Source of the DNA: Dethiosulfatarculus sandiegensis
GTDB taxonomy: Bacteria > Desulfobacterota > Desulfarculia > Desulfarculales > Desulfarculaceae
Reading direction: 5' to 3'
DNA: 64,000 bases
Assembly: GCF_000931935.2 (NCBI RefSeq)
Contig: NZ_AZAC01000003.1
Location: 186,001 to 250,000, forward strand
The notes beneath the pieces are model-generated. The model was given only the letters and a program-made list of their open reading frames with translations. It was not told the origin of the DNA and did no database searches. This document shows positions 1 through 64,000 of this stretch, piece after piece; within the stretch, counting starts at the first letter, position 1; each line of letters begins with the position of its first letter. Both the position numbers and the translations under genes were made by a program.

Positions 1-2443
1 ATCTTTTTAGAATCGAACTCGCAGCCTCCAGAATGCTCGATTCATCGTCAACCAAAAGAACCGTCTCAGTGCCCATTAGCTCCGCATCTATAAATTGGGT
101 GTTCTTCTTTACTTTTTGAACCTGGTCGCAGGCAGGCAGGTAGATGTTAAAACTGGTTCCCCGGCCTGGTTCACTATGGCATGAGATATCTCCTTTATGG
201 CTTTTGACTATGCCGTAAACAGTGGCCAGGCCCAGACCGGTTCCCTGGCCCGGTCCTTTGGTGGTGAAAAACGGCTCAAAAATCCTGTTTATGGTCTTTT
301 GATCCATACCCATGCCGGTATCCGAGACCTTAAGCAAAATATACTCTCCCGGCTTAAGCCCCGGCCTGCCGTTATTCCGGACCGAACCCAGGGTGATTCC
401 CCTGGTTTCAATCGTCAAGATGCCGCCGTTTGGCATGGCATCTTTAGCATTTACTCCCAGGTTCATAAGTATCTGCTCTATCTGGACCCGATCACCTGAA
501 ATATTTTTTAACTTAGGGCTGAGGCGCTGCTCGATGGTAATCATTTTGGGAATAATTCTGCTTAAGGTCTTTACCGACTCTGTGATTTCATTATTCAGGT
601 CAAGGGGAACAAGTTCCACTTCCACCTTTCGGCTGAAGGTTAGAAGTCTTCTCACCAGTTCGGCGGCTCTGCCCACTACTTCGCCTATCTGATCAAGCTT
701 TTCCCTTTGTTTCGGTTTGTCAAGGTCTTCAGCGTAAAGCATCTCCACATAGCCTGAGATTGACTGCAAGGCATTGTTAAAATCATGGGCCACTCCGCTG
801 GCCAGACTGCCCACCGCCTCCATCTTGCGGGATTGGTCCAATTGCATCTGCATTTTGAGCATTTTTTTCCGGGCCAGCATCTTTTCCGTTACATCCCTGG
901 CCGAGCCGCTGACCAGGGGGGAAGCCTTATCCTTTCCGACAAGATTGGCTCTGCATTCCAGATAGTGTTCACTGCCATTCTTGGCCAAAATTACATAACG
1001 CCCCGTTGTATGCCCGTCTTTTAGAAGTTCTTCCAAATATTTTTCCCGGAAACGGATCAATTCCCCCTCAGGTGAGAACCGGCTGATTTTTTCACCCTGG
1101 AGTTCCCCGGGTTGATATCCCAGGCTCTTGGCAGCCAGGGGATTGATGCTTAAGATGCGGCCTTCCAGGTCATGGGTGTATATGAAATCACTTATGGAGT
1201 TGAAAAGGCTGCGATAGCTCTCCTCATTTTGTCTTAACTTTTCCTCGGCTTTTTTACGTTTGGTGATATTGGTGGCGATCTCCATACGCACCAGGCGGCC
1301 GTCACTCCAGGTGATGGCCCTATCCCTGCACTCGTACCATTGGTCCGTATTTTTGAGATACAACTCCCTTTGTTGCACGCCCGTGGAAATGCGCCCCGAG
1401 GAGTCGGTGAGTTTATGGTTGTTGCAATCCTTGCAAGGGCCGTTTTTACTTCTGCCGGTGAGCTTCCAGCAGATTTGCCCCACCCCGTCACCCCAGATTT
1501 GCTTGGCGTATTGGTTTAAAAACAGGATTTTGTTGGTTTGAAAGTCAGAGACATAGACAATGCCGTCCAGACTGTCCAACACGGACTGAAAACGTTTATG
1601 GGTCCGTTTTAGGGCATGTTGGGCCTGTCTGCGTTCTGATATTTCTTTTTCCAGGTGGGTGGTTCGCTCCTTTACCTTGGCTTTGAAGTGCCTGGTCGCC
1701 ATAAAAAGCCCCAGCAGGGCTGCAAAACCACAGGAAAAGGCTGCAAACAAGAGATGCCCCAACTCATGCTGCCCTTGCAGCGGGACGCATAAGGATTCTA
1801 TGGCCCTGATGCCCCCCACCTGGTCTCCAAATCCACCGTCTCCGTTATAATGAAGCTTTAACTGGGGAGGCGCTTGCTCGCGAGTTCCGTGGCATTTAAG
1901 GCAGGCTTTTTTGGTCTTCAGAAAAGGCAGGGCCACATAAAGGTGTTTTTGACCTTTAATTTCGATGAGATCCCGATAACTCTCAAGGTCCGGCTCCTTA
2001 TTGAATCTTTTGATTAACTTTTCTTCCAGAGGATTGGCCCGGTTCACCGGGTTTCTGGGATTAATGGCAGCCAATTTGTAATAGAGCCGGGGCAGGCCCG
2101 CTTTTTCCCTTTCCTGGTTATAGTACTCGTGTATGTTGCGCACCATGTAGGAAGATGAAAGCAGGGCCGGGCTATAAAAATTTTCCGGCAGAATGCCCCT
2201 TCCCTGCAGACGGTAGAGCGCGGGATGGGTGTTTTTCTGTATATAGTGATGAACGCCTTTGTGGGATAAAAGCATGGCCCTTATGTTTTGTTCGGCCTGG
2301 CTTATCATATAGGCGTTCACGAGATAATGGATCGATCCACCCAGCAATAGGGTCACACTCAAGAACAGAGCCGCCATTTTTAAGAGCCGATATTTTGTCT
2401 TTGTGCCTTTTTTCTTAATCACTTCCGTAGTTTTACTCTTCAT
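1..2443 (-). CDS. Hybrid sensor histidine kinase with heme-type sensor domain (3' end off window)
   Basis: The frame is open from an ATG at 2443 to the left edge, about 814 codons. An N-terminal membrane segment (about residues 20-42) is followed by a periplasmic-type domain with a CLKCH heme-c motif (C181, C184, H185), resembling the DUF3365/Tll0287 sensor family. A second membrane segment lies near 231-253. Two PAS domains follow, then an H-box with phosphoacceptor H553 in AHDFNN, an HATPase domain with a GTGLGLATV G-box, and the start of a receiver domain (LLVDDE) truncated by the window. The role is inner-membrane two-component signalling. A bound heme could make it a redox or gas sensor, which is inference. 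Its promoter should lie in 2444-2780. Confidence 0.9.
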   Translation of the reverse strand, partial: MKSKTTEVIKKKGTKTKYRLLKMAALFLSVTLLLGGSIHYLVNAYMISQAEQNIRAMLLSHKGVHHYIQKNTHPALYRLQGRGILPENFYSPALLSSSYMVRNIHEYYNQEREKAGLPRLYYKLAAINPRNPVNRANPLEEKLIKRFNKEPDLESYRDLIEIKGQKHLYVALPFLKTKKACLKCHGTREQAPPQLKLHYNGDGGFGDQVGGIRAIESLCVPLQGQHELGHLLFAAFSCGFAALLGLFMATRHFKAKVKERTTHLEKEISERRQAQHALKRTHKRFQSVLDSLDGIVYVSDFQTNKILFLNQYAKQIWGDGVGQICWKLTGRSKNGPCKDCNNHKLTDSSGRISTGVQQRELYLKNTDQWYECRDRAITWSDGRLVRMEIATNITKRKKAEEKLRQNEESYRSLFNSISDFIYTHDLEGRILSINPLAAKSLGYQPGELQGEKISRFSPEGELIRFREKYLEELLKDGHTTGRYVILAKNGSEHYLECRANLVGKDKASPLVSGSARDVTEKMLARKKMLKMQMQLDQSRKMEAVGSLASGVAHDFNNALQSISGYVEMLYAEDLDKPKQREKLDQIGEVVGRAAELVRRLLTFSRKVEVELVPLDLNNEITESVKTLSRIIPKMITIEQRLSPKLKNISGDRVQIEQILMNLGVNAKDAMPNGGILTIETRGITLGSVRNNGRPGLKPGEYILLKVSDTGMGMDQKTINRIFEPFFTTKGPGQGTGLGLATVYGIVKSHKGDISCHSEPGRGTSFNIYLPACDQVQKVKKNTQFIDAELMGTETVLLVDDESSILEAASSILKR

Positions 2444-2781
2444 ATAGGCTCCGGCTGAAGGGGAAGCCTTGCTTCACCCCAATTGGATAGATTCTCGTTT
2501 ATGTGGGTGGTGATAGTGGCAGCGGAGCGGCAAACAGGACAATAAAATGCCTGAAACAACTATGAGCCTCAAACATGGGGGGAGTCCGTTGCTTGCTTGA
2601 TTTTTTATTATAACCTATCAAAGGCAAAACCTTAACTCTGGCCGGGAAACCGAGGATTATTTTTTAAAAATACTTGTTTTACAAAAAGATTAAGGATTGA
2701 TATGCCCTGTTTTTTTTTGGGGATGGACGGAAAAATGCGCGCCCTTGCCGTTAAAAGGCAGGGGCTTTACCAGATGAGGAC
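2444..2781. other. Intergenic region upstream of the sensor kinase
   Basis: This gap of about 340 bases separates two minus-strand genes. The part near 2735-2770 holds a hairpin that could end the phzF-like gene. The remainder is AT-rich (2600-2720) and probably carries the kinase promoter, but no clear -35/-10 pair could be fixed. I see no coding frame in it. Confidence 0.5.
2736..2766 (-). terminator. Weak intrinsic terminator after phzF-like gene
   Basis: Read on the minus strand, GCCCCTGCC pairs with GGCAAGGGC (one mismatch) across a short loop, and ATTTTT follows a few bases downstream. It sits directly after the stop of the phzF-like gene. The T run is short and set back, so the call is tentative. 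Confidence 0.4.
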
Positions 2782-3675
2782 TTAAAGATACAATTTTCCT
2801 TCAATTACTTTTACTGCTTGGCCGCCGATTTTGACCTTGGGCGGTTCACCGGGTAAAAAACGGGCGTGCACCCTGCCGGGCCTTTGCACTTCAATCCCCT
2901 GTTCAACCTGATAGCCGACCTCCCCCTGTCCCAAAAGACCATGCTTGCCAATATAGGCGGCCACGGAACCGTTTCCCGACCCGCAGACCGGGTCTTCGGG
3001 CACTCCTTCGCCCGGGGCAAAGGTGCGCAGCCTGGCCTGGCAATTTGGGTCCCGGGCCTCTAGGCAAAATACGGTTATACCCACACTGCCCAATTCACGG
3101 CAGGTTCCGGCGATGAGGCTTTGATCCGGGAGAAGGGCTTCCATTGCCTTTACCCCGCTTACCTGAGCCACCAGCCAATCCACCCCGGTTGAGACAATCT
3201 CAGGCAAAGGTCCGGGTAGATTCTCTTTCGCGCAACCAAGCATTTGGGCCAACAAAGATGCTGGCAGGCCCACATGTTTATATGATGGAGTCCCCTGGGT
3301 CATGGTCAGCCTGGCCCCTCCCAGGTCCGGGGTGACCTCAATCGGGATAAGCCCCAGTTTACATTCCTGCCGGACAATGCCCGGCATTTCGTCTGCGCCC
3401 GGCCGGTCTTTTTGTCAAAAGGCGTGACATGCAGCCACAGTGGGGTGACCGGCAAAGGGTAATTCACTTTGGGGGGTGAAGATGCGCACCCTGTAATCCG
3501 CATCAGGGCCTTGAGGCTCAAGCATGAACACGGTTTCCGAAAGGTTCATCTCTCTGGCTATGGCCTGCATTTTTTCTGTGGGTATGTCATCCGCCTCAAA
3601 CACGACCGCAGCCGGGTTGCCGCAATATTTATCAGTGGTAAAAGCGTCAATCTGCCAAAAGGATTTTTGCCGCAT
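2782..3675 (-). pseudogene. PhzF-family epimerase/isomerase gene interrupted by an in-frame TGA
   Basis: Reading from the ATG at 3675, preceded by AGAGGG, the frame gives an intact PhzF-fold protein of about 297 codons, the usual length of the YddE/PhzF family. The exception is codon 87, which is TGA (3415-3417). The N-terminal half has the NLSETVF segment with the family acid E47 and the GHPTVAA motif. The C-terminal half has the EDPVCGSGNG motif. Both halves are in the same frame, so this is a point stop and not a frameshift. The likeliest reading is a nonsense mutation or a sequence error. Readthrough or selenocysteine is possible, but the position is not a known catalytic site and only a weak hairpin follows. 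Family members act as small-molecule isomerases; no substrate can be assigned. Confidence 0.75.
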
Positions 3676-3847
3676 AAAGCCCTCTTTGTTGCCTCAGGTT
3701 GATATGTTACTGAAAGCGTGGAAGCATCCCTAGCAGCTTAGCCCATCCACCCCAATCAGGGTAATAAATGTTGTAAAGGGTCTTGGCAAGGTTTGTTCAA
3801 TAGGGGCGGCGCCTGAACAGAGCACCTGGCAGGGTTTGCTGTTATTT

Positions 3848-4123
3848 TCAGTACAATGCTTTTGGCATGGCGTGGCCAGAGAAAAGATGCTTGGATTTTT
3901 TAAATTTGGGACAAAGGTTTCTTTGATGGGGTGAATCGGCCGAACACCATTGTCCGCAGCCGTAATCCTTACTGTCATTAACTACGGTTTCCCCGCAGTT
4001 GGAGCAGTTTCTGGTTATTTCGTCTTTGAAAAATTCCACCATATGACCGCATGACTTGCATCCAAGCTCAAAGATGGAGTCAGAACCTCATTCAGACCAA
4101 CCATTCCCACAGCATTTTCTCAT
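3848..4123 (-). pseudogene. Small cysteine-rich zinc-ribbon protein gene with in-frame TGA
   Basis: A good ribosome site (AAAGGAG, 10 nt upstream) precedes an ATG at 4123. The frame reads MRKCCGNGWSE, then TGA at codon 12 (4088-4090), and continues in frame as a cysteine-rich protein of about 91 residues. Pairs CKSC and CSNC are followed by GCGQWC and a final cysteine in LCPKFKK, a double zinc-ribbon layout. The codons after the stop keep the ordered CxxC pattern, so they have been under selection. Translation could instead restart at the ATG at 4042, but that would lose the first CxxC. The function is unknown; a metal- or nucleic-acid-binding role is only suggested by the cysteines. It lies upstream of the phzF-like gene on the same strand. 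Confidence 0.55.
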
Positions 4124-4244
4124 TTTCCCGCTGCTCCTTTCAGCCGTTGGGCGTTTTTTTTAGGATCCGGGCGGTTTTTTGGGCTCAGCCGGGGGAAAAG
4201 CGACTTCTTCATATCTTAGGGCAGTTTAAGATGAATAGTTTTAA

Positions 4245-4436
4245 TAGTCTATAGATAAATAGTATTTTTTTAAGCACGAGAACCAAAAAAATGGGGAGGG
4301 TGAAAATAAAAAAGAACCATTTTGGGGTTATTAAGTATTTCTTAAACTATTCAATTGCTTGATCCGTTTGAATATGAAATGGTAGGTTTCTTTTTAGTTA
4401 TTAAATGATTACACATTAGTCTATAAATAAGCAGTA
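4245..4436. repeat. Pair of 20-bp direct repeats upstream of sufC
   Basis: TAGTCTATAGATAAATAGTA at 4245-4264 and TAGTCTATAAATAAGCAGTA at 4417-4436 match at 17 of 20 positions and lie in the same orientation 172 bases apart. They may be binding sites for a regulator of the suf operon, such as an Rrf2/IscR-type protein. That role is inference; no regulator gene is next to them. Confidence 0.45.
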
Positions 4437-4487
4437 AATAGTCAGATTAATCCAAGCGGGCTACTGGTAAAAAATGGCCTGGTTTGC

Positions 4488-4516
4488 TTGACGACCCTAA
4501 TTTAAATCCCTACACT
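4488..4516 (+). promoter_or_regulatory. Sigma-70-type promoter for sufCB
   Basis: TTGACG at 4488-4493 and TACACT at 4511-4516 are separated by 17 bases, close to the TTGACA-N17-TATAAT consensus. Transcription would begin near 4523, about 90 bases ahead of the sufC ATG. Confidence 0.5.
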
Positions 4517-4614
4517 GTTCCTATTCCATAATTACGAGAAATGGCTGGTTTGCGAAAAACAATTTCAGAATCCTTTTCGCGCAGACTTGAAAGTGCCTTT
4601 TAAAGGAATAAATC

Positions 4615-5385
4615 ATGTTGCTGATCGAGGATTTACAAGTAGAGCTGGCAGGCAAGACCCTGCTCAAGCATGTGGATCTGGAGATAAACCCCGGAGAAAC
4701 CCATGTATTGTTCGGACCCAATGGCTCCGGCAAGACTTCCCTGCTGATGGCCATCATGGGCTACCCTCAATACATGGTGACCGGCGGTAAGATAACCTTC
4801 AAGGACGTGGATATCACCCACATGCCCATCCACGAAAGGGCCAGGCTGGGTATTGGCATGGCTTACCAGAGGCCGCCCACCATCGAAGGGCTCAAGGCCA
4901 GGCAGATGGTGCAGATGTGCAGCCAAAATGGACACAATATAGACGACCTGGCCCGCAAGGTGAATTTTGAGCGGTTTTTGGAAAGGGATGTGAACGCAGG
5001 TTTGTCCGGCGGTGAAATCAAACGTTCGGAACTCTTGCAGCTCATGGCGCAAGGGGCGGACTTCATGATGTTTGACGAGCCCGAGTCCGGAGTGGACCTG
5101 GAGAATATGCACCTGGTGGGCAGGACTATTGCCGAGCTTCTGCAAAAGAGGCAGGAGCTGATTCCGATAAAGGATAAGTCCATCATGCGAAGAAGGCAGG
5201 AAAACACCAAGATGGGGCTCATCATAACCCATACCGGTTATATCCTGGATTATCTGGAAGCGGACAAGGGGCAGGTCCTGTTTGACGGAGTCTTGAGCTG
5301 CGCCACCAATCCCCGCGAAATACTGCGCTGTATCGCACAGAACGGTTATGAGGAATGTGTAACATGCATGATGCCGTCCAATTAA
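4615..5385 (+). CDS. sufC: Fe-S cluster assembly ATPase SufC
   Basis: This 256-residue cytoplasmic ABC-type ATPase would power the SufB scaffold in iron-sulfur cluster assembly. The Walker A motif is GPNGSGKTSLL, the ABC signature LSGGEIKRSELLQ and the Walker B MMFDEPESGVD, the last two being typical SufC forms. The ATG follows AAAGGA by 7 bases. The 3' end overlaps the start of sufB, so the pair is translationally coupled. No sufD, sufS, sufE or sufU lies nearby, which suggests the minimal two-gene SufBC system known from archaea and many anaerobes. The region between the signature and the H-loop (about residues 180-205) is longer and more basic than in E. coli SufC. Confidence 0.93.
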   Translation: MLLIEDLQVELAGKTLLKHVDLEINPGETHVLFGPNGSGKTSLLMAIMGYPQYMVTGGKITFKDVDITHMPIHERARLGIGMAYQRPPTIEGLKARQMVQMCSQNGHNIDDLARKVNFERFLERDVNAGLSGGEIKRSELLQLMAQGADFMMFDEPESGVDLENMHLVGRTIAELLQKRQELIPIKDKSIMRRRQENTKMGLIITHTGYILDYLEADKGQVLFDGVLSCATNPREILRCIAQNGYEECVTCMMPSN

Positions 5386-6584
5386 GGGAAAGGGCCCTGG
5401 CGGCCCGGGAGAAAAAGGCGGAGCTTGGTGTAGATATAGACCTGAGCCGGTTTAAGCTTGCCTCAGATGATCACAAAGGACATAGCCCTTTGGATGCTTT
5501 GCCCATGGCGGATCAGAGGCAATTGGAAATGGCCGGCCAGGATCTTACCGGTGAGAACAGGGACGGCTCCTTTTTATTGGCAGACGCCTCCACCGTGCAT
5601 TGCAGCACCAAAACTCCAGGGCTCACCGTAACCCCCATTAAAGAGGCTTTGGCTCACCACGACTGGGTCAGGGACTATTACATGAACCTGATCCAGGTTG
5701 ATCAGGACAAATACACAGCCTCGGCTTTTTTGAATCTGCACGGCGGGTATGTGATTCACGCCCAGCCCGGAGCCAAGGCAGTGCATCCCATGCAGGCCTG
5801 TTTGTACATGCAAGGGGATATGGTCCAGCAAAACGTTCACAATATTATAATTGTGGAAGAAGGTGCGGAGCTGCATCTCATAAACGGCTGTACCGTGAGC
5901 CCGGAGATCGAAAGCGGGCTGCATGTGGGCATAACTGAGATATATGTCAAGAAAAACGCCAAACTCAGCTTTACCATGATCAATAACTGGTCAAAAGGCA
6001 TGTATGTGCGCCCCAGAGAGGCCATCATGGTGGAAGAGGGCGGCCAGTACTTAAGCAACTATGTCTGTATGCAGCCGGTCAGATCACTGCAAGGGTATCC
6101 CACCGCCCGCCTTGCGGGTGAAAACGCAGTGGCCCGCATGAACAGCGTAATCGTGGGGGATCCGGATTCTGATATTGATTTGGGCGGCCGCACTATCATG
6201 GATAAACCCGACACCAGGGCGGAGATTATCTCCAGGGCCATAACCAACGGCGGTAAGATTATGAACCGGGGTCACCTGGTGGGTAACGTGCCGGAGGTCA
6301 AGGCCCATTTGGAATGTCGGGGCCTTATCTTAAACGGAGGTTCGCTTTTGGCTGTGCCCATGCTCGACGGCCATGCCGAGGGTGTGGAGATGAGCCATGA
6401 AGCCGCAGTGGGCAAGATCAATCAGGATGAGATTTTGTACCTCATGAGCCGCGGCCTCACAGAGGACCAAGCCACGGCGACCATTGTGCGAGGTTTTTTG
6501 AACGTGGAGATTCCGGGGCTGCCGCCTGCTTTGAAGGCGGAGATAGACAAGGCCCTGGAGGCGGCTGATCAAAGCGGCATGTAG
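5364..6584 (+). CDS. sufB: Fe-S cluster scaffold SufB/SufD-family protein
   Basis: This is a beta-helix scaffold of about 406 residues that works with SufC. The start is taken at the ATG at 5364, because GAGGA at 5350-5354 lies 9 bases upstream; the earlier in-frame ATG at 5355 directly abuts that site. The C-terminal half carries HLECRG with C318 and MSHEAAVGKI with H345, matching the conserved Cys and His used by SufB for sulfur and cluster handling. At about 400 residues it is shorter than E. coli SufB (about 495) and fits the compact single-scaffold type. It is the last gene before a strong bidirectional terminator. Confidence 0.9.
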   Translation: MHDAVQLRERALAAREKKAELGVDIDLSRFKLASDDHKGHSPLDALPMADQRQLEMAGQDLTGENRDGSFLLADASTVHCSTKTPGLTVTPIKEALAHHDWVRDYYMNLIQVDQDKYTASAFLNLHGGYVIHAQPGAKAVHPMQACLYMQGDMVQQNVHNIIIVEEGAELHLINGCTVSPEIESGLHVGITEIYVKKNAKLSFTMINNWSKGMYVRPREAIMVEEGGQYLSNYVCMQPVRSLQGYPTARLAGENAVARMNSVIVGDPDSDIDLGGRTIMDKPDTRAEIISRAITNGGKIMNRGHLVGNVPEVKAHLECRGLILNGGSLLAVPMLDGHAEGVEMSHEAAVGKINQDEILYLMSRGLTEDQATATIVRGFLNVEIPGLPPALKAEIDKALEAADQSGM

Positions 6585-6610
6585 TCCCTGAAAAACAGTA
6601 TTTGAATTAA

Positions 6611-6657
6611 AAAGGACCTGAAGTGCGGTTTTAAAAAGCGCTTCGGGTCCTTTTTTT
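6611..6657. terminator. Bidirectional intrinsic terminator (sufB / cyclase)
   Basis: AAAGGACCTGAAGTGC (6611-6626) pairs with the segment at 6638-6653 over about 16 bp with two G-U pairs, flanked by an A run and a T7 tract. It serves sufB on the plus strand and the cyclase gene, which ends at 6656, on the minus strand. Confidence 0.85.
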
Positions 6658-8527
6658 ACTGTTCGGTAACTTCAAAAATTTCAACCGGCTCTTTTACGTT
6701 TTTAAGGTGTTTTTTGCCCCGGCTGGTGAACTTGAATTTGCCTGTCACCCTTTTGGCGGTCTCCGGCCCTATCAATATGGCCCCTTCGGTGGCCTGGGCC
6801 CCGATGCGGGCGGCCACATTGGTCACCGGTCCGCTGGCCGTGAAGGTCCACCTGGTTCCCGCCACCCCTTCAAAGCGGCTGGACCCCACCATGGCCGAGC
6901 CTGAGTTGATGCCTATATTCACCACCACCGGCTGAAAACGTCCGGCCAGGTCCCGGTTCACCCTTTGCACGGTCTGCTGAATGGCAACAGCGGTTTTCAC
7001 TGCGTGCGCGGCATGCATCTGAGGGTCCGCGTCCTGGAATATGATCATCAGGCCATCGCCTGCGGTTTCGTTTATATCGCCTTTGTTTTTGTAGATATCG
7101 TCTAAGAAGCTTGAGAAGTAACGCTCTATCAAAAAATTCATGTCTTCGCTGGCCACGTTTTCACTCATGCGTGTGTAGCCCGCAATGTCCAGGAACAGAA
7201 CCGAGACGTCTTGCTCGCGTTTTTCCAGGTCCGGGTTTTCCGGTGCAGTCTCGATGAGCCGTTTAACCGACTCGGGCACGAACTTGCTCATGTGGGTCTC
7301 AATGTTTTCCAAAAGTTCAACCCGTTTGAGCGAAGCCGCCAGGTTTTGGTTGGTCTCCTCGAGCTGATGCACATATTCGGTGATATCCTTGGCCATGGAG
7401 TTGAAGGTCTCGGCCAGCTCTCCCATTTCATCACCCGGCCTTACATTGTGCACTCTGGTGTTGTAGTCCCCATTGGCCAGACGCCTGGCTCCGGCGGCCA
7501 ACTTCTGCATGGGGCTGGTGAGGCTGAGCACCATGAGCAGAATAACCACCACCATGGCCCCCAGGCCGATAGCCGCCCAGAAAACCAGATGCTGGGTAAG
7601 GTCCACCACCGGTCTCAAGACCTGTTTTTCCGGGGCGACCACGGCAAAGGTCCAGCCCGGCCCCTTGATAGGTGCAAAGGCAAGCCAGGAAGAGCGGCCC
7701 GCCACCATGTCCTTAAAGCGCAGGATTCCGCTAACCCCCCTTATCATGCGTCTGCCCAGATTCCTCAACTCGGGGCGATTCCACTTTTCAGCCAGGGAAA
7801 AGATGGTCTGGCGCAATACCCAATCCTCTTTGGGACCGGCTAAAAAGGTTCCGCGTTTGGAGATGATAAAGGCGTGCCCTTCTTGGCCCGGAGAAATGCG
7901 CCTGACCATGCGGGCCAGCACTTTAAGATCAATATCCGCCGTGATAATGGCCTTCACCTTGCCCTTTACAACCACCGGAGCGGAATAGGTGGTCATCAGA
8001 GCGTGGCCCCCTCCTTCATCGTAATAGGGCTCACTCCAGGATGGCAAAGCCACCCGACTCGGTATGAGGTACCAGTTCTGCAAGGGATAATCATAGGTTT
8101 TGCTATCCAGACGGGCTATCTTGATTCCCTGGGGACTGCGATAGATATAGGGTGCAAAGAGTTTTTTCTGGGGATTGCAGGAATAGGGGGCGCAGGCCAT
8201 GGCCATGCCGTAGATGTTTTTATTTTGAGCAAGGTTTTTTCTAAGCACCCCCAAGATGTCGGCCTGGTTCACCTCGCCTTCCCGGCTCAGCACTGTGCGT
8301 AGGGTCCAGGGGACTGTGGCCACCTTTTCCAGGCGAAGGGCAAGGGACCCTGCCTGGGACTGGGCCAGGGCCAAAAGGTGCTTTTGGCTGGCATCCAAAA
8401 GGGCCTGGCTGCTTTCTACATAGCTGATCCCCCCCAGGGCCGCCGAGACCAGGGCCACACCGGTGAGCACCACCAGAGTGAACCTGGGGCGCAGTTTCAG
8501 GAAATGGGGACGCAGCTTTGTTTTCAT
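6656..8527 (-). CDS. Membrane adenylate/guanylate cyclase with Cache sensor and HAMP
   Basis: The 623 residues begin with a membrane segment (about 15-37). A large periplasmic region resembling a dCache domain follows (about 40-310), then a second membrane segment (about 318-340), a HAMP domain (about 342-395), a short coiled coil and a C-terminal class III nucleotide cyclase domain (about 440-620). The cyclase domain has the metal-binding aspartates in VLFLDIAGYT and AGDGLMIIF, plus the GINSGSAMVG segment. It should make cAMP or cGMP in response to a periplasmic ligand; which nucleotide cannot be told here. It starts 3 bases after the stop of the substrate-binding protein gene, so the two form an operon and that protein is a plausible ligand carrier. 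Confidence 0.9.
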   Translation of the reverse strand: MKTKLRPHFLKLRPRFTLVVLTGVALVSAALGGISYVESSQALLDASQKHLLALAQSQAGSLALRLEKVATVPWTLRTVLSREGEVNQADILGVLRKNLAQNKNIYGMAMACAPYSCNPQKKLFAPYIYRSPQGIKIARLDSKTYDYPLQNWYLIPSRVALPSWSEPYYDEGGGHALMTTYSAPVVVKGKVKAIITADIDLKVLARMVRRISPGQEGHAFIISKRGTFLAGPKEDWVLRQTIFSLAEKWNRPELRNLGRRMIRGVSGILRFKDMVAGRSSWLAFAPIKGPGWTFAVVAPEKQVLRPVVDLTQHLVFWAAIGLGAMVVVILLMVLSLTSPMQKLAAGARRLANGDYNTRVHNVRPGDEMGELAETFNSMAKDITEYVHQLEETNQNLAASLKRVELLENIETHMSKFVPESVKRLIETAPENPDLEKREQDVSVLFLDIAGYTRMSENVASEDMNFLIERYFSSFLDDIYKNKGDINETAGDGLMIIFQDADPQMHAAHAVKTAVAIQQTVQRVNRDLAGRFQPVVVNIGINSGSAMVGSSRFEGVAGTRWTFTASGPVTNVAARIGAQATEGAILIGPETAKRVTGKFKFTSRGKKHLKNVKEPVEIFEVTEQ

Positions 8528-8530
8528 GGT

Positions 8531-9565
8531 TCACCTTGGGGTCTTGGGTGGCGGCAGATGGGCCCTTCTGGTGAATTGCCGCTTGCTTATGGGGCGATAA
8601 GTGAACTGCTGGTTCATCAGCACCTGATTGACCAGGGCCATGTCCCTGTGGTGCAGATCACCCAAGCCTTTTGCGCCGACCCGATGAAACACGATATCCA
8701 GCATTACCTTGAGCATCCAGCGTTGATGACTCTCATTGCTGGATAAAATGGTTTTGTCCACCCTGCGCATAACCGAGGCCAAGGCCTTTTCCGGGTCTTT
8801 CTGCGCTTCTCTCCAGCCGTCTAAGGAGGCCTTTACAAACCTGCGGCAAAGGTCGGGGTCCTTTTGCCAGGTTTCTTCCAGGGCATATATGCCGTCTTCG
8901 GGAAAGTTGAAACCCAGATCCGCGAATCGGAATATCTTGAGTTCGTCGTAATCAATGCCTGCCTGGTAAAGCTGGTGGTATTCGTTGTAGAGCATGGCTG
9001 TGGTTGCGTCCACCGCCCTGGAGAGTAAGGGATAAACCGTTATGTTCTGCGGCACCTCATGGACCAGAATTTCTTTGCTGGCAAAAAGCGCCCTCGGGGG
9101 CAGGGCAAATTGAAGCTGCCATATGCCGACCCTTTTACCCCACAGGTCTTGTATGTTTTCTATACCGGTGTCCCGGAAGCTGACCAAAAGTAGGGCTGAT
9201 TTTTGAACAAGCTGGGCCAGGTGCACCAAAGGCGTGCCCCGGTAGCGCTGCAAGAGGGCCTCCACCAGCCAGGCCGTGGCAAAATCGCAGCGTTTTTCCT
9301 TAAGCTCGGTCAGGGGATTTATCTCCGGGCCGCCGGGAATGAAATTTACTTCAAGACCTGCCTTTTCATAAAGTCCCAGATCCTGGGCCAGGTAATAACC
9401 GGCAAACTGGGCCTGGTGTATCCATTGCAGGCGCACGCAGACCTTGTCCACGGCCAAGGCGGGAGGGGCGAGTAAGAAAATTAAGAAAGCCGGAAAAAGC
9501 AGCAATAAGGCTTTTTTCGGCAGTTGTTTTATATGTTGGTTTTTTTTGATAAACGATGCTGTCAA
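8531..9565 (-). CDS. NMT1/THI5-like periplasmic substrate-binding protein
   Basis: A TTG start at 9565 is preferred because AGGAGG lies 6 bases upstream; an in-frame ATG at 9613 has no such site. The product is about 344 residues with a signal peptide (FLLAPPALA, cleavage near residue 38). It has the THI5/SsuA-type start VRLQWIHQAQFAGYYLAQDLGLYEKAGL and the FATAWLVEALLQR region. Family members bind pyrimidine, sulfonate or nitrate-type ligands for ABC uptake. No permease or ATPase gene is adjacent. Instead the gene is coupled to the membrane cyclase downstream, which points to a sensing role, by inference. Confidence 0.85.
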   Translation of the reverse strand: MTASFIKKNQHIKQLPKKALLLLFPAFLIFLLAPPALAVDKVCVRLQWIHQAQFAGYYLAQDLGLYEKAGLEVNFIPGGPEINPLTELKEKRCDFATAWLVEALLQRYRGTPLVHLAQLVQKSALLLVSFRDTGIENIQDLWGKRVGIWQLQFALPPRALFASKEILVHEVPQNITVYPLLSRAVDATTAMLYNEYHQLYQAGIDYDELKIFRFADLGFNFPEDGIYALEETWQKDPDLCRRFVKASLDGWREAQKDPEKALASVMRRVDKTILSSNESHQRWMLKVMLDIVFHRVGAKGLGDLHHRDMALVNQVLMNQQFTYRPISKRQFTRRAHLPPPKTPR

Positions 9566-9866
9566 GGGTTTCCTCCTGTCAGCCATGCTAGCCCGCTTTG
9601 CCTTAATTGGCAAGATGGTTTGACGATAAATAATGATGACTGGTTTAGGGGGATTCGCCGGTTATGACGGGAGCCGCTTTCACCCATGTCCGGTTTTGAT
9701 AAGGCAGGGTTGCCTCCCCTTTTGAGAGTGGGATAAAAAAGGCGGGCTCCCAATGCGGAATTTTATCCGGAATGGAAAGACCCGCCTTTGAAGTCGGCTT
9801 ACCTTCAGCAAAAGGGATTTGGCAAACAGCCACCCTAAGGCTGTTTCCAGGCCCCCCAAGAAGCCC
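9566..9866. other. Intergenic gap holding the lysC terminator
   Basis: This stretch of 300 bases between two minus-strand genes holds the terminator of lysC at its left-centre and presumably the promoter of the binding-protein/cyclase operon. No coding frame is convincing. Confidence 0.5.
9733..9790 (-). terminator. Intrinsic terminator of lysC
   Basis: AAAGGCGGG (9738-9746) and CCCGCCTTT (9781-9789) form a perfect 9-bp stem enclosing a loop of 34 bases with some inner pairing. On the minus strand a T6 tract follows. It lies about 80 bases past the lysC stop. Confidence 0.65.
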
Positions 9867-11189
9867 CTAGCTGAAAAGTTCCTTATGCAAAACAGGAACC
9901 GCTTTGTCCACGGCAGAGTCATCTACAACCATGGAGAAGTTGATGCTGCCCATGCCAAAGCTGATCATTTCCACCCTGGCTCCGGCCTGGGCCAGGGCGC
10001 CAAGGATCTCAGAACCCTGTCCTCTTCGCTTGGCCAGTTTATTGCCCACAACCACCAGCATGGTCTTGCCGTGCTCCATATCGCACTCGCCGTACTGCTT
10101 AAGCTCCGGTAGAGCTTTTTCCAGGGCTTCCCTGCTCTGGGTGGTGAAGGAGACCGAAATCTCCGAGGTGCTGATCATGTCGACCACCACTGCGTAGCGT
10201 CCCAGCACTTCAAAGACCTGGGCCAAAAATCCGGCCCTGCGCAACATGCGGGTGGTGGTTAAGGTAAAGACGGTTTGCCCCTCTTTGTAGGCGATACTGG
10301 TAACCCGGTTTAAGCCGTCCATACTTTGGCGGCCTATCACGGTGCCCGGATGAGAGGGGTGGTTGGTGTTCAAGACCCTCACCGGGATCTCTGCGTTCAT
10401 GGCCGGTTCCAAAGTGGAGGGGTGCAGGACCCTGGAGCCGAAATAGGCCAGCTCCGCGGCTTCGTCAAAGGTCATGGAGGGGATATTCTTGGCATCCGGC
10501 ACCACAGAGGGATCGGCGCTCATCACTCCGTCAGTGTCAGTCCAGATTTCAACCTCCTCGGCTCCCAGGGCCGAGCCCAAGAGAGTCGCGGTGAGATCCG
10601 AACCGTTCCTGCCCACTGTGGTGATCTCGCCGTTTTCGTTTTGGCCGATAAAACCGGTGACAATGGGGATAACGTCCGCAGGCACCTTTTCCTGAAAGGC
10701 CTTTTGCACCTGTTTTTCAAATCCGGGCAAGGGCCTGGCGTCTCCGAATTTGGAATCAGTGATAAAACCCAGATCCCACACATCAAATGCCTGGCATTTA
10801 AGGCCTTTTCTGGTGAAGAAGTCTGCAATGGAGCGCACGGCCATGCGCTCGCCAAAGCTGGCAATATAATCAAGGGACCTGGGGCTGAGTTCCTTCACCA
10901 GGCTGATGCCCCGCAAAAGATCGCTTATTTCGGTGAACAGGTTGGAAAGCAGATCCGGCGGGCAACCCAACGAGGCCGAGATTTCCGATTGATAGTCTAT
11001 TACGTCGGGCATGGAAAAATCGCCCTTGACCGCTGATTTGGCCGCGCTTATGAGCTTGTCGGTCATACCTTTGTGGGCGCTGGAAATAACAACCGGCTTT
11101 TTATCGACGAGACCCTTTACTATCTCGAATACTTTTTCCAACTGAGTGCGATCAGCGACTGAACTGCCGCCGAATTTCATTACCAACAT
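9867..11189 (-). CDS. lysC: Aspartate kinase
   Basis: Aspartokinase phosphorylates aspartate as the first step towards lysine, threonine, methionine and diaminopimelate. The ATG at 11189 ([10 protein letters not shown]) follows GGGAGA by 6 bases and is preferred to the frame's earlier ATG at 11258, giving 440 residues. The KFGGSSV nucleotide-binding motif, the SFGERMA segment, [12 protein letters not shown] and the [12 protein letters not shown] motif are all present. Two ACT-type regulatory segments follow (about 290-440), so feedback control by an amino acid is likely. The helical insert between the KFGGSS motif and SFGER resembles the longer LysC/ThrA class rather than the Bacillus alpha/beta class. 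No lysine riboswitch could be seen upstream. Confidence 0.93.
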
Positions 11190-11754
11190 GGAATTCTCCC
11201 GCCCATTGTTAGATGGATTTAGGATTATTTGCGCCGGATATTTCGGCTGTTCGGGCATAAAAATGCGAGTAAATCAGATGATACCGCCTTCTTTGGAACT
11301 GAGCCAGTCAAAAAAGTCTGTAGTAACATGGGAAAACATCTGTCCGCCCCGGCTTCCCACCTGGGCGGCGGGCTGTGACAACGTCTTAATTTAACATTGT
11401 TTTCCATAGATAACTGTCACGGCATTCGTAGTTAATAAAAAAACTCCTGCAATTTTTAAGTGTTTTTGGCGGCGGCATAAGCAGCTTAAGCGCAGAAATG
11501 CGCCCCAAGACCGGGTTGATGCATGGAGAGTATTTTGATTGTCAAACTGTTAGGGTATATTGGTAGGTGTTTGCCAAAAAAATGCCTGCCGGGCGCGGTA
11601 AGCCAGCCGTTTTTCGATGATAACCGGCAAAGATTCTATTGGAAATCGGCCTTTAGAAAAGTTGTTTTAAAAAAGGAATGTCGCATTGTTTTTGGCTGGT
11701 CGGCATTCACCTGGTTTTTCTTTGCTAAAAAAGCTAGTTAAGGGGAATTTAGAG
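11190..11754. other. Divergent intergenic region (lysC / DUF533 gene)
   Basis: About 565 bases lie between the minus-strand lysC and the plus-strand DUF533-type gene. A GC-rich inverted segment lies near 11344-11372 in the lysC leader. Short open frames occur, but none has a ribosome site with protein-like composition. Promoters for both genes must lie here; none is clear enough to mark. Confidence 0.45.
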
Positions 11755-12510
11755 ATGTTCAATCCGGAAAAACTTTTAGGGGGCCTCATAGGGGGCGCCA
11801 TGGGCAAGGGCTCGGGCAGCAAAAACCTTTTAAACGTAGGTTCAGTGGGCATGGGTGTGCTCGGGGTGGCTGTTGCCGCGGCTGAACATTTTCTGGGCGG
11901 GGAAAAGAGCGGGCAACAGGGAGCAGCTGGTTCTACGGCCCAGACAGCCCCTCCGCCGCCTCCCGGCGCAGGTCAGACAGCCCCTCCGCCGCCTCCCGGC
12001 GCAGGTCAGACAGCCCCTCCGCCGCCTCCCGGCGCAGGTCAGACAGCCCCTCCGCCGCCTCCCGGTGCAGGTCAGACAGCCCCCCCGCCGCCTCCCGGCG
12101 CAGGTCAGACAGCCCCCCCGCCACTTCCCGGTGCAGGTAAATCCGAAGCCGTGAGTCAGGAGAAGAGCGACCTGGCGGTGCTTTTGATCAGGGCCATGAT
12201 AGCCTCGGCCAATGCAGACGGTTACATTGATCAAGACGAGCGCGCCCAGATCGCGGGTAAACTCAATTCATTGGATCTGAGTGCGGAAGAGAGTTCCTTT
12301 ATAACCAATGAATTGCTTTCCCCCGCCACCTTGGAGGATATCCTGCCCCTGGTTAAGGATCGGGAAACCGCAGAGCAGGTTTTTACTGTTTCCCTGATGG
12401 CCATAGAGGTGGATACCGAGGAGGAAGAGGAATACTTGAATAAGCTGGCCAAGGGGCTTGGTTTGGAGCAGACATGGGTTGATGAACTGAGGCAACGCCT
12501 CGACATTTAG
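11755..12510 (+). CDS. DUF533/TerB-like protein with proline-rich repeat linker
   Basis: This protein of 251 residues starts at the ATG at 11755, where AAGGGGAA lies about 8 bases upstream. The N-terminus has glycine-rich GGLIGGAMGKGSG and a short hydrophobic stretch (GMGVLGVAVAAAEHFLG). Residues about 63-128 are six copies of QTAPPPPPGAG. The C-terminal domain (about 140-250) is helical and acidic with ANADGYIDQDERAQI, characteristic of the DUF533 (YebE) and TerB-like fold. Related proteins are inner-membrane or stress-associated, but the function is not established. The gene stands alone with its own terminator. Confidence 0.8.
   Translation: MFNPEKLLGGLIGGAMGKGSGSKNLLNVGSVGMGVLGVAVAAAEHFLGGEKSGQQGAAGSTAQTAPPPPPGAGQTAPPPPPGAGQTAPPPPPGAGQTAPPPPPGAGQTAPPPPPGAGQTAPPPLPGAGKSEAVSQEKSDLAVLLIRAMIASANADGYIDQDERAQIAGKLNSLDLSAEESSFITNELLSPATLEDILPLVKDRETAEQVFTVSLMAIEVDTEEEEEYLNKLAKGLGLEQTWVDELRQRLDI
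11941..12138 (+). repeat. Six tandem 33-bp repeats in the DUF533 gene
   Basis: Six head-to-tail 33-base units encode the 11-residue unit QTAPPPPPGAG. The units at 11941, 11974 and 12007 are almost identical at the DNA level. Later copies (12040, 12073, 12106) carry a few synonymous changes, and the last has Leu for Pro. Such near-identity suggests recent expansion by slippage. Confidence 0.95.
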
Positions 12511-12858
12511 GCTTGTTTAGCCTCAGTAGGTTTGATACGGGCAAGGGCATGGGCCTTTGCCCGTTTTTTGTGCCGCAGAAAAGGAAAGAACCATCCAAAG
12601 CCTTGGCTTGGGCGGTAATTTTTATAGAGATTGATCTTGGCGAGATTATTAGTCAAAATTAAAACAGGCTATAATGACTGGTGGTTAGGTTGATTTTTAC
12701 CGGTATGAACCGCTTTCCCGGGATCCAAAGAACAGCGTATTTGCCGGCCTTTTTATCTGCCTTCCGTGTTCAGACAGGCTCGTTGGGAAATCATCTCCTA
12801 CAGCACGCTGATTCTCCTTTATCTCCCTGAAATACGCCATGTTTTAAAGGATGGTGAC
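12511..12858. other. Intergenic region ahead of the histidine kinase
   Basis: It holds the terminator of the DUF533 gene (12537-12570) and then about 280 bases of leader. An upstream GTG at 12766 extends the kinase frame but lacks a ribosome site. Nothing else recognisable is present. Confidence 0.45.
12537..12570 (+). terminator. Intrinsic terminator of the DUF533 gene
   Basis: ACGGGCAAGGGC (12537-12548) and GCCTTTGCCCGT (12553-12564) pair over about 12 bp with one mismatch around a 4-base loop, and six Ts follow. Confidence 0.85.
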
Positions 12859-13911
12859 ATGGCTTCCGAGACACTTAAAACAGGTTTGCTCACAGGCCTT
12901 TTGCTGGTGATTGCCGGTTTTGAGATGTTTTTCCTTTTATTTCCGGATAAAGGCTTGGCTGACTCACCCTGGCGCGCGTTTTATTATATGCCGGTTATTT
13001 TGGCGGCCTACTGGTTTGGCCTTAAGGCGGGTTTAGGGCTCAGTATTTTAACAACCCCGGTTTATCTGCTTCCCACTATCCGTTTTTTCTGGGCGGGCCA
13101 GGGCTTTACCTGGGGAAACCTGCCGGAAAGCCTGGTCCTTAATCTGGCTGTCTGGGGGGTGGGCAGGCTTCGGAACCAGTTATGGCTTTTGTCCGGACAG
13201 ATGGAATCAAACCGAGATCTGGCCGCAGTGGGGCGGGCGGCCTCCAGCATAGCTCACGACATGAAAACTCCGCTCATGGCCATTGGTGGTTTTGTGAGCC
13301 AGGTTAGCCGCACCCTTGAGCCGGAAAGTAATGAATTCAGAAAGTTAAGCATTGCACTGAGGCAGACCTCCAGACTGGAGTCTTTGGTCAAGGATATCCT
13401 GGCCTATGCCAGGCCCATGGAGCTTCATAAGCGTGAAGAGGATCTCAACCAGTTGGTTTTGGATTGCCTGGAGTTGATTGAGGAACTGGCCGGGCGGAAA
13501 CAGGTTGAGCTGAAGCTTAAGCAGTCCATGGGGATCCCGCCTGTTATGCTGGATCGCTCCCGCATACAACAGGCCTTGATAAACCTTTTGAGCAATGCGG
13601 TGGAGGCTGCTCCCCCGGGGGGATATGTTCAGGTTTCCAGCATTCACCGGGGGAACGAGGTCCGGGTTGAGGTGGCTGATAACGGCGAAGGCATCATGCC
13701 CGATAAAAAGGAGGAAATTTTTTTGCCTTTTGTCACGGCCAAGGACCAGGGCACCGGTTTGGGACTCTCCATTGCCAGAAAAATTGTGGAGGCGCATCAA
13801 GGGCGTCTTTATGTGCGTGATGCCCTGGAGGGGGGAGCTGTTTTTGTTTTGCTTTTGCCCCTGGGCGCAAAAAGGCGTAGAAAAATGTTCGGAGCCTGCA
13901 ATGATAATTGA
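12859..13911 (+). CDS. Membrane sensor histidine kinase
   Basis: The ATG at 12859 is chosen because AAAGG at 12846-12850 precedes it; this gives 350 residues. The first 110 residues form about four membrane segments with little periplasmic exposure, like small DUF4118-type sensor regions (YYMPVILAAYWFG). The H-box is SSIAHDMKTPL with H133. The N-box is LSNAVEAAP and the G-boxes are DNGEGIM and GTGLGLSIA. It is a complete kinase without an attached receiver, and no response regulator gene is adjacent, so its partner is unknown. Confidence 0.88.
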   Translation: MASETLKTGLLTGLLLVIAGFEMFFLLFPDKGLADSPWRAFYYMPVILAAYWFGLKAGLGLSILTTPVYLLPTIRFFWAGQGFTWGNLPESLVLNLAVWGVGRLRNQLWLLSGQMESNRDLAAVGRAASSIAHDMKTPLMAIGGFVSQVSRTLEPESNEFRKLSIALRQTSRLESLVKDILAYARPMELHKREEDLNQLVLDCLELIEELAGRKQVELKLKQSMGIPPVMLDRSRIQQALINLLSNAVEAAPPGGYVQVSSIHRGNEVRVEVADNGEGIMPDKKEEIFLPFVTAKDQGTGLGLSIARKIVEAHQGRLYVRDALEGGAVFVLLLPLGAKRRRKMFGACNDN

Positions 13912-14125
13912 AGAACCAAGGCTGTTCTTTTAATTTCGATGATTTATAACCATATGATTGTATGGGGTTTTTAGCGTATTATTTTTTAAAGAAACTTTAA
14001 CGGGCTGCTGATTCGGGCCAAGCCCTTTTGTACACGGGCCAGGCTGAAAAACCGGAGATTCCCGGCTGTTCGGCTGGGGTGTTTGGCGTTGACAATCCCG
14101 CCTTCATGGATCATTCTCCTAAGGC

Positions 14126-15025
14126 ATGTCTCACTTGGAATACAAAAAAGGATTTATATTTGCTCTCTTGGGAGCGGCCCTGTTTGCGGTCAGCGATGTC
14201 TTTGTGCGCTTGGGCGGAAATGAATTGAATGCCTGGCACATCATGGCCGCACGCAGTCTGGTCGGTGTGGTTGCCCTGCCTTTACTGGCCCGCTGGTTCA
14301 AACAGAATCTTTGGGGCAAGGCGCCTGGAATCCTCTCGCTCACCGGAATAGTGGGCGTTATCGGCATGACCTGCCTGATGTATTCATTTTTGACGGTGAC
14401 CCTTTTCGAAGCCCTGGTGCTTTTATATCTGCATCCCGTGGTGGCTGCCCTGTTGTCTCCTTTTTTAACCAAAGATCGCTTGACTTCCAGGGATTGGGGC
14501 TGCATTTTTCTGGCTTTCTTCGGCACGGTGCTTGTCCTTTGGCCCGGTGAATTTGAGGCCAGGTTGGGCTGGGGGCACCTGATGGGCCTGGCCGCCGCCT
14601 GCTCAAACGGCCTTTACATGACCCTGGTGCGGCGTTTAAGCCCAAACACAAATGCCCTCACCCCCTTGTTTTACATGTGCTTTTTGGGAGTATTGGCGGC
14701 GGTTTTTCCCCTGACCATGACCGCAAACGCAACCGTGCCCGCCGCTGGGGGAATCATGGCGGCCCTGGGCTGCGGCCTTTTTGCCATGGGGGCTCATCTT
14801 TGCACAAATCATGCGTTAAAACACATGGCTTCGCCCCATGTCGGTGTGATCCAGATGGGGGAGGTGCTCATGGCCGGGCTAATGGGGGTCTGCTTTTTTG
14901 ATGAACTTATGAGTTGGCGCATTGCCTTGGGCGGGGCCTTTATCCTGGCCGGCGGGGCTGCCTTGAGCCTTAGAAACCATAAGACCACCCTTATGGTTAA
15001 ACCTGCTCAGCCTTTTGGTTCCTGA
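14126..15025 (+). CDS. EamA/DMT-family transporter
   Basis: The 299 residues make about ten hydrophobic segments in two repeated halves, as in the EamA (RhaT) drug/metabolite exporter family. Typical features are the start KKGFIFALLGAALFAVSDVFVR, the LHPVVAALLSPF loop in half one and GVIQMGEVLMAGLMG in half two. It lies in the inner membrane and probably exports an amino acid or other small metabolite. No substrate can be given. The ribosome site is weak (AAGG very close to the ATG). Confidence 0.88.
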   Translation: MSHLEYKKGFIFALLGAALFAVSDVFVRLGGNELNAWHIMAARSLVGVVALPLLARWFKQNLWGKAPGILSLTGIVGVIGMTCLMYSFLTVTLFEALVLLYLHPVVAALLSPFLTKDRLTSRDWGCIFLAFFGTVLVLWPGEFEARLGWGHLMGLAAACSNGLYMTLVRRLSPNTNALTPLFYMCFLGVLAAVFPLTMTANATVPAAGGIMAALGCGLFAMGAHLCTNHALKHMASPHVGVIQMGEVLMAGLMGVCFFDELMSWRIALGGAFILAGGAALSLRNHKTTLMVKPAQPFGS

Positions 15026-15192
15026 CCAACTTCTTTTCCCTGGCCCGGATTTACGCTAAAATCTAAATTTCGATTGCGCACCACCATTTGCCGCCTTATT
15101 GAAATGGCTTTTCCCTGAGCCTGTAAGCGGCCGGATAGAACCCCAAAAGACCATGGCATGTGGTCTTAGGAAGCTGAAGTGGAGATAAAGGC

Positions 15193-16305
15193 ATGGAGAT
15201 CATTGCCGGTAATTACCTGGATAACGGCAAACTTTTCAATGACGGCAGGCCGACGGATATTATCAGGATAGAAGACCCCGCAGATTATGATCAGTTGGTG
15301 GAGAATATAAGGACAACCGATTACTACGGTCGTAAATATTTTGAGGGCAACCTGGGTTACCAGGGCAGGGCTCTTAAATTGGAGAACCTGCCTTTTGCCG
15401 TGATTTTGGATTTTTTGAAGCCCGAATCTTTTCTGGAGCTGGGCTGCGGAAGGGGAGATCTGCTTTTTTACCTCAACCTGGGTACAGAGAGCAGGGTTTC
15501 GGGAATAGATATTGCCCCAAGTGTCAAGGAAAGTGCCTTTCAGGAAATAAGGGACAATATCCATATCGGCGATCTGCTTGATGTTTCCAAAGACCTGGGA
15601 CGGGAAAAAAAGGTCTATGACACCTTTTGCGCCCTGGATATCTGGGAGCATCTGCATCCCGCCAAACTGGACGGCTATATCAAGGCAATGCTTGACCTGG
15701 CCGATGAAAACGCGCTCTTCTTTTTTGTGGTTCCGGCCTATGGCGAAGATGAAGTCTTTGGCGAGCAGTTTCCGGTGGAGCTTGGCGAGAACCTGCCGTC
15801 CATGGAAAAGGGCGAACCGTTTTCCTATCTTTTGGCTGAGTTCACCGACCCGCCCGTCCCCATTAACGGTCATCTGATTTGGGCGCCGACCAATTGGTGG
15901 GAAGGGCGTTTCAGCTCCCACGGCATGGTGAGGCTTAAAGAGCTGGAGACCATGGTGCACCGTTATATGGACCGCTATCTGGCCCGGGCCCAGAAAAGTT
16001 TTTACATCTTTGCCCGAGACACGGAAAAAGCCCGGCAAAGAAACCGATTTCTTTTGCAAAACGGCTTGACCTACATGCACCTTTGGCGCACCTATCTGAA
16101 ATACAAACGGGCGCTGGAAGAGTATCGGGAAACCAATGACAGGGAGATCGTTGATTACACGGTGCTGACCCGCAACATGGATGACGTGGTCTTCAGGCTT
16201 TTGGACAATATGGAGCAGGAAATTCACCATCTGAAGACTGGCGGGGCTTCCCAACCCTGGCCCTGGCCGGTGCGCCTTTTAAAGAAGCTTCTCGGCCGGG
16301 GGTGA
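15193..16305 (+). CDS. SAM-dependent methyltransferase
   Basis: This protein has 370 residues. The class I methyltransferase nucleotide-binding motif is FLELGCGRGDLLF (about residues 79-91), followed by an acidic strand end (SGIDIAP) and FCALDIWEHLHP, typical of the UbiE/MT11 type. A long C-terminal part (about 240-370) is mostly helical and charged and is not part of the methyltransferase core. Such proteins often act on sugars or lipids in surface-polymer synthesis, but no substrate is evident. It ends 482 bases before the NfeD gene and is probably transcribed alone. Confidence 0.8.
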   Translation: MEIIAGNYLDNGKLFNDGRPTDIIRIEDPADYDQLVENIRTTDYYGRKYFEGNLGYQGRALKLENLPFAVILDFLKPESFLELGCGRGDLLFYLNLGTESRVSGIDIAPSVKESAFQEIRDNIHIGDLLDVSKDLGREKKVYDTFCALDIWEHLHPAKLDGYIKAMLDLADENALFFFVVPAYGEDEVFGEQFPVELGENLPSMEKGEPFSYLLAEFTDPPVPINGHLIWAPTNWWEGRFSSHGMVRLKELETMVHRYMDRYLARAQKSFYIFARDTEKARQRNRFLLQNGLTYMHLWRTYLKYKRALEEYRETNDREIVDYTVLTRNMDDVVFRLLDNMEQEIHHLKTGGASQPWPWPVRLLKKLLGRG

Positions 16306-16363
16306 CGGGCCGTCCGTCAAACAGACTCAATTGTCTTTTAAATTTTTTTGAGGAATTTCAGAC

Positions 16364-16397
16364 ACCGCTTGGCAAAACCGCATTTTTGCCAAGCGGT
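16364..16397. repeat. Hairpin repeat, TTGGCAAAA type
   Basis: A perfect 14-bp inverted repeat: ACCGCTTGGCAAAA at 16364-16377 and its complement at 16384-16397, with a 6-base loop. It closely resembles the hairpin at 48247-48278. No T tract follows, so it is not a standard terminator. Confidence 0.6.
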
Positions 16398-16665
16398 TCA
16401 ATTTGCTCGTCTTGGGAAACCCTCCTGATTCAGTGTGCCCCTGCCCCGCGTTGCGGCTGCTTGCGCACAGCCTGGGAATCTATTCTTCAAACTCTTGTTT
16501 CAGGCCCTCTACTGGCTCGGTTTTACCCCCAGCCCGCCCTAGGTTTGTTACAATTATCTGGTATAGAGGCTAAGTAATAAAAAAAATCGCGAATCATGAC
16601 AGTTGCGGACTGGTTTTATGTTAATTTAGATCTCGTCGGTCTGCGGTTAGACAAGAAGCTTTGAC

Positions 16666-16762
16666 AGGTTGTTGAAAAAGCCGTCCATGTCTTTTTAAAT
16701 AGCTGAATTGGCAAAAATCAATTTTGCCAATTTACTAAAATCGTATATTCTTTCAACAGCCT
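16666..16762. repeat. Small inverted-repeat element (MITE-like), copy A
   Basis: The ends AGGTTGTTGAAA (16666-16677) and TTTCAACAGCCT (16751-16762) pair over 12 bp with one G-U. Inside is an 11-12 bp hairpin, AATTGGCAAAA (16706-16716) with TTTTGCCAATT (16722-16732). Ends and inner hairpin both match the element at 38253-38457. It lies just upstream of the NfeD gene. Confidence 0.65.
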
Positions 16763-16787
16763 GCTAAAGGGTGAGCGGAAGTTTCTA

Positions 16788-17252
16788 ATGGAGATATGGC
16801 ATTACTGGATTATCTGCGGCATTTTGTTGTGGATATGGGAGATATTCACTCCCGGCTTTGTAGTGGGGGTGTTTGGCTTGGGCTGTTTTGCCGGTGGCCT
16901 GGCAAGCCTTTTGGGTGCTTCCCTTAACTGGCAGATAGCCGCGTTTGCCCTTATGAGCCTGTTGGGATTTGTCTTAATAAGACCTTTTTTTCTCAAATAC
17001 ATGGACAGGGGCGACAAATCCGCCGGAATCGGCGTAAGGGCCCTGATTGGGAAACAGGGCGTGGTGGTCAAGGCCCCTGAAGGGCCTGATGAGGTCGGAA
17101 GAGTTAAACTCGGCGGTGAAGTATGGCGGGCCCAGGCTGTGGATGGGTCTGAACTGTCCCTGGATCAGCGGGTCACTGTGATGTCTGTTGAAGGCGTAAC
17201 CCTAAGGGTGACCAGCTCCCCTCCAAAGGAGACCCAAAAAAATGCCGGTTAG
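16788..17252 (+). CDS. NfeD-like membrane protein
   Basis: This short NfeD-type protein (154 residues) has three hydrophobic segments (about 4-22, 25-43, 47-66) and a C-terminal OB-fold domain of about 75 residues starting near GIGVRALIGKQGVV. The signature WEIFTPGFVVGVFGLG at the N-terminus is typical. Such proteins pair with SPFH-family proteins in bacterial membrane-domain complexes (YbbJ with QmcA/YbbK in E. coli). The downstream SPFH gene overlaps its 3' end by 11 bases, supporting that partnership. Confidence 0.85.
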   Translation: MEIWHYWIICGILLWIWEIFTPGFVVGVFGLGCFAGGLASLLGASLNWQIAAFALMSLLGFVLIRPFFLKYMDRGDKSAGIGVRALIGKQGVVVKAPEGPDEVGRVKLGGEVWRAQAVDGSELSLDQRVTVMSVEGVTLRVTSSPPKETQKNAG

Positions 17253-18204
17253 TCCAATTTTTATTATCCTGCTTTTTTTAGTTATATTTATTATCTTTTT
17301 GGCCGTCATGGGGTTCAAGGTGGTGCAACAGGCCGAGACCATGGTCATTGAGCGCCTTGGACGCTATAACCGCACCCTGGATTCAGGGATCAATATCATA
17401 TGGCCCATTATTGAAAAGCCCCGCCGCATTCACTGGCGATTCGTCAATGCGGGTCCGGAGGGCAAACAGATTTCCCTTACAAAAGAGACGATCAAGATCG
17501 ATCTCAGGGAAACTGTCTATGATTTTCCCAGCCAAAACGCCATTACCAAGGACAATGTTGGCTTGCAGATAGACGCGCTTTTGTATTTTCAGGTGCTGGA
17601 TCCGGTGCGCGCGGTCTATGAGGTGGCCAATCTGCCTGAAGCCATGGAAAAACTCACCAAGACAACTTTGCGTAACGTGGTTGGTGAGCTGGATCTGGAT
17701 GAATGCCTGGCCTCCAGGGACACCATAAATAATCGCTTGACCAGCATATTGGATGAGGCCAGCGACAAATGGGGGGTCAAGGTGACCAGGGTGGAGCTTC
17801 AGGATCTGAGCCCGCCTGAGGATGTGCGCCAGGCCATGGAAAAGCAGATGCGGGCTGAGCGTGACCGAAGGGCTGCCATCTTGGAGGCCGAAGGAAAGAA
17901 ACAGGCCGCCATTTTAGAGGCCCAAGGTAGAAAAGAGGCTGCAATCACGACTGCCGAGGGCGAGGCCGAAGCCAGGATTAAAAAGGCCAAGGCAGAGGCC
18001 GAGGCAGTGGTGAAAGTGACCGATGCGGTCAAGGGCTCCGGCGGAGACCCCATAAATTACCTTATAGCCGTGCGTTATGTGGAGGCCCTGACCCAGATGG
18101 TTTCGGGCAAAGATAATAAAGTGGTTTATATCCCTTATGAGGCAACCGGAGTGCTTGGCTCCTTGGGCGGGATTAAGGACCTCTTCCAGGTTAAACAGAA
18201 CTGA
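17242..18204 (+). CDS. SPFH/stomatin-like protein (QmcA/YbbK type)
   Basis: The 320 residues begin with one membrane anchor (about 5-24). The SPFH/Band 7 domain follows (QQAETMVIERLGRYNRTLDSGINIIWP), then a long coiled coil with AEGKKQAAILEAQGRKEAAI and a C-terminal segment with YIPYEATG. AAAGGAG 8 bases before the ATG sets the start. These proteins form large ring-like membrane assemblies and are linked with membrane-protein quality control via FtsH or with lipid microdomains. The gene is coupled to the NfeD gene and ends at a strong terminator. Confidence 0.88.
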   Translation: MPVSPIFIILLFLVIFIIFLAVMGFKVVQQAETMVIERLGRYNRTLDSGINIIWPIIEKPRRIHWRFVNAGPEGKQISLTKETIKIDLRETVYDFPSQNAITKDNVGLQIDALLYFQVLDPVRAVYEVANLPEAMEKLTKTTLRNVVGELDLDECLASRDTINNRLTSILDEASDKWGVKVTRVELQDLSPPEDVRQAMEKQMRAERDRRAAILEAEGKKQAAILEAQGRKEAAITTAEGEAEARIKKAKAEAEAVVKVTDAVKGSGGDPINYLIAVRYVEALTQMVSGKDNKVVYIPYEATGVLGSLGGIKDLFQVKQN

Positions 18205-18217
18205 AAACCAAAAAGAG

Positions 18218-18252
18218 CCCCCGACGGATCTCCAATTCGTCGGGGGTTTTTT
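18218..18252 (+). terminator. Intrinsic terminator after SPFH gene
   Basis: CCCCCGACG (18218-18226) and CGTCGGGGG (18238-18246) form a perfect 9-bp stem with an 11-base loop, followed by six Ts. Confidence 0.92.
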
Positions 18253-18479
18253 CCCGCCGTACAAATTTTCCAGCTTTGCCTGTTTTTACCCGTCATGACA
18301 AGAATCAGCCTTTTTTAGAATCCCTACGGCTTTTAAAATAAAATTTTTCTTCAAGGTGTATTGAGAAATAATATATTTGTTACAATGTAAATAATTCCCA
18401 TATTTGTCTGCTTTAAACCATAGATACCGCCTTTTCCTGACAGGTTTTCCGAACACGGGGGGGAGAAGGGTATCCGGGC

Positions 18480-21356
18480 GTGACCAGTTCGCGCGTAAAA
18501 AAGCAAAGCAACCTTCCTCCCGGAAAATTCGGGCCTGATGCCGGAGCCCCGGAATCAAGCTCGGTCTTGAGTTCTCTTTTTTGGAATGCTCCCGTTGCCT
18601 TGGCCCTTCTGCGCAACCAGACTCTTGGCTTGGTGAATCGTCTTTTTTTGGAGCTGACCGGAGGCGCTGCCGAAGAACTGACCGGCAGGAGCCTCAGAAT
18701 TTTTTATGGCTCCAAAGAGGAATATGAACATTTTTTCACTGCTTTTAAAAGACAGGTCAGGCAAAAGGGCAAAGCCTGCATGAAAACCACCTGGCTTTGC
18801 GCCCAAGGCAGGGAAAGAGACTTGGAACTCACTGCCATGCCCTTGGAACCGGGCCGGGAGGCTGGGCAGCTCTGCCTTGGCCTAAGGGAAAGGCTCAAAG
18901 AGGATAAAAGCGACATCTTGCTGGATTTGCAGACCTCTTTGATCCTGGAGATGCTGAAGGCAAAGGGTGCTGAAAAGACTCTTTCAATTGTTGCTGAAAA
19001 AATGCTTGCAGTGCCCGGTATTGATGGTTTGGGTGTTTTCTTAAATGATGACCTGGGAAAAGGCTTCTCCCTGGCCTATTCCGGAAAAGCCCGGGCTTTT
19101 TTTGAGGATGCGGATCTGGAGATTTGGCTTAATGGATTTGATAAAAAAAACCAGGGCAGGGATTGCGCCTTTTATTGGAATGTTCGCGAGCTTCCCCCCC
19201 AAAAAAGGGATTTTTGCCTTGCCCATGGTGTAAAGAGTCTGTTTTTAATCCCTTTGAAAGGATTCCAACAGTCTTTTGGATGGCTTTTGGCCGCTTGTTT
19301 GGATTTGACCTCCTTTTCCCGGCAGGAGGAAATGATTCTTACCACAATGACCCGCCAATTGGCTGTCTGTTTGGAAACCAATAAGCTCAACCGGGATGTT
19401 TTAAACCTCAAAAAACGTTGTGCCGGGGTGTTAAAAGAGACCAACGGCGTTTATTTCGAGGCTCGTGATAACGGCAAAATTAGTTTTGTGAGTCCAGGGC
19501 TGGAGGATTATTGCCCTCATACAAAGGAAGACCTTTTAGGGGAGTCTTTATGCCGCTTTTGGGCCGACCCAAATCAGGGAAGAGATTTTTTTAACCAATT
19601 AACCGAAAAAACAGAGGTTCAAGATTACCGGGTCAATTTTTTGAATAAAAAAGGCAGGTTGGGTTCCTTTTTGTTGAATGCCCGTCTTTCTCTGCCTTTG
19701 GGGGCGAAAAGGGTAGAGATCCAGGGTTTTTTAAGGCCTACTGCTGTTGTAAAGGAAAACCGCTTTCAGGTTTTTTCTGACTTGCATAAGAGTTGGCCCG
19801 GGGAAGCCCAAGAACCTTGTTTATCTGATGAAGATTGCTGGCAATCCGCCTTACATGCCATGCCCCAGATGATTTGTGTTCGTGAGCCAACAGGAGGTTA
19901 CCGGTTTTGTAATAAAGCCATGGCTGATTTTTTCGGGCTTAAAGCCGAGGAGGTGGGGCAACAGGTTGAACCTTTGTTCATGGGGCAGGGCCGGAGCCGC
20001 GATCAGATCAGACAAGAGGAAGAAAAGATAATAAAAAATGGGGAGACCTGTTTTTTTCAGGAAATCTTGCTGGATGCCAAGGGCAGGCCCCATGAGTTCG
20101 AAGTGCTTAAAACGGCATTGCCCCAGGGACGGGGTGTTTTTATTTCGGCAGTGGATGTTACGGAAAAGAAACTCTTGGAAAATCAATTGCGCCAAGCGCA
20201 AAAGATGGAGGCCATGGGGAGCCTTGCCGGAGGTGTTGCCCATGATTTCAACAATATACTGACTGCCATAATGGGCTATGCCGAGTTGGCCACAGAGGAT
20301 ATACCGGAAGAGCATTCCAGTTGTTTATTTATGCGGCAGGTCCTGAAGGCGGGAGGCAGGGCCAAGGAGCTGGTGCGCCAGATTTTGGCTTTTTCCCGTC
20401 AGGAAACCCTGGAGATGAAGCCTGTCAATCTAAAACAGGTTTTGCAAGAGACTGTGAACCTTTTGCGGGCCAGCATACCCACCAGCGTGGATATCAGAAC
20501 CAAACTTCATGCCTCCCGCGGGCTGGTCATGGCGGATCAGACTCAATTGCATCAGGTGTTTATGAACCTGGGCGCCAACGCAGCCCATGCCATGCGGGAA
20601 GGGGGAGGGGTCCTGTTGGTGACCCTTGCCGAGGTCCAGGTTTCAGCCGGACAAGAAGGATATGACTTAAAGTCCGGTGATTATTATAAACTGGCCTTTT
20701 CCGATACAGGTCACGGCATGGACGAAAGAACCATGGAACGCATTTTTGAACCGTTTTTTACAACCAAAAATGCAGGTGAGGGCACAGGTATGGGCCTTTC
20801 CATGGTTCGACGCATTATCATGGCCCTGGGAGGCGAAATAAAGGTTGAAAGCACTCCAGGCGTGGGAAGTGTTTTTGAGGTTATTTTACCTGAATTCAAG
20901 GGGGAGGAGCTGACAGATGCGGTATTTGACTCCTCCCGCACCAGGGGCGGCCGGGAGAGGATTCTGTTTGTGGATGATGAGACCTCTTTGGTGGAATTGG
21001 GCGCCAACATGCTGGGGAGATTGGGTTATAAGGTGACAGGCCTTAACTCCAGCAGCCAGGCCCTGGAGCTTTTTAATCAAGACCCCCATGCCTTTGATCT
21101 GGTGGTTACAGACCAGACCATGCCTGGTGTTTCCGGCGTTGACCTGGCCAGGCGCTTTTTACGCACCCGGCCTGAACTGCCGATCATTCTGTGCACCGGC
21201 TTCAGCGCCCAGATTTCTCGGGAGTCGGCCAGGAAAATGGGCATAAGCCGGTTTCTGATGAAACCGGTTGAAATAAGCGAGATCGCCCGGGTGGTTCGAG
21301 AGGTGCTGGACGAAAAGAGTTCTTCCACCGGGGCCGAGTACACCCCCCATGCTTAA
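18480..21356 (+). CDS. Multi-PAS/GAF hybrid histidine kinase
   Basis: The 958 residues start at a GTG preceded by GGAGAAGGG. No membrane segment is seen, so it is probably cytoplasmic. A PAS domain (about 30-145) is followed by a GAF-like region (about 150-305), two more PAS domains (about 315-440 and 455-575), an H-box [12 protein letters not shown] with H588, an HATPase domain ending GTGMGLSMV, and a C-terminal receiver with acidic pair DDE and phosphoacceptor D878 (VVTDQTMPG). The layout is that of a phosphorelay kinase. It ends 8 bases before the convergent dipeptidase gene, with no obvious terminator between them. Confidence 0.9.
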
Positions 21357-21364
21357 TTAATTTG

Positions 21365-22126
21365 TCAGGCCCAGCGGAAATCAGGCCGGGCAGGGCCGTA
21401 AACCGCGGGAGCAAACCCTTTGGCCGAGACCCGACAGGCCCAGGGTTGGTTGCCATAGTTAAAATGCCACCATTCATTGGGCAAGTTGGTAAAACCGGCC
21501 GCGGTCATGACATGATAAAGCAGACGCCTGTTTTTCAGCGCTGTTTCCTGGTCCGGAGACAGGGGGTCTTTATTCTCCAGCTTTTCTTCCAGATAGCGGG
21601 TAAAGGATCTGAAAGTTGTTTCATCAAAGCCCGCACCCATTTCCAACACCATTCCCTGGTCGTCGCAAATGGTCAGGTCAACAGCCCCGCCGGTAAGATG
21701 CGGTGAAGGAGAGCCTTTGTCACTCCTGGGCAGGGCCACAAAGCGCTGGGTAAGCTTCATGAGCTCCTCATGGCCGGCACCGGGCCTTTTTTGTCTGATT
21801 TCTTCCAGGTATTTGTCAAATAACAGCTTTTGCAATTCCACCGGGCGATAAGTGTCCAAAAGAACCAGTTTGAATCCTTTGGGCAACAAGTTCGCCGCCT
21901 TGATCAACCGTTTCAGAACCCCCTCCCTTACCAGGCATTCAGGCAAAGAATGGGCCAGGCCCTGGAGGAAATATTCGGGCCTGGCCAGGATTTTTTCCGG
22001 TATCAGACTTGCGGGAACGAGTTTTTCCCCGTTTTCCCGGATGGGATGTTGGGCCACCTCCCCGGGTTTCAGGCTTGGCATGGGTTTGATGGAGGTCAGG
22101 CAAGGGTCTTGTTCGAGATAGTCCAT
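21365..22126 (-). CDS. D-alanyl-D-alanine dipeptidase (VanX/DdpX family)
   Basis: This M15D zinc peptidase (253 residues) hydrolyses D-Ala-D-Ala. The substrate-loop arginine is in LLDTYRP, the zinc ligands in SPHLTGGAVDLTI (SxHxxGxAxD), and the catalytic Glu and third ligand His in NEWWHFNYG (ExxWH). GGAG lies 7 bases before the ATG. No signal peptide is obvious. In Gram-negative bacteria these enzymes recycle cell-wall dipeptide; no vancomycin-resistance genes accompany it. Confidence 0.88.
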   Translation of the reverse strand: MDYLEQDPCLTSIKPMPSLKPGEVAQHPIRENGEKLVPASLIPEKILARPEYFLQGLAHSLPECLVREGVLKRLIKAANLLPKGFKLVLLDTYRPVELQKLLFDKYLEEIRQKRPGAGHEELMKLTQRFVALPRSDKGSPSPHLTGGAVDLTICDDQGMVLEMGAGFDETTFRSFTRYLEEKLENKDPLSPDQETALKNRRLLYHVMTAAGFTNLPNEWWHFNYGNQPWACRVSAKGFAPAVYGPARPDFRWA

Positions 22127-22431
22127 CCGGCATTCTCCGGGGTAAAGATAAGCATGGTTTTGGAGGAGGGGGTGGTCCCCTTTTAAGCCTCAATGTGATT
22201 GGGCCCGCTTCCTTTACATTTTAAAAGGAAAGCAGCATGACCAATTATTATACCAATGGGATCAAAAGTGCCATAAGCAGCTAACTGCCTGAAGAAAGAG
22301 ACCGATTGCCTGAAAAGACCTTCTTTGGAGGGAGGCTTGGGCTTATATGGTGTCCGGTAAGTTTGTTCCAATATCTCGTTTGCGCCCGCCGAGCGCAGCA
22401 TCGGGCCGTCAACAGATCCGTCATGACTTGG
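22127..22431. other. Intergenic region, no gene seen
   Basis: About 305 bases lie between two minus-strand genes. One frame of 72 codons is open on the minus strand at 22183-22401 but has no ribosome site and no family resemblance. No hairpin with a T tract was found. Confidence 0.4.
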
Positions 22432-22866
22432 TTAAAGATATTTTTTCAAGGTATCCAAGATCTTCTGCTGGCTGCAAGGTTTGTCCAGGATTGCTTTGAT
22501 ATTGGAATGGCCTTTGGCTTCATCGGGCATCTCTTCACGGAATCCGCCGGAGAGCATGACAAAGGGGATATTTTCATTCCTGTTTTCCGTGTCCGGTTCA
22601 TGCAGGTTGCAGACTATTTGCCATCCGTCTCCATCGGGCAGGCCAAGATCGCAGAGAACGGCATCAAAATGTTTTTCTTTTAAAAGTGCAGAGGCCTGCT
22701 TGACGGTGCTTGCCAGGCTGGAGTCAAAACCTTCCTTGGCAAGGTGCATTTCAATCCCCATGGCGATAAGGGATTCATCTTCCACTACCAATATGTTGGT
22801 TCGTGGTTTTTCTTCACCTGTTGCCTTTGGCTTTCGAGAATGGTTCGGCTTTGACGATTGAGGCAT
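22432..22866 (-). CDS. Single-domain response regulator
   Basis: A basic tail of about 25 residues precedes a complete receiver domain in these 144 residues: acidic pair in ILVVEDES, phosphoacceptor in AVLCDLGLPDGDG, a Ser in VMLSGG and the KP pair in ILDKPCSQQ. There is no output domain, so it probably acts by protein-protein contact or in a phosphorelay. It could serve one of the kinases nearby; the large hybrid kinase ends 1.1 kb away on the other strand. Confidence 0.88.
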   Translation of the reverse strand: MPQSSKPNHSRKPKATGEEKPRTNILVVEDESLIAMGIEMHLAKEGFDSSLASTVKQASALLKEKHFDAVLCDLGLPDGDGWQIVCNLHEPDTENRNENIPFVMLSGGFREEMPDEAKGHSNIKAILDKPCSQQKILDTLKKYL

Positions 22867-23251
22867 CGTTTCCCCCTGTCTTGGGGCGCTCTGTCGGGTT
22901 TGAATTATGTTTCGGGCAAGATGTATTTGTGGCCTTTATCGGCCAGAGGGGAATTACTTTTTAATGTTTAACACTGCCAAATTTATTTGACAACTTTTGT
23001 TTTTGATTGTTTAGCCGCTTGAACTCAGGGTAAAGGCTTTTACCCGGCTCTATCCCGGTTTGAAAAAACGGAGCAAGTTGCGTCAACCAAAGCCGAGTTT
23101 TTTTTTGAACCAATACTTAACACCATGCACAAGGCCTTGTCCCGGGGGGGCAAATGGTGCATATTAAACTATCAGTATTAATCCGGGGGAATACCACCAT
23201 CGGAAAAAGTTCTTAAAACCCTTTTTAGTTAACCGCGCGGGAGTCTTGTAA
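22867..23251. other. Divergent intergenic region (response regulator / PAS-GGDEF)
   Basis: This stretch of 385 bases must hold the promoters of both flanking genes. A GC-rich stretch near 23140-23170 precedes the cyclase leader. I looked for a cyclic-di-GMP riboswitch and found no match to its conserved core. Confidence 0.4.
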
Positions 23252-24292
23252 ATGGTCGATGACCATAATAGTAAAGCCGAGCTGCTCGCAAAAATCAGTT
23301 GTCTCGAAGCACGCGTCAAAGAGCTGGATAATTGGAAAAAGCAGCATGAGGAACGGCAGCAAAAGGCCCGGGACTGTGAGAGGCGGCTGGAGCTTTTGGC
23401 TGATGCGGCAGGGGATGCCTTGTATCAACTGCGTTATCATTCCATGACTTATGACTACCTGAGTCCGGGCATCAAGAGCCTCACCGGATACACCCCTGAG
23501 GAGATCAACCAAATAGGCTTTGCCAACCTGGTCAGGGAGATCCAGCATCCGGACGGAAGCCAGTTGGATAAAAACGACCTTATGTGGCAGCGCATGGAGG
23601 GGCAGACCGGAGAGTTTTACGCGGATTATCTGGTTGAAGCCAAAAGCGGGGAAAAAGTATGGCTGGGGGATCATTCTTTTCCCTGGCTGGATGATAAAGG
23701 TATGGTCCTCGGGTCTTTGGGCATACTCATTGATATCACCTCCCGCAAGAATCTGGAAAATAAGCTCAGGCGGAGGGCCACCACTGACTTTTTGACCGGT
23801 GCATCCACCAGACGCCACTACATAAACCTGGTGAGCAGGGAGATCAGCCGATCGTTGCGCAGCGGTTCTCCCTTGTGCCTCATCATTATGGATGTGGATC
23901 ATTTCAAGCTGGTCAACGACACCTATGGCCATGCCGCGGGGGACAATGTGTTGAAACACCTTTGTGACCTCTGCCGCTCCCAGTTAAGGGTAAGCGATTC
24001 TTTGGGACGTATCGGGGGAGAGGAATTCGGCATCCTGTTGGTGGATTGCCCTCTTAAAAAGGCCCTGCAAGTGGCTGAACGTTTAAAGGAACTGATTGCT
24101 GATTCGGTTTTGCTGTACAGTGGCGAGCCCATCTCCTGTACTGCCAGTTTTGGGGTGGCCCAGTTGAATCCATCCACAGACAACCTGGAGCTATTAATGA
24201 AAAGGGCTGACGCCGCCTTGTATGAGGCTAAAGGAAAAGGCAGAAACCTGGTTTGGGCGGATTGGGACCTGGGTGGGGCGAGTTTAGGCTGA
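23252..24292 (+). CDS. PAS-GGDEF diguanylate cyclase
   Basis: A short N-terminal coiled coil (about 5-45) is followed by a PAS domain with PAC end (about 50-170) and a GGDEF domain (about 178-340) in 346 residues. The active-site motif is GGEEF at residues 255-259, so synthesis of cyclic di-GMP is expected. The preceding DVDHFKLVNDTYGHAAGD metal/GTP segment is intact. No membrane segment is seen, so it is cytoplasmic. No RxxD inhibitory site stands out. GGGAG lies 8 bases before the ATG. Confidence 0.92.
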   Translation: MVDDHNSKAELLAKISCLEARVKELDNWKKQHEERQQKARDCERRLELLADAAGDALYQLRYHSMTYDYLSPGIKSLTGYTPEEINQIGFANLVREIQHPDGSQLDKNDLMWQRMEGQTGEFYADYLVEAKSGEKVWLGDHSFPWLDDKGMVLGSLGILIDITSRKNLENKLRRRATTDFLTGASTRRHYINLVSREISRSLRSGSPLCLIIMDVDHFKLVNDTYGHAAGDNVLKHLCDLCRSQLRVSDSLGRIGGEEFGILLVDCPLKKALQVAERLKELIADSVLLYSGEPISCTASFGVAQLNPSTDNLELLMKRADAALYEAKGKGRNLVWADWDLGGASLG

Positions 24293-24411
24293 AACAAACC
24301 CGCTCCGGGTTTGAATCCGCCATGATTTTTTAGATCTTAACCTCATGATCCCCTTTGGGGTTGTGTCTCATTAGACCTTACCCGCTAACCGGGTTTGAAA
24401 TCTGTATATAA

Positions 24412-24447
24412 AAAAGCCTGGGGCTAACTGCTTCCCAGGCTTTTTTA
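24412..24447. terminator. Bidirectional intrinsic terminator (GGDEF / plsC)
   Basis: AAAAAGCCTGGG (24412-24423) and CCCAGGCTTTTT (24434-24445) form a perfect 12-bp stem with a 10-base loop, with A and T runs on both sides. It serves both convergent genes. Confidence 0.92.
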
Positions 24448-24479
24448 TTGAATTCAGGTTTATAATTTCTGGCTCATAT

Positions 24480-25193
24480 CTACCGATGGCTCAAAAGTTT
24501 AGACACCGCATCTTTGGTTTGGGAGGTCATGTTTTCAAGCTTCGGTTCTTCGATTGAGTCCGGGGTAATCGGTGCTCCCAGGCGGATGGTTATTTCACCG
24601 GGCTTGGGCAACTTTTCCTTTGGACCCCATACCTCGCGTGAACCCAGGATGGCCATGGGGATGATTGGCCGGTGAGCAGCCTCCGCCAGTATAAAAGCGC
24701 CTTTTTTAAAGGGCAGCAATCCGTTGCCGGATTTGTTCCGAGTGCCTTCAGGGAAGATCACCACACAGGCCCCGTCTTTAATACGCTTCACCCCTGCTTC
24801 AAGAAGCCTGGCTGCCGCTCCGGATTGCCTGCGGGCAATGGGGATATGCACCCTTTTTAAGTGCCAGCCTATGAAAGGTGTTTTTAAAAGGTCGGCTTTG
24901 GCAACCCAACATACGTCTGCCGGAAGTCCAGCCAGCACCGCTCCGATGTCTGCTGCCGAGGCATGGTTTGAGGCAACGATAAAGCCGTCTTGGTCGGGCA
25001 GATTTTCCAGGCCCTCAACTTTTAATCTGATGCCAGCGGCCCAACAGTTCACCTTCCCCCATATGCGGGCAAAATTCCGGGCGCCCCGGGCGGAGACAAG
25101 GCTGGCCAATATGGAGAAAAGGCCCAGGACTGCGGTGTTCAGGGCAAAGAAAAAAACGGAAAAAGTTTGTCGCAACGCGATATATGCCTTCAT
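24480..25193 (-). CDS. plsC: 1-acyl-sn-glycerol-3-phosphate acyltransferase
   Basis: The 237-residue enzyme adds the second acyl chain to lysophosphatidic acid in phospholipid synthesis at the inner membrane. Motif I is present as NHASAADIG (an HxxxxD variant), and motif III is VIFPEGTRNKSG. An N-terminal hydrophobic stretch (about 10-32) anchors it. The first acidic residue lies at the D of HASAAD, as required. It stands alone, convergent with the PAS-GGDEF gene. Confidence 0.88.
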   Translation of the reverse strand: MKAYIALRQTFSVFFFALNTAVLGLFSILASLVSARGARNFARIWGKVNCWAAGIRLKVEGLENLPDQDGFIVASNHASAADIGAVLAGLPADVCWVAKADLLKTPFIGWHLKRVHIPIARRQSGAAARLLEAGVKRIKDGACVVIFPEGTRNKSGNGLLPFKKGAFILAEAAHRPIIPMAILGSREVWGPKEKLPKPGEITIRLGAPITPDSIEEPKLENMTSQTKDAVSKLLSHR

Positions 25194-25672
25194 TTTATGA
25201 GATCCTCGAACTGGTTTTCCGGAACGTCTTTATCATGCAAGTTTCCTGAGCTTATGCACGGGATTTATGTGATTTTTCAGCTTATCGGACAATGGGGTGA
25301 GAACAAAATAGCAGAGCAATATTTGCCTAACAACGTGTTTCTTCAGACTGTCAGGGTCATTAAAGTGAGCGCGTAACCTTTTAAAAACAAATACCGGAGC
25401 CATATGGGAGGCATTGAGTATCAGTTAAAGCTGACGCCAAGTTATAACAGACTGTAAATATTAAAATTTCAAACTTTTTGGCTTGGTTCGTATTTGAAAA
25501 ACCTTGACACTGAGCCATTAGATTGTTAATACCGCTTAACATATTTAGAAGTTTCAAATAACAAATGAAATGCATCTGGACTTTTACGGTCTGCTCGAGT
25601 TCCTCACACACGCACAACCGAACAATCCCGGTTACGCAGACATAAGATCAACACCAGTCTCAGCTTAAGACT
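25194..25672. other. AT-rich divergent intergenic region (plsC / AraC regulator)
   Basis: This span of 480 bases has low GC, scattered short frames and no recognisable gene. Promoters for plsC (minus) and the AraC-type gene (plus) must be here. Confidence 0.45.
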
Positions 25673-25705
25673 TTGAGCAGCGAAATTTTTTGCCAGAGAA
25701 GAACA

Positions 25706-26722
25706 ATGTCATTGGCTCATCTTTTTTTAAAGCAATTCGCGGCATACCAGAGCAATAACCACTTTGAAAACCATCAGGCGATGCAGGGACAGACCGGATT
25801 CTGGTCGGAAAAAAAGATAGAGTTGCGTCCAGGCATTACTCTATTCATCAAGTTAGTGGATTTCCGCGAAGACCATGGCGAATCATTTAGATTATATTCC
25901 AATATGGCATCGTTCTGGGCCTGTTTTTCCGGAACGGAAAGGGCCACTATCCGCGGGTTAAAAGATGATGTTCTACTCAGTGCTGGGCTATGTGGAACTT
26001 TTGTGGGACGAAAGGGTTTTAAGGGGCATTGGGAAATACCGGCAAAGCACCCCTTTCACGTTGTCTCCATCCACATGGATCCCGTAACCTTGAACCAGGT
26101 TGTCAGAAATGAACACGACTCCCTGCCGGAACCATACATGAACTTGGTTCAAGGCAGGGATTCCGGTTGTTTCAGCCACTCCATGCCGATGACGCCGATG
26201 ATCAGGGTGGCTGCGGAGCAAATCCTGAATTGCTCTTTTGAAGCAGGGAACAGGCGGTTGTATTTCGAAGGAAAAGCGCTTGAGATCATCGCCTGCATTA
26301 TGGAAAATTTCAGCACCCCATCCGGGCCGAAACCTTTTTTCAATACATCCGATATAGAACGCATCCACTATGCCAGGGAACTTTTAACCCGTGATTTTTT
26401 GAACCCTCCCGGCCTTATGGACCTCGCCCGCTCTGTGGGCATGCACCATTCAAAATTAAACCAAGGGTTTAAGTTGTTATTCGGAAATACGGTTTTTGGT
26501 CACCTCACGGAGATGCGTCTTGAAGAGGCAAAACACTATCTTGAATCCGGGGATATGAATTGTGCCGAAGCCGCCCTTTCGGTGGGCTATTCAAGTTTGA
26601 GCCATTTTGCAAAGGCCTTTAATCGGCAATATGGCTCCAACCCCAGTTCATACATTAAACGTATTTCCGCACCTGTCAGGATAAGGCGGTTTCCAATGCA
26701 GGGAAACTGCCTGAAAAGCTGA
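25706..26722 (+). CDS. AraC-family transcriptional regulator
   Basis: The ATG at 25706 follows AGAGAAG and is preferred to an upstream in-frame TTG at 25673; it gives 338 residues. The N-terminal part (about 1-220) is a ligand-sensing region like that of PchR-type iron regulators. The C-terminus has two helix-turn-helix units: LMDLARSVGMHHSKLNQGFKLL, then CAEAALSVGYSSLSHFAKAFNRQYG, the classic AraC signature. It lies 310 bases upstream of a TonB receptor gene in the same direction, which fits control of siderophore uptake. That pairing is known for PchR-FptA but is inference here. Confidence 0.88.
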   Translation: MSLAHLFLKQFAAYQSNNHFENHQAMQGQTGFWSEKKIELRPGITLFIKLVDFREDHGESFRLYSNMASFWACFSGTERATIRGLKDDVLLSAGLCGTFVGRKGFKGHWEIPAKHPFHVVSIHMDPVTLNQVVRNEHDSLPEPYMNLVQGRDSGCFSHSMPMTPMIRVAAEQILNCSFEAGNRRLYFEGKALEIIACIMENFSTPSGPKPFFNTSDIERIHYARELLTRDFLNPPGLMDLARSVGMHHSKLNQGFKLLFGNTVFGHLTEMRLEEAKHYLESGDMNCAEAALSVGYSSLSHFAKAFNRQYGSNPSSYIKRISAPVRIRRFPMQGNCLKS

Positions 26723-27032
26723 TAACTCATACAGAGCCGAAAAAAAAGCCGGTGCTGCGAATGACAACGCCTGGACGCGTAAAGGCAGCAAACGCTTTTT
26801 GGGATCAGAGAGTGGATCGAACCACCCCACCTTAAAACCCCCTACCATTTTTAAAGAATCACCGGACATCCGGTTTCTCCCCATCTTACTAATATCAGTT
26901 GCCATCGGGAAAACGTCAGCCTCCGTTAGACAGAATTAAGCAAATTAGATATAAAAAATTCCAAAATATTCGATATCCCTAAAAAAATAAGATAACCCGA
27001 AAAGTGAGCCCTTTTAAGGAGTGGTGTGGAAT
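26723..27032. other. Promoter region of the TonB receptor gene
   Basis: The last 90 bases (26935-27015) are strongly AT-rich and probably hold the receptor promoter and the site of the AraC-type regulator. No clear Fur box could be defined. No gene is seen. Confidence 0.4.
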
Positions 27033-29036
27033 ATGAAACAACCAAGGATTTATGCCAAAAGCCTGTTTCTGGGATTATTGGCCGTGCTGTTGTCCGCCGG
27101 AACGGTTCATGCCGGGGAAGCTAAAAAACATGAAATGGAATCCATAACCGTCACTGCGAACAAGCAGAAGGAGGAGGTGACAAACGTACCGATCAGCATG
27201 TCTGTTTTTAATGAAACCGACCTGGAAGACAAAATGGCCGAAACAGTGGCGGATACCGCGAATTTTACGTCCGGCCTGGAGATAGTAAACTACGGATGCG
27301 CTTTAAAGTGGGCTCCTTCCATGAGAGGCTTGTTTTCCGACTACAGCTCCCGCAGCTCAGTTGCCGGATTGTATGTAGACGGTGTGCCGGTGCTTGACGG
27401 CTCCGGGTTTGATGAAACCTTTATGGATATAAAAAGGGTGGAAATCTTACGCGGACCTCAAGGCGCTTTGTACGGCAAGAACTCAGAGGTGGGTGTGGTT
27501 AATATAATAAGTAGAAAACCGGATAATGAATTCCGGGGAAAAGTGTCCGGGCAGGCAGGCGAGGATGAAAAACGGGAGCTGGCATTCAATGCCAGTGGTC
27601 CGATATTAAAAGATAAACTTTTCATCGGCCTGTCCGGCAAGCATTATGAAAAAGACGGTTTTATAACCAATCCCGCGACCGGAGAGACGGTTGACGACAG
27701 AAAGCACGATTACGGCAAAGTCTATCTTCGTTGGACGCCTACTGATAGTCTCGAGACATCCCTGGTTTTTTCAAAGGTGAAGTATGACGACGAAGCCAAC
27801 CGAATGAATGTTTATGGTGCGAAAGGCAGGGAAATCACAAGCGACCTGGATGCATACAACAGATCGGAAGTCTCTCTGGCCGCGCTCACTATCTCCTATG
27901 ATATTAACGAAAAATTCAGCCTGACCTCGGTGACCACCAACAGGCATCACAACGAGAAAAATGCTAATGACTTTGATTATTCGAATCAAACTCTTTTTCA
28001 TGTGTTTGCCGATTCCAATTACAAGGAGCAATCACAGGAAGTTCGTCTGAACTATACAGGCTCCAAATTCAAATCCCTGGTGGGTGTTTTTCTGGATCAA
28101 GGGGATGTGGATATTAACCGGAAAAACGTCACCTTCAAGGGGAACAAGTATATCCATCAGGAAGAAGACAGAAATGCCCTGGGGTTGTTCACTCATCTGA
28201 CTTATTACCTGACAGAAAGGCTGAGCCTGATCGGAGGGTTGCGCTTCGACCGGGAATCAAAAAACTACAAGGATGCGAGCAGGGCGATAGACGCCGATGA
28301 AACCTGGGAGGAAATTTCACCGAAGATAGCCTTGCAATATCAATGCAAAGAAAATGTCATGGCCTATGCCACTGTAGCCAAGGGATATAGAAGCGGCGGG
28401 TTCAATTCTTGGTCCCCGGAAGGATATCCCCTGAGTTACGAGGAGGAGAAGTTGTGGTCCTATGAGTTAGGCACAAAGGGCTCTTTCTGGGACAACAGGG
28501 TGTTTTTCGAGGCCTCACTTTACTACATGGATATTCAGGATATGCAGGTTGACACCTATATAAATCCACAAGATTTATATGAATCAAATGCTGCAAGCGC
28601 CACTTCCATAGGCGCGGAAGCGCAAATAAAGGCGAATCTAACGGATGAATGGCAGGTTGCGGCCGGTTTTTCTTATAATCACTGCACGTTTGATGAATAT
28701 AAAGACGCCCGGGGAGACTATTCGGGAAACCATAATCTGTTTGCGCCGGAATACAACATGAATATTGGTGCAAAATACCGAGCTCCCAATGGAGTTTACG
28801 CGGGCGCGGATCTTTTCGGATATGGAAAAGTATATTTTGACAGCGAAAACAAATATTCAAGAGATCCTTATACAGTCGTCAACACCAAGATCGGTTATGA
28901 GATGAATCGTTTCGATATATATTTTTATGCGAAAAACCTGTTTGACCAGAAATACGATTCTGAAGGAATTTTTGCGGGTTATACTGTCTACTCACCCCCC
29001 AGGGAAATCGGTGTAATGCTGGCCTACAGGTTTTAA
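27033..29036 (+). CDS. TonB-dependent outer-membrane receptor
   Basis: The ATG at 27033 follows AAGGAG by 11 bases; earlier GTG codons extend the frame by four residues. The 667 residues start with a signal peptide (cleavage after GTVHA, near residue 28). A TonB-box-like MESITVTA follows, then the plug domain with VEILRGPQGALYGKNSEVGVVNIISRKP and a beta-barrel that ends in aromatic YRF. It imports a large ligand, probably a ferric siderophore, across the outer membrane. The AraC-type regulator upstream supports an iron role. No TonB/ExbBD or periplasmic uptake genes are nearby. Confidence 0.92.
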   Translation: MKQPRIYAKSLFLGLLAVLLSAGTVHAGEAKKHEMESITVTANKQKEEVTNVPISMSVFNETDLEDKMAETVADTANFTSGLEIVNYGCALKWAPSMRGLFSDYSSRSSVAGLYVDGVPVLDGSGFDETFMDIKRVEILRGPQGALYGKNSEVGVVNIISRKPDNEFRGKVSGQAGEDEKRELAFNASGPILKDKLFIGLSGKHYEKDGFITNPATGETVDDRKHDYGKVYLRWTPTDSLETSLVFSKVKYDDEANRMNVYGAKGREITSDLDAYNRSEVSLAALTISYDINEKFSLTSVTTNRHHNEKNANDFDYSNQTLFHVFADSNYKEQSQEVRLNYTGSKFKSLVGVFLDQGDVDINRKNVTFKGNKYIHQEEDRNALGLFTHLTYYLTERLSLIGGLRFDRESKNYKDASRAIDADETWEEISPKIALQYQCKENVMAYATVAKGYRSGGFNSWSPEGYPLSYEEEKLWSYELGTKGSFWDNRVFFEASLYYMDIQDMQVDTYINPQDLYESNAASATSIGAEAQIKANLTDEWQVAAGFSYNHCTFDEYKDARGDYSGNHNLFAPEYNMNIGAKYRAPNGVYAGADLFGYGKVYFDSENKYSRDPYTVVNTKIGYEMNRFDIYFYAKNLFDQKYDSEGIFAGYTVYSPPREIGVMLAYRF

Positions 29037-29855
29037 ATGTGAGATCCGCCAGTATTGCTTTGCTCTTGGCCGAGTCAAACCGGGTATTTTATACACATCT
29101 CTTTGGCTTTTAGTTTCGGTGAGATGGAAGACACCGAATTCTTCAGTGCCTAAGGTTTTGACAACTGCGCCTACACCCTCGGTCCATGGGAGCCTTGCTG
29201 TTAAGGCTCCCATGATCCTCAAGTCGCTTCCAACTGAAGATCTGTTCATTCTTTCGACGCACGCAATTCAGTATCAAAAGAATCCGCCGGTTCTGGGAAC
29301 CGAGATTGGGTTGCTCTGCTCTTCTGTTTATACACGCTAAGGAGAAGGTGACAGACTTTAATTTTGCGGACTGTGTCATGAACCTAACTTGCCTTTAGTT
29401 AAGCCCGAACAGTATGCCGTCAATGCCCGGATGCTTGATCTTTCTTAATGGATTCATTCAGTAAACTTTCATCTCAATAAATTTAAAATTTATTTTGAAA
29501 GCAATGTTTAGGATGGAAAGAATTAGCTTGCTTTCTTTTTGCTTTACTTAGGGGGGTAGCTTCTTGAGAAAATCATTTGGGAATATTTTCTTTGATTCTG
29601 CTTAAAATATTCGAAGTAAGATTTAATTTTTGTAAGACTTATTATGTAACTATTTGTATTTAAGGGTGGTTTTTGCTGTTTCTAAATTCGTATCGATTAT
29701 TAGTTTAGTTATTAATACATTATTCCAGGTTAATTTTAATTTTTACTTGGAAGCTATATTAAATTTTATGATATAAAAGAATACATTAAATTGTTTACTG
29801 AAACGACATTACTCTGGCTTCTGACGGAGCGTTTGAGTAAAAGCGAGGATTTTAC
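29037..29855. other. Long intergenic region, no intact gene
   Basis: In these 819 bases the first 340 have gene-like composition with overlapping short frames on both strands but no recognisable protein; this could be a decayed gene. A perfect hairpin lies at 29185-29214. From 29430 to 29850 the DNA is very AT-rich and featureless apart from the likely promoter of the enoyl-CoA hydratase gene. Confidence 0.5.
29185..29214. repeat. Perfect 12-bp hairpin
   Basis: CATGGGAGCCTT (29185-29196) and AAGGCTCCCATG (29203-29214) are exact complements around a 6-base loop. No T tract follows on either strand, so it is not a standard terminator. Its function is unknown. Confidence 0.7.
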
Positions 29856-30662
29856 ATGGGAATTGCCGAAGCCTTTGAATTGAGTATTAAGGACAAGGTG
29901 GGTCAACTCACCATGAATCAACTCGAAAAAAGAAACAGCATGGGTCAGGCTTTTTTCAAGGCCCTTGAGCTGGCGGTGGACGAGCTTACCCTTAATGGAG
30001 AGGTAAGGGCAATTGTCCTCAAATCGGAAGGAAAAGTTTTTTGCGCCGGATTCGATTTAAATGAAATTGGAACCATGCTTTCAGGCCTGGAAACCAAAGA
30101 CAGGCTTATGCTGGCGGAAAAGATTTCCCGGATGCAAAGAGCTCTGACCAGTTTGGCCGAATCCCCCAAACCGGTGGTGGCTGCGGTTTATGGGCCGTGT
30201 ATTGGCGGGGGAGTGGATCTTTTGTGTTGTTGTGATATCAGGATAGCTCATAAAAAGGCCTTTTTTTCCGTCAGGGAAACCAGGATGGCCATGGTGGCGG
30301 ATTTAGGCACAATTCAAAGACTTCCCGCTATTGTGGGACCGGCCTGGTCAAGGGAGCTTATCCTTACCGGACGTGACTTCTCAGCCCAAAAGGCTCTTGA
30401 TATAGGGTTTGTCACCCATCTTGCCGAAACCAGGGAAGAGCTTGATGCCATGGCTTTTGAATTGGCTTCCGAGATGGCGGCCAATGCTCCTTTGGCTGTG
30501 CAGGAATCCAAAAAACTCATGAACTACACCGAGGCACACGGTCTCAAGGCCGGTTTGAGTCATATAGCCCAGAAGAACGCGATTCTATTGTACAGTAATG
30601 ACGTCCGTGAGGCGTATGAAGCTTTTTTACAAAAACGCAGGCCTGAATTTTCCGGAAGTTAG
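29856..30662 (+). CDS. Enoyl-CoA hydratase/isomerase family protein
   Basis: The 268-residue crotonase-fold enzyme would hydrate or isomerise enoyl-CoA thioesters in the cytoplasm. The first oxyanion-hole segment is CAGFDLNEIG and the second GPCIGGGVDLLCCCDIRIA. The second catalytic acid is expected at RETRMAMVADLGTIQRLP, where a Glu precedes and an Asp occupies the position that defines dienoyl-CoA isomerase-like members. Hydratase versus isomerase is therefore open. GAGGA lies 7 bases before the ATG. The gene stands alone, without other beta-oxidation genes. Confidence 0.88.
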   Translation: MGIAEAFELSIKDKVGQLTMNQLEKRNSMGQAFFKALELAVDELTLNGEVRAIVLKSEGKVFCAGFDLNEIGTMLSGLETKDRLMLAEKISRMQRALTSLAESPKPVVAAVYGPCIGGGVDLLCCCDIRIAHKKAFFSVRETRMAMVADLGTIQRLPAIVGPAWSRELILTGRDFSAQKALDIGFVTHLAETREELDAMAFELASEMAANAPLAVQESKKLMNYTEAHGLKAGLSHIAQKNAILLYSNDVREAYEAFLQKRRPEFSGS

Positions 30663-31191
30663 GCAAAAGGATAATTGAAATTAAACTGTTGCGGCCGGTT
30701 GGGTAAACGGTTTGGCTTAAATCGCAAAGCCATGTGCACGGACCTGATGAAAACCGCTTTATCGTTGTACTATATCGGTTAAAGACTTTCGTAAAATGCT
30801 CTGGAGGCCCTTGTAGTAAGTCTCAAGGTAAATTAAAAAAAAGTTTGTTTTATATTATCAGTGGAATGCCCCGGTTAAGTAGGCTTACGGATTTTGAATC
30901 TGTGGGGTTGGGTTTGATCTTAAAAATTAGATTTTTGTTGCTTGAAAATACTTAATTGATGTGCTGGGCTTCTATCTTTAAAGTACTCCTGCTTGGGATT
31001 GTCCTCAATTGGGCGTACAGAAAAAAGTATTAAAGTTTTTCATGGAAAGATCGATAAATAGATTAGCGGGAATAGATTCTGATCTTTGCTCTAATCTGAC
31101 TTCACAAGGTCACGCCTGAGCGGTATATTCTGTTGGTACTTTGGCAGTAGATCAATTTGTTTTTTCCCCGTAGTTTAAGCCGGTTTGACAA
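30663..31191. other. Intergenic region, nothing recognised
   Basis: About 530 AT-rich bases lie between two plus-strand genes. A CGCAAAGCC string near 30724 recalls a cyclic-di-GMP riboswitch core, but the rest of that motif is missing. No terminator or gene was found. Confidence 0.4.
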
Positions 31192-32517
31192 GTGAGTATT
31201 CAATTGAACAGGCAGAGTAAATCCAATAGTTTGCACAGTGAAAAGGCCGAATTGGCCGAAAGAGTGGGCAAGTTGGAAACTTTGCTGAAACAAAAAGAGG
31301 AAAAATTAATTTCAGTTCAGGAAAGCCTGGGGAAAAGCCAGGATTTGCTGGAACATTATATAACCGAACGCAGATTGACCCAGGCGGCGCACAGGGAAAC
31401 TATTGAAGCCTATCGGTCTTTCTTTGATGTTTCCCCCATCGCCATGTTTGAGGTGGATTTCTCCCGCCTCAGGCGTTTTTTCTTCCGCCTGAGGCATCAG
31501 GGCGTCACCAACCTTAAGGACCACCTGGCGAAAAGGCCGCGGAACCTGCCAAAAATATTAAGCTTGATCCGGGTGAAAAATGTCAACCTGGCCGCCTTGG
31601 AACTTTTTATGGCCAGGGATAGGGAAGAACTGCTCTCCAACCCCCTGCAAATAATCCCGGATGAGGCTTGGCCCACCTTTGCCGAGCTTCTTTTTTCCTT
31701 GGCCTCCGGCGAGGAGGTTTTCGAAGGGGAAACCTTTTCATACAGCCTGACCGGCGTGATGCGCTATGTTGCCTTGCGCTGTTCTTTGGCGGCAGGCAGG
31801 GAAGCCGACTGGTCCCAGGCCTTTATTTCGCTGATTGATATAACCGGGCGCAAGGTGGCCGAGGATATGCGAAGGGAGTCGGAAAAGAAATACCGCCTTT
31901 TGGTTGAGAATGCCGTGGATGGGGTGGCTGTGCTCCAGGATGAGCATTTGGTTTACCTCAATCCCAGGGCCGAAACCATCCTTGATCAACCCCGCAGCGA
32001 GCTGGTTACCCAGTCTTTTCATCTTTTGGTGCACCCCGGGGATATGGAGACCATAAGAAGGCTATACCGGCTTACCCCTGAGATGGGTGATGACAGCGGG
32101 ATGCCTTTTTCTTTCCGGATGCTGAAAAAGAACGGATCCACAAAGAGTATAAAGGCAAAATGCGTTACCATTAACTGGCAGAAGCGACCGGCCCTTTTGT
32201 GGATATTCAGGGAAGAGACCAGTGGCGAGCAAGTGGATCGGCAACAGCTTCTGCAAAAACAGCTTGAAGCGGCCATCAGGAGCACCGAGAACGCCAGCCA
32301 GGAGATGAACCAACCGGTTCAGTCTATCCTCATGCATGCGGAGATGCTCGCCGCTCAGCTCCCCGATGTTCCGGATTGCCGGAAACATGTTGATATCATT
32401 CAGCAGCAGGCCAAAAGACTGATGACCCAGACTCATGAACTTAATCAGCTTACCTCTTCCCACTCTTCAAGTTTTTTGGTGCCTGACCCACCGAATTTGG
32501 CCAAGCTGAACGGATGA
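31192..32517 (+). CDS. PAS-domain protein with degenerate kinase dimerisation region
   Basis: GTG start; 441 residues. An N-terminal coiled coil (about 10-70) precedes two PAS domains (about 70-225 and 230-345). The C-terminus (about 355-420) resembles a HisKA helix pair, SQEMNQPVQSIL, but the phosphoacceptor His of the usual AHE motif is Gln (Q370). No HATPase domain follows: the protein stops about 70 residues later. It therefore cannot be a working kinase. It may be a dimerising sensor that modulates a real kinase, or the relic of one. It is cytoplasmic as read, with no membrane segment. Confidence 0.8.
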   Translation: MSIQLNRQSKSNSLHSEKAELAERVGKLETLLKQKEEKLISVQESLGKSQDLLEHYITERRLTQAAHRETIEAYRSFFDVSPIAMFEVDFSRLRRFFFRLRHQGVTNLKDHLAKRPRNLPKILSLIRVKNVNLAALELFMARDREELLSNPLQIIPDEAWPTFAELLFSLASGEEVFEGETFSYSLTGVMRYVALRCSLAAGREADWSQAFISLIDITGRKVAEDMRRESEKKYRLLVENAVDGVAVLQDEHLVYLNPRAETILDQPRSELVTQSFHLLVHPGDMETIRRLYRLTPEMGDDSGMPFSFRMLKKNGSTKSIKAKCVTINWQKRPALLWIFREETSGEQVDRQQLLQKQLEAAIRSTENASQEMNQPVQSILMHAEMLAAQLPDVPDCRKHVDIIQQQAKRLMTQTHELNQLTSSHSSSFLVPDPPNLAKLNG

Positions 32518-32824
32518 TGTTGTTTCCTTTTTTGAATAAAACAGCTTAGATTGTCTGTAAAATTCCATTTTTTGCTGCGTACCAAAAATCATTTTGAAAT
32601 TAGATCATCGTCTGCTTGGATTAAAAGTTAACTGAATAATTTAGTCCACTGGTTCGCGGGAGGACATATTTTGTTCTCGGCTATGTAAAAAAAACCGGTA
32701 ACGGCAGGTTCAGGATAAAAATCCTGTTAATTCCTATTGTTTTTATAGATACACTTGTAAAATGCCGTCCTGTTCTGGAAAATAAGGTGATTGCAAACAA
32801 AAGGGAAACAAATACCTGGGGGGC
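32518..32824. other. Intergenic region ahead of the PAS-GGDEF-EAL gene
   Basis: This stretch of about 310 bases has no gene, terminator or riboswitch that I recognise. It should contain the promoter of the downstream gene. Confidence 0.4.
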
Positions 32825-35800
32825 ATGGTGAGGAGCAAAAAAACAGCCCGACAAAAAGACATCACCCAAAATAACCCTACGAAAAATTCCTTTTCAGAAG
32901 ACTTCACAAGCTCGCCAAATCATCAAAACACATGTGGGGATCTGTATATGGGTTTGTTTAACGATTCACACGACGCCATGCTGATCACAGATCCCAACGG
33001 CTGGATTATAAACGCCAATCCGGCTTGCCAGGATTTATTCAAACTTGAAGATTCCCAGTTTATCTCCTTAAACATCAATGATTTCTATGTCCACAAAAAA
33101 GACAGCGCCAGGTTTGTAAGGATCATGCATGAAAAAGGCGGTATCAGGGATTTTGAGGTGAAGCTGAAAAGCCCCTGCGGCCTGGTGATGGATTGTCTTT
33201 TCACTGCTTCCGCCCGCCGTTCCGCTGCCGGAGATGTCCTCGGGTATCAGGGGGTGATTCGGGATATAACCACCCAAAAGCACAATCTGGCCCGCCTGCG
33301 TGAAAATGAGATTCGCTATCGCACCCTGTTTGAAGCGGCTCACGACGCCATATTGCTGATAAGAAGCGGAGTTTTTGTTGACTGCAACTCCGCTGCTCAT
33401 AAGATTTTCGCAGGTGAAAGTTCTGAGATCACAGGCCGCACCTTTTACAGTTTTTCCCCTCCGTTTCAGCCCAACGGGCTCGCCTCCCGCGAGATGGCCA
33501 GAGAGAAAATGACTCTCGCCTTAAGCGGCAAACCCCAATTTTTTGAATGGAATCACCTGCGCCTGGATGGGCGCATCTTTGAAGCCGAGGTCAGCTTGAA
33601 TCGCATGGATATCTTGGGAGACCCCCACATCCTGGTTGTGGTCAGGGACATATCCCGCCGAAAAAAGGCCATGGCCGCCATGCGGGTCAGTGAACAGCGT
33701 TTTCGCAACTTAAGTGAAAGCGCACCGGATATTATCTACACCCTGGATTTATCCGGAGCCTTTACATACGTCAACCCGGCTTGGAAGAGGTTGTTGGGGC
33801 ATGAACCCGGTGAGGTTTACGGCAAGTTTTTCGTGGAGTTCGCCCCGCCCGGGGAAGAAGACAGCTATATCCACATATTCAAGCAGATAAGAAACCGGCG
33901 CAAAACCATGAGCGACATGGACAGCAGGCTGATGGCCAAAGACGGAACAGTGCGCCATTTTTCCCTGAGCGGTTCGCCGATTTATGATCAAAGGGGCAAG
34001 GTGGCGGCCGTGGTGGGGATATTCAAGGATATCAATGCCCGTCGCCAGGCCGAACGTCAGCTGGAGATTCAAAAGGCCCAATTGGAGCTGTTTATAGAAA
34101 GCGCTCCCGAAGCCATAGTTTTCTTGACCAATTCCCAGCGTATTGAGCGAATCAATCCTGGTTTCACCCGTTTGTTCGGTTATGAATATCATGAGGCCGT
34201 GGGCAAATTTGTTGATGACCTGATTGTTCCCCGGGATCTCAGGGACGAGGCCGTTGAACTGGGTGATAAGGTGCAGAACGGTCATGGCCTGGACCTGGAA
34301 TTGGTGCGTAGATGCAAGGACGGCAAAAGGGTGTATGTCTCCTTGATTGCCTCTCCCATTATGGTGCGGGGTGTGCAAAAGGGACTGTACGGTATTTATC
34401 GGGATATCACCCACCGCAAGAGGGCCGAGCAGGCACTGCGTGAGAGCGAGGAACGCCACCGGGCCGCCCTTGAGGCGGCTCCGGACCCGGTTGTGGTCTA
34501 TGACATGCAGGGCAGGGTGGTTTATTTAAATCCTGCTTTTGTTTCTGTCTTTGGTTGGTGCTTAAGCGAGACCATTGGAAAGAAAATGGACTTTGTTCCC
34601 CCTGAAAAGGCTTCTGAGACCGATGTGCTGGTTAAAACGGTTGTCCGGGGCGAGACGGTCAGGGGAATAGAGACCGTGCGTATGACCAAGGCGGGCCGGT
34701 CCGTTGAGGTGAGGATAAGCGGGGCGCCTTTTTTTGACAGCAAAAATGAACCAATGGGCTGTGTAGTCACCTTGCAGGATATAACACGCCGTAAAGAGGC
34801 TGAGGCACAGCTGAAATACCTGGCTTTTCACGACACCCTTACCGGCCTGCCCAATCGCAAGGCCTTTTATCATACCGCCCAGGAAAAACAAGGCCCTCAC
34901 AGAAGGGAAGGGGATAGTGACACCTGGGCGCTTTTATTTTTAGACCTGGATCGTTTCAAGGATATAAACGACAGCTTGGGCCATGATGTGGGGGACCTTT
35001 TATTGAGAAGGGTGGCCACCCGCATTCAGGAATCCATCCGCCAAACCGACCAGCTTTTCCGCCTTGGCGGTGATGAGTTCACGGTAATTATCAATAAACT
35101 GGTTAATACCATTGACGCAGCCAGAGTGGCCCAGAAGATTTGCGATAACCTGGCGGCTCCTTTTGAGATCAAAGGCTACAGGCTGTTTTTGAGCGCCAGC
35201 GTGGGGATCAGTGTTTACCCCCATGACGGTCACTCCTTAGACGATATGATGAAAAACGCCGATATGGCCATGTATGCGGCCAAGGCCGAAGGCAACGGTC
35301 CCCGCTTTTTTACCGCTGAGATGAACACCAACGCCCAGCACAGGCTTTATCTTGAACACAGCCTCAGGGGGGCCTTGGACCGCCAGGAACTTTCCCTGCA
35401 TTACCAGCCATTGGTGGATGATAATTTCCAGGTGCAGGGAGTGGAGGCTCTCTTACGTTGGGAGCATCCTTCCATGGGCTTTATCCCTCCCACAAATTTT
35501 ATACCCATTGCCGAAGAAACCGGAGTGATCATACCCATTGGCGAGTGGGTTTTAAAACAGGCATGCCGCGAGGTCAAGGAATTGAGCGACACCATTGGCC
35601 GCAGTCTTTATGTGGCGGTCAACCTGTCTCCCCGTCAGTTTGGCCAGAACGGTCTTGTAAGCACCGTTAAGGAGGCCCTGAGCTCTTCCGGCCTTTCTCC
35701 GGACAGGCTCAAACTGGAGGTTACCGAAAGCAGCGTCATGGTTGATCCGGAAGAGGCCATAGCCAAAATGGAGCTGCTCAATCAACTCGGTGTGACCTTT

Positions 35801-36181
35801 TCCATAGACGATTTCGGCACCGGCTACAGCTCGTTGAGCTATCTCAAACGGTTCCCTGTGGAAGTGCTCAAAATAGACCGCAGTTTCATTTCAGAGTCTC
35901 AGGAGAATTCAAACGACCGGGAAATCATAAAAACCATCATCGCCATGGCCAAGAACCTGCGCATGAAAACAGTGGCTGAAGGGGTGGAGACCAGGGCGCA
36001 GCGAGATTTTTTGTGCAGGCAGGGGTGTTTTTTGATGCAGGGTTTTTATTTCAGTCAGCCCATGCCTTTTAAAAAATTACTGGCGGACTGGGACTTCCTG
36101 ACTTGTCATCCTGAAAAAACGACTAACCCCAAACAGAAATTAAGACCGGAAAAGAAAAAAAGTGACGGCCCGTCGAATTAA
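32825..36181 (+). CDS. Multi-PAS GGDEF-EAL protein (cyclic-di-GMP turnover)
   Basis: The 1118 residues carry five PAS domains in series (about 40-160, 165-285, 290-410, 415-535, 540-660), most ending in a PAC-type RDITxRK motif. A GGDEF domain (motif GGDEF at 748-752) and an EAL domain (EALLRW from residue 874) follow. The EAL domain keeps [16 protein letters not shown] and LKIDRSFI. Both catalytic motifs look intact, so it may make or degrade cyclic di-GMP depending on its PAS inputs. No membrane segment is seen. It follows the degenerate PAS protein by 308 bases. The C-terminal 30 residues are lysine-rich and may be disordered. Confidence 0.93.
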
Positions 36182-36242
36182 GAAGTTTCTAAGGCCTGTT
36201 AATTGGGTTTACCGATTGACCTTAGGCCTTTGTAAAATAAAA

Positions 36243-36272
36243 ACATCCAAAGTCCAGGAGGACTTTGGATGT
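36243..36272. repeat. 13-bp hairpin downstream of the GGDEF-EAL gene
   Basis: ACATCCAAAGTCC (36243-36255) and GGACTTTGGATGT (36260-36272) are perfectly complementary around a 4-base loop. No T run follows. It lies just ahead of a second hairpin that does have a T tract, so the two may act together in ending transcription. Confidence 0.7.
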
Positions 36273-36282
36273 GGTGATCTTT

Positions 36283-36312
36283 GCGCCCCTTTACTATAAG
36301 GGGCGCTTTTTT
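36283..36312 (+). terminator. Intrinsic terminator of the GGDEF-EAL gene
   Basis: GCGCCCCTT (36283-36291) and AAGGGGCGC (36298-36306) form a 9-bp stem with a 6-base loop, followed by six Ts. It lies between convergent genes. Confidence 0.88.
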
Positions 36313-36316
36313 AAGG

Positions 36317-37369
36317 CTATCTCTCCAGCATATGCTGGATGTTGATCATTTTTTGGCGCACATTTTCCAAGGTGGCCATGAGTTTAAGGCTGTGGTTGGC
36401 AAAGACGGAATCCCTGGAACCGTTTAAGACCATCAGGGGCTCAAAATTGGCCAGGGCCAGCTCTGCGATCACATTATCCAGGAGTTCGCCTGTTCGCTTT
36501 AGTTTGATGATTTCCCGGAACTCATAGCGCACCGCCATCAACACCTGGCGCAGGGAGTAGGCAACCCCCCTTGCCATGTAAAAATTATCGTCCAATTGAG
36601 TCCAGGGGACCTTTACGTCCTGGGTTTTTTCTCCTTCAGAGAGCGTATCGCCTGCGGTTTCTTCACTGAGACGGCGGGTCCAGTCCCTGGGAGCATTGGC
36701 CAGGCGTGTGTTAACCCCTCCCAAGAGGCTGGTAAGCTGGTCCAGAAGCTCGATCAGGTTGTCGGCCCTGGGATAAAAATTGCTGGTGCCTTGTTCCAGG
36801 CCCTGCTGATATTTTTTAAGGCTTTTTACGCCTTGACCGAACTTGGACTCCGCTGAAGGCAGCCAGAGCTTGAAGGGGTCATTGCTGAAAGCGGTGAAGG
36901 CCAGATCAGTGTATTTATCTATTTTGTCTGTGGTGCGTTGGCGCGAGAGCTTGTCCCTGAGCACCCTTACACTGTAGCGCATCACTTCAAGCTGGCCCAA
37001 CTGGAAGTTCTGAGGGTTGTCCATCAGAACCGTGGGGTACAGAAGATCATTCGGCAGCCAGCTCACCAGCAGCTGCTCACCCAGGGATATAAGGTTCTGG
37101 GCAAAGACCATTCCTTTTTTGGGGTCTCCGCTCTCTCCCTTTTCCTTCATCTGTTCGGTAACCTGCGTCACGGGATTGAAGTATTCCGGAAAGGCCCTTT
37201 GATACTCATACCAGCACACAAAAGGAGAGATGATTAAGTACATGAGCACCAATAGAACCACCCAGCGGCTTAAGCGGCCGAACAGGCTTAGGTCCTTGGC
37301 AAAAGGGTTGGCATAGTTTCTTTTTTTCTTGGGAGCCCGATTGTTTTCCGAGGCAGCTTTTGCTGTCAT
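36317..37369 (-). CDS. DUF2333-family membrane protein
   Basis: In these 350 residues a basic N-terminus (KKKRNYANPF) leads to one membrane segment (about 34-54, WVVLLVLMYLIISPFVCWY). A large soluble domain with many helices follows, containing NFYPRADNLIELLDQLTSLLGGVNTRLANAPRDWTRR-type sequence. It resembles the DUF2333 family of proteobacterial proteins; the family assignment rests on recall of its general pattern. The function is unknown. AGGAG precedes the ATG. The neighbours give no hint, as it is flanked by a terminator and a 310-base gap. Confidence 0.7.
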   Translation of the reverse strand: MTAKAASENNRAPKKKRNYANPFAKDLSLFGRLSRWVVLLVLMYLIISPFVCWYEYQRAFPEYFNPVTQVTEQMKEKGESGDPKKGMVFAQNLISLGEQLLVSWLPNDLLYPTVLMDNPQNFQLGQLEVMRYSVRVLRDKLSRQRTTDKIDKYTDLAFTAFSNDPFKLWLPSAESKFGQGVKSLKKYQQGLEQGTSNFYPRADNLIELLDQLTSLLGGVNTRLANAPRDWTRRLSEETAGDTLSEGEKTQDVKVPWTQLDDNFYMARGVAYSLRQVLMAVRYEFREIIKLKRTGELLDNVIAELALANFEPLMVLNGSRDSVFANHSLKLMATLENVRQKMINIQHMLER

Positions 37370-37680
37370 AAGTCGCTCCTGATTTGAGTGCCGGCTATTT
37401 GTTAAGTAGCTTTGGACCAGCCGGAGAGAAGGAAATGATGGAAATACCTTAAAGCTCCTAAGACAATAATATCTTCCCAGGAATTGCTTTATGGCCTTGT
37501 TCTTTTATTTTAGTTTTTTTGTTCGGACCCCTGGCCTTTAAGGCTCCTTGCGACATATTCAGGTTACATTGAAAAAGCCCGGTCTGTAATCTGTTTTCTT
37601 TAAAAAGAGTTGCCCAACCTTCTTGTATATGGGGCCCGTGTCAGGCAGATGGCGGCTTTTCGCTGCACGCCCGGACGGCT
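37370..37680. other. Intergenic region, nothing recognised
   Basis: These 310 bases between two minus-strand genes contain the DUF2333 gene promoter region. No hairpin with a T run and no gene was seen. Confidence 0.4.
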
Positions 37681-38178
37681 TTATTCTTCTTGGCTTTCTC
37701 TTATTCTGGCCAGAACATTGGTGGTTGAAAGCCCGGTCACCAGAGGGATGGAGTGAACCTCGCCTCCGGCCGCCTTCACCGTATCTGCTCCCACTATTTT
37801 ATGAACAGGCCAGTCACCGCCTTTTACCAAGACCCCTGGCCGTATCAGTTCTATGAGCCTTGCCGGGGTGTCTTCATCAAAGATAATCACGTAATCCACC
37901 GCCGCCAGGGCGCTGATCACTTCCGCCCGATTTTCCTGGTTATTGATGGGGCGGTCCGGGGCCTTGTTTTGTCTTTTCACGCTGTTGTCTGAATTCAGGC
38001 CCAATATGAGCAGATCCCCCAGGTTGCGAGCCTCTCCCAGGTAACGGACATGCCCGGCATGCAGAATGTCAAAACACCCGTTGGTGAATACGACCTTTTT
38101 ACCTTGGCTGACGGCTTGGGAGACTGCCTCGGCCGCCTTGGAGGCGCTGACTATTTTGCTCCTGGTGTCTTGCCACAT
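37681..38178 (-). CDS. rfaE2: D-glycero-beta-D-manno-heptose 1-phosphate adenylyltransferase
   Basis: This protein of 165 residues is the stand-alone nucleotidyltransferase half of HldE. It transfers AMP from ATP to heptose 1-phosphate to make ADP-heptose for the lipopolysaccharide core. The cytidylyltransferase-type motif is FTNGCFDILHAGHVRYL with HxGH, and VKGGDW with KIVGADTV lies near the C-terminus. The kinase half (RfaE1) is absent from this window, so it must be encoded elsewhere. It is one of the signs of a Gram-negative envelope here. Confidence 0.92.
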   Translation of the reverse strand: MWQDTRSKIVSASKAAEAVSQAVSQGKKVVFTNGCFDILHAGHVRYLGEARNLGDLLILGLNSDNSVKRQNKAPDRPINNQENRAEVISALAAVDYVIIFDEDTPARLIELIRPGVLVKGGDWPVHKIVGADTVKAAGGEVHSIPLVTGLSTTNVLARIRESQEE

Positions 38179-38521
38179 CAGGTTAAACCTTTCTAGGAGT
38201 AATATCCCGGCTCTTTATTGAAACCGACCTGTAATATCCGGAAAAGACCTGCAGGGTGTTGAAAAAGCTGTCCCTGGTTTTTTCAACAGCTAAGTTGCTA
38301 AAAATCAATTTTAGCAACTTGCTCTTATCGCTTACCTCTCACGGCTGCGCTAAATTGCGGGCCATATTCGGGGTCCCCAAAAATGCTCCGGCATTTTTGG
38401 GGTGTAATATTCGGGGTGCATCCATGGCCCGCCTGGCAGGGCGTTTTTCAACACCCTGTTAAAAGAATCCGCCTGAATCTTAGCCTTGGTCCATTCTCAG
38501 TGCAACATAAGTAGTGAAGGA
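38179..38521. other. Intergenic region occupied by a MITE-like element
   Basis: About 205 of these 340 bases are the inverted-repeat element at 38253-38457. The rest is short flanking DNA, with no gene. Confidence 0.6.
38253..38457. repeat. MITE-like inverted-repeat element, copy B
   Basis: AGGGTGTTGAAAAA at 38253-38266 is exactly repeated inverted at 38444-38457 (14 of 14), defining a 205-base element. Inside are two perfect hairpins: AAGTTGCTAAAA (38292-38303) with its complement at 38309-38320, and CCCCAAAAATGC near 38377 with its complement ending near 38402. The right part shares TCCATGGCCCGC with the copy at 48247-48402. It encodes no protein. The termini resemble transposon ends, so a non-autonomous element is likely. 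Confidence 0.8.
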
Positions 38522-39262
38522 TTAAATCGCTCTTAAAAAAGTGAAAACCATAACCCGGGCCGCCCCCGCCTTTTTCAGGATTTTTGCGCATTCATGGAGA
38601 GTGGACCCGGTGGTGAGCACGTCATCTAAAAGCAGAACATTCTTCCCCGCGACCAGGCGTTCTCCCCTTTTTTTAAGGGCAAAGGCCCTGGCCACATTCT
38701 GCCTGCGCAAGGCCAGGTCCAGGTTGACCTGGGAGGCCGTGTTCCTTGTCCTCTGCAAAAGGTTGGGAACCACCTTGGCCGGAAGTTTCTTGGTGAGAAG
38801 CGAATTCAAAATAAGGGCCTGATTAAAACCCCTTTTCATGAGGCGTAAGGTATGAAGGGGGACCGGGGCGATTATCTGGGCCCGGCTCAGCCAGTCAAAG
38901 GGGGCGTGTAAGCATATGTAGCCGGCAAGCTTTGGGCCAACCCATAGACTCTTGTTGTATTTAAGGTTGTGGAGCGCCTGGGCCAGGGGGCCTTCGTGAG
39001 GGGCTATGGTCCTGGCCTGGTCAAAAGCCGGCCGCCAGGTTTGACAATGGGGGCAGATTGAGCGGCCCCTGGGCAAGGGATTGGCGCAGACCGGGCAACA
39101 GGGCTCCGGCAGGGGGGTGATTTGGCTTTGGCACTGGTCGCAAAAAAGTAGTGTGTCTGCGCTCAAGGGCTCCCCGCAGGCGGCGCAGTGCCCGGGAAAG
39201 GCCAGATTAACCGCCGCCTTGTACAGGTTCGGTAGAAAATCGTCCATTCCCCCGGCAGCCAT
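38522..39262 (-). CDS. comF: ComF-family phosphoribosyltransferase-like protein
   Basis: The 246 residues begin with a zinc-binding part that has CAACG, CDQC, CPVC and CPHC pairs (about 20-75). The C-terminal half is a type I phosphoribosyltransferase fold with the motif VLLLDDVLTTGSTL. ComF acts with the competence machinery in DNA uptake and replication-fork restart in other bacteria; the phosphoribosyl substrate is unknown. The start codon overlaps the stop of the upstream gene as TGATG, so translation is coupled. A second ATG five codons in is also possible. Confidence 0.88.
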   Translation of the reverse strand: MAAGGMDDFLPNLYKAAVNLAFPGHCAACGEPLSADTLLFCDQCQSQITPLPEPCCPVCANPLPRGRSICPHCQTWRPAFDQARTIAPHEGPLAQALHNLKYNKSLWVGPKLAGYICLHAPFDWLSRAQIIAPVPLHTLRLMKRGFNQALILNSLLTKKLPAKVVPNLLQRTRNTASQVNLDLALRRQNVARAFALKKRGERLVAGKNVLLLDDVLTTGSTLHECAKILKKAGAARVMVFTFLRAI

Positions 39263-39660
39263 CAGTTTTTGAATTCTCCTTGCGCTTTAAGCTTTTGGTA
39301 ATAAGCCACAAAGTCTTCATGGCTTACTTCGGGATCTATTCCCGGGCAAGCAAGCTTGGCTTCTTCCAAGGCTCCTTTGTTTTTAAGCATGGCAGGGAAA
39401 AAGGGCCACTGACGACAGATTTTGGGCTTTGCCTGATGAATGCGGCACCCCTGGGGGCCAAACAGAATACAGACCCCTTTGTGGCCTGTTTGAATTTCGT
39501 ATTTTCCGTCTCGGGGGAGACAAAAATCTTCAATGAATTCTTTTTCTGTTAAGTCAACTAGTTGGGATGCTGCAGGGACTTCTTCTTTTTCCAGGTAAAT
39601 TCCACCTTTTCCTCTACAGCACACACCACAGCGTTGGCATTCAAAGGGCATTCGACTCAT
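39262..39660 (-). CDS. YkgJ-family cysteine cluster protein
   Basis: The 132 residues carry an N-terminal FECQRCGVCCRGKGGIYL cluster and later HKGVCILFGPQGCRIHQAKPKICRQWPFFP, the pattern of the YkgJ (CxxCxxCC) family. These proteins are thought to bind metal, probably zinc or an Fe-S cluster, and their role is unknown. It is coupled to comF downstream by a one-base overlap. AGAGGA lies just before the ATG. Confidence 0.88.
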   Translation of the reverse strand: MSRMPFECQRCGVCCRGKGGIYLEKEEVPAASQLVDLTEKEFIEDFCLPRDGKYEIQTGHKGVCILFGPQGCRIHQAKPKICRQWPFFPAMLKNKGALEEAKLACPGIDPEVSHEDFVAYYQKLKAQGEFKN

Positions 39661-39900
39661 GATTCCTCTTTCAGGGGGTTAAGCAGGCAGTAGACCTTTT
39701 GCCCGACCGGTTTGATCTGTCCAAGAGAAAGGAAACTGCATGAACTTGTATTTATTATATTTATTTAATAATTACAAGCATTTAATCTCTTGACGGCCTC
39801 GGCGGTCGAGCCTTGGCAAATCTACAAAACCATTGCATGATAGGCGATCGCGTGAACCGAAAGCCTACACCGGGGGGGCTTTATGTGCAAGATGCGCCGC

Positions 39901-41037
39901 TTAAATCCCGTGAACCGGGAAAATTTCTTTTCGAACCAGTTCAATAACATCATCTGCGTCCCGGCCCGCTCTTTTCCAGAATCTGCCCCGGATCAGCTCC
40001 TGCGGGTCGAGCAACCGCCTTTCATCTTTGGGCAGCCTCAGGTTATCTGAGAATTCCTGGGGCAGGTGTTCGGGGAGTTTATCCTCTTCATCCATCATGA
40101 TGGCCCAAAGCATGGTCCAGACCCTGGCCACGTTCACCACATTGTATCCCCCGCCTCCCAGAGCGATCCAGCGTCCCCAGGCCATCTCCTTAATGGCCCG
40201 CATACAGTGGGCCAGCCCTCTTGTGGTGAGGTTCAAATTGGCCAGCGGATCGGTTAAAAGGGCGTCCACGCCCAGTTGAGTCACCAGATAATCCGGGTTA
40301 AAGGCCTGGATCAAATCCGGGACCAGGGAGTCAAAACATCGTATATAGATTTCATCCTCAGTATCAGGCCAAAGGGGTATGTTGACTGAATATCCCCTTC
40401 CCTTGCCCCGTCCCTGTTCTTCGATGTATCCGGTTCCAGGGAAAAGGGTGGCCGGATGCTGGTGAAGGCTGATGGTCATCACCTGGTCTGTTTCGTAAAA
40501 CGCCCATTGCACTCCATCGCCATGATGGGCGTCGAGATCCAGGTAAACCACTCGCAGGTCTTTTTGCAGAAGCCTTTTGATCACCAAGACCGGGTCATTC
40601 ACATAACAGAAGCCGGAAGCCCTGGCCGCAAGCCCGTGATGCATCCCTCCAGCCATGCTGAAGGCCGCGGGCCTTTTTTCCTCCACCACCATTTGGGCGG
40701 CTTTAAGGCTGGCGCCGGTCATCAGGGTGGACCATTCGTAAACCCCCGGGAAAATCGGGTTGTCGCCGGGGCCCAACCCAAAACTACCGAATCCGCGCAG
40801 GTTTTTGGTCTCGCTTAATTCCTTCAGGGTTTCCAGATAATAGCGGTCGTGAAATTCTGCCAGATCTTCCATGGTTGCAGCCGGAAAATCATAGTAGGTT
40901 TCGTCCAGCCCCACCAGTCCGATGAGTTCCCTGGTAAGCCCTAACCTGGCAATGCGCAAGGGGTGATGTTTACCGTAATCAAATTTTTTATACCGCTCTG
41001 TGTGGATGAAAGCCGGAGGCGCTGACTGCTTGGACAT
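39901..41037 (-). CDS. HDAC-family deacetylase (AcuC-like)
   Basis: The ATG at 41037 follows GGAG by 6 bases and is preferred to the earlier ATG at 41127; it gives 378 residues. The class I histone-deacetylase fold is clear: the active-site His pair region MHHGLAARASGFCYVNDPVLV, the zinc ligands in YLDLDAHHGDGV, and the tail motif LGGGGYN. Bacterial relatives (AcuC) deacetylate lysines, for example on acetyl-CoA synthetase, or act on acetylpolyamines. No acetyl-CoA synthetase or acetyltransferase gene is adjacent. Confidence 0.88.
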   Translation of the reverse strand: MSKQSAPPAFIHTERYKKFDYGKHHPLRIARLGLTRELIGLVGLDETYYDFPAATMEDLAEFHDRYYLETLKELSETKNLRGFGSFGLGPGDNPIFPGVYEWSTLMTGASLKAAQMVVEEKRPAAFSMAGGMHHGLAARASGFCYVNDPVLVIKRLLQKDLRVVYLDLDAHHGDGVQWAFYETDQVMTISLHQHPATLFPGTGYIEEQGRGKGRGYSVNIPLWPDTEDEIYIRCFDSLVPDLIQAFNPDYLVTQLGVDALLTDPLANLNLTTRGLAHCMRAIKEMAWGRWIALGGGGYNVVNVARVWTMLWAIMMDEEDKLPEHLPQEFSDNLRLPKDERRLLDPQELIRGRFWKRAGRDADDVIELVRKEIFPVHGI

Positions 41038-41325
41038 TTCTACTCCGATAGGCAAGTAAGGAGGGCCAACGCATGTGCCACAATAACACCAAGGCGCTAA
41101 AATGGCAAGACGATCCCCGTAATTCACATTATCTGACCGGATTGACAGGTATTAACCAGGCTGGTACAATTCGCGCCGACCAATTCGTTTTCTCTTGTGT
41201 TGATGAGGCGAAAACCATTTCAGCATCTGATGCTTCCAGACGCTTGAATCAATTGGCATTTGGGCTTGTCATTTTTAATCGAGCCCTCAGCCGCTTTGGC
41301 CTTCTTTTGTAATGGAGGTTTTTTG

Positions 41326-41769
41326 ATGATTTCTTCTGAAGTGGATGCCGCCCTTAAGACGGCCATGAAAGCTCACGATCAAGCGGCCACTTCCTGCCTG
41401 CGGATGGTCCGCGCCGCTTTAAAAAACAAGGCAAAAGACTTAAGGCGCGAGCTCAACGACGAAGAAGAGATTGCCTGTCTTTCCACCCTGGCCAAGCAGC
41501 GCCGGGACTCCATTGACCAGTTCAGAAAAGGCGGCAGGGAAGACTTGGTCGCCAAGGAAGCTGCCGAGCTGAAGCTGATAGAGCAGTATCTCCCCCGGCA
41601 ATTAGCCGAAGAAGATGTCGCCCGGGTCCTGGATGAGGTCTTTGATGAACTTGAGCCCAAGAGCCCCAAAGAAATGGGGATGGTTATGAAGGCTGCCATG
41701 GCTCGGTTGAAAGGGCAGGCAGACGGCAAGTTGGTCAATCAACTGGTCCAAAAGCGCCTTAAGGGGTAG
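41326..41769 (+). CDS. yqeY: GatB/YqeY domain protein
   Basis: This 147-residue protein starts at the ATG at 41326, where GGAGG precedes by 7 bases. It has the YqeY pattern: helical N-terminus with a basic AARTLRMVRAALKNK-like stretch, IEQYLPRQL, and a C-terminal PKEMGMVMKAAMARLKGQADGKLVNQLVQ that matches the tail domain of GatB. YqeY is thought to bind tRNA or aid amidotransfer, but its role is not proven. In many bacteria it lies next to rpsU-dnaG-rpoD, as here, but no rpsU is present. Confidence 0.9.
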   Translation: MISSEVDAALKTAMKAHDQAATSCLRMVRAALKNKAKDLRRELNDEEEIACLSTLAKQRRDSIDQFRKGGREDLVAKEAAELKLIEQYLPRQLAEEDVARVLDEVFDELEPKSPKEMGMVMKAAMARLKGQADGKLVNQLVQKRLKG

Positions 41770-42090
41770 AATTCCTGCATAGGGGAGAAAAGGCGTTCAT
41801 TTTATACACCTAAATTACTATTTAATATTACGGGTAATGTCGCGATTTGCCGATTTAAATAGGCGGTCGGCCGATTAAGTCCCCTGGGTGAGGGCTTTTA
41901 ATTATCCCGCAAAAATACAGGTGTATGTTTCATTGCATAGAAAAATTGTCTGAGATAATCCATGCAAAAATGGCTGTGTCCGCGGATTTCTTTTGCGGTC
42001 GGCCTTCAGGGACCACTTTATCCGCATACATAATGCACTTTTTGGTTCTCACAGGTCAACAACAACCAGACACGGGCGGGAAAAACACAC
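41770..42090. other. Intergenic region ahead of mutS2
   Basis: These 320 bases have no gene. The mutS2 ATG has no clear ribosome site upstream, so the true start could differ by a few codons. No terminator for yqeY could be found, so readthrough into mutS2 is possible. Confidence 0.4.
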
Positions 42091-44613
42091 ATGTTTGATG
42101 CTGACCGGCAGGGTGGGCCTGCCGCAGACGAGACAAGCGCCTTAGACAAAGACGCATCAAAAATGGACACCAAGTCAAGGGGTTCAGTGGATACCCAAAC
42201 CCTTGCCGCACTCGAGTTCCCCAGACTGCTTGAGTCTGTGGCCCAGTTGACCCAAAGCCGGATCGGCGCCCAGATGGTGCATAGGCTTTATCCTTCTTCT
42301 GATTCCGCCAAGGTTGAACGTAGACTGAGAAGACTCAGCCAACTGCGGGAAATTCTCGAATTCGCCAGCCCTCCTGGCCTTGAAAATATAGACGAGGTTT
42401 CCGAACTGCTCCCCCGCCTGGAGGTTGAGGGTGCGGTTTTACTGCCCCAGGAACTATTTGTGGTGGCGGATTTTTTATCTTCGGTCAGCAGGGCCGATTC
42501 CTTTCTCACCCCCAGCGAAAACGGCATGGATGAAGCCTTTCGCCTCAAAAACCGGTTGACCCCCCTGCCCAAACTGGGGGGCAGGCTTAGGGGCCTGGTG
42601 GGGCCGGGAAATTCCATAAAGAGCTCCGCCTCAACCGAGTTGCAAAGGGTCAGAAGGGAGCTTTCGCGCAAAAGGGACAACTTGCGCGCCAAATTGGAAA
42701 AATTCATCACCCAAGGCCACATGGGTGGTGTCTTCAGTGATCAGGTCGTCACCCAAAGGGCGGATCGTTTTGTAGTGCCTGTGAGGTCGGACTCCAAGGG
42801 CAAGGTGCAGGGAATCCTGCACGACACCTCGGGCAGCGGGGCCACCTGCTTTATGGAGCCTTTGGACGCGGTTGAAGATAACAACCAGCTCGCCATGCTG
42901 CGCAACAAAGAGCGCGAGGAAGAATTGAGGGTGTTGCGGGAAGTCGCCCGTGAGCTGGCCCTTAACCTGCAAGTGCTCTATGAAGACCTGGAGACTCTGG
43001 CCAAACTGGACTGCCTTTTGGCTCAGGCCCGGTTTGCCCAAAGGTTGGATGCAGTTGAACCCCGTTTGAGCAACTCCTATGAAATGGAGTTGAACCAGGC
43101 CCGCCATCCCCTTTTGGCCTGGCGAGCCCTTAGCCGTAAAAATCAGGTGGTTCCTATTGATCTCTGCCTGGGCAAGGGCCGCGACGTTTTGATGATCAGC
43201 GGAGCCAACGCTGGCGGCAAGACCGTTACCTTAAAGACTGTGGGCCTTATAACCCTGATGGTGATGTGCGGTATGCACGTTCCGTGTCAAAAAGGCAGCC
43301 TGGTTTCGGTGTTCCAGCAGGTGGCAGCGGAAGTCGGCGATGAACAGGATTTAAATGAAGCCTTGAGCACTTTTACCGCTCATGCCGGACGTCTGGCCTG
43401 GATGACCAGGAACGCAACCAGGCAATCTTTGTTCCTTATAGATGAGATAGGCGGCGGAACTGATCCCGGCGAGGGCGCGGCCTTGGCCATGGCCGTGATT
43501 GACCGTTTGAAGCGGTTGGGGGCCAAGGTTCTCACCACCACCCACTTCCACAGGCTGAAGGCCTTTGCCGCCCTGACTCCGGGGATTGAAAACGTATCGG
43601 TTACTTTTGATTCCGGGAGCGGAAAAGCCACTTACAGGCTTCACTACGGCGCCCCGGGATTGAGTGACGCCTTGGCGGTGAGCGCAGGGCTGGGTTTTCC
43701 GGAGAGCGTCTTGCATCGGGCCAATTCCTATATGGACGAGAGTGAGAAACAGACCATTGCCCTTTTGCGGCAGGCCCAGAACGACAGGCGTCTGGCCAGG
43801 GAAGAGCTGGCCAAAGCCAGGGCCGGCACTCTAGCTGCTGCGGAAGATAAGCAAAAGGCCAGGGAACTTTTAAAGGCTGCCAAAAAGGAAAGACAGGGCG
43901 CCCTGGCCGAGGGCAAGAGAAGGGTTCGCGAGGTTGCCCACCGCATGGAGGGGATGCTCAAGGACCTTTTGGGTGAAATCGAAGAAAAGAAAAAGACCGG
44001 TGAGACACTTTTACCGGGTGCGGAAAAGCAAAAGCTGTACAAGGCCAGGCGCGATGCCCTGGCCAAGGTGGAAGAGGTCGTTTCCGGCAAGAGTGATGCC
44101 GCCTCTTTTAGCACTGATAAAAAAGCCCTTTCCGGGGACAAGGGGAAGCTGGTCAAACAGGCCAGGGTCAGGGTGGCCAGCCTGGGACAAGCCGGAACCC
44201 TTTTGGAAGACCCGGTCCCGGATGTCCAGACCGTGCTGGTCTCCGTAGGGGTGCGGGGCGTGAGGGTCCGGGTCTCGGTGGCTGATCTGGAGCCCTTGGG
44301 CAATAATTCTGATAAAGCTGATAATAAATCCGCTCCTAAGAGGGTGTCTGTGAGAGCCGATGCGGGCGACGGCCTTGACCTTAAGGTAATCGGCTGCACT
44401 GTGGATGAGGCCATCCCCCTGGTGGACAAGGCCTTGGATCAGGCGCTTTTGGCAGGCAGGGCCAGGCTGAGGGTTGTCCACGGCATGGGCACCGGCAGGC
44501 TCAAGACGGCGGTTAGAAGGTATTTAAGCGATCACCCGTGTGTACTCTCCACCAAAAATGCGCCGATAAATTTAGGCGGTGGGGGAGTCACGGTGGCTGA
44601 ACTCAGGGAGTAG
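42091..44613 (+). CDS. mutS2: Endonuclease MutS2
   Basis: The 840 residues carry a helical lever/clamp region (about 30-360) and the MutS-type ATPase with Walker A GANAGGKT at 371-378 and Walker B LFLIDEIGGGTDP. A long coiled coil (about 550-690) and a C-terminal Smr nuclease domain (about 765-840) with HGMGTGRLK follow. MutS2 resolves collided ribosomes or suppresses recombination, depending on species, and does not do mismatch repair. The usual Smr LDxH/LDLRG segment is LDLKVIG here, a mild variant. It is followed by dnaG after 7 bases, so the genes are co-transcribed. Confidence 0.93.
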   Translation: MFDADRQGGPAADETSALDKDASKMDTKSRGSVDTQTLAALEFPRLLESVAQLTQSRIGAQMVHRLYPSSDSAKVERRLRRLSQLREILEFASPPGLENIDEVSELLPRLEVEGAVLLPQELFVVADFLSSVSRADSFLTPSENGMDEAFRLKNRLTPLPKLGGRLRGLVGPGNSIKSSASTELQRVRRELSRKRDNLRAKLEKFITQGHMGGVFSDQVVTQRADRFVVPVRSDSKGKVQGILHDTSGSGATCFMEPLDAVEDNNQLAMLRNKEREEELRVLREVARELALNLQVLYEDLETLAKLDCLLAQARFAQRLDAVEPRLSNSYEMELNQARHPLLAWRALSRKNQVVPIDLCLGKGRDVLMISGANAGGKTVTLKTVGLITLMVMCGMHVPCQKGSLVSVFQQVAAEVGDEQDLNEALSTFTAHAGRLAWMTRNATRQSLFLIDEIGGGTDPGEGAALAMAVIDRLKRLGAKVLTTTHFHRLKAFAALTPGIENVSVTFDSGSGKATYRLHYGAPGLSDALAVSAGLGFPESVLHRANSYMDESEKQTIALLRQAQNDRRLAREELAKARAGTLAAAEDKQKARELLKAAKKERQGALAEGKRRVREVAHRMEGMLKDLLGEIEEKKKTGETLLPGAEKQKLYKARRDALAKVEEVVSGKSDAASFSTDKKALSGDKGKLVKQARVRVASLGQAGTLLEDPVPDVQTVLVSVGVRGVRVRVSVADLEPLGNNSDKADNKSAPKRVSVRADAGDGLDLKVIGCTVDEAIPLVDKALDQALLAGRARLRVVHGMGTGRLKTAVRRYLSDHPCVLSTKNAPINLGGGGVTVAELRE

Positions 44614-44620
44614 CGTATAG

Positions 44621-46423
44621 TTGACGGTTTTCGGCCACATACCACAGGAAAAGATTGACGAGGTGCGCCTGGCGGCGGACATTGTCCAGGTGGTGGGAGC
44701 TCGTGTCAATCTGACCCAAAAAGGCAGGGACTTTTGGGGAAGGTGCCCGTTCCACGGGGATAAGGATCCCAGCTTCAAGGTGGATAGGCAAAGGGGCACC
44801 TGGTACTGCTTTGGCTGTGGTGAGGGCGGAAGTGTTTTCAACTTCGTGATGCGTGACGAGGGGCTTTCCTTTCCCGAGGCCGTGCGCGAACTGGCCCGGC
44901 GTTTCGGGGTGGAGATGCCTAAACGTAAACTTGACCCCGCCCAGCAAAAGGCCCAGGAGCAGAGAGAGAAACAGCGCCATGTCCTGGAAACCGCCTTGGA
45001 GTATTTCCGCACCCAGTTGCAGGTTTCAGCGGGCCGGGAGGCGTTAAACTATCTCACCCAAAAACGCGGGCTGTCCCTTGAGTTTATCAAAGAGTTCCAA
45101 TTGGGCTGGGCCCCTGACCAGTGGGAAGGCCTGGGGCGCTTTTTACGCTCCAACGACATCGGCGAGGAGCTTGCCGTCCAGGCCGGCCTGTTGATCAAAA
45201 GGGACAATCGCTCCGGCTGCTATGACCGGTTCCGGGGCAGGGTGATGGTGCCGATCAAAGACGCCACCGGACGCCTGGTGAGCTTTGGCGGCAGAATCCT
45301 GGATCAGGGCGAGCCCAAGTACATGAATGGCCCCGAATCTCTTTTATTCAAAAAAAACAGCACGCTTTTTAACCTGGACAAGGCCCGCAGAGAGATGCGC
45401 AAAAAGTCCAGGGCCCTTTTGGTGGAGGGGTATTTTGATGTCATAACCCTGCACGCCCATGGCCTGGGTGAGGCCGTGGCCCCCATGGGAACCGCCCTTA
45501 CCAGCCAGCAGGTGGCCCGGTTGAAACATCAGGCCGATGAACTGATCCTGGTGTTTGACGGTGACGAGGCTGGGGTCAAGGCTGCTTTGCGTTCATTGCC
45601 TGTTTTTCAAAAAGAGGATATGGCCCCTAAGGTGATTCTTTTGCCCATGGGCGAAGACCCGGACAGCCTGGTCCGCAACCAGGGCGCCGAAGCCCTGGAG
45701 GAACTTTTGGGACAGGCGCGCCCCTTGGTGGAGATGGCCATAGAACAGATCGTTACAAAGGGCGATGCAGATAGCTTTGAAGGCAGAAGTTCGGTTTTGA
45801 ATCAGGCCGGAAAGATCATATGTGGAATCAATGATCCGGTCTCCGCCTGGCTTTACCTGGAACGCCTGGCGGCAATGCTCTCCATACCCTGTGACATTGC
45901 AGCCAAGCAGCTGGGTATACCCTTGCCCTCCTCCAAGAAAAGACCTCGTTTAAGCCCGGTGGATAACCGCAACTGTTCCCGGGGCGGACTACATTTGAAT
46001 GATCAGGAATGCCTCTTGCAGATGATACTCACCCAGCCCGAGGCGGCTCGGCTTTTTGCCTCCCAGGAAGAAGCGCTTGAATTTTTAGATGACCGGAATC
46101 TGCGACAGGTGGGGGCTTCCGTGCTTTCCGTGCTGGCAAGAGGGGCCGACCCCACTCCCGATGCCGTGGCCCAATCCCTTGAAGACCAGGCTTTGGCTCC
46201 CCTGGTGAGCCGCCTGGCCCAGTCCGGCCTGGAACTGGATGCAGATAAAGCCCGGCAGGAAACCGTGGTTTTGTTGAGGCAATGGCAAAAACGCCACCTC
46301 AAAAAGAAACTGAGAGACATGAGCAATCAAATCGCACAGGCCTATCAAAGGGGCGACAGTGAAGAAGTCGCCCGTTTGCAGGCCATGCGCCAAAGGATAT
46401 CCAAATCCCATCCTACCCTTTAA
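44621..46423 (+). CDS. dnaG: DNA primase
   Basis: TTG start with GGGAG about 10 bases upstream. The 600 residues make RNA primers for replication. The CHC2 zinc finger [20 protein letters not shown] with YCFGCG (about residues 39-66) is followed by the RNA polymerase/Toprim core with [16 protein letters not shown] and LVFDGDEAG (about 260-330). The C-terminal helicase-binding domain (about 450-600) is less conserved. It sits between mutS2 and rpoD, as in the classical macromolecular-synthesis operon, whose first gene rpsU is missing here. Confidence 0.95.
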
Positions 46424-46442
46424 ACCGGGAAAGGACCACGCC

Positions 46443-48188
46443 ATGCTCAAAGACAATAATTTCGCCAAGCTTCAGAAACTCATCTCTAAAGGGCGCACTA
46501 AAGGTTATCTAACCTTAGACGAGGTAAACGATGCCTTGGGCTCTGAGGTGAGTCCGGAGCGAATCGACAATATGCTAATGGTCCTGGATGAGATGAGCGT
46601 GGACCTGGTGGAGGATGTCAGCGAAATAAAGGGTAGGTTGGACGAGGATGATATTGATGACCAAGATTCGGTTAAAAAGGAACTTTTGACCGATGACGGC
46701 AAGGTCAGCGATCCTGTCAAGATGTATCTCAAAGAGATGGGATTGGTCTCTCTGCTCACCCGAGAGGGAGAGGTGGAGATAGCAAAGCGTATTGAAGAGG
46801 GCGAGCGGATGGTTATCAGCGCCCTTCTGGAGTCTTCGATCTGCGTGGAAAAGATAATGGCCCTGGGCGATTTGTTGTGTGAAGGCCAGTTGCAGATAAA
46901 GAACATTGTTTGTGATATCGATGAGGAACAGACCCCTGAAGAAGAAGAGCGTTCTCAGCAAAAGTTCTTGTCCTTAATTGACAAGGTTCGCTGCCTTGAT
47001 AATGAAAACGCCAAGATCTATGAAAAGCTGGCTAATCGCAAAAATCCGGTAAAGGGTCCGGAGCGCAAGGAAATGCGCGCCTTTCTGACCAGCAACCGTA
47101 AAAAAATATCAGAACATCTAATTGACCTTAAACTGGATAAAAAACAGGTTGAGCAGATCACCGAGATTCTGGCCGAGCACTTGCGGGGCATTAACAAGGC
47201 TGATATCGCTGTCAGTTCGGTTTTATACGAAAGCGGCATTCCCAAAAACGAGATCACCAAACTGGCCCGCAAGATAAGGGCAGCCAAGGGCAAACGTTGC
47301 GCCATGGGGAAATGCCGGTGTACCGCAAAGCGCCTTTTGGAGCTTGAGGTCCACTTGAAAGAGGCCAGGGCCGAGATTCGCCAGGTTGAGAATACCTGCA
47401 AGATGAGCGCAGCCAGCCTGCGACGATTGATGAATCGGGTCAACAAAGGCCGCACCCAGGCCAAACTGGCCAAAAAAGAGCTGGTTGAGGCCAACCTCAG
47501 GCTGGTTGTATCCATAGCCAAAAAATACACCAATCGCGGGTTGCAGTTTTTGGATCTGATCCAGGAAGGCAACATAGGCCTGATGAAGGCGGTGGACAAG
47601 TTTGAATACCAGAGGGGATACAAGTTTTCCACTTATGCCACCTGGTGGATCAGGCAGGCCATTACCAGGGCCATTGCCGACCAGGCCAGGACCATACGCA
47701 TCCCGGTCCACATGATTGAGACTATAAATAAGCTTATCCGCACCTCCAGGTACCTTGTCCAGGAATACGGCAGGGAGCCCACTCCTGAAGAGATAGCCGA
47801 TAAAATGGAATATCCCTTGGAAAAGGTCCGCAAGGTGCTTAAGATCGCCAAGGAGCCCATAAGCCTGGAAACCCCCATAGGCGAAGAAGAAGACAGCCAT
47901 CTTGGGGATTTCATAGAGGATAAGAAAGTGGTCAGCCCCTCCGACGCGGTGGTTAATCTTAATTTGTGCGAACAGACTCGAAAGGTGCTCGCAACGCTTA
48001 CACCGAGGGAGGAAAAGGTCCTGCGCATGCGTTTCGGCATTGGCCAGAAGGCGGATCACACCCTGGAAGAAGTGGGCAAGGATTTTGATGTAACCAGGGA
48101 GCGCATCAGGCAGATAGAGGCCAAGGCCCTGCGCAAATTGCGCCATCCCAGCCGGGCCAAGAAACTAAGGGCCTTTATTGAAAATTAA
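46443..48188 (+). CDS. rpoD: RNA polymerase primary sigma factor RpoD
   Basis: The ATG at 46443 follows AAAGGA by 8 bases; an earlier in-frame ATG at 46359 lies inside dnaG. The 581 residues have region 1.1 (about 1-75), region 1.2 from [11 protein letters not shown], a long non-conserved insert, region 2 with [36 protein letters not shown] and the [11 protein letters not shown] recognition helix, and regions 3 and 4 ending in the helix-turn-helix [19 protein letters not shown]. An unusual feature is a cysteine group in the insert (C286, C291, C293, C319). The gene directs housekeeping transcription. Confidence 0.96.
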
Positions 48189-48246
48189 AAGGCGGTTAAA
48201 GAGAATTTTAGCTTGCTGACAGAGTCCCCCTGGACTTGGTCAGAGG

Positions 48247-48402
48247 CCACTTGGCAAAAACGTGGTTTTGCCAAGTGGCTAGAATTACAAGTCTTTAGTA
48301 AATCTCGCAATTCGGCGGTCCATCATTCGGGATCCCCGAAAAATCGCTTGTTTTTCAGGGGTGTATCCATGGCCCGCGTTCAGGCTGTTGGCCAACAGCC
48401 TG
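48247..48402. repeat. Hairpin repeat element, copy C
   Basis: CCACTTGGCAAAA (48247-48259) pairs perfectly with 48266-48278. Further on, TCGGGATCCCC and TCCATGGCCCGC match segments of the element at 38253-38457. It ends in a perfect 22-base palindrome (48381-48402) made of AGGCTGTTG and its complement, which looks like two element ends placed head to head. It follows the rpoD stop. Confidence 0.6.
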
Positions 48403-48403
48403 T

Positions 48404-48434
48404 AAACCCCCTGTTTCGGAACAGGGGGTTTTAT
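48404..48434. terminator. Bidirectional terminator (rpoD / PagL-like)
   Basis: AAACCCCCTGTT (48404-48415) and AACAGGGGGTTT (48420-48431) form a perfect 12-bp stem closed by a TCGG tetraloop. The T run on the plus strand is short (TTTT). It lies between the convergent rpoD and PagL-like genes. Confidence 0.7.
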
Positions 48435-48442
48435 GTTGGCGC

Positions 48443-48997
48443 TTAAAAATAAAGAATGAATCCAAAATGGAAAAAGGCGCTGGTTACGCCATGATTCCTT
48501 TCATCCAGTCCGGCGTTGCTTATGTGCCTTAAGCGCACGCCTGTCTCAATCCCCATAGCTTTCTTTAAAAGCCAACTGAACCCCATCCCGGCAAAGGAGG
48601 TGAAATTAAGATTGCTGCCCATTTCGTATATATCGAGTTCATTAAAGGAAGGGCCAATGCCTCCTTCCAGATAAGGCTTGAAACTGTCTGCGCAGAGCAG
48701 GTTGGCTCTTAAGGCGGGGATAAGCGCCGTTTCCATTCCCGCACCATAGTTCCAATATCCCCCTGCCTGTCCTTCCAGCCTGAAAACCAGTTCAAACGCC
48801 TTCCAGGTGGTCAGAGGAGCGTCAAAGTGCAATAAAAGGCCCATTGCCTTAAGGTCTTCATTATCCAGATCCATGTCTTCGCAAATGTAATAGGAAATCC
48901 CCCAGGATTTGAAGAAGGCTTCTGCTGAAGCGGTGGTCCCTGGAACCAAAACCAAAAGTAAAATTCCCGTAAGTAATGCCAAGGTTTTCTGTCGCAT
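48443..48997 (-). CDS. PagL-like lipid A 3-O-deacylase family outer-membrane protein
   Basis: The 184 residues have a signal peptide (cleavage near GTTASA/EAFF, about residue 25) and a small beta-barrel pattern ending in aromatic FILYF. The signature RLRHISNAGLDERNHG matches the PagL active-site region with its catalytic His and Ser. PagL removes a 3-linked acyl chain from lipid A in the outer membrane. In the Pseudomonas enzyme as I recall it, a catalytic Glu lies 12 residues after the Ser; here that position is Thr, so activity is uncertain. It shares a strand with the peptidase gene upstream (17-base gap). Confidence 0.75.
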   Translation of the reverse strand: MRQKTLALLTGILLLVLVPGTTASAEAFFKSWGISYYICEDMDLDNEDLKAMGLLLHFDAPLTTWKAFELVFRLEGQAGGYWNYGAGMETALIPALRANLLCADSFKPYLEGGIGPSFNELDIYEMGSNLNFTSFAGMGFSWLLKKAMGIETGVRLRHISNAGLDERNHGVTSAFFHFGFILYF

Positions 48998-49014
48998 CCG
49001 AGGATCTCCTTTTT

Positions 49015-50010
49015 TTAATTTCGGCTAAGGGGCCGGATCTCCGAGGCGGCCGGCAAGTCACCCCAACTTTCCGCCGAGCGCACTCCGTCTAAAATAGCCA
49101 TGCTCACAAGGCACGAAAACAAAACTCCCAATCCGTTCAGATCCGCTTCAACCTGGCCGCTTGTAAGAACCACCACCAGATCACCGTCAAAGGTGGTGTG
49201 GGTGGGACAAACGGTTCGTACCATGCCGTGATGGGCAATACGCGCAACTTTACAGGCTTCTTGTTTGTTTAGTCTTGCATTGGTGGTGATTACCGCCAAG
49301 GTGGTGTTTTGCGGCGGTCCAAAGGCCGGACGGGTGGAGCCGTTCAAGTATTGAAGCTCGGTTGAAGCCAGCTCACAGCTTTTGGGCGAGGTGCGCGCAC
49401 CACATATGAGATTGCCTCTTTCATCCATGATATCACCAAAAGCATTTACAACGGCCAGACAACCTGCCTTAAGTTGAGCCATTTTAAGCGATGCGCCGCC
49501 CAAACCTGATTTGCAGGCCTGTTCCAGGCCAAAAAATTTACCAACGGTCGCCCCTTTGCCGGCACCCTGGTTGCCCCTTTTCATGACTTGATCATTAGCC
49601 GACAGGCAGGCTTGATAGGCCATTTGCGCATCCGGTCTGGCTTTGTTTCGGGCCAGAGCCAAATCAAAAATAACCGCCGCAGGCACAATCGGGATGCAAA
49701 ATGGCCCTGCGCTCAGGCCATGGCCTCTTTCTTCCAGGAATTTCTGCACACCTTCACAGGCGTTTAAGCCAAAGGAAGACCCACCGGTGAAGAGCAGACC
49801 GTGCACCTGGTCCACCATGTGGTCCGGTTCAAGCCCGTCCATCTGACGGGTGCCTGTGGCATACCCGGCCTTGGCCAGGCCTCCCAAGGCGCCCTGGGGG
49901 CAGAGCACCACGCTTAACCCGGTGGGGACCTCCTTGTGTTCAGCATGGCCAACCAAAAAACCCGGCACATCGGCCGGAGAACCTTTACCGTTAAATTCAA
50001 TATTTTGCAT
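49015..50010 (-). CDS. P1-family (DmpA/S58) peptidase
   Basis: The 331 residues fit the self-processing Ntn-type family that includes DmpA aminopeptidase and the NylC amidase. Conserved parts are GATVGKF, AVVNAFGDI and the cleavage site NTTLAVITTNA, where the nucleophile Thr would become the new N-terminus after autocleavage. The C-terminal FDGDLVVVLTSG block is typical. It probably hydrolyses small peptides or amides in the cytoplasm; no signal peptide is seen. The ribosome site is weak. Confidence 0.85.
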   Translation of the reverse strand: MQNIEFNGKGSPADVPGFLVGHAEHKEVPTGLSVVLCPQGALGGLAKAGYATGTRQMDGLEPDHMVDQVHGLLFTGGSSFGLNACEGVQKFLEERGHGLSAGPFCIPIVPAAVIFDLALARNKARPDAQMAYQACLSANDQVMKRGNQGAGKGATVGKFFGLEQACKSGLGGASLKMAQLKAGCLAVVNAFGDIMDERGNLICGARTSPKSCELASTELQYLNGSTRPAFGPPQNTTLAVITTNARLNKQEACKVARIAHHGMVRTVCPTHTTFDGDLVVVLTSGQVEADLNGLGVLFSCLVSMAILDGVRSAESWGDLPAASEIRPLSRN

Positions 50011-50773
50011 AGTCTTGATTCTATTAATTAATACACTAAAATAGCATAAATTGGATTATGAGCATAGCCCAATAAGTCAGTCGTTTACAGGATCAAACCA
50101 GTTTCATTCTTTTTTCATTAAGAAAAATACAGAAAAATGCCGCGTGATTCATCTCGATTGAAGGATTAAGGCTAAAATAAAAATTGGATTATTAGCGAAT
50201 GACAATTTTTCCAATCCTCCAAGACGTTTTATAAAAAATAACAGCCAAGGTGGAATTACCTTTCATATGCCGGATTGGAAGAGAAGTTGTGTTGGAAAAT
50301 TATATTTTTATTTCGGTAGGTTGGGTCTTTATTGGATTTATGGCGAAACTGGGGAATATTTTTTCCTGTTAAAAGGATTATTAAGGTAAAATTTTAAGAA
50401 TCGATCCTGACCGGTTTTTTTGATGTAGCCAATCTATCTGTTCCAATGGATTTTTCGGAATCGTTAAGAAGTTATTTTTGTAGGGATTTTACTTGAGAAG
50501 CCATGAATGCCCGGAAAGCAACCGGCACGCTATCTGGGAAAAAGGCCGTCAAAATTTAACTGAATTATAATTTTAGTAATTCTAGCTGTTTGGTAAAATT
50601 CAGTCTTTCTTCAGGCGGCATTTGCCAAAATTCGGCAAGAGTATTACGGAAGGACGCTTCGGGTTTTCTATCATTACCCAATAAAAATCGTTTGATTTGA
50701 CTTTGGGTTATTGATCAAGTAACACTTTTAGTAGATATTGACCACCCATACAGTTGCCAAGCGGGAGCCCTTC
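50011..50773. other. Long AT-rich divergent intergenic region
   Basis: About 760 bases lie between the P1 peptidase (minus) and the glycosyltransferase (plus). It is mostly AT-rich with no terminator. On the minus strand a frame of about 50 codons ending near 50568 has protein-like sequence (FWQMPPEERLNFTKQLE) but no start or ribosome site; it may be a gene remnant. An alternative TTG start of the glycosyltransferase lies at 50738. Confidence 0.45.
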
Positions 50774-51997
50774 ATGACCGGGGAACACTACGAGGAAAAC
50801 CCTCAAAGCATCGCCAAGGCCGAGATGGTGGTGGCCATTCCCTCCTACAGGGAGGCGGAACTTATAGCCTATCCCACCAGCCAGGCCGCCTTGGGACTTA
50901 AGCAGTTCTTTAACCATTTGAACTGCGTGATTATTAATTGCGACAACAACTCAGACGATGGAACCAAAGAGGCCTTTTTCCAGGCCGACACACAGGATGT
51001 GCCGCAGATTTATCTGTCCACGCCTCCTGGAGTAAAGGGAAAAGGAAACAATTTCAGGAACCTTTTTCGCAAGGTAGTGGAGCTTGAAGCCTCTGCCGTA
51101 GTGGTGGTGGATGCGGACCTGAAGTCCATCACTCCTCGGTGGATCAAGCATTTGGGCGAGCCTTTATTTAATGAATTCGGCTATGTGGCTCCCCTTTACG
51201 TACGTCATAAATATGACGGAACCATTACCAACTCTATTGCCTACCCCCTGACCAGATCCCTGTACGGCCGCAGGGTGAGGCAGCCCATAGGCGGAGACTT
51301 TGGTTTTTCCGGTGAGTTGGCCCGGATTTATCTGGCCAGCACCACCTGGTCCGAGGCTGTGAGCCAATTCGGCATTGATATTTGGATGACAACCCTGGCC
51401 ATGAACAACAATATCCCTATTTGCCAGGCCTATATGGGCAGGCCCAAGATTCATAAACCAAAGGATCCGGGCAGTGATCTGGGGCCCATGTTCAGTCAGG
51501 TGGTGGGAACTATCCTGGATCTCATGGTGCAGAGCACCGGTTACTGGATGCGGGTGAAATGGTCGCGCCCGACCGCCATCTACGGCTTTGGGCTGGGCGA
51601 GGTGGAGATGCCGCCTCCGGTAAAGGTGAGCGAAGAGGCCCTGGACGACAAATTCAGAAGCGGCCAGGATGACTTCATGCCGGTGTGGAAAGAGGTTCTT
51701 TCCGAAGAGAGTATGGCCAAGATTAGGGAAATTTTTGACATGTCAGAGGGGCGTTTTGATTTCCCGGTGCAGGTATGGGCCAAGCTGCTCTATGATTATT
51801 CGGTTGGTTACGCCAGGCAATCAGCCGATCGCCAGGAAATTTTGTCATCTCTGATACCGCTTTATTTCGGCAAGACCTTATCCTATGTTCGCAAAACCCA
51901 GAGGATGAGCGTTCAGCAGGCCGAGGAATTTATTGAACACGAGTGCATGGTGTTTGAAGAGACGAAACCCTACCTTTTGGAACGTTGGGGCGCTTAG
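50774..51997 (+). CDS. Family 2-like glycosyltransferase
   Basis: The ATG at 50774 has GGGAG 6 bases upstream and is preferred to the TTG at 50738; it gives 407 residues. The GT-A fold begins with VVAIPSYREAEL, and the metal-binding motif is VVVDADLKS. QPIGGDFGFSGELA is an acceptor-region motif seen in glucosyl-3-phosphoglycerate and mannosylglycerate synthase-type enzymes. These make compatible solutes or polysaccharide precursors in the cytoplasm; the exact sugar cannot be set. It is followed after 19 bases by a response-regulator gene, an unusual partner. Confidence 0.8.
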   Translation: MTGEHYEENPQSIAKAEMVVAIPSYREAELIAYPTSQAALGLKQFFNHLNCVIINCDNNSDDGTKEAFFQADTQDVPQIYLSTPPGVKGKGNNFRNLFRKVVELEASAVVVVDADLKSITPRWIKHLGEPLFNEFGYVAPLYVRHKYDGTITNSIAYPLTRSLYGRRVRQPIGGDFGFSGELARIYLASTTWSEAVSQFGIDIWMTTLAMNNNIPICQAYMGRPKIHKPKDPGSDLGPMFSQVVGTILDLMVQSTGYWMRVKWSRPTAIYGFGLGEVEMPPPVKVSEEALDDKFRSGQDDFMPVWKEVLSEESMAKIREIFDMSEGRFDFPVQVWAKLLYDYSVGYARQSADRQEILSSLIPLYFGKTLSYVRKTQRMSVQQAEEFIEHECMVFEETKPYLLERWGA

Positions 51998-52016
51998 AGT
52001 CTCAGGGAGGCCGCAT

Positions 52017-52385
52017 ATGCCCAAAATTTTGATAGTGGACGATGAAGAGCATATCCGCTACCTGTACGCCGAAGAGCTTACTGAGGACGGCTATGAAGTG
52101 GTAACCGCTGACTCCGGTTACAAGCTCCTGGAGCGCATAGCGGATGAAAAACCGAACCTTGTGGTTTTGGATATCAAGATGGTGGATTATAACGGTCTGG
52201 ATCTTCTCCAGGATATCCGTAATAAATATTATGATCTGCCTGTGGTGCTCTGCACTGCCTACGACACCTTTAAGGAAGATATGAAATCCATTGCCGCTGA
52301 TTTTTATGTGATTAAATCATTTGATCTCACTGAGTTGAAAAATAAGATAAAAATGGCCCTGGAAGCCCAGGTGCCGCCTTCCTAG
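52017..52385 (+). CDS. Single-domain response regulator
   Basis: The ATG at 52017 is preceded by GGGAGG 6 bases upstream; 122 residues. It is a complete receiver: ILIVDDEE acidic pair, VVLDIKMVDYNG phosphoacceptor and CTAYD with the switch Thr. The usual KP pair is KS (VIKSFDLTEL), so the cis-proline after the conserved Lys is lost. No output domain is present. It is likely co-transcribed with the glycosyltransferase and may control it or a motility/development target. Confidence 0.88.
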   Translation: MPKILIVDDEEHIRYLYAEELTEDGYEVVTADSGYKLLERIADEKPNLVVLDIKMVDYNGLDLLQDIRNKYYDLPVVLCTAYDTFKEDMKSIAADFYVIKSFDLTELKNKIKMALEAQVPPS

Positions 52386-52406
52386 AGTTGAGCCGACGTC
52401 TGCGGG

Positions 52407-52432
52407 AGCCTGGATTGCCAAGGCTTTTTTCG
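52407..52432 (+). terminator. Intrinsic terminator after response regulator
   Basis: AGCCTGG (52407-52413) pairs with the CCAAGGCT segment (52418-52425), with one bulged base, followed by six Ts. A wider pairing with the CGTCGG downstream is also possible. Confidence 0.55.
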
Positions 52433-52586
52433 GTCGTCGGTTCTCTTTTTTTTCGCACTGCCAAATTACCTTACGCCTATTCTTTTTGGGCCTTGCGTAT
52501 TCTTGCCGCTCGCTCATAGACTCTTCCCCTAAAATAGATCCCGAAAGAAAGGACACGCCCATAAGTGCCGGGAGGACCGGTGCTTT

Positions 52587-53528
52587 TTATTGAAAAAGAA
52601 AGAGAATCGCAGACAGGGAAATAAAAGAAAGCAACGTGGAGAGGGCAACGGAAGCCCCGGCCAGTTCAGCGTCACTCGCCAGTTGCTTGCTTAAAATATA
52701 GGAAGCGGGTGAGGTGGGCAGGCTGAAAAAAACCATGGCGATTACAAGGGCGGGACCGTTTATTCCGCTGAGGCTGAATAGTAGGTAGCCAGTTACAGGC
52801 AACAAGAGCAGTTTGTATAAACATGAGGCAAAGGCGGGACCAAGCCGCCCCCGCAATTTATCCAGGGCCAGGCTGCTTCCCACAGACAAAAGGGCCAGGG
52901 GCAGGGTTATGGAAGACAATAACTTAAGGCTGCTTACCGCGAAAAGGGGCAGGGCTCCCACGACCTTTCCATATAGCACCCCGGCCAGGCAGGCCAGTAT
53001 CAAGGGGTTGGTAACCATGGCTTTCAGAACCATTTTGGTTTTCTCTTTTTGGGAATAGGCCTGAGGCGAGAACCAGACCAGGGTGGAGACGGCCAGAACA
53101 TTGATGAAAGGTATGGCCGTGCTGATTAATATGGCGAATCCGGCAACGCCTTGCTCACCTAAATAGTTAAAAATAATAGCCATTCCCACATAGGTGTTAA
53201 AGCGGTAGCTGACTTGGGAAAAGGCCCCGATCTGGTGTTGAGGCAGCTTGAAAAGTCGGGCGTGAATCAGGGTCAATAGCCAGATTGTAAAAATGGACCC
53301 TAAAACCAGGGGAAAGACCTCAAGAATTTTGAGTTCCAAGGTGGAGTTCTGGGCTCCAGCCTGAGATTGGGCCACTTTCCAGAACAAAAGGCAGGGAAAA
53401 AATATGTAGTAGACCAGCCGGTCCGAGACACGGAAAAAATCAGGGCCTGCCAGCTTGAAATAGATCAGTCCTTTACCCAGGGCCACCAGGAGAAAAACCG
53501 GAAGAACTGTTTCTAAAATGCCGCCCAA
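52587..53528 (-). CDS. AEC-family transporter
   Basis: TTG start with GGGAGGG 6 bases upstream; 313 residues. About ten hydrophobic segments in two halves fit the auxin-efflux-carrier family (malonate, malate or other organic-acid transport, MdcF type). The first segment, LETVLPVFLLVALGKGLIYFKL, and the second-half YGKVVGALPLFAVSSLKLLSSITLPLALLSVGSSL are typical. It sits in the inner membrane. It stands alone between the response regulator and the sulfur-carrier gene, so no substrate is implied by context. Confidence 0.87.
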   Translation of the reverse strand: MGGILETVLPVFLLVALGKGLIYFKLAGPDFFRVSDRLVYYIFFPCLLFWKVAQSQAGAQNSTLELKILEVFPLVLGSIFTIWLLTLIHARLFKLPQHQIGAFSQVSYRFNTYVGMAIIFNYLGEQGVAGFAILISTAIPFINVLAVSTLVWFSPQAYSQKEKTKMVLKAMVTNPLILACLAGVLYGKVVGALPLFAVSSLKLLSSITLPLALLSVGSSLALDKLRGRLGPAFASCLYKLLLLPVTGYLLFSLSGINGPALVIAMVFFSLPTSPASYILSKQLASDAELAGASVALSTLLSFISLSAILFLFQ

Positions 53529-53729
53529 CCTCTACCCTCCCAGGAGTAGGTAAAATAAGCCCGATTTTTTTGGATAGTCATTCGGGCCGAAAATGCACTT
53601 TGTGATGACTTGCCTGCGTATCCTGCTAGAATATTAATATAACCTGATCCGCATGGCTTTTAAGCTTAATTTTATTTTGATTACCGATATTTTGTCCCTT
53701 ATTTAAGTGGGAGATGAAGGGCTTTTTGA

Positions 53730-53969
53730 ATGTCGCTTTTGGTTAAGTTAAGCGCTTCTTTAAGGAACCTTATTGAAAATTATGATCCCGCAAATGGGTT
53801 GATTGTAAGTCCCATGGCCAATGAAACCGCAGCCAGCCTTTGTAAAAGGCTGGGTATTGAGCTTAATTTGGTTAAGATCATAATGGTTAACGGCGAGATA
53901 AAAGGCAAAGACACCCTTTTAAAGGATGGCGATCGGGTGGCGTTTTTCCCGCCGGTGGGAGGCGGGTAA
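53730..53969 (+). CDS. MoaD/ThiS-family sulfur carrier with GGG C-terminus
   Basis: The 79 residues show a ubiquitin-like fold with GDRVAFFPPVGGG at the end. The exposed di-glycine would be adenylated and thiocarboxylated by an E1-like enzyme and then give sulfur to molybdopterin. The partner E1-like gene follows after 3 bases. The nearby AOR gene needs a tungsten-pterin cofactor, so this pair probably serves that pathway, by inference from context. This is the carrier in the cluster that keeps the functional tail. Confidence 0.88.
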   Translation: MSLLVKLSASLRNLIENYDPANGLIVSPMANETAASLCKRLGIELNLVKIIMVNGEIKGKDTLLKDGDRVAFFPPVGGG

Positions 53970-53972
53970 GCC

Positions 53973-54845
53973 ATGTCGCGCCTCAAGGAAGCCGATGAGC
54001 TGAAAAAATACCTGAGCCCTTTTACCGAAGTCCACAGCCAACCCGGTAAAAACGAATTTTTCTCCGTAAATAAAAACGGGCTTCGTGAGTTGTCCAAGGC
54101 CAGGAAAATATCCCTCAGGCAGGCCATGATTCTTTGTCTTGAGAACGGAATCTGGCCGGAGAGGTTTCGTTCCAATCGCGGGAGCCTCACCGCAGCCGAG
54201 CAGGCGAAAATAGTTGCTTCCAGTGTGGCTGTCTTAGGCGCCGGAGGGTTGGGCGGTTACGTAGTCACCCTATTGGCTCGGCTGGGAGTGGGCAAGCTTG
54301 CGATCTGCGACGGGGATGTATTTGAGGAAAGCAATCTGAACCGCCAGTTGCTTTGCAACCTTGAGACCTTGGGACGGGAAAAGGCCTTGTGTGCGGCGGA
54401 GGTCGCGGTCCGCATCAATCCGGCTGTGCAATGTACGGTTTTCGCAGATTGGGCCACCAGCCGGAATTTGCCCCAGATTCTGGAGGGGGCGGATGTGGCC
54501 ATGGATTGCCTGGATAACCTTAAGGCCCGCTATGAACTGGAGGCTGCGGCCAAGGCCCTTCTGATTCCCTATGTCCATGGAGCCCTGGCCGGCTGGGAAG
54601 GTTTTGTGATGACGGTTTTTCCCGGTGATCCGGGGCTGGCCGGGCTGTATGGTCCCGATCCGGTGGAAAAAAGGGACTCCGCTGAAAGCGTTTTGGGGGT
54701 GCCCACCCCCACCCCGACTTGGGTGGCGACTCTGCAGGTGGCCGAGCTCACCAAGGTGCTGTTGGGCCGCCAGTCCAGGGACAACCATCGGTTACTGCAC
54801 CTTGACCTCACAGTGCCGACTGTGGAGACCCTGGAACTGGCTTAA
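53973..54845 (+). CDS. ThiF/MoeB/HesA-family adenylyltransferase (E1-like)
   Basis: These 290 residues start with an extension of about 75 residues, followed by the adenylation domain. Motifs are VLGAGGLGGYV (nucleotide binding), ICDGDVFEESNLNRQ (Asp, Asn, Arg and Gln for ATP) and DCLDNLKARYEL. It should activate the adjacent MoaD-type carrier's C-terminus. The zinc-binding CxxC pairs of E. coli MoeB are missing. It could be HesA-like rather than true MoeB. The gene is convergent with the pirin gene, 3 bases away. Confidence 0.86.
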   Translation: MSRLKEADELKKYLSPFTEVHSQPGKNEFFSVNKNGLRELSKARKISLRQAMILCLENGIWPERFRSNRGSLTAAEQAKIVASSVAVLGAGGLGGYVVTLLARLGVGKLAICDGDVFEESNLNRQLLCNLETLGREKALCAAEVAVRINPAVQCTVFADWATSRNLPQILEGADVAMDCLDNLKARYELEAAAKALLIPYVHGALAGWEGFVMTVFPGDPGLAGLYGPDPVEKRDSAESVLGVPTPTPTWVATLQVAELTKVLLGRQSRDNHRLLHLDLTVPTVETLELA

Positions 54846-54848
54846 ACT

Positions 54849-55706
54849 CTATTTCAGGAAAGTTCCGTTTTTATATTCCCGGAATGCCAGATCAAGCTCT
54901 TCTTCTGTATTCATGACAATGGGGCCGCGCCAGCAGACAGGCTCGACTATGGGCCTGCCTGCAAGTAAAAGCGCCCGCATGGTTTGCCCCCCGGCCCTCA
55001 TTTCCAAAATTTCGCCGTCATCCAAAAGCACCACTGAGCCGGAGTCCATAAAGGCCCCGCCTTTTGCTATGTCGCCCACCGCCCCCTGACCCTGGAAGAT
55101 GTAGATTACTGCCTTAAGGCCTCTTTTGATCGGCAATTCCAGTTCCTCCAGGGAGGGCAGGGTTATGTCCAGAATTATCGGTTCAATGATGACCTCCCTC
55201 ACCGGTCCCCTGGTTCCACTCAGATTCCCCGCTATGACCTTGATCTCAGCTTGATTGGGTTGGGTGAGTGCGGGAATTTCTTTTGCCTTCACCTCGCGGT
55301 AGCGGGGGGATGTCATCTTGTGCGACCTGGGGAGATTCGCCCAAATCTGGAATCCGAGAAAAGGCGTGTCTTTCTGCACAATCGGCATCTCCTGGTGAAT
55401 TATGCCGCTTCCCGCTGTCATCCATTGCACTTCTCCCGGTTTGATGACACCCTGGTTGCCCAGGCTGTCTTTGTGCTCCACTTGGCCTGCGAGCATATAG
55501 GTTATGGTTTCTATACCTCTGTGCGGGTGCCAAGGGAATCCCGGCGCATAATCCCCAGGATTGTCGGATTGAAAGTGGTCCAGCATCAGGAAGGGGTCAA
55601 ACAAGGGGACCTGGGCCTGCCCAAAGCCCCTGCGCAAAAGCACGCCGGCGCCTTCCCTGGTGGGTTGGCTCTGAAAAGCGGCCTTGATTTCGCGGATTTT
55701 CGGCAT
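54849..55706 (-). CDS. Pirin-family protein
   Basis: The ATG at 55706 follows GAAGGAG by about 7 bases and is preferred to an earlier ATG at 55736; it gives 285 residues. It has the bicupin pattern: HPHRGIETITYM with two metal-binding His, then HKDS and SGIIHQE, which supply the remaining metal ligands in pirins. Pirins bind iron and act in stress response, quercetin dioxygenase activity or pyruvate control. It lies at the end of the minus-strand AOR operon, 158 bases after the second MoaD-like gene. Confidence 0.86.
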   Translation of the reverse strand: MPKIREIKAAFQSQPTREGAGVLLRRGFGQAQVPLFDPFLMLDHFQSDNPGDYAPGFPWHPHRGIETITYMLAGQVEHKDSLGNQGVIKPGEVQWMTAGSGIIHQEMPIVQKDTPFLGFQIWANLPRSHKMTSPRYREVKAKEIPALTQPNQAEIKVIAGNLSGTRGPVREVIIEPIILDITLPSLEELELPIKRGLKAVIYIFQGQGAVGDIAKGGAFMDSGSVVLLDDGEILEMRAGGQTMRALLLAGRPIVEPVCWRGPIVMNTEEELDLAFREYKNGTFLK

Positions 55707-55864
55707 GCTTTTCTCCTTCTCCCCAGTGCCCCCCAAAAAAAATCAAAAGGGTTATATCAAAAATCCTGACAAAGGATTAAAAAATTCACAAGTAAATTAA
55801 TGGGATTTTTGAGCGGCTGGAGAGGCAACAAGACAAGGAAGGGAAAAGAGCAGGTTCATAAAAA

Positions 55865-56164
55865 TCAGGTTTTTTTTGAATGGGCTTCCCGCACCAGGGG
55901 ATTGAAAAAGCTGATGGCCGTACAGACATTAAAAGCCAGCTCCCTGGGGAACAGGGCCAGCCGGTCGCCGGTTTTGAGGGCCTTGTCTTCCGCTATGGGG
56001 CGGCCGTTGAGCATGAGCACCCTAACCACATCCCCATCCAGCCCCAGCTTGATCAGGGCGTCGGAAACCTTGGAGCCTTGCTCAAGTTCCAGGCTTAACT
56101 CTCCCCTGTCATGGCCTGATATGCGCTTGCGCAAAGGGCCGCCCAACTTGATGCTGATCAGCAT
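55865..56164 (-). CDS. MoaD/ThiS-like protein lacking a di-glycine tail
   Basis: The 99-residue protein has a ubiquitin-like core: ISIKLGGPLRKR, then GSKVSDALIKLGL, VVRVLMLNGRPI and GDRLALFPRELAFN. Where a GG end is expected the chain continues for about 25 residues (NVCTAISFFNPLV), with no di-glycine. It therefore cannot be a standard thiocarboxylate donor. It sits directly downstream of aor (66-base gap), so it may instead assist or regulate the oxidoreductase. GGAGAGAC lies just before the ATG. Confidence 0.8.
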   Translation of the reverse strand: MLISIKLGGPLRKRISGHDRGELSLELEQGSKVSDALIKLGLDGDVVRVLMLNGRPIAEDKALKTGDRLALFPRELAFNVCTAISFFNPLVREAHSKKT

Positions 56165-56230
56165 GTCTCTCCATTAGGGCCAAAGGCCGGGGCATTTGAT
56201 CCCGGCCTTTGGCATGGCTCGCAAAAAAGC

Positions 56231-57961
56231 TTAGAAGTCCAACACCTTGTCCAGTTCTTCGTCAGAGACGTCAAAGACAACGTTGTGAGGCGGCAGCTTT
56301 TCATACTTGAAGAAGTCAGGCAGCCTGTCGTCGGCTTTGTTGAAACCGGCCTTGGTGTTGAAGTCCTTTTCAATGGTGAGGACTTTTTTACCCAGGTCGT
56401 TGACATCGTCGGCTGTTATGGTCCAGCCGTACTTGGCATTCAACATGTCCACTATGGCGGCCAGGGCGTCCGGGATATCCAGTACGGCAAAGGCCACAAA
56501 CAGGCAGAGTCCGGCTGTGTCTATGCTGGCGGTGGCCACCTGCAGCCCCTGGCTCAGTTCTATCTGGCCCTGGGACTTCAAGGGGTCCACATCTCCGCCG
56601 ACCTTCAGGATGTTGGCGGTGGTGGCATAGCCTGCGGTGTGATCCGCGCCCATGGGGGTGGTGGCATAGGTCACGCCGAGGCCCTTGACCGAGCGTGGGT
56701 CATAGGCGGGCATGGACTGTCCCTTGACCACAGGCACTCTGCTCACGCCCAACACCCGGCCGGTGGTGGCGGTGCCTGCACCGATAACCTTGCCCATGGG
56801 GGTGCCCTCACCCACCTCGGCCAGGAGTTTTTCCGCGCCCTTGGCATCGCCAAAGTTCAGGATGCCTGCCTCCATGGCAACCGCCATGGCGCAACCCGTA
56901 TCTATAGTGTCCAGCCCAAAGTCGTCGCACATGTAGTCAATGCGGGCAATGGCGTCCAGATCGTCGATCCCGCAGTTGGGCCCCCAGGCCCACACGGTTT
57001 CATATTCCGGCCATTTGCTTACATAGTCGCCCTTTTCATCGACATAGATGCCGGAACAGCGAATCATGCAGCCGGTCATGCAGCCGTGGGTTGGGTTGCC
57101 GCCGCGTTTGACCGTGACTTCGTTCAAGGTCTCGCCGGAGACCTTTTCCGCCCCTTCAAAGTTTCCGGCGCTGAAGTTCCTGGTGGGCAGGCCGCCTGCC
57201 TCGTTCAGGATGTTGGTAAGCACGTTGGTGCCGTAGGTGGGCAGGCCGCCGGAGGTAACCGGGTGCTCGCTCAAGGCCTTGGCAAAACGTTTGGCCGCGG
57301 CTTTAAACGCCTCTTTGTCTGCTATGGGAGAGCTCGCGCCGCCTTCAGGGTCAATGACAATGGCTTTGAGCTTTTTGGAGCCCATCACTGCGCCGAGGCC
57401 GCCTCTGCCCGCATGGCGCGAAGGGCGAAGCTCCCGATCGGTGAAGGCCACACTGGCGCTGTTCATCAGGTTCTCACCTGCCTGGCCAATGCTCACATAA
57501 CCGCATTTGTCACCGTATTCCTGCACCAGTTTGGCTACGGTGTCGTAGTTGCCCAGGCCTTTCAAGTGGCCGGCGGCCACCAGTTCCGCCTTGTCCTTAC
57601 CGACTTTGAGCAGGAAGAGGGCGTCGTCAGAAGGGATTCCCTCCACAATTATTCCGTGGATTCCCAGTTTGGCCAGATATGCTCCGGCCTGTCCGCCGGT
57701 ATTGGATTCTTTGATGCCGCCGGTCAAGGGGCTTTTGGCTCCCACTGATAAACGGCCACTGTTGGCACAGTTGGTGCCACCCAAAAGGCCGGGAGCAAAG
57801 ATGAGCTTGTTTAAAGGGCCGATGGCAGTGGCTGTGGGGTCCACTTCGTCCGCCACCACGGCGGAGGTGAAACCGCGTCCGCCCAGGCCCTGCCATTTTT
57901 CGGGGACGTCTTCAAATTTGGTCGACTTGGCTGCCATGTCGACGCGGAGGATCTTGAACAT
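56231..57961 (-). CDS. aor: Tungsten-containing aldehyde:ferredoxin oxidoreductase
   Basis: The ATG at 57961 (MFKILRVDMA) has GAGGAG 7 bases upstream and is preferred to the frame's earlier ATG at 57994; it gives 576 residues. Cytoplasmic AOR oxidises aldehydes to carboxylates with ferredoxin, using W-bis-pterin and a [4Fe-4S] cluster. Segments GGRGFTSAVV and FAPGLLGGTNCANSGRLSVGAKSPLTG bind the pterin. The cluster cysteines are C294, C298, C302 and C486; the first pair is spaced CX3C where the Pyrococcus enzyme has CX2C. MoaD-like and MogA-like genes flank it. A CRP/FNR-type dyad lies about 100 bases upstream. Confidence 0.93.
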   Translation of the reverse strand: MFKILRVDMAAKSTKFEDVPEKWQGLGGRGFTSAVVADEVDPTATAIGPLNKLIFAPGLLGGTNCANSGRLSVGAKSPLTGGIKESNTGGQAGAYLAKLGIHGIIVEGIPSDDALFLLKVGKDKAELVAAGHLKGLGNYDTVAKLVQEYGDKCGYVSIGQAGENLMNSASVAFTDRELRPSRHAGRGGLGAVMGSKKLKAIVIDPEGGASSPIADKEAFKAAAKRFAKALSEHPVTSGGLPTYGTNVLTNILNEAGGLPTRNFSAGNFEGAEKVSGETLNEVTVKRGGNPTHGCMTGCMIRCSGIYVDEKGDYVSKWPEYETVWAWGPNCGIDDLDAIARIDYMCDDFGLDTIDTGCAMAVAMEAGILNFGDAKGAEKLLAEVGEGTPMGKVIGAGTATTGRVLGVSRVPVVKGQSMPAYDPRSVKGLGVTYATTPMGADHTAGYATTANILKVGGDVDPLKSQGQIELSQGLQVATASIDTAGLCLFVAFAVLDIPDALAAIVDMLNAKYGWTITADDVNDLGKKVLTIEKDFNTKAGFNKADDRLPDFFKYEKLPPHNVVFDVSDEELDKVLDF

Positions 57962-58058
57962 ATATAATCTCCTCGCATTATGGTTTTTTAACACTTAAAT
58001 ACTTACTGATCATAAAGGTATAGTCAAGGAAAAATGTTAATATATTTAATGGGTTAGC

Positions 58059-58076
58059 TATGTCATTTGTGACATA
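58059..58076. promoter_or_regulatory. CRP/FNR-type dyad upstream of aor
   Basis: TATGTCA and TGACATA are exact inverted repeats separated by 4 bases (TTTG), about 100 bases upstream of the aor ATG in AT-rich DNA. The 5-4-5 core TGTCA-N4-TGACA has the architecture of FNR/NnrR-class sites. The binding protein is unknown. Confidence 0.5.
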
Positions 58077-58218
58077 AGTGATAGCTTGCCGGAATTTTTA
58101 TATTTATGAGATGTAATTGGAATGGATTATTTCGAGCTGAGTGGGGCTTTTGACCTACACCTGGCCGGGTGGAAACACTCCACTCGGCCAAGTTGAATTG
58201 GGAAAGGATATTTAGGGC

Positions 58219-59307
58219 TTATGATCCACGGCCAAAACCGCACAAGGGATAGCGGCAGCCTCCGGCACAGTTGCGGCAGAACCCGCCATGGGACAGCTCG
58301 GCTATCTTGGCCCGGTCAAAATGTTCTCCGGTGAGCACCCTGGGCAGGATAAGGTCCAGGATGGTTGTTTTGTAGAACAGGGCGCAGGCCGGCACTCCCA
58401 GTATGGGCAGTTTGCGGCCATGGCTGACCAGGTCTCCCACCAAGAACATGGCCCCTGGCAACACCGGGGTGCCGTAGATAAGGTTCCTGCCGCCCGCATC
58501 GGCAATACCCATCCTGGTGACGTCATCCGGGTCCACACTCATGCCTGCCGTAGTGATTATGATCTCCGCGCCTTGGCCCACCAGGTCCGTGATGGTCTGA
58601 GCCACCACCCGGCGGTCGTCCGGACAAAGGGCCGATCCCACGGTCTCGGCTCCCAGCTCCTTTAATTTTTGGGAGACAATGTCTGCGAATTTATCTTCAA
58701 TGATTCCTTCATAGACTTCGTTGCCGGTGACCACAATGCCGGCTTTCAGGGGCCGATACGGTCTCACCTGCAAAAGTCCGCCGTTTTTTTCCGCAACTTC
58801 ACAGGCCTGGTGTACGTAATTTTTATCCACCAGAAGGGGGATGGCCCGGGTCCCGGCCAGGATGTCCCCTTTTTTAACCGGGGTGTAGCGATGAATTGCG
58901 GAACAGGTGACGTCCGGAACCATGTTGAATTCTATAAGCCGCTCTTTATCCAGATAAAAGATGCCGTCGTGCCTGGCCTTGAAGTTGATTTTGCCCTCGG
59001 CCGGAGGACCGACCTGTTCAACTCCCGGCCCGCAGAGTGACTGGAACATAAGCTCAGCCGCCTGGTCCTCATGGTAGAGATGGGCGGCCACTTCCAGCAC
59101 ATAGAGGTGCCTTTTGCCCAGCCGCCTTAAGTGGGGCAGGTCTTCTTTGGTAACTACATAGCCTTTTTTAAAGGCCGGGCCCTTGCTTGCGCCGGGGACA
59201 ATTTCGGTGATGTCATGGGCCAGCATAAGCCCCACCGAGTCTTCCAGGGCAACCATGCGCCCCAGTTCAACTGCTGCGCATTGTTCTCCGCATCCGTAGT
59301 CTGTCAT
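58219..59307 (-). CDS. Molybdopterin-binding MoeA/MogA-like protein with Cys-rich tail
   Basis: AGGAGG 6 bases before the ATG sets the start; 362 residues. The N-terminal half resembles MoeA domains (GLMLAHDITEIVPG, GKINFKARHDG). The C-terminal half is a MoCF-type domain with VVTGNEVYEG, DDRRVVAQTI and the substrate loop TTAGMSVDPDDVTRMG. Such proteins insert molybdate or tungstate into pterin. The last 25 residues are cysteine-rich (FCRNCAGGCRYPLCGFG), an extension absent from E. coli MoeA. With aor downstream, tungstate insertion is the likely job. The first residues also carry two cysteines (GCGEQC). Confidence 0.85.
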   Translation of the reverse strand: MTDYGCGEQCAAVELGRMVALEDSVGLMLAHDITEIVPGASKGPAFKKGYVVTKEDLPHLRRLGKRHLYVLEVAAHLYHEDQAAELMFQSLCGPGVEQVGPPAEGKINFKARHDGIFYLDKERLIEFNMVPDVTCSAIHRYTPVKKGDILAGTRAIPLLVDKNYVHQACEVAEKNGGLLQVRPYRPLKAGIVVTGNEVYEGIIEDKFADIVSQKLKELGAETVGSALCPDDRRVVAQTITDLVGQGAEIIITTAGMSVDPDDVTRMGIADAGGRNLIYGTPVLPGAMFLVGDLVSHGRKLPILGVPACALFYKTTILDLILPRVLTGEHFDRAKIAELSHGGFCRNCAGGCRYPLCGFGRGS

Positions 59308-59607
59308 GGAAACCTCCTGAATTCACACCCTGAGCAGGCTTTAAGACGTTGGTCAGTAGAGATTGTTTTACCAAAGTCATTTCAACTGTGGCCCCGGTCA
59401 ATCTGTCTCCAAGGGAACTGCGAAATCCATTCTTGGATAAAAGACACAACATGACCTGATTAAGGGTTCGAATATAGATTGTTTTTAGCTCCCCATGGCC
59501 TGGTCGCATTCTTTAGGCGGCTTTTGCCGTGAGTAACCTGTTGCCATTTACGGTTCAGTGTTGATAGAGTTAATCCCTAAAATTACATGGTAACCACAGG
59601 AAGGATA
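59308..59607. other. Divergent intergenic region (MoeA-like / aminotransferase)
   Basis: These 300 bases have no gene. They should hold the promoters for the minus-strand cofactor gene and the plus-strand aminotransferase. No dyad or riboswitch stands out. Confidence 0.4.
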
Positions 59608-60936
59608 ATGATGCAGTCAATACCAGGTAATGTCTTTCCCCGCAAGCTTGACGGCCCTTTGCCCCAGGCAGTGGATGCCGAAGGGGTTTGGATCATCGAC
59701 AACCAAGGCCGCCGCTACTTGGATGCCAGCGGGGGCGCGGTAGTCGTTAATCTGGGTCATGCCAGAAAAGAGCTGGCAGAGGCTGTCTCCAGCCAGATCC
59801 TGCATGGCTATTATGCTCATCCCACCATGTTCACTACACCAGTAGTGGAAGAGTTTGCAAGTGCGTTGACCGCCCACGCCCCTTTGGGCATTGAACGATT
59901 TTATTTTATGACCAGCGGAAGCGAGGCTGTGGAGACCTCCATCAAATTGGCCCGACAGATTCAGCTGGCCAGAAAGGAACCGGGGCGCTTCAGGCTTATC
60001 GCCCGCTGGAAATCATACCACGGCTTGAGCCTGGGGGCCTTGTCAGCCATGGGGCGCACCAGCTTCCGCACCCCCTATGCGCCGATGCTGCCCCAGGTGG
60101 AGCATGTTCCGCCCCCCTATTGCCTCAGGTGCTCCTTTGGTCTGAAATATCCGGAGTGTGACTTAAGGTGCGCCCGTTTTCTGGAGGAGACCATTTTAAA
60201 TCTGGGGCCGGAGACTGTGAGCGCCTTTTTAGGGGAGACAATCAGCGGCGCCACCCTGGCCAGTTGCCCGCCTCCGCCGGATTACTGGCGGGTTATTAGG
60301 GAAATTTGCGACAAATACGGGGTGCTTTTGATTCACGATGAAGTCATGGTCGGCATGGGACGCACTGGCCGCTGGTTTGCAAGCGATCATTACGGCGTGG
60401 CTCCGGACCTGGTGACCATGGGCAAGGGGATCAGCGGAGGGTGTGCGCCCCTGTCCGCCGTGGGGGTGCAAAAGGAACATTTTGATCTTCTCAGAAAGAC
60501 TACGGGCTTTGTGCACGGAGGCACCTTTTCCCACCACCCGGTCTCTTGCGCGGCCGGATTGGCTGCCTTGCGTATTCTGGAAAGGGAAAACCTCATAGAG
60601 CGGGCCGAGAAAATAGGCGTGGTTTTGGGTGAAAAACTGAAACAACGCTTTAGCGACCACCCCAGGGTGGCTGAAGTGCGGGGGATCGGCATGCTTTGGG
60701 GGGTGGAGCTGGTTCAGGATAAAGAAACCTGTTTGCCCTATCCCAGAGAAGAGAAGGTTACCGAGCGTATCTGGAAAAAACTTTTCAAAAAGGGCATTAT
60801 TCTTTACAAATCAATGGGCATGGCAGGCAAAGACGGTGATGGGCTGGTTATTTCGCCGCCTTTCATTATCGAAGAAGAGGATTTGGATTTTGTGGTCCAG
60901 AGTTTGGGCCGGGCCGTTGACAAGGTGGTTGGCTGA
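59608..60936 (+). CDS. Class III PLP-dependent aminotransferase
   Basis: The ATG at 59608 follows AGGAAGG closely; a second ATG is next to it, and an ATG at 59587 is less likely. The 442 residues show the omega-aminotransferase fold: TSGSEAVETSIKLARQI, WKSYHGLSLGALS, LIHDEVMVGMGRTGRWFASDH (PLP-ring Asp/Glu) and the lysine segment VTMGKGISGGCAPLSAVGV. An insert with PYCLRCSFGLKYPECDLRCARF has four Cys and could bind metal. The substrate is probably an omega-amino acid or diamine. A BKACE gene converges on it from the other side. Confidence 0.9.
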   Translation: MMQSIPGNVFPRKLDGPLPQAVDAEGVWIIDNQGRRYLDASGGAVVVNLGHARKELAEAVSSQILHGYYAHPTMFTTPVVEEFASALTAHAPLGIERFYFMTSGSEAVETSIKLARQIQLARKEPGRFRLIARWKSYHGLSLGALSAMGRTSFRTPYAPMLPQVEHVPPPYCLRCSFGLKYPECDLRCARFLEETILNLGPETVSAFLGETISGATLASCPPPPDYWRVIREICDKYGVLLIHDEVMVGMGRTGRWFASDHYGVAPDLVTMGKGISGGCAPLSAVGVQKEHFDLLRKTTGFVHGGTFSHHPVSCAAGLAALRILERENLIERAEKIGVVLGEKLKQRFSDHPRVAEVRGIGMLWGVELVQDKETCLPYPREEKVTERIWKKLFKKGIILYKSMGMAGKDGDGLVISPPFIIEEEDLDFVVQSLGRAVDKVVG

Positions 60937-60943
60937 TCAATGG

Positions 60944-60975
60944 AAGGCCAGGCCCTTTGGGGCCTGGCTTTATTA
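60944..60975. terminator. Terminator between aminotransferase and BKACE
   Basis: AAGGCCAGGCCC (60944-60955) and GGGCCTGGCTTT (60960-60971) pair over 12 bp with one G-U around a 4-base loop. A/T runs on both sides are short, so efficiency is uncertain. It serves both convergent genes. Confidence 0.7.
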
Positions 60976-60988
60976 CCTGCTCGGGTTG

Positions 60989-61831
60989 CTATTGGCCTGT
61001 TTTTTCAGGCGGCAGGTTGAGGATCTCCCGGGCCTCGGCGCAGGTTGCCACTTCCCGGCCCAAGATTCGAGCCAGCTTTACAGTGCGCTCCACAAAATCC
61101 GCATTGCTCGAGGCCTTGACCCCCCGACTCAGATACAGGTTGTCTTCAAAACCCACCCGTACATTGCCGCCCATGAGCATGGCGTGGGTGGTCAAGGGCA
61201 GCTGATTGGCCCCGGCGGCCAGAACCGACCATAAGGCCCCTTGGGGCAGGCGGCTCACAAAACTTAAAAGCGAAGGCAGATCCGCAGGCGCCCCCCATTT
61301 AATACCCAGGCAGATCTGAAAATAAGGCGGCGCTTCAATCAGGCCCTTTTGCACCAGGTCCGCAGCCTGCAGCACATGCCCCACCTCAAAGACCTCCATC
61401 TCCGGCTTGACCTTTTTCTGCTGCATGCGCCTGGCTGCTTTTTCCACCCATTCGGCGGGATTGATAAATACATTACCCCTGAAGTTCAGGCTGCCCACAT
61501 CAAGTGAGCAGAGATCCGGTCCCAGTTCAGCCGGCATCAACCTGGCCTCGCCCGGGTCCGGATCCTCTATGCTGAAGGCGCTGGTGGTGAGGTTTATCAG
61601 CATGTCGCTTTCAGCGCGAACCCGTTCAACCACCTCGCTAAAAAGCTCACGCTTGAAATCAGGCTTGCCGGTTTTGGGGTCTCTTACATGTACATGCACC
61701 ACGCTTGCACCGGCCCTCCAGCAACGTAGAGCCTCTTTGGCAATTTCTTTTGGGGAATAAGGTACATTAGGGTTCTGCTCGCGCATGGGAGCCGAGCCGC
61801 ATACCGCGGCTGTGATGATCAGTTTGGCCAA
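60989..61831 (-). CDS. BKACE-family beta-keto acid cleavage enzyme (Kce-like)
   Basis: TTG start with GGAGGAG 6 bases upstream; 280 residues. The DUF849 (BKACE) TIM-barrel family cleaves beta-keto acids with acetyl-CoA, for example 3-keto-5-aminohexanoate in lysine fermentation. Zinc-binding VVHVHVRDP and the INLTTS segment are present, with a second half rich in GANQLPLTTHAMLMGGNVRVGFEDNLYLSRG. Which keto acid it uses depends on active-site residues that cannot be judged here. No lysine-fermentation aminomutase genes are nearby. Confidence 0.88.
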   Translation of the reverse strand: MAKLIITAAVCGSAPMREQNPNVPYSPKEIAKEALRCWRAGASVVHVHVRDPKTGKPDFKRELFSEVVERVRAESDMLINLTTSAFSIEDPDPGEARLMPAELGPDLCSLDVGSLNFRGNVFINPAEWVEKAARRMQQKKVKPEMEVFEVGHVLQAADLVQKGLIEAPPYFQICLGIKWGAPADLPSLLSFVSRLPQGALWSVLAAGANQLPLTTHAMLMGGNVRVGFEDNLYLSRGVKASSNADFVERTVKLARILGREVATCAEAREILNLPPEKTGQ

Positions 61832-62303
61832 GTTTTCTCCTCCACGGGTTGTCTCCGGTTTGGGTAAGAGATTTTTTCGTGTTCAGTTATGGTTGAGAAA
61901 CCAGTTCCCACCGGCCTGCGGCCGGATGCGGCGGGCGCGTCCTTTGGGCGGGAAAAATTTTTGCACCCAGGGCCTGATTCTACGGTCCAATATTTTGTAC
62001 GTAATTTTTCCTTTAGTTAATTATACTTAGCAAATGGTTACATCTTGGTTTATTTTTTTGGGTATAAAATTTTGTACCCTGCTGGAAGTTAAATTTTGAA
62101 CGGTTTGCCGATAAAATTATAACTAACTGTAATTGCTATATTTATTTTACATTAAAGATATTCTGTGTTTTTGGCATCTAAATTGCATTGCCAATCAGTA
62201 CCCTTTTTCTTTTTCCCTTTCTGATAGCGCCGGGTCTACCCAACCCGGCGTTATCTATTTCAGGGGTGCAAGGCGTCTGACTAGTTTCAGGCGCTTTGTT
62301 TTT
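61832..62303. other. Intergenic region carrying a putative small-RNA gene
   Basis: These 470 bases lie between BKACE and uspA, both on the minus strand. The first 330 bases are AT-rich and hold the BKACE promoter region. The last 130 bases hold a plus-strand sigma-54-type promoter and two hairpins (62172-62306). Confidence 0.55.
62172..62187 (+). promoter_or_regulatory. Sigma-54-type promoter
   Basis: TGGCAT (62172-62177), 5 bases, then TTGCA (62183-62187). GG and GC are spaced by 10 bases, as in the -24/-12 consensus TGGCAC-N5-TTGCA. It points away from the flanking protein genes, towards the hairpins that follow. Confidence 0.55.
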
Positions 62304-62306
62304 TTA
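62198..62306 (+). ncRNA. Candidate sigma-54-dependent small RNA
   Basis: Transcription from the promoter at 62172-62187 would begin near 62198 and give an RNA of about 110 nt. A pyrimidine-rich 5' end is followed by a 13-bp hairpin (62223-62235 with 62243-62255, one G-U, loop CTACCCA). The final stem (62270-62280 with 62287-62297, two G-U) leads into a T7 tract ending near 62305. No protein frame with a ribosome site lies within. The end lies tail-to-tail with uspA, whose stop is at 62304. Confidence 0.45.
62270..62306 (+). terminator. Intrinsic terminator of the candidate small RNA
   Basis: AAGGCGTCTGA pairs with TCAGGCGCTTT over 11 bp (two G-U) around CTAGTT, then G and seven Ts. There is no T run on the opposite strand, so it acts on plus-strand transcripts and not for uspA. 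Confidence 0.7.
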
Positions 62307-62777
62307 TTGGTGCCTGCGTCTACGCACCAGGAATACTGGGCAAGGTGCTCTGCGGCTCACCTTTTCGGCCACGCCTCCCATGAACATGCCCGACACGGCA
62401 GAGGTTCCCCTGGCTCCCATCACAATAAAATCGGTCTTTTCTTCTTCCGCCACTTTGATGATCTGGTTATAGGGCACCCCATAGCGCACCAGGGTTGTCA
62501 CTTTAAGCTTTTTGTCGTATTTGATGCCTTTTTGTTTTTCCTGCTCCAGTACGGTTTTAATTTCCTGGGCCATGTCGTCATGCGACATTTTTTTATAGAA
62601 TTCGTCTTTAAGCTCCTCATGGGCATAGGGCATGCTTTGCATGACTCTGCCGTCCACCACGTGCAGAACTAAAAGTTCGACATCCAGGGCAGAGCCAAAG
62701 GTAAAGGCATATTCCAGGGCGCGGTTAGATGCCTCGGAAAGGTCTGTGGGGACCAGAATTTTAGTGAACTTCTTCAT
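62304..62777 (-). CDS. Universal stress protein (UspA family)
   Basis: The ATG at 62777 (MKKFTKILVPTDLSE) has AGGAGGG just upstream and is preferred to the frame's earlier ATG at 62807; it gives 157 residues. It has the UspA pattern ILVPTDLSEASNRALEYAF and an ATP-binding GARGTSAVSGMFMGGVAEKVSRRAPCPVFLV near the C-terminus. It overlaps the end of the DUF1850 gene by 17 bases. In Halomonas a UspA protein (TeaD) binds ATP and controls a TRAP transporter, so a regulatory partnership with the TRAP permease here is plausible. Confidence 0.9.
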   Translation of the reverse strand: MKKFTKILVPTDLSEASNRALEYAFTFGSALDVELLVLHVVDGRVMQSMPYAHEELKDEFYKKMSHDDMAQEIKTVLEQEKQKGIKYDKKLKVTTLVRYGVPYNQIIKVAEEEKTDFIVMGARGTSAVSGMFMGGVAEKVSRRAPCPVFLVRRRRHQ

Positions 62778-63381
62778 TTTGCCCTCCTTGGGGAGTCCAT
62801 GGACCAAAACCCGCTATATATTTCAGCCAGGCCGCCAAGCTGGGATGCTCCACTCCTATCACCAGAAGACTGCCTGACTTAAGGCTGTTAAGGTCAAGGG
62901 CCTTCCGGCCTATGGTAAGCTGTGTTTGATTTATAGGGGAAAGAAAAAAACGTATATTCGGCAGAAGTTTTTTACCTTCGTCAACCACCAGCCATTTGCC
63001 CTGGCGTGTGGTTCGCTCCGGCGAGGTGTTCGGCAGCCCCGTGCCCACTGATTCCATTTTGGTGGCCAGGTTTAAAAGCCCTTTTCCCGCCACTTCGAAC
63101 ACGCCTTGAACCTTGGTTTTTTCCACTGAATGGCGGTAGGTCAGAAAGAGCTGTTCCCCTGTCGATGCCTTTACCGCTTCCACCAGGCGGTTTTTTTCTC
63201 TGGGCAAGCGAATGGTAAGGGCTGTTATTGGTTGCATAACAAGGGCCGTGACGGCCAAAAATGCCGCCACGGCCGGAATGATTATCAGTTTCAGCGATAG
63301 GCGCGGCAGTTTTTTTCTCCTGTCGGCTTGGGCTGCTAAGCTACCTGGGCTTTTGCTTTGCCTTTGCGGTTCTTTTGCCAA
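62761..63381 (-). CDS. DUF1850 protein associated with TRAP transporter
   Basis: The 206 residues have a basic N-terminus and a membrane segment (about 28-48, LKLIIIPAVAAFLAVTALVM). A domain with YRHSVEKTKVQGVFEV, the DUF1850 signature, follows. The frame starts inside the TRAP permease gene (46-base overlap); a later start is possible but no better ribosome site was found. DUF1850 proteins usually lie next to TAXI-type TRAP transporters, as here. The role is unknown. Confidence 0.78.
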   Translation of the reverse strand: MAKEPQRQSKSPGSLAAQADRRKKLPRLSLKLIIIPAVAAFLAVTALVMQPITALTIRLPREKNRLVEAVKASTGEQLFLTYRHSVEKTKVQGVFEVAGKGLLNLATKMESVGTGLPNTSPERTTRQGKWLVVDEGKKLLPNIRFFLSPINQTQLTIGRKALDLNSLKSGSLLVIGVEHPSLAAWLKYIAGFGPWTPQGGQNEEVH

Positions 63382-64000
63382 AAATAGATCACAACCAACA
63401 TGATCACCGCTCCGGCGTTGGCCAGATGCTCGTTGATCAACACCCCTGCGACTTCAAGATGGCTGGGGTTGACCAGCATAAAGGCCAGGCCCAGGAACAA
63501 AAGCCTTTCCCAGATAAAGGTCTTCACCACCCAATGCCCCTGGATAAAGACCGACCAGCAGAACATGCCGATGATCGAAACCGGGATGATGTACATTAAC
63601 TCCATGAAATTGGTGTTGTACATCAATAATTTGGTGTTCAGGATAAACATGAACGGCAGGGTGAAGGCCGCCAGATCCAATCGGAAGCTTTTCCACCCCG
63701 TCTTGATGGGGTCTGATCCCGCTATGCCTGCCGCAGCATAGGCGCATAGACCAACCGGCGGGGTGTCGTCCGATACAATGCCGTAGTAAAACACAAACAG
63801 GTGCACAGCCACAATCGGCAGGCCCAGGCCCAGGTCGGCGCTGATGGTCATGATAGCCGGAGCGGTCATGGCGGCCATAATGATATAGGTGGCTGTGGTG
63901 GGAAGCCCCATGCCCAGGATAATGCAGGCGATAACGCTGAAGATCAAGGTCAGCATCAGGCTGCCGCCCGCCGCCTCGGTGATCAGGGTGGCCATTTTGA
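63336..64000 (-). CDS. TRAP transporter fused permease, TAXI type (5' end off window)
   Basis: The frame stays open to the right edge; the ATG at 63995 is internal. The 220 visible residues are the C-terminal part of a fused DctQ/DctM-type permease (usually 600 residues or more). They show GMGLPTTATYIIMAAMTAPA, DDTPPVGLCAYAAAGIAGSDP and at least five hydrophobic segments. These transporters move carboxylates across the inner membrane with a sodium or proton gradient and need a TAXI binding protein, whose gene must lie to the right. DUF1850 and uspA follow in the same operon. Confidence 0.9.
   Translation of the reverse strand, partial: KMATLITEAAGGSLMLTLIFSVIACIILGMGLPTTATYIIMAAMTAPAIMTISADLGLGLPIVAVHLFVFYYGIVSDDTPPVGLCAYAAAGIAGSDPIKTGWKSFRLDLAAFTLPFMFILNTKLLMYNTNFMELMYIIPVSIIGMFCWSVFIQGHWVVKTFIWERLLFLGLAFMLVNPSHLEVAGVLINEHLANAGAVIMLVVIYFWQKNRKGKAKAQVA

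Follow-up and report, generated by a model that had tools for sequence, protein, structure and literature searches.

A sigma-54-type small RNA of Dethiosulfatarculus sandiegensis belongs to a conserved RNA family and is probably driven by a dedicated two-component system

The 64,000-nucleotide stretch of Dethiosulfatarculus sandiegensis DNA analysed here (the window) almost certainly contains, by the comparative evidence, a real small-RNA (sRNA) gene of a conserved family rather than a chance feature. The best explanation of the observations, taken as a whole, is that this sRNA acts in trans, that it belongs to a family spread across the Desulfobacterota, that its sigma-54-dependent transcription is activated by a dedicated regulator, and that it represses mRNAs for envelope proteins; we put the probability of this entire explanation at roughly 0.75. 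Post-transcriptional control is almost unexplored in the sulfate-reducing and syntrophic Desulfobacterota, and what is gained is one defined, conserved sRNA family with a likely activator, predicted sites for its binding and envelope targets open to testing, in culturable genera.

The features of the locus are collected in Table 1. The promoter stretch reads TTGGCATCTAAATTGCAT, with the GG at 62173-62174 and the GC at 62185-62186, an N10 spacing. The pattern TGGCAYNNNNNTTGCW has a single exact match within the 64 kb, where about 0.1 would be expected by letter count; because of this expectation the motif alone is weak and could be a chance occurrence, and therefore conservation had to decide. 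In the alignment of the homologues, which lie at other loci, GG-N10-GC is kept at the 5' end, and the exact element read by the preliminary description stands. The other parts named there, the pyrimidine-rich leader, the hairpin (GATAGCGCCGGGT-CTACCCA-ACCCGGCGTTATC) and the terminator ending in T7, were all recovered on the plus strand. The terminator consists of a stem at 62268-62299 followed by the T-run at 62300-62306 and was picked up independently by a terminator scan. Folded as RNA, positions 62196-62306 reach -48.3 kcal/mol (z = -7.35), a stability equalled by 0 of 200 shuffled sequences. As had been claimed, no plausible ORF was found inside the gene.

Table 1. Features of the sRNA locus and its surroundings (positions in the window)
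Feature	Positions	Strand	Basis
Third, weaker activator site (predicted), GGGAAAAATTTTTGCACC	61950..61967	.	Weight matrix: rank 4 in 64 kb, 15.6 bits
Second, weaker activator site (predicted), GGTCCAATATTTTGTACG	61984..62001	.	Weight matrix: rank 2 in 64 kb, 16.9 bits
Main activator site (predicted), palindrome GGGTATAAAATTTTGTACCC	62060..62079	.	Weight matrix; search at <=1 mismatch
Sigma-54 -24/-12 promoter, TGGCATCTAAATTGCA	62172..62187	+	Read from sequence; aligned with homologues' promoters
Small RNA gene, predicted transcript ~109 nt	62198..62306	+	Start inferred from promoter
Pyrimidine-rich seed, diverged anti-Shine-Dalgarno leader	62200..62222	+	Comparison with family copies
Family hairpin, 13 bp, loop CTACCCA	62223..62255	+	Folding, covariation
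Extra Rho-independent terminator, particular to window copy	62268..62306	+	Terminator scan, folding
BKACE-type gene, divergent neighbour, outside module	60989..61831	-	Name from the preliminary description
uspA (Pfam Usp), convergent neighbour, outside module	62304..62777	-	ORF list, Pfam

A plain DNA similarity search over 60 relatives returned mostly chance matches, except for a pair of genomes from a single genus of the same family, in both of which a unit of promoter, leader and CGCCGGG hairpin occurs twice in tandem. A covariance model built from five copies (R1), run alongside a pattern search, gave significant matches in 18 of the 20 family genomes, the window's own included, and also in one genome of another family within the same order (G020). 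R1 also recovered, at E 1.4e-9, a second copy in the window's genome, on contig C1 (L075, G000:C1:105109-105225), which lies outside its training set. Across 26 copies, in an alignment that was fitted to the covariance model, 96.7% of stem cells are paired and both-sided changes occur at 12 of the 13 pairs; 0 of 500 shuffles were comparable, and no slide came near either. A second covariance model, R2, found the RNA in other families of the phylum; the window copy, a member of the training set, matched at E 2.4e-14. An sRNA gene of about 110 nt, as first proposed, is strongly supported, since homologues elsewhere keep the promoter, the leader and the covarying stem; promoter and stem were retained together in relatives, and their loss from close ones did not occur. 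At the gathering score, Rfam 15 matched no sRNA family, Qrr included, to the window or to 19 homologous loci, and lenient thresholds brought nothing relevant; no description turned up in the literature searched, where the family appears to be undescribed.

In most relatives the T-run directly follows the family hairpin, which is itself the terminator, whereas the window copy has the extra terminator hairpin. It is a diverged paralogue of the contig C1 copy. Its leader is without CTCC and without ACCAGCTT, both present in most family copies, and because these seed elements have been lost, the window copy may have other targets or be decaying. The contig C1 copy, for its part, has an additional leader hairpin, ATCAGGCAAGGCCTGAT, absent from the other copies.

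The genomic settings of the homologues bear on an earlier suggestion, namely, that the RNA could serve as an antisense of the uspA or TRAP operon mRNA; in the form considered here it would act via read-through past the terminator. The sRNA gene and uspA do converge, with the T-run of the former in contact with the stop codon of the latter (62304-62306). However, the overlap is confined to the T-run, a strong terminator stands ahead of uspA, and the homologues adjoin quite different genes, such as glyA, era, TPR or others, with many Desulfarculaceae copies following glyA. Nor did target prediction make the start regions of uspA and the downstream ORF consistently preferred partners: the uspA start region ranks 4/58 in duplex formation with the window copy vs 55/58 with the second copy, and the ORF at 63381 does not qualify as a partner. 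An antisense role, thus described, seems to us very improbable, and the trans-acting sRNA is the reading followed below. In many of the glyA-linked copies (L051, L052, L056, L057, L079, L081, L083 and L009), a stretch about 1-27 nt before the -24 element complements the seed of the same genome's sRNA; such an anti-seed could serve to silence RNA reading through from glyA, or act as a sponge.

Upstream of the promoter lie elements that the preliminary description had missed, the activator palindrome and two weaker sites (Table 1). A palindrome, GGTTCAAAAATTTGTACC, is common to the relatives roughly 100-130 bp upstream of the sRNA, and the main site of the window is situated about 128 bp before the predicted start, a distance that fits a sigma-54-dependent sRNA. 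When all positions of the 64 kb were ranked by a weight matrix built from the relatives, this site came out at the top with 24.6 bits, and three of the four best sites fell within 61950-62079. In the whole genome, sites within one mismatch of GGTWCAAAWWTTTGWACC occur only before the two sRNA copies, at C3:248061 (window position 62061) and C1:105306. The same holds more broadly: at <=1 mismatch most of the 20 family genomes contain one or two instances of the palindrome, nearly always just before an sRNA copy. Two extra matches, on small contigs and near contig ends (G018:C476 and G018:C525), perhaps mark further sRNA copies.

What binds these sites is suggested by the outgroup genome G020, where the genes immediately preceding the sRNA encode, by Pfam, a histidine kinase and an NtrC-type response regulator; the regulator, AT-rich GGTAAAA-TTTTAC sites and the sRNA stand side by side, followed by glyA. 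In 7 genomes, belonging to 3 families, the sRNA is preceded at a distance of 200-380 bp by the best homologue of this regulator. A receiver-domain scan of named genomes gave 80 regulator loci, the best of them in Desulfarculus sp. and Desulfarculaceae, and an R2 search of 0.8 Mb gave 47 matches, 42 of them on the strand of the regulator gene and 73-534 nt past its stop codon; by locus, 42 of the 80 have the RNA gene downstream at this distance, and 42 of 43 hits are so placed. About half of the 80 loci are without an R2 match, some being truncated, some having the RNA relocated and some remaining unexplained. We read regulator and sRNA as forming a dedicated two-component-system/sRNA module, in which direct control of the sRNA by the two-component system is, on these comparisons, very probable.

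In the window's own family, regulator and sRNA are unlinked, and because of this the case for control there depends on orthology together with the common activator site. Every family genome (20/20) has one clear orthologue of the regulator, at 56-61% identity, the next best protein reaching 50% or less; in the window's genome it is G000:C12:58465-59814, with the kinase beside it. The lack of linkage, together with the dozen or more NtrC-type regulators per genome, leaves room for another enhancer-binding protein to control a real sRNA family in Desulfarculaceae. Against this speak the single clear orthologue in all family genomes and the arrangement in G020, where regulator, GGTAAAA-TTTTAC sites, sRNA and glyA occur together: with glyA after the sRNA there and before many Desulfarculaceae copies, the unlinked copies are tied to the linked one. 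A different activator in this family is, in our estimation, unlikely, and the orthologous regulator is preferred. The nitrogen control that had been raised initially is not indicated. The linked regulator belongs to a dedicated two-component system that is sometimes encoded with mlaEFD (upstream of the kinase in six loci, a minority) and therefore points to the envelope.

The leaders hint at what the RNA might do. Most carry CTCC, CCTCC or TTCC, complementary to Shine-Dalgarno (SD) sites, and in 25 of 43 copies from the phylum the reverse complement of the leader spells a whole SD-spacer-ATG (mean 4.1 and maximum 9 in 200 shufflings). In 17 of these 25 the mirrored start shows ATGARRAA, often ATGAARAAA, a usual beginning of signal-peptide genes. 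The general excess of complementarity of the leaders to all start regions is small. One could suppose that the SD-ATG complement is in fact a small ORF on the minus strand and the plus-strand RNA incidental, given that some phylum members do read SD plus ATGAARAAATTA on that strand. But the sigma-54 promoter, the activator sites and the T-run are all on the plus strand, and the minus-strand frames mostly end after few codons, shift between relatives and are absent from the window copy, which makes this notion scarcely credible. An action by protein binding, in which the sRNA would sequester Hfq or a Crc-like factor instead of pairing with mRNAs, is less easily dismissed, in view of the short, repetitive pyrimidine leader, the C-rich loops and the precedent of other sigma-54 sRNAs, CrcZ and GlmY, that titrate proteins. 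Still, protein titration does not predict that 25 of 43 leaders mirror starts with the correct SD-ATG spacing, and we regard it as a lesser prospect. Base pairing at translation starts is the reading that we retain, and we consider it more probable than not, with less assurance than for the regulatory link, that the sRNA represses the translation of mRNAs for envelope proteins.

Among the Desulfarculaceae, pairing is possible between the conserved ACCAGCTT and AAGCTGGT, codons of MKKLV, and a search for a AAGCTGGT-type pattern behind an SD site picked out genes for a LysM outer-membrane lipoprotein and for a porin-like protein (Pfam Gcw_chp). This first search pattern favoured MKKLV starts, and therefore orthologues were re-collected by protein homology. 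Their start regions have a median rank of about 5% against same-genome sRNAs, in a ranking by duplex energy alone in which the background comprised no more than 104 start regions, roughly called; the LysM gene of the window's genome ranks 2/104 with the window copy and 0/104 with the second copy. The LysM start region of genus g3 shows only weak complementarity, and cognate sRNA/target pairs had no gain in ranking over non-cognate ones. Because duplex energy alone was considered and cognate pairs fared no better, these targets remain predictions, and the LysM lipoprotein is a tentative target of the window copy, with the odds somewhat against it. As a phylum-wide target it was set aside, the orthologue being found only in the window's family; likewise, when six other genomes were searched for one mRNA that carries the full GATGAARAAATTATNAGGTT as a strong match, only the sRNA itself and scattered sites came up. 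Taken together, the mlaEFD linkage, the seed and the target data favour an envelope-homeostasis circuit.

In such a circuit, a membrane kinase would sense an envelope signal, and the regulator would bind the upstream palindromes and activate sigma-54 RNA polymerase. The pyrimidine seed of the resulting sRNA would then pair with SD and start regions in mRNAs that encode exported envelope proteins, blocking their translation, with the hairpin presumably both terminating and protecting the RNA. In a more sweeping and speculative form, which we hold to be somewhat less likely than not, this would be a phylum-wide two-component system whose sole direct output is an sRNA mimicking the complement of a generic signal-peptide start (SD-ATG-AAR-AAA), so that the synthesis of many exported proteins is throttled simultaneously; the DNA-binding domain of the regulator would have been swapped during evolution along with the sites that it recognises.

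A sigma-54-dependent sRNA under a dedicated regulator is of a kind already known from Qrr and GlmY. In Vibrio quorum sensing, the NtrC-type regulator LuxO and sigma-54 drive the Qrr RNAs, which are short, multi-copy sRNAs pairing with start regions, one copy often lying beside the regulator gene; Rfam detected no sequence relation to the present family, and the organisms, the regulator group and the probable targets differ. GlmY/GlmZ with GlrR and CrcZ with CbrB are likewise sigma-54-dependent sRNAs under a dedicated two-component regulator, and GlmY/GlmZ serve the envelope, but they differ from the window family in sequence, length and action, which is protein titration. MicA, RybB, OmrA/B and MicF repress outer-membrane-protein mRNAs at the SD site or start. 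Should the target prediction hold, the window family would act in the same manner and would then be a Desulfobacterota counterpart of the enterobacterial envelope-stress sRNAs via a different sigma factor; those RNAs are unrelated to it in sequence and are under sigma-E or other regulators, not sigma-54. The nearest published case, compared by description only, is Dv_sRNA2 of D. vulgaris, whose gene, just downstream of that for the response regulator DVU0679, is the regulator's target; the RNA is expressed on tiling arrays, and site and sRNA are conserved in related Desulfovibrio (PMC3333781). The likeness is that of an sRNA gene just behind its regulator. The reported distribution of DVU0679 covers some Desulfovibrio, Desulfotomaculum and Symbiobacterium (PMC3333781), whereas the regulator described here is widespread in Desulfobacterota.

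This regulator is not uniform across the phylum. In three families (f95, f42 and f76) a winged-helix-like domain takes the place of its Fis-type DNA-binding domain, and the replacement goes with a different upstream motif: in f95 and f42, the regions upstream of the sRNA contain TGGCGNGATT-type repeats, not the palindrome. Among the individual loci, L175, L177, L181, L182, L183 and L185 encode regulator orthologues in which the Fis HTH has given way to a C-terminal winged-helix-like domain (FITNKYY...ISERQALREL...GKGRACRYLL); that of L175, the one scanned, has no Pfam match. At L236, where a sigma-54 promoter lies 181 nt beyond the regulator gene, it is followed not by the sRNA but by a small ORF preceded by a good SD (MNHDNKRGRFGPPGD...).
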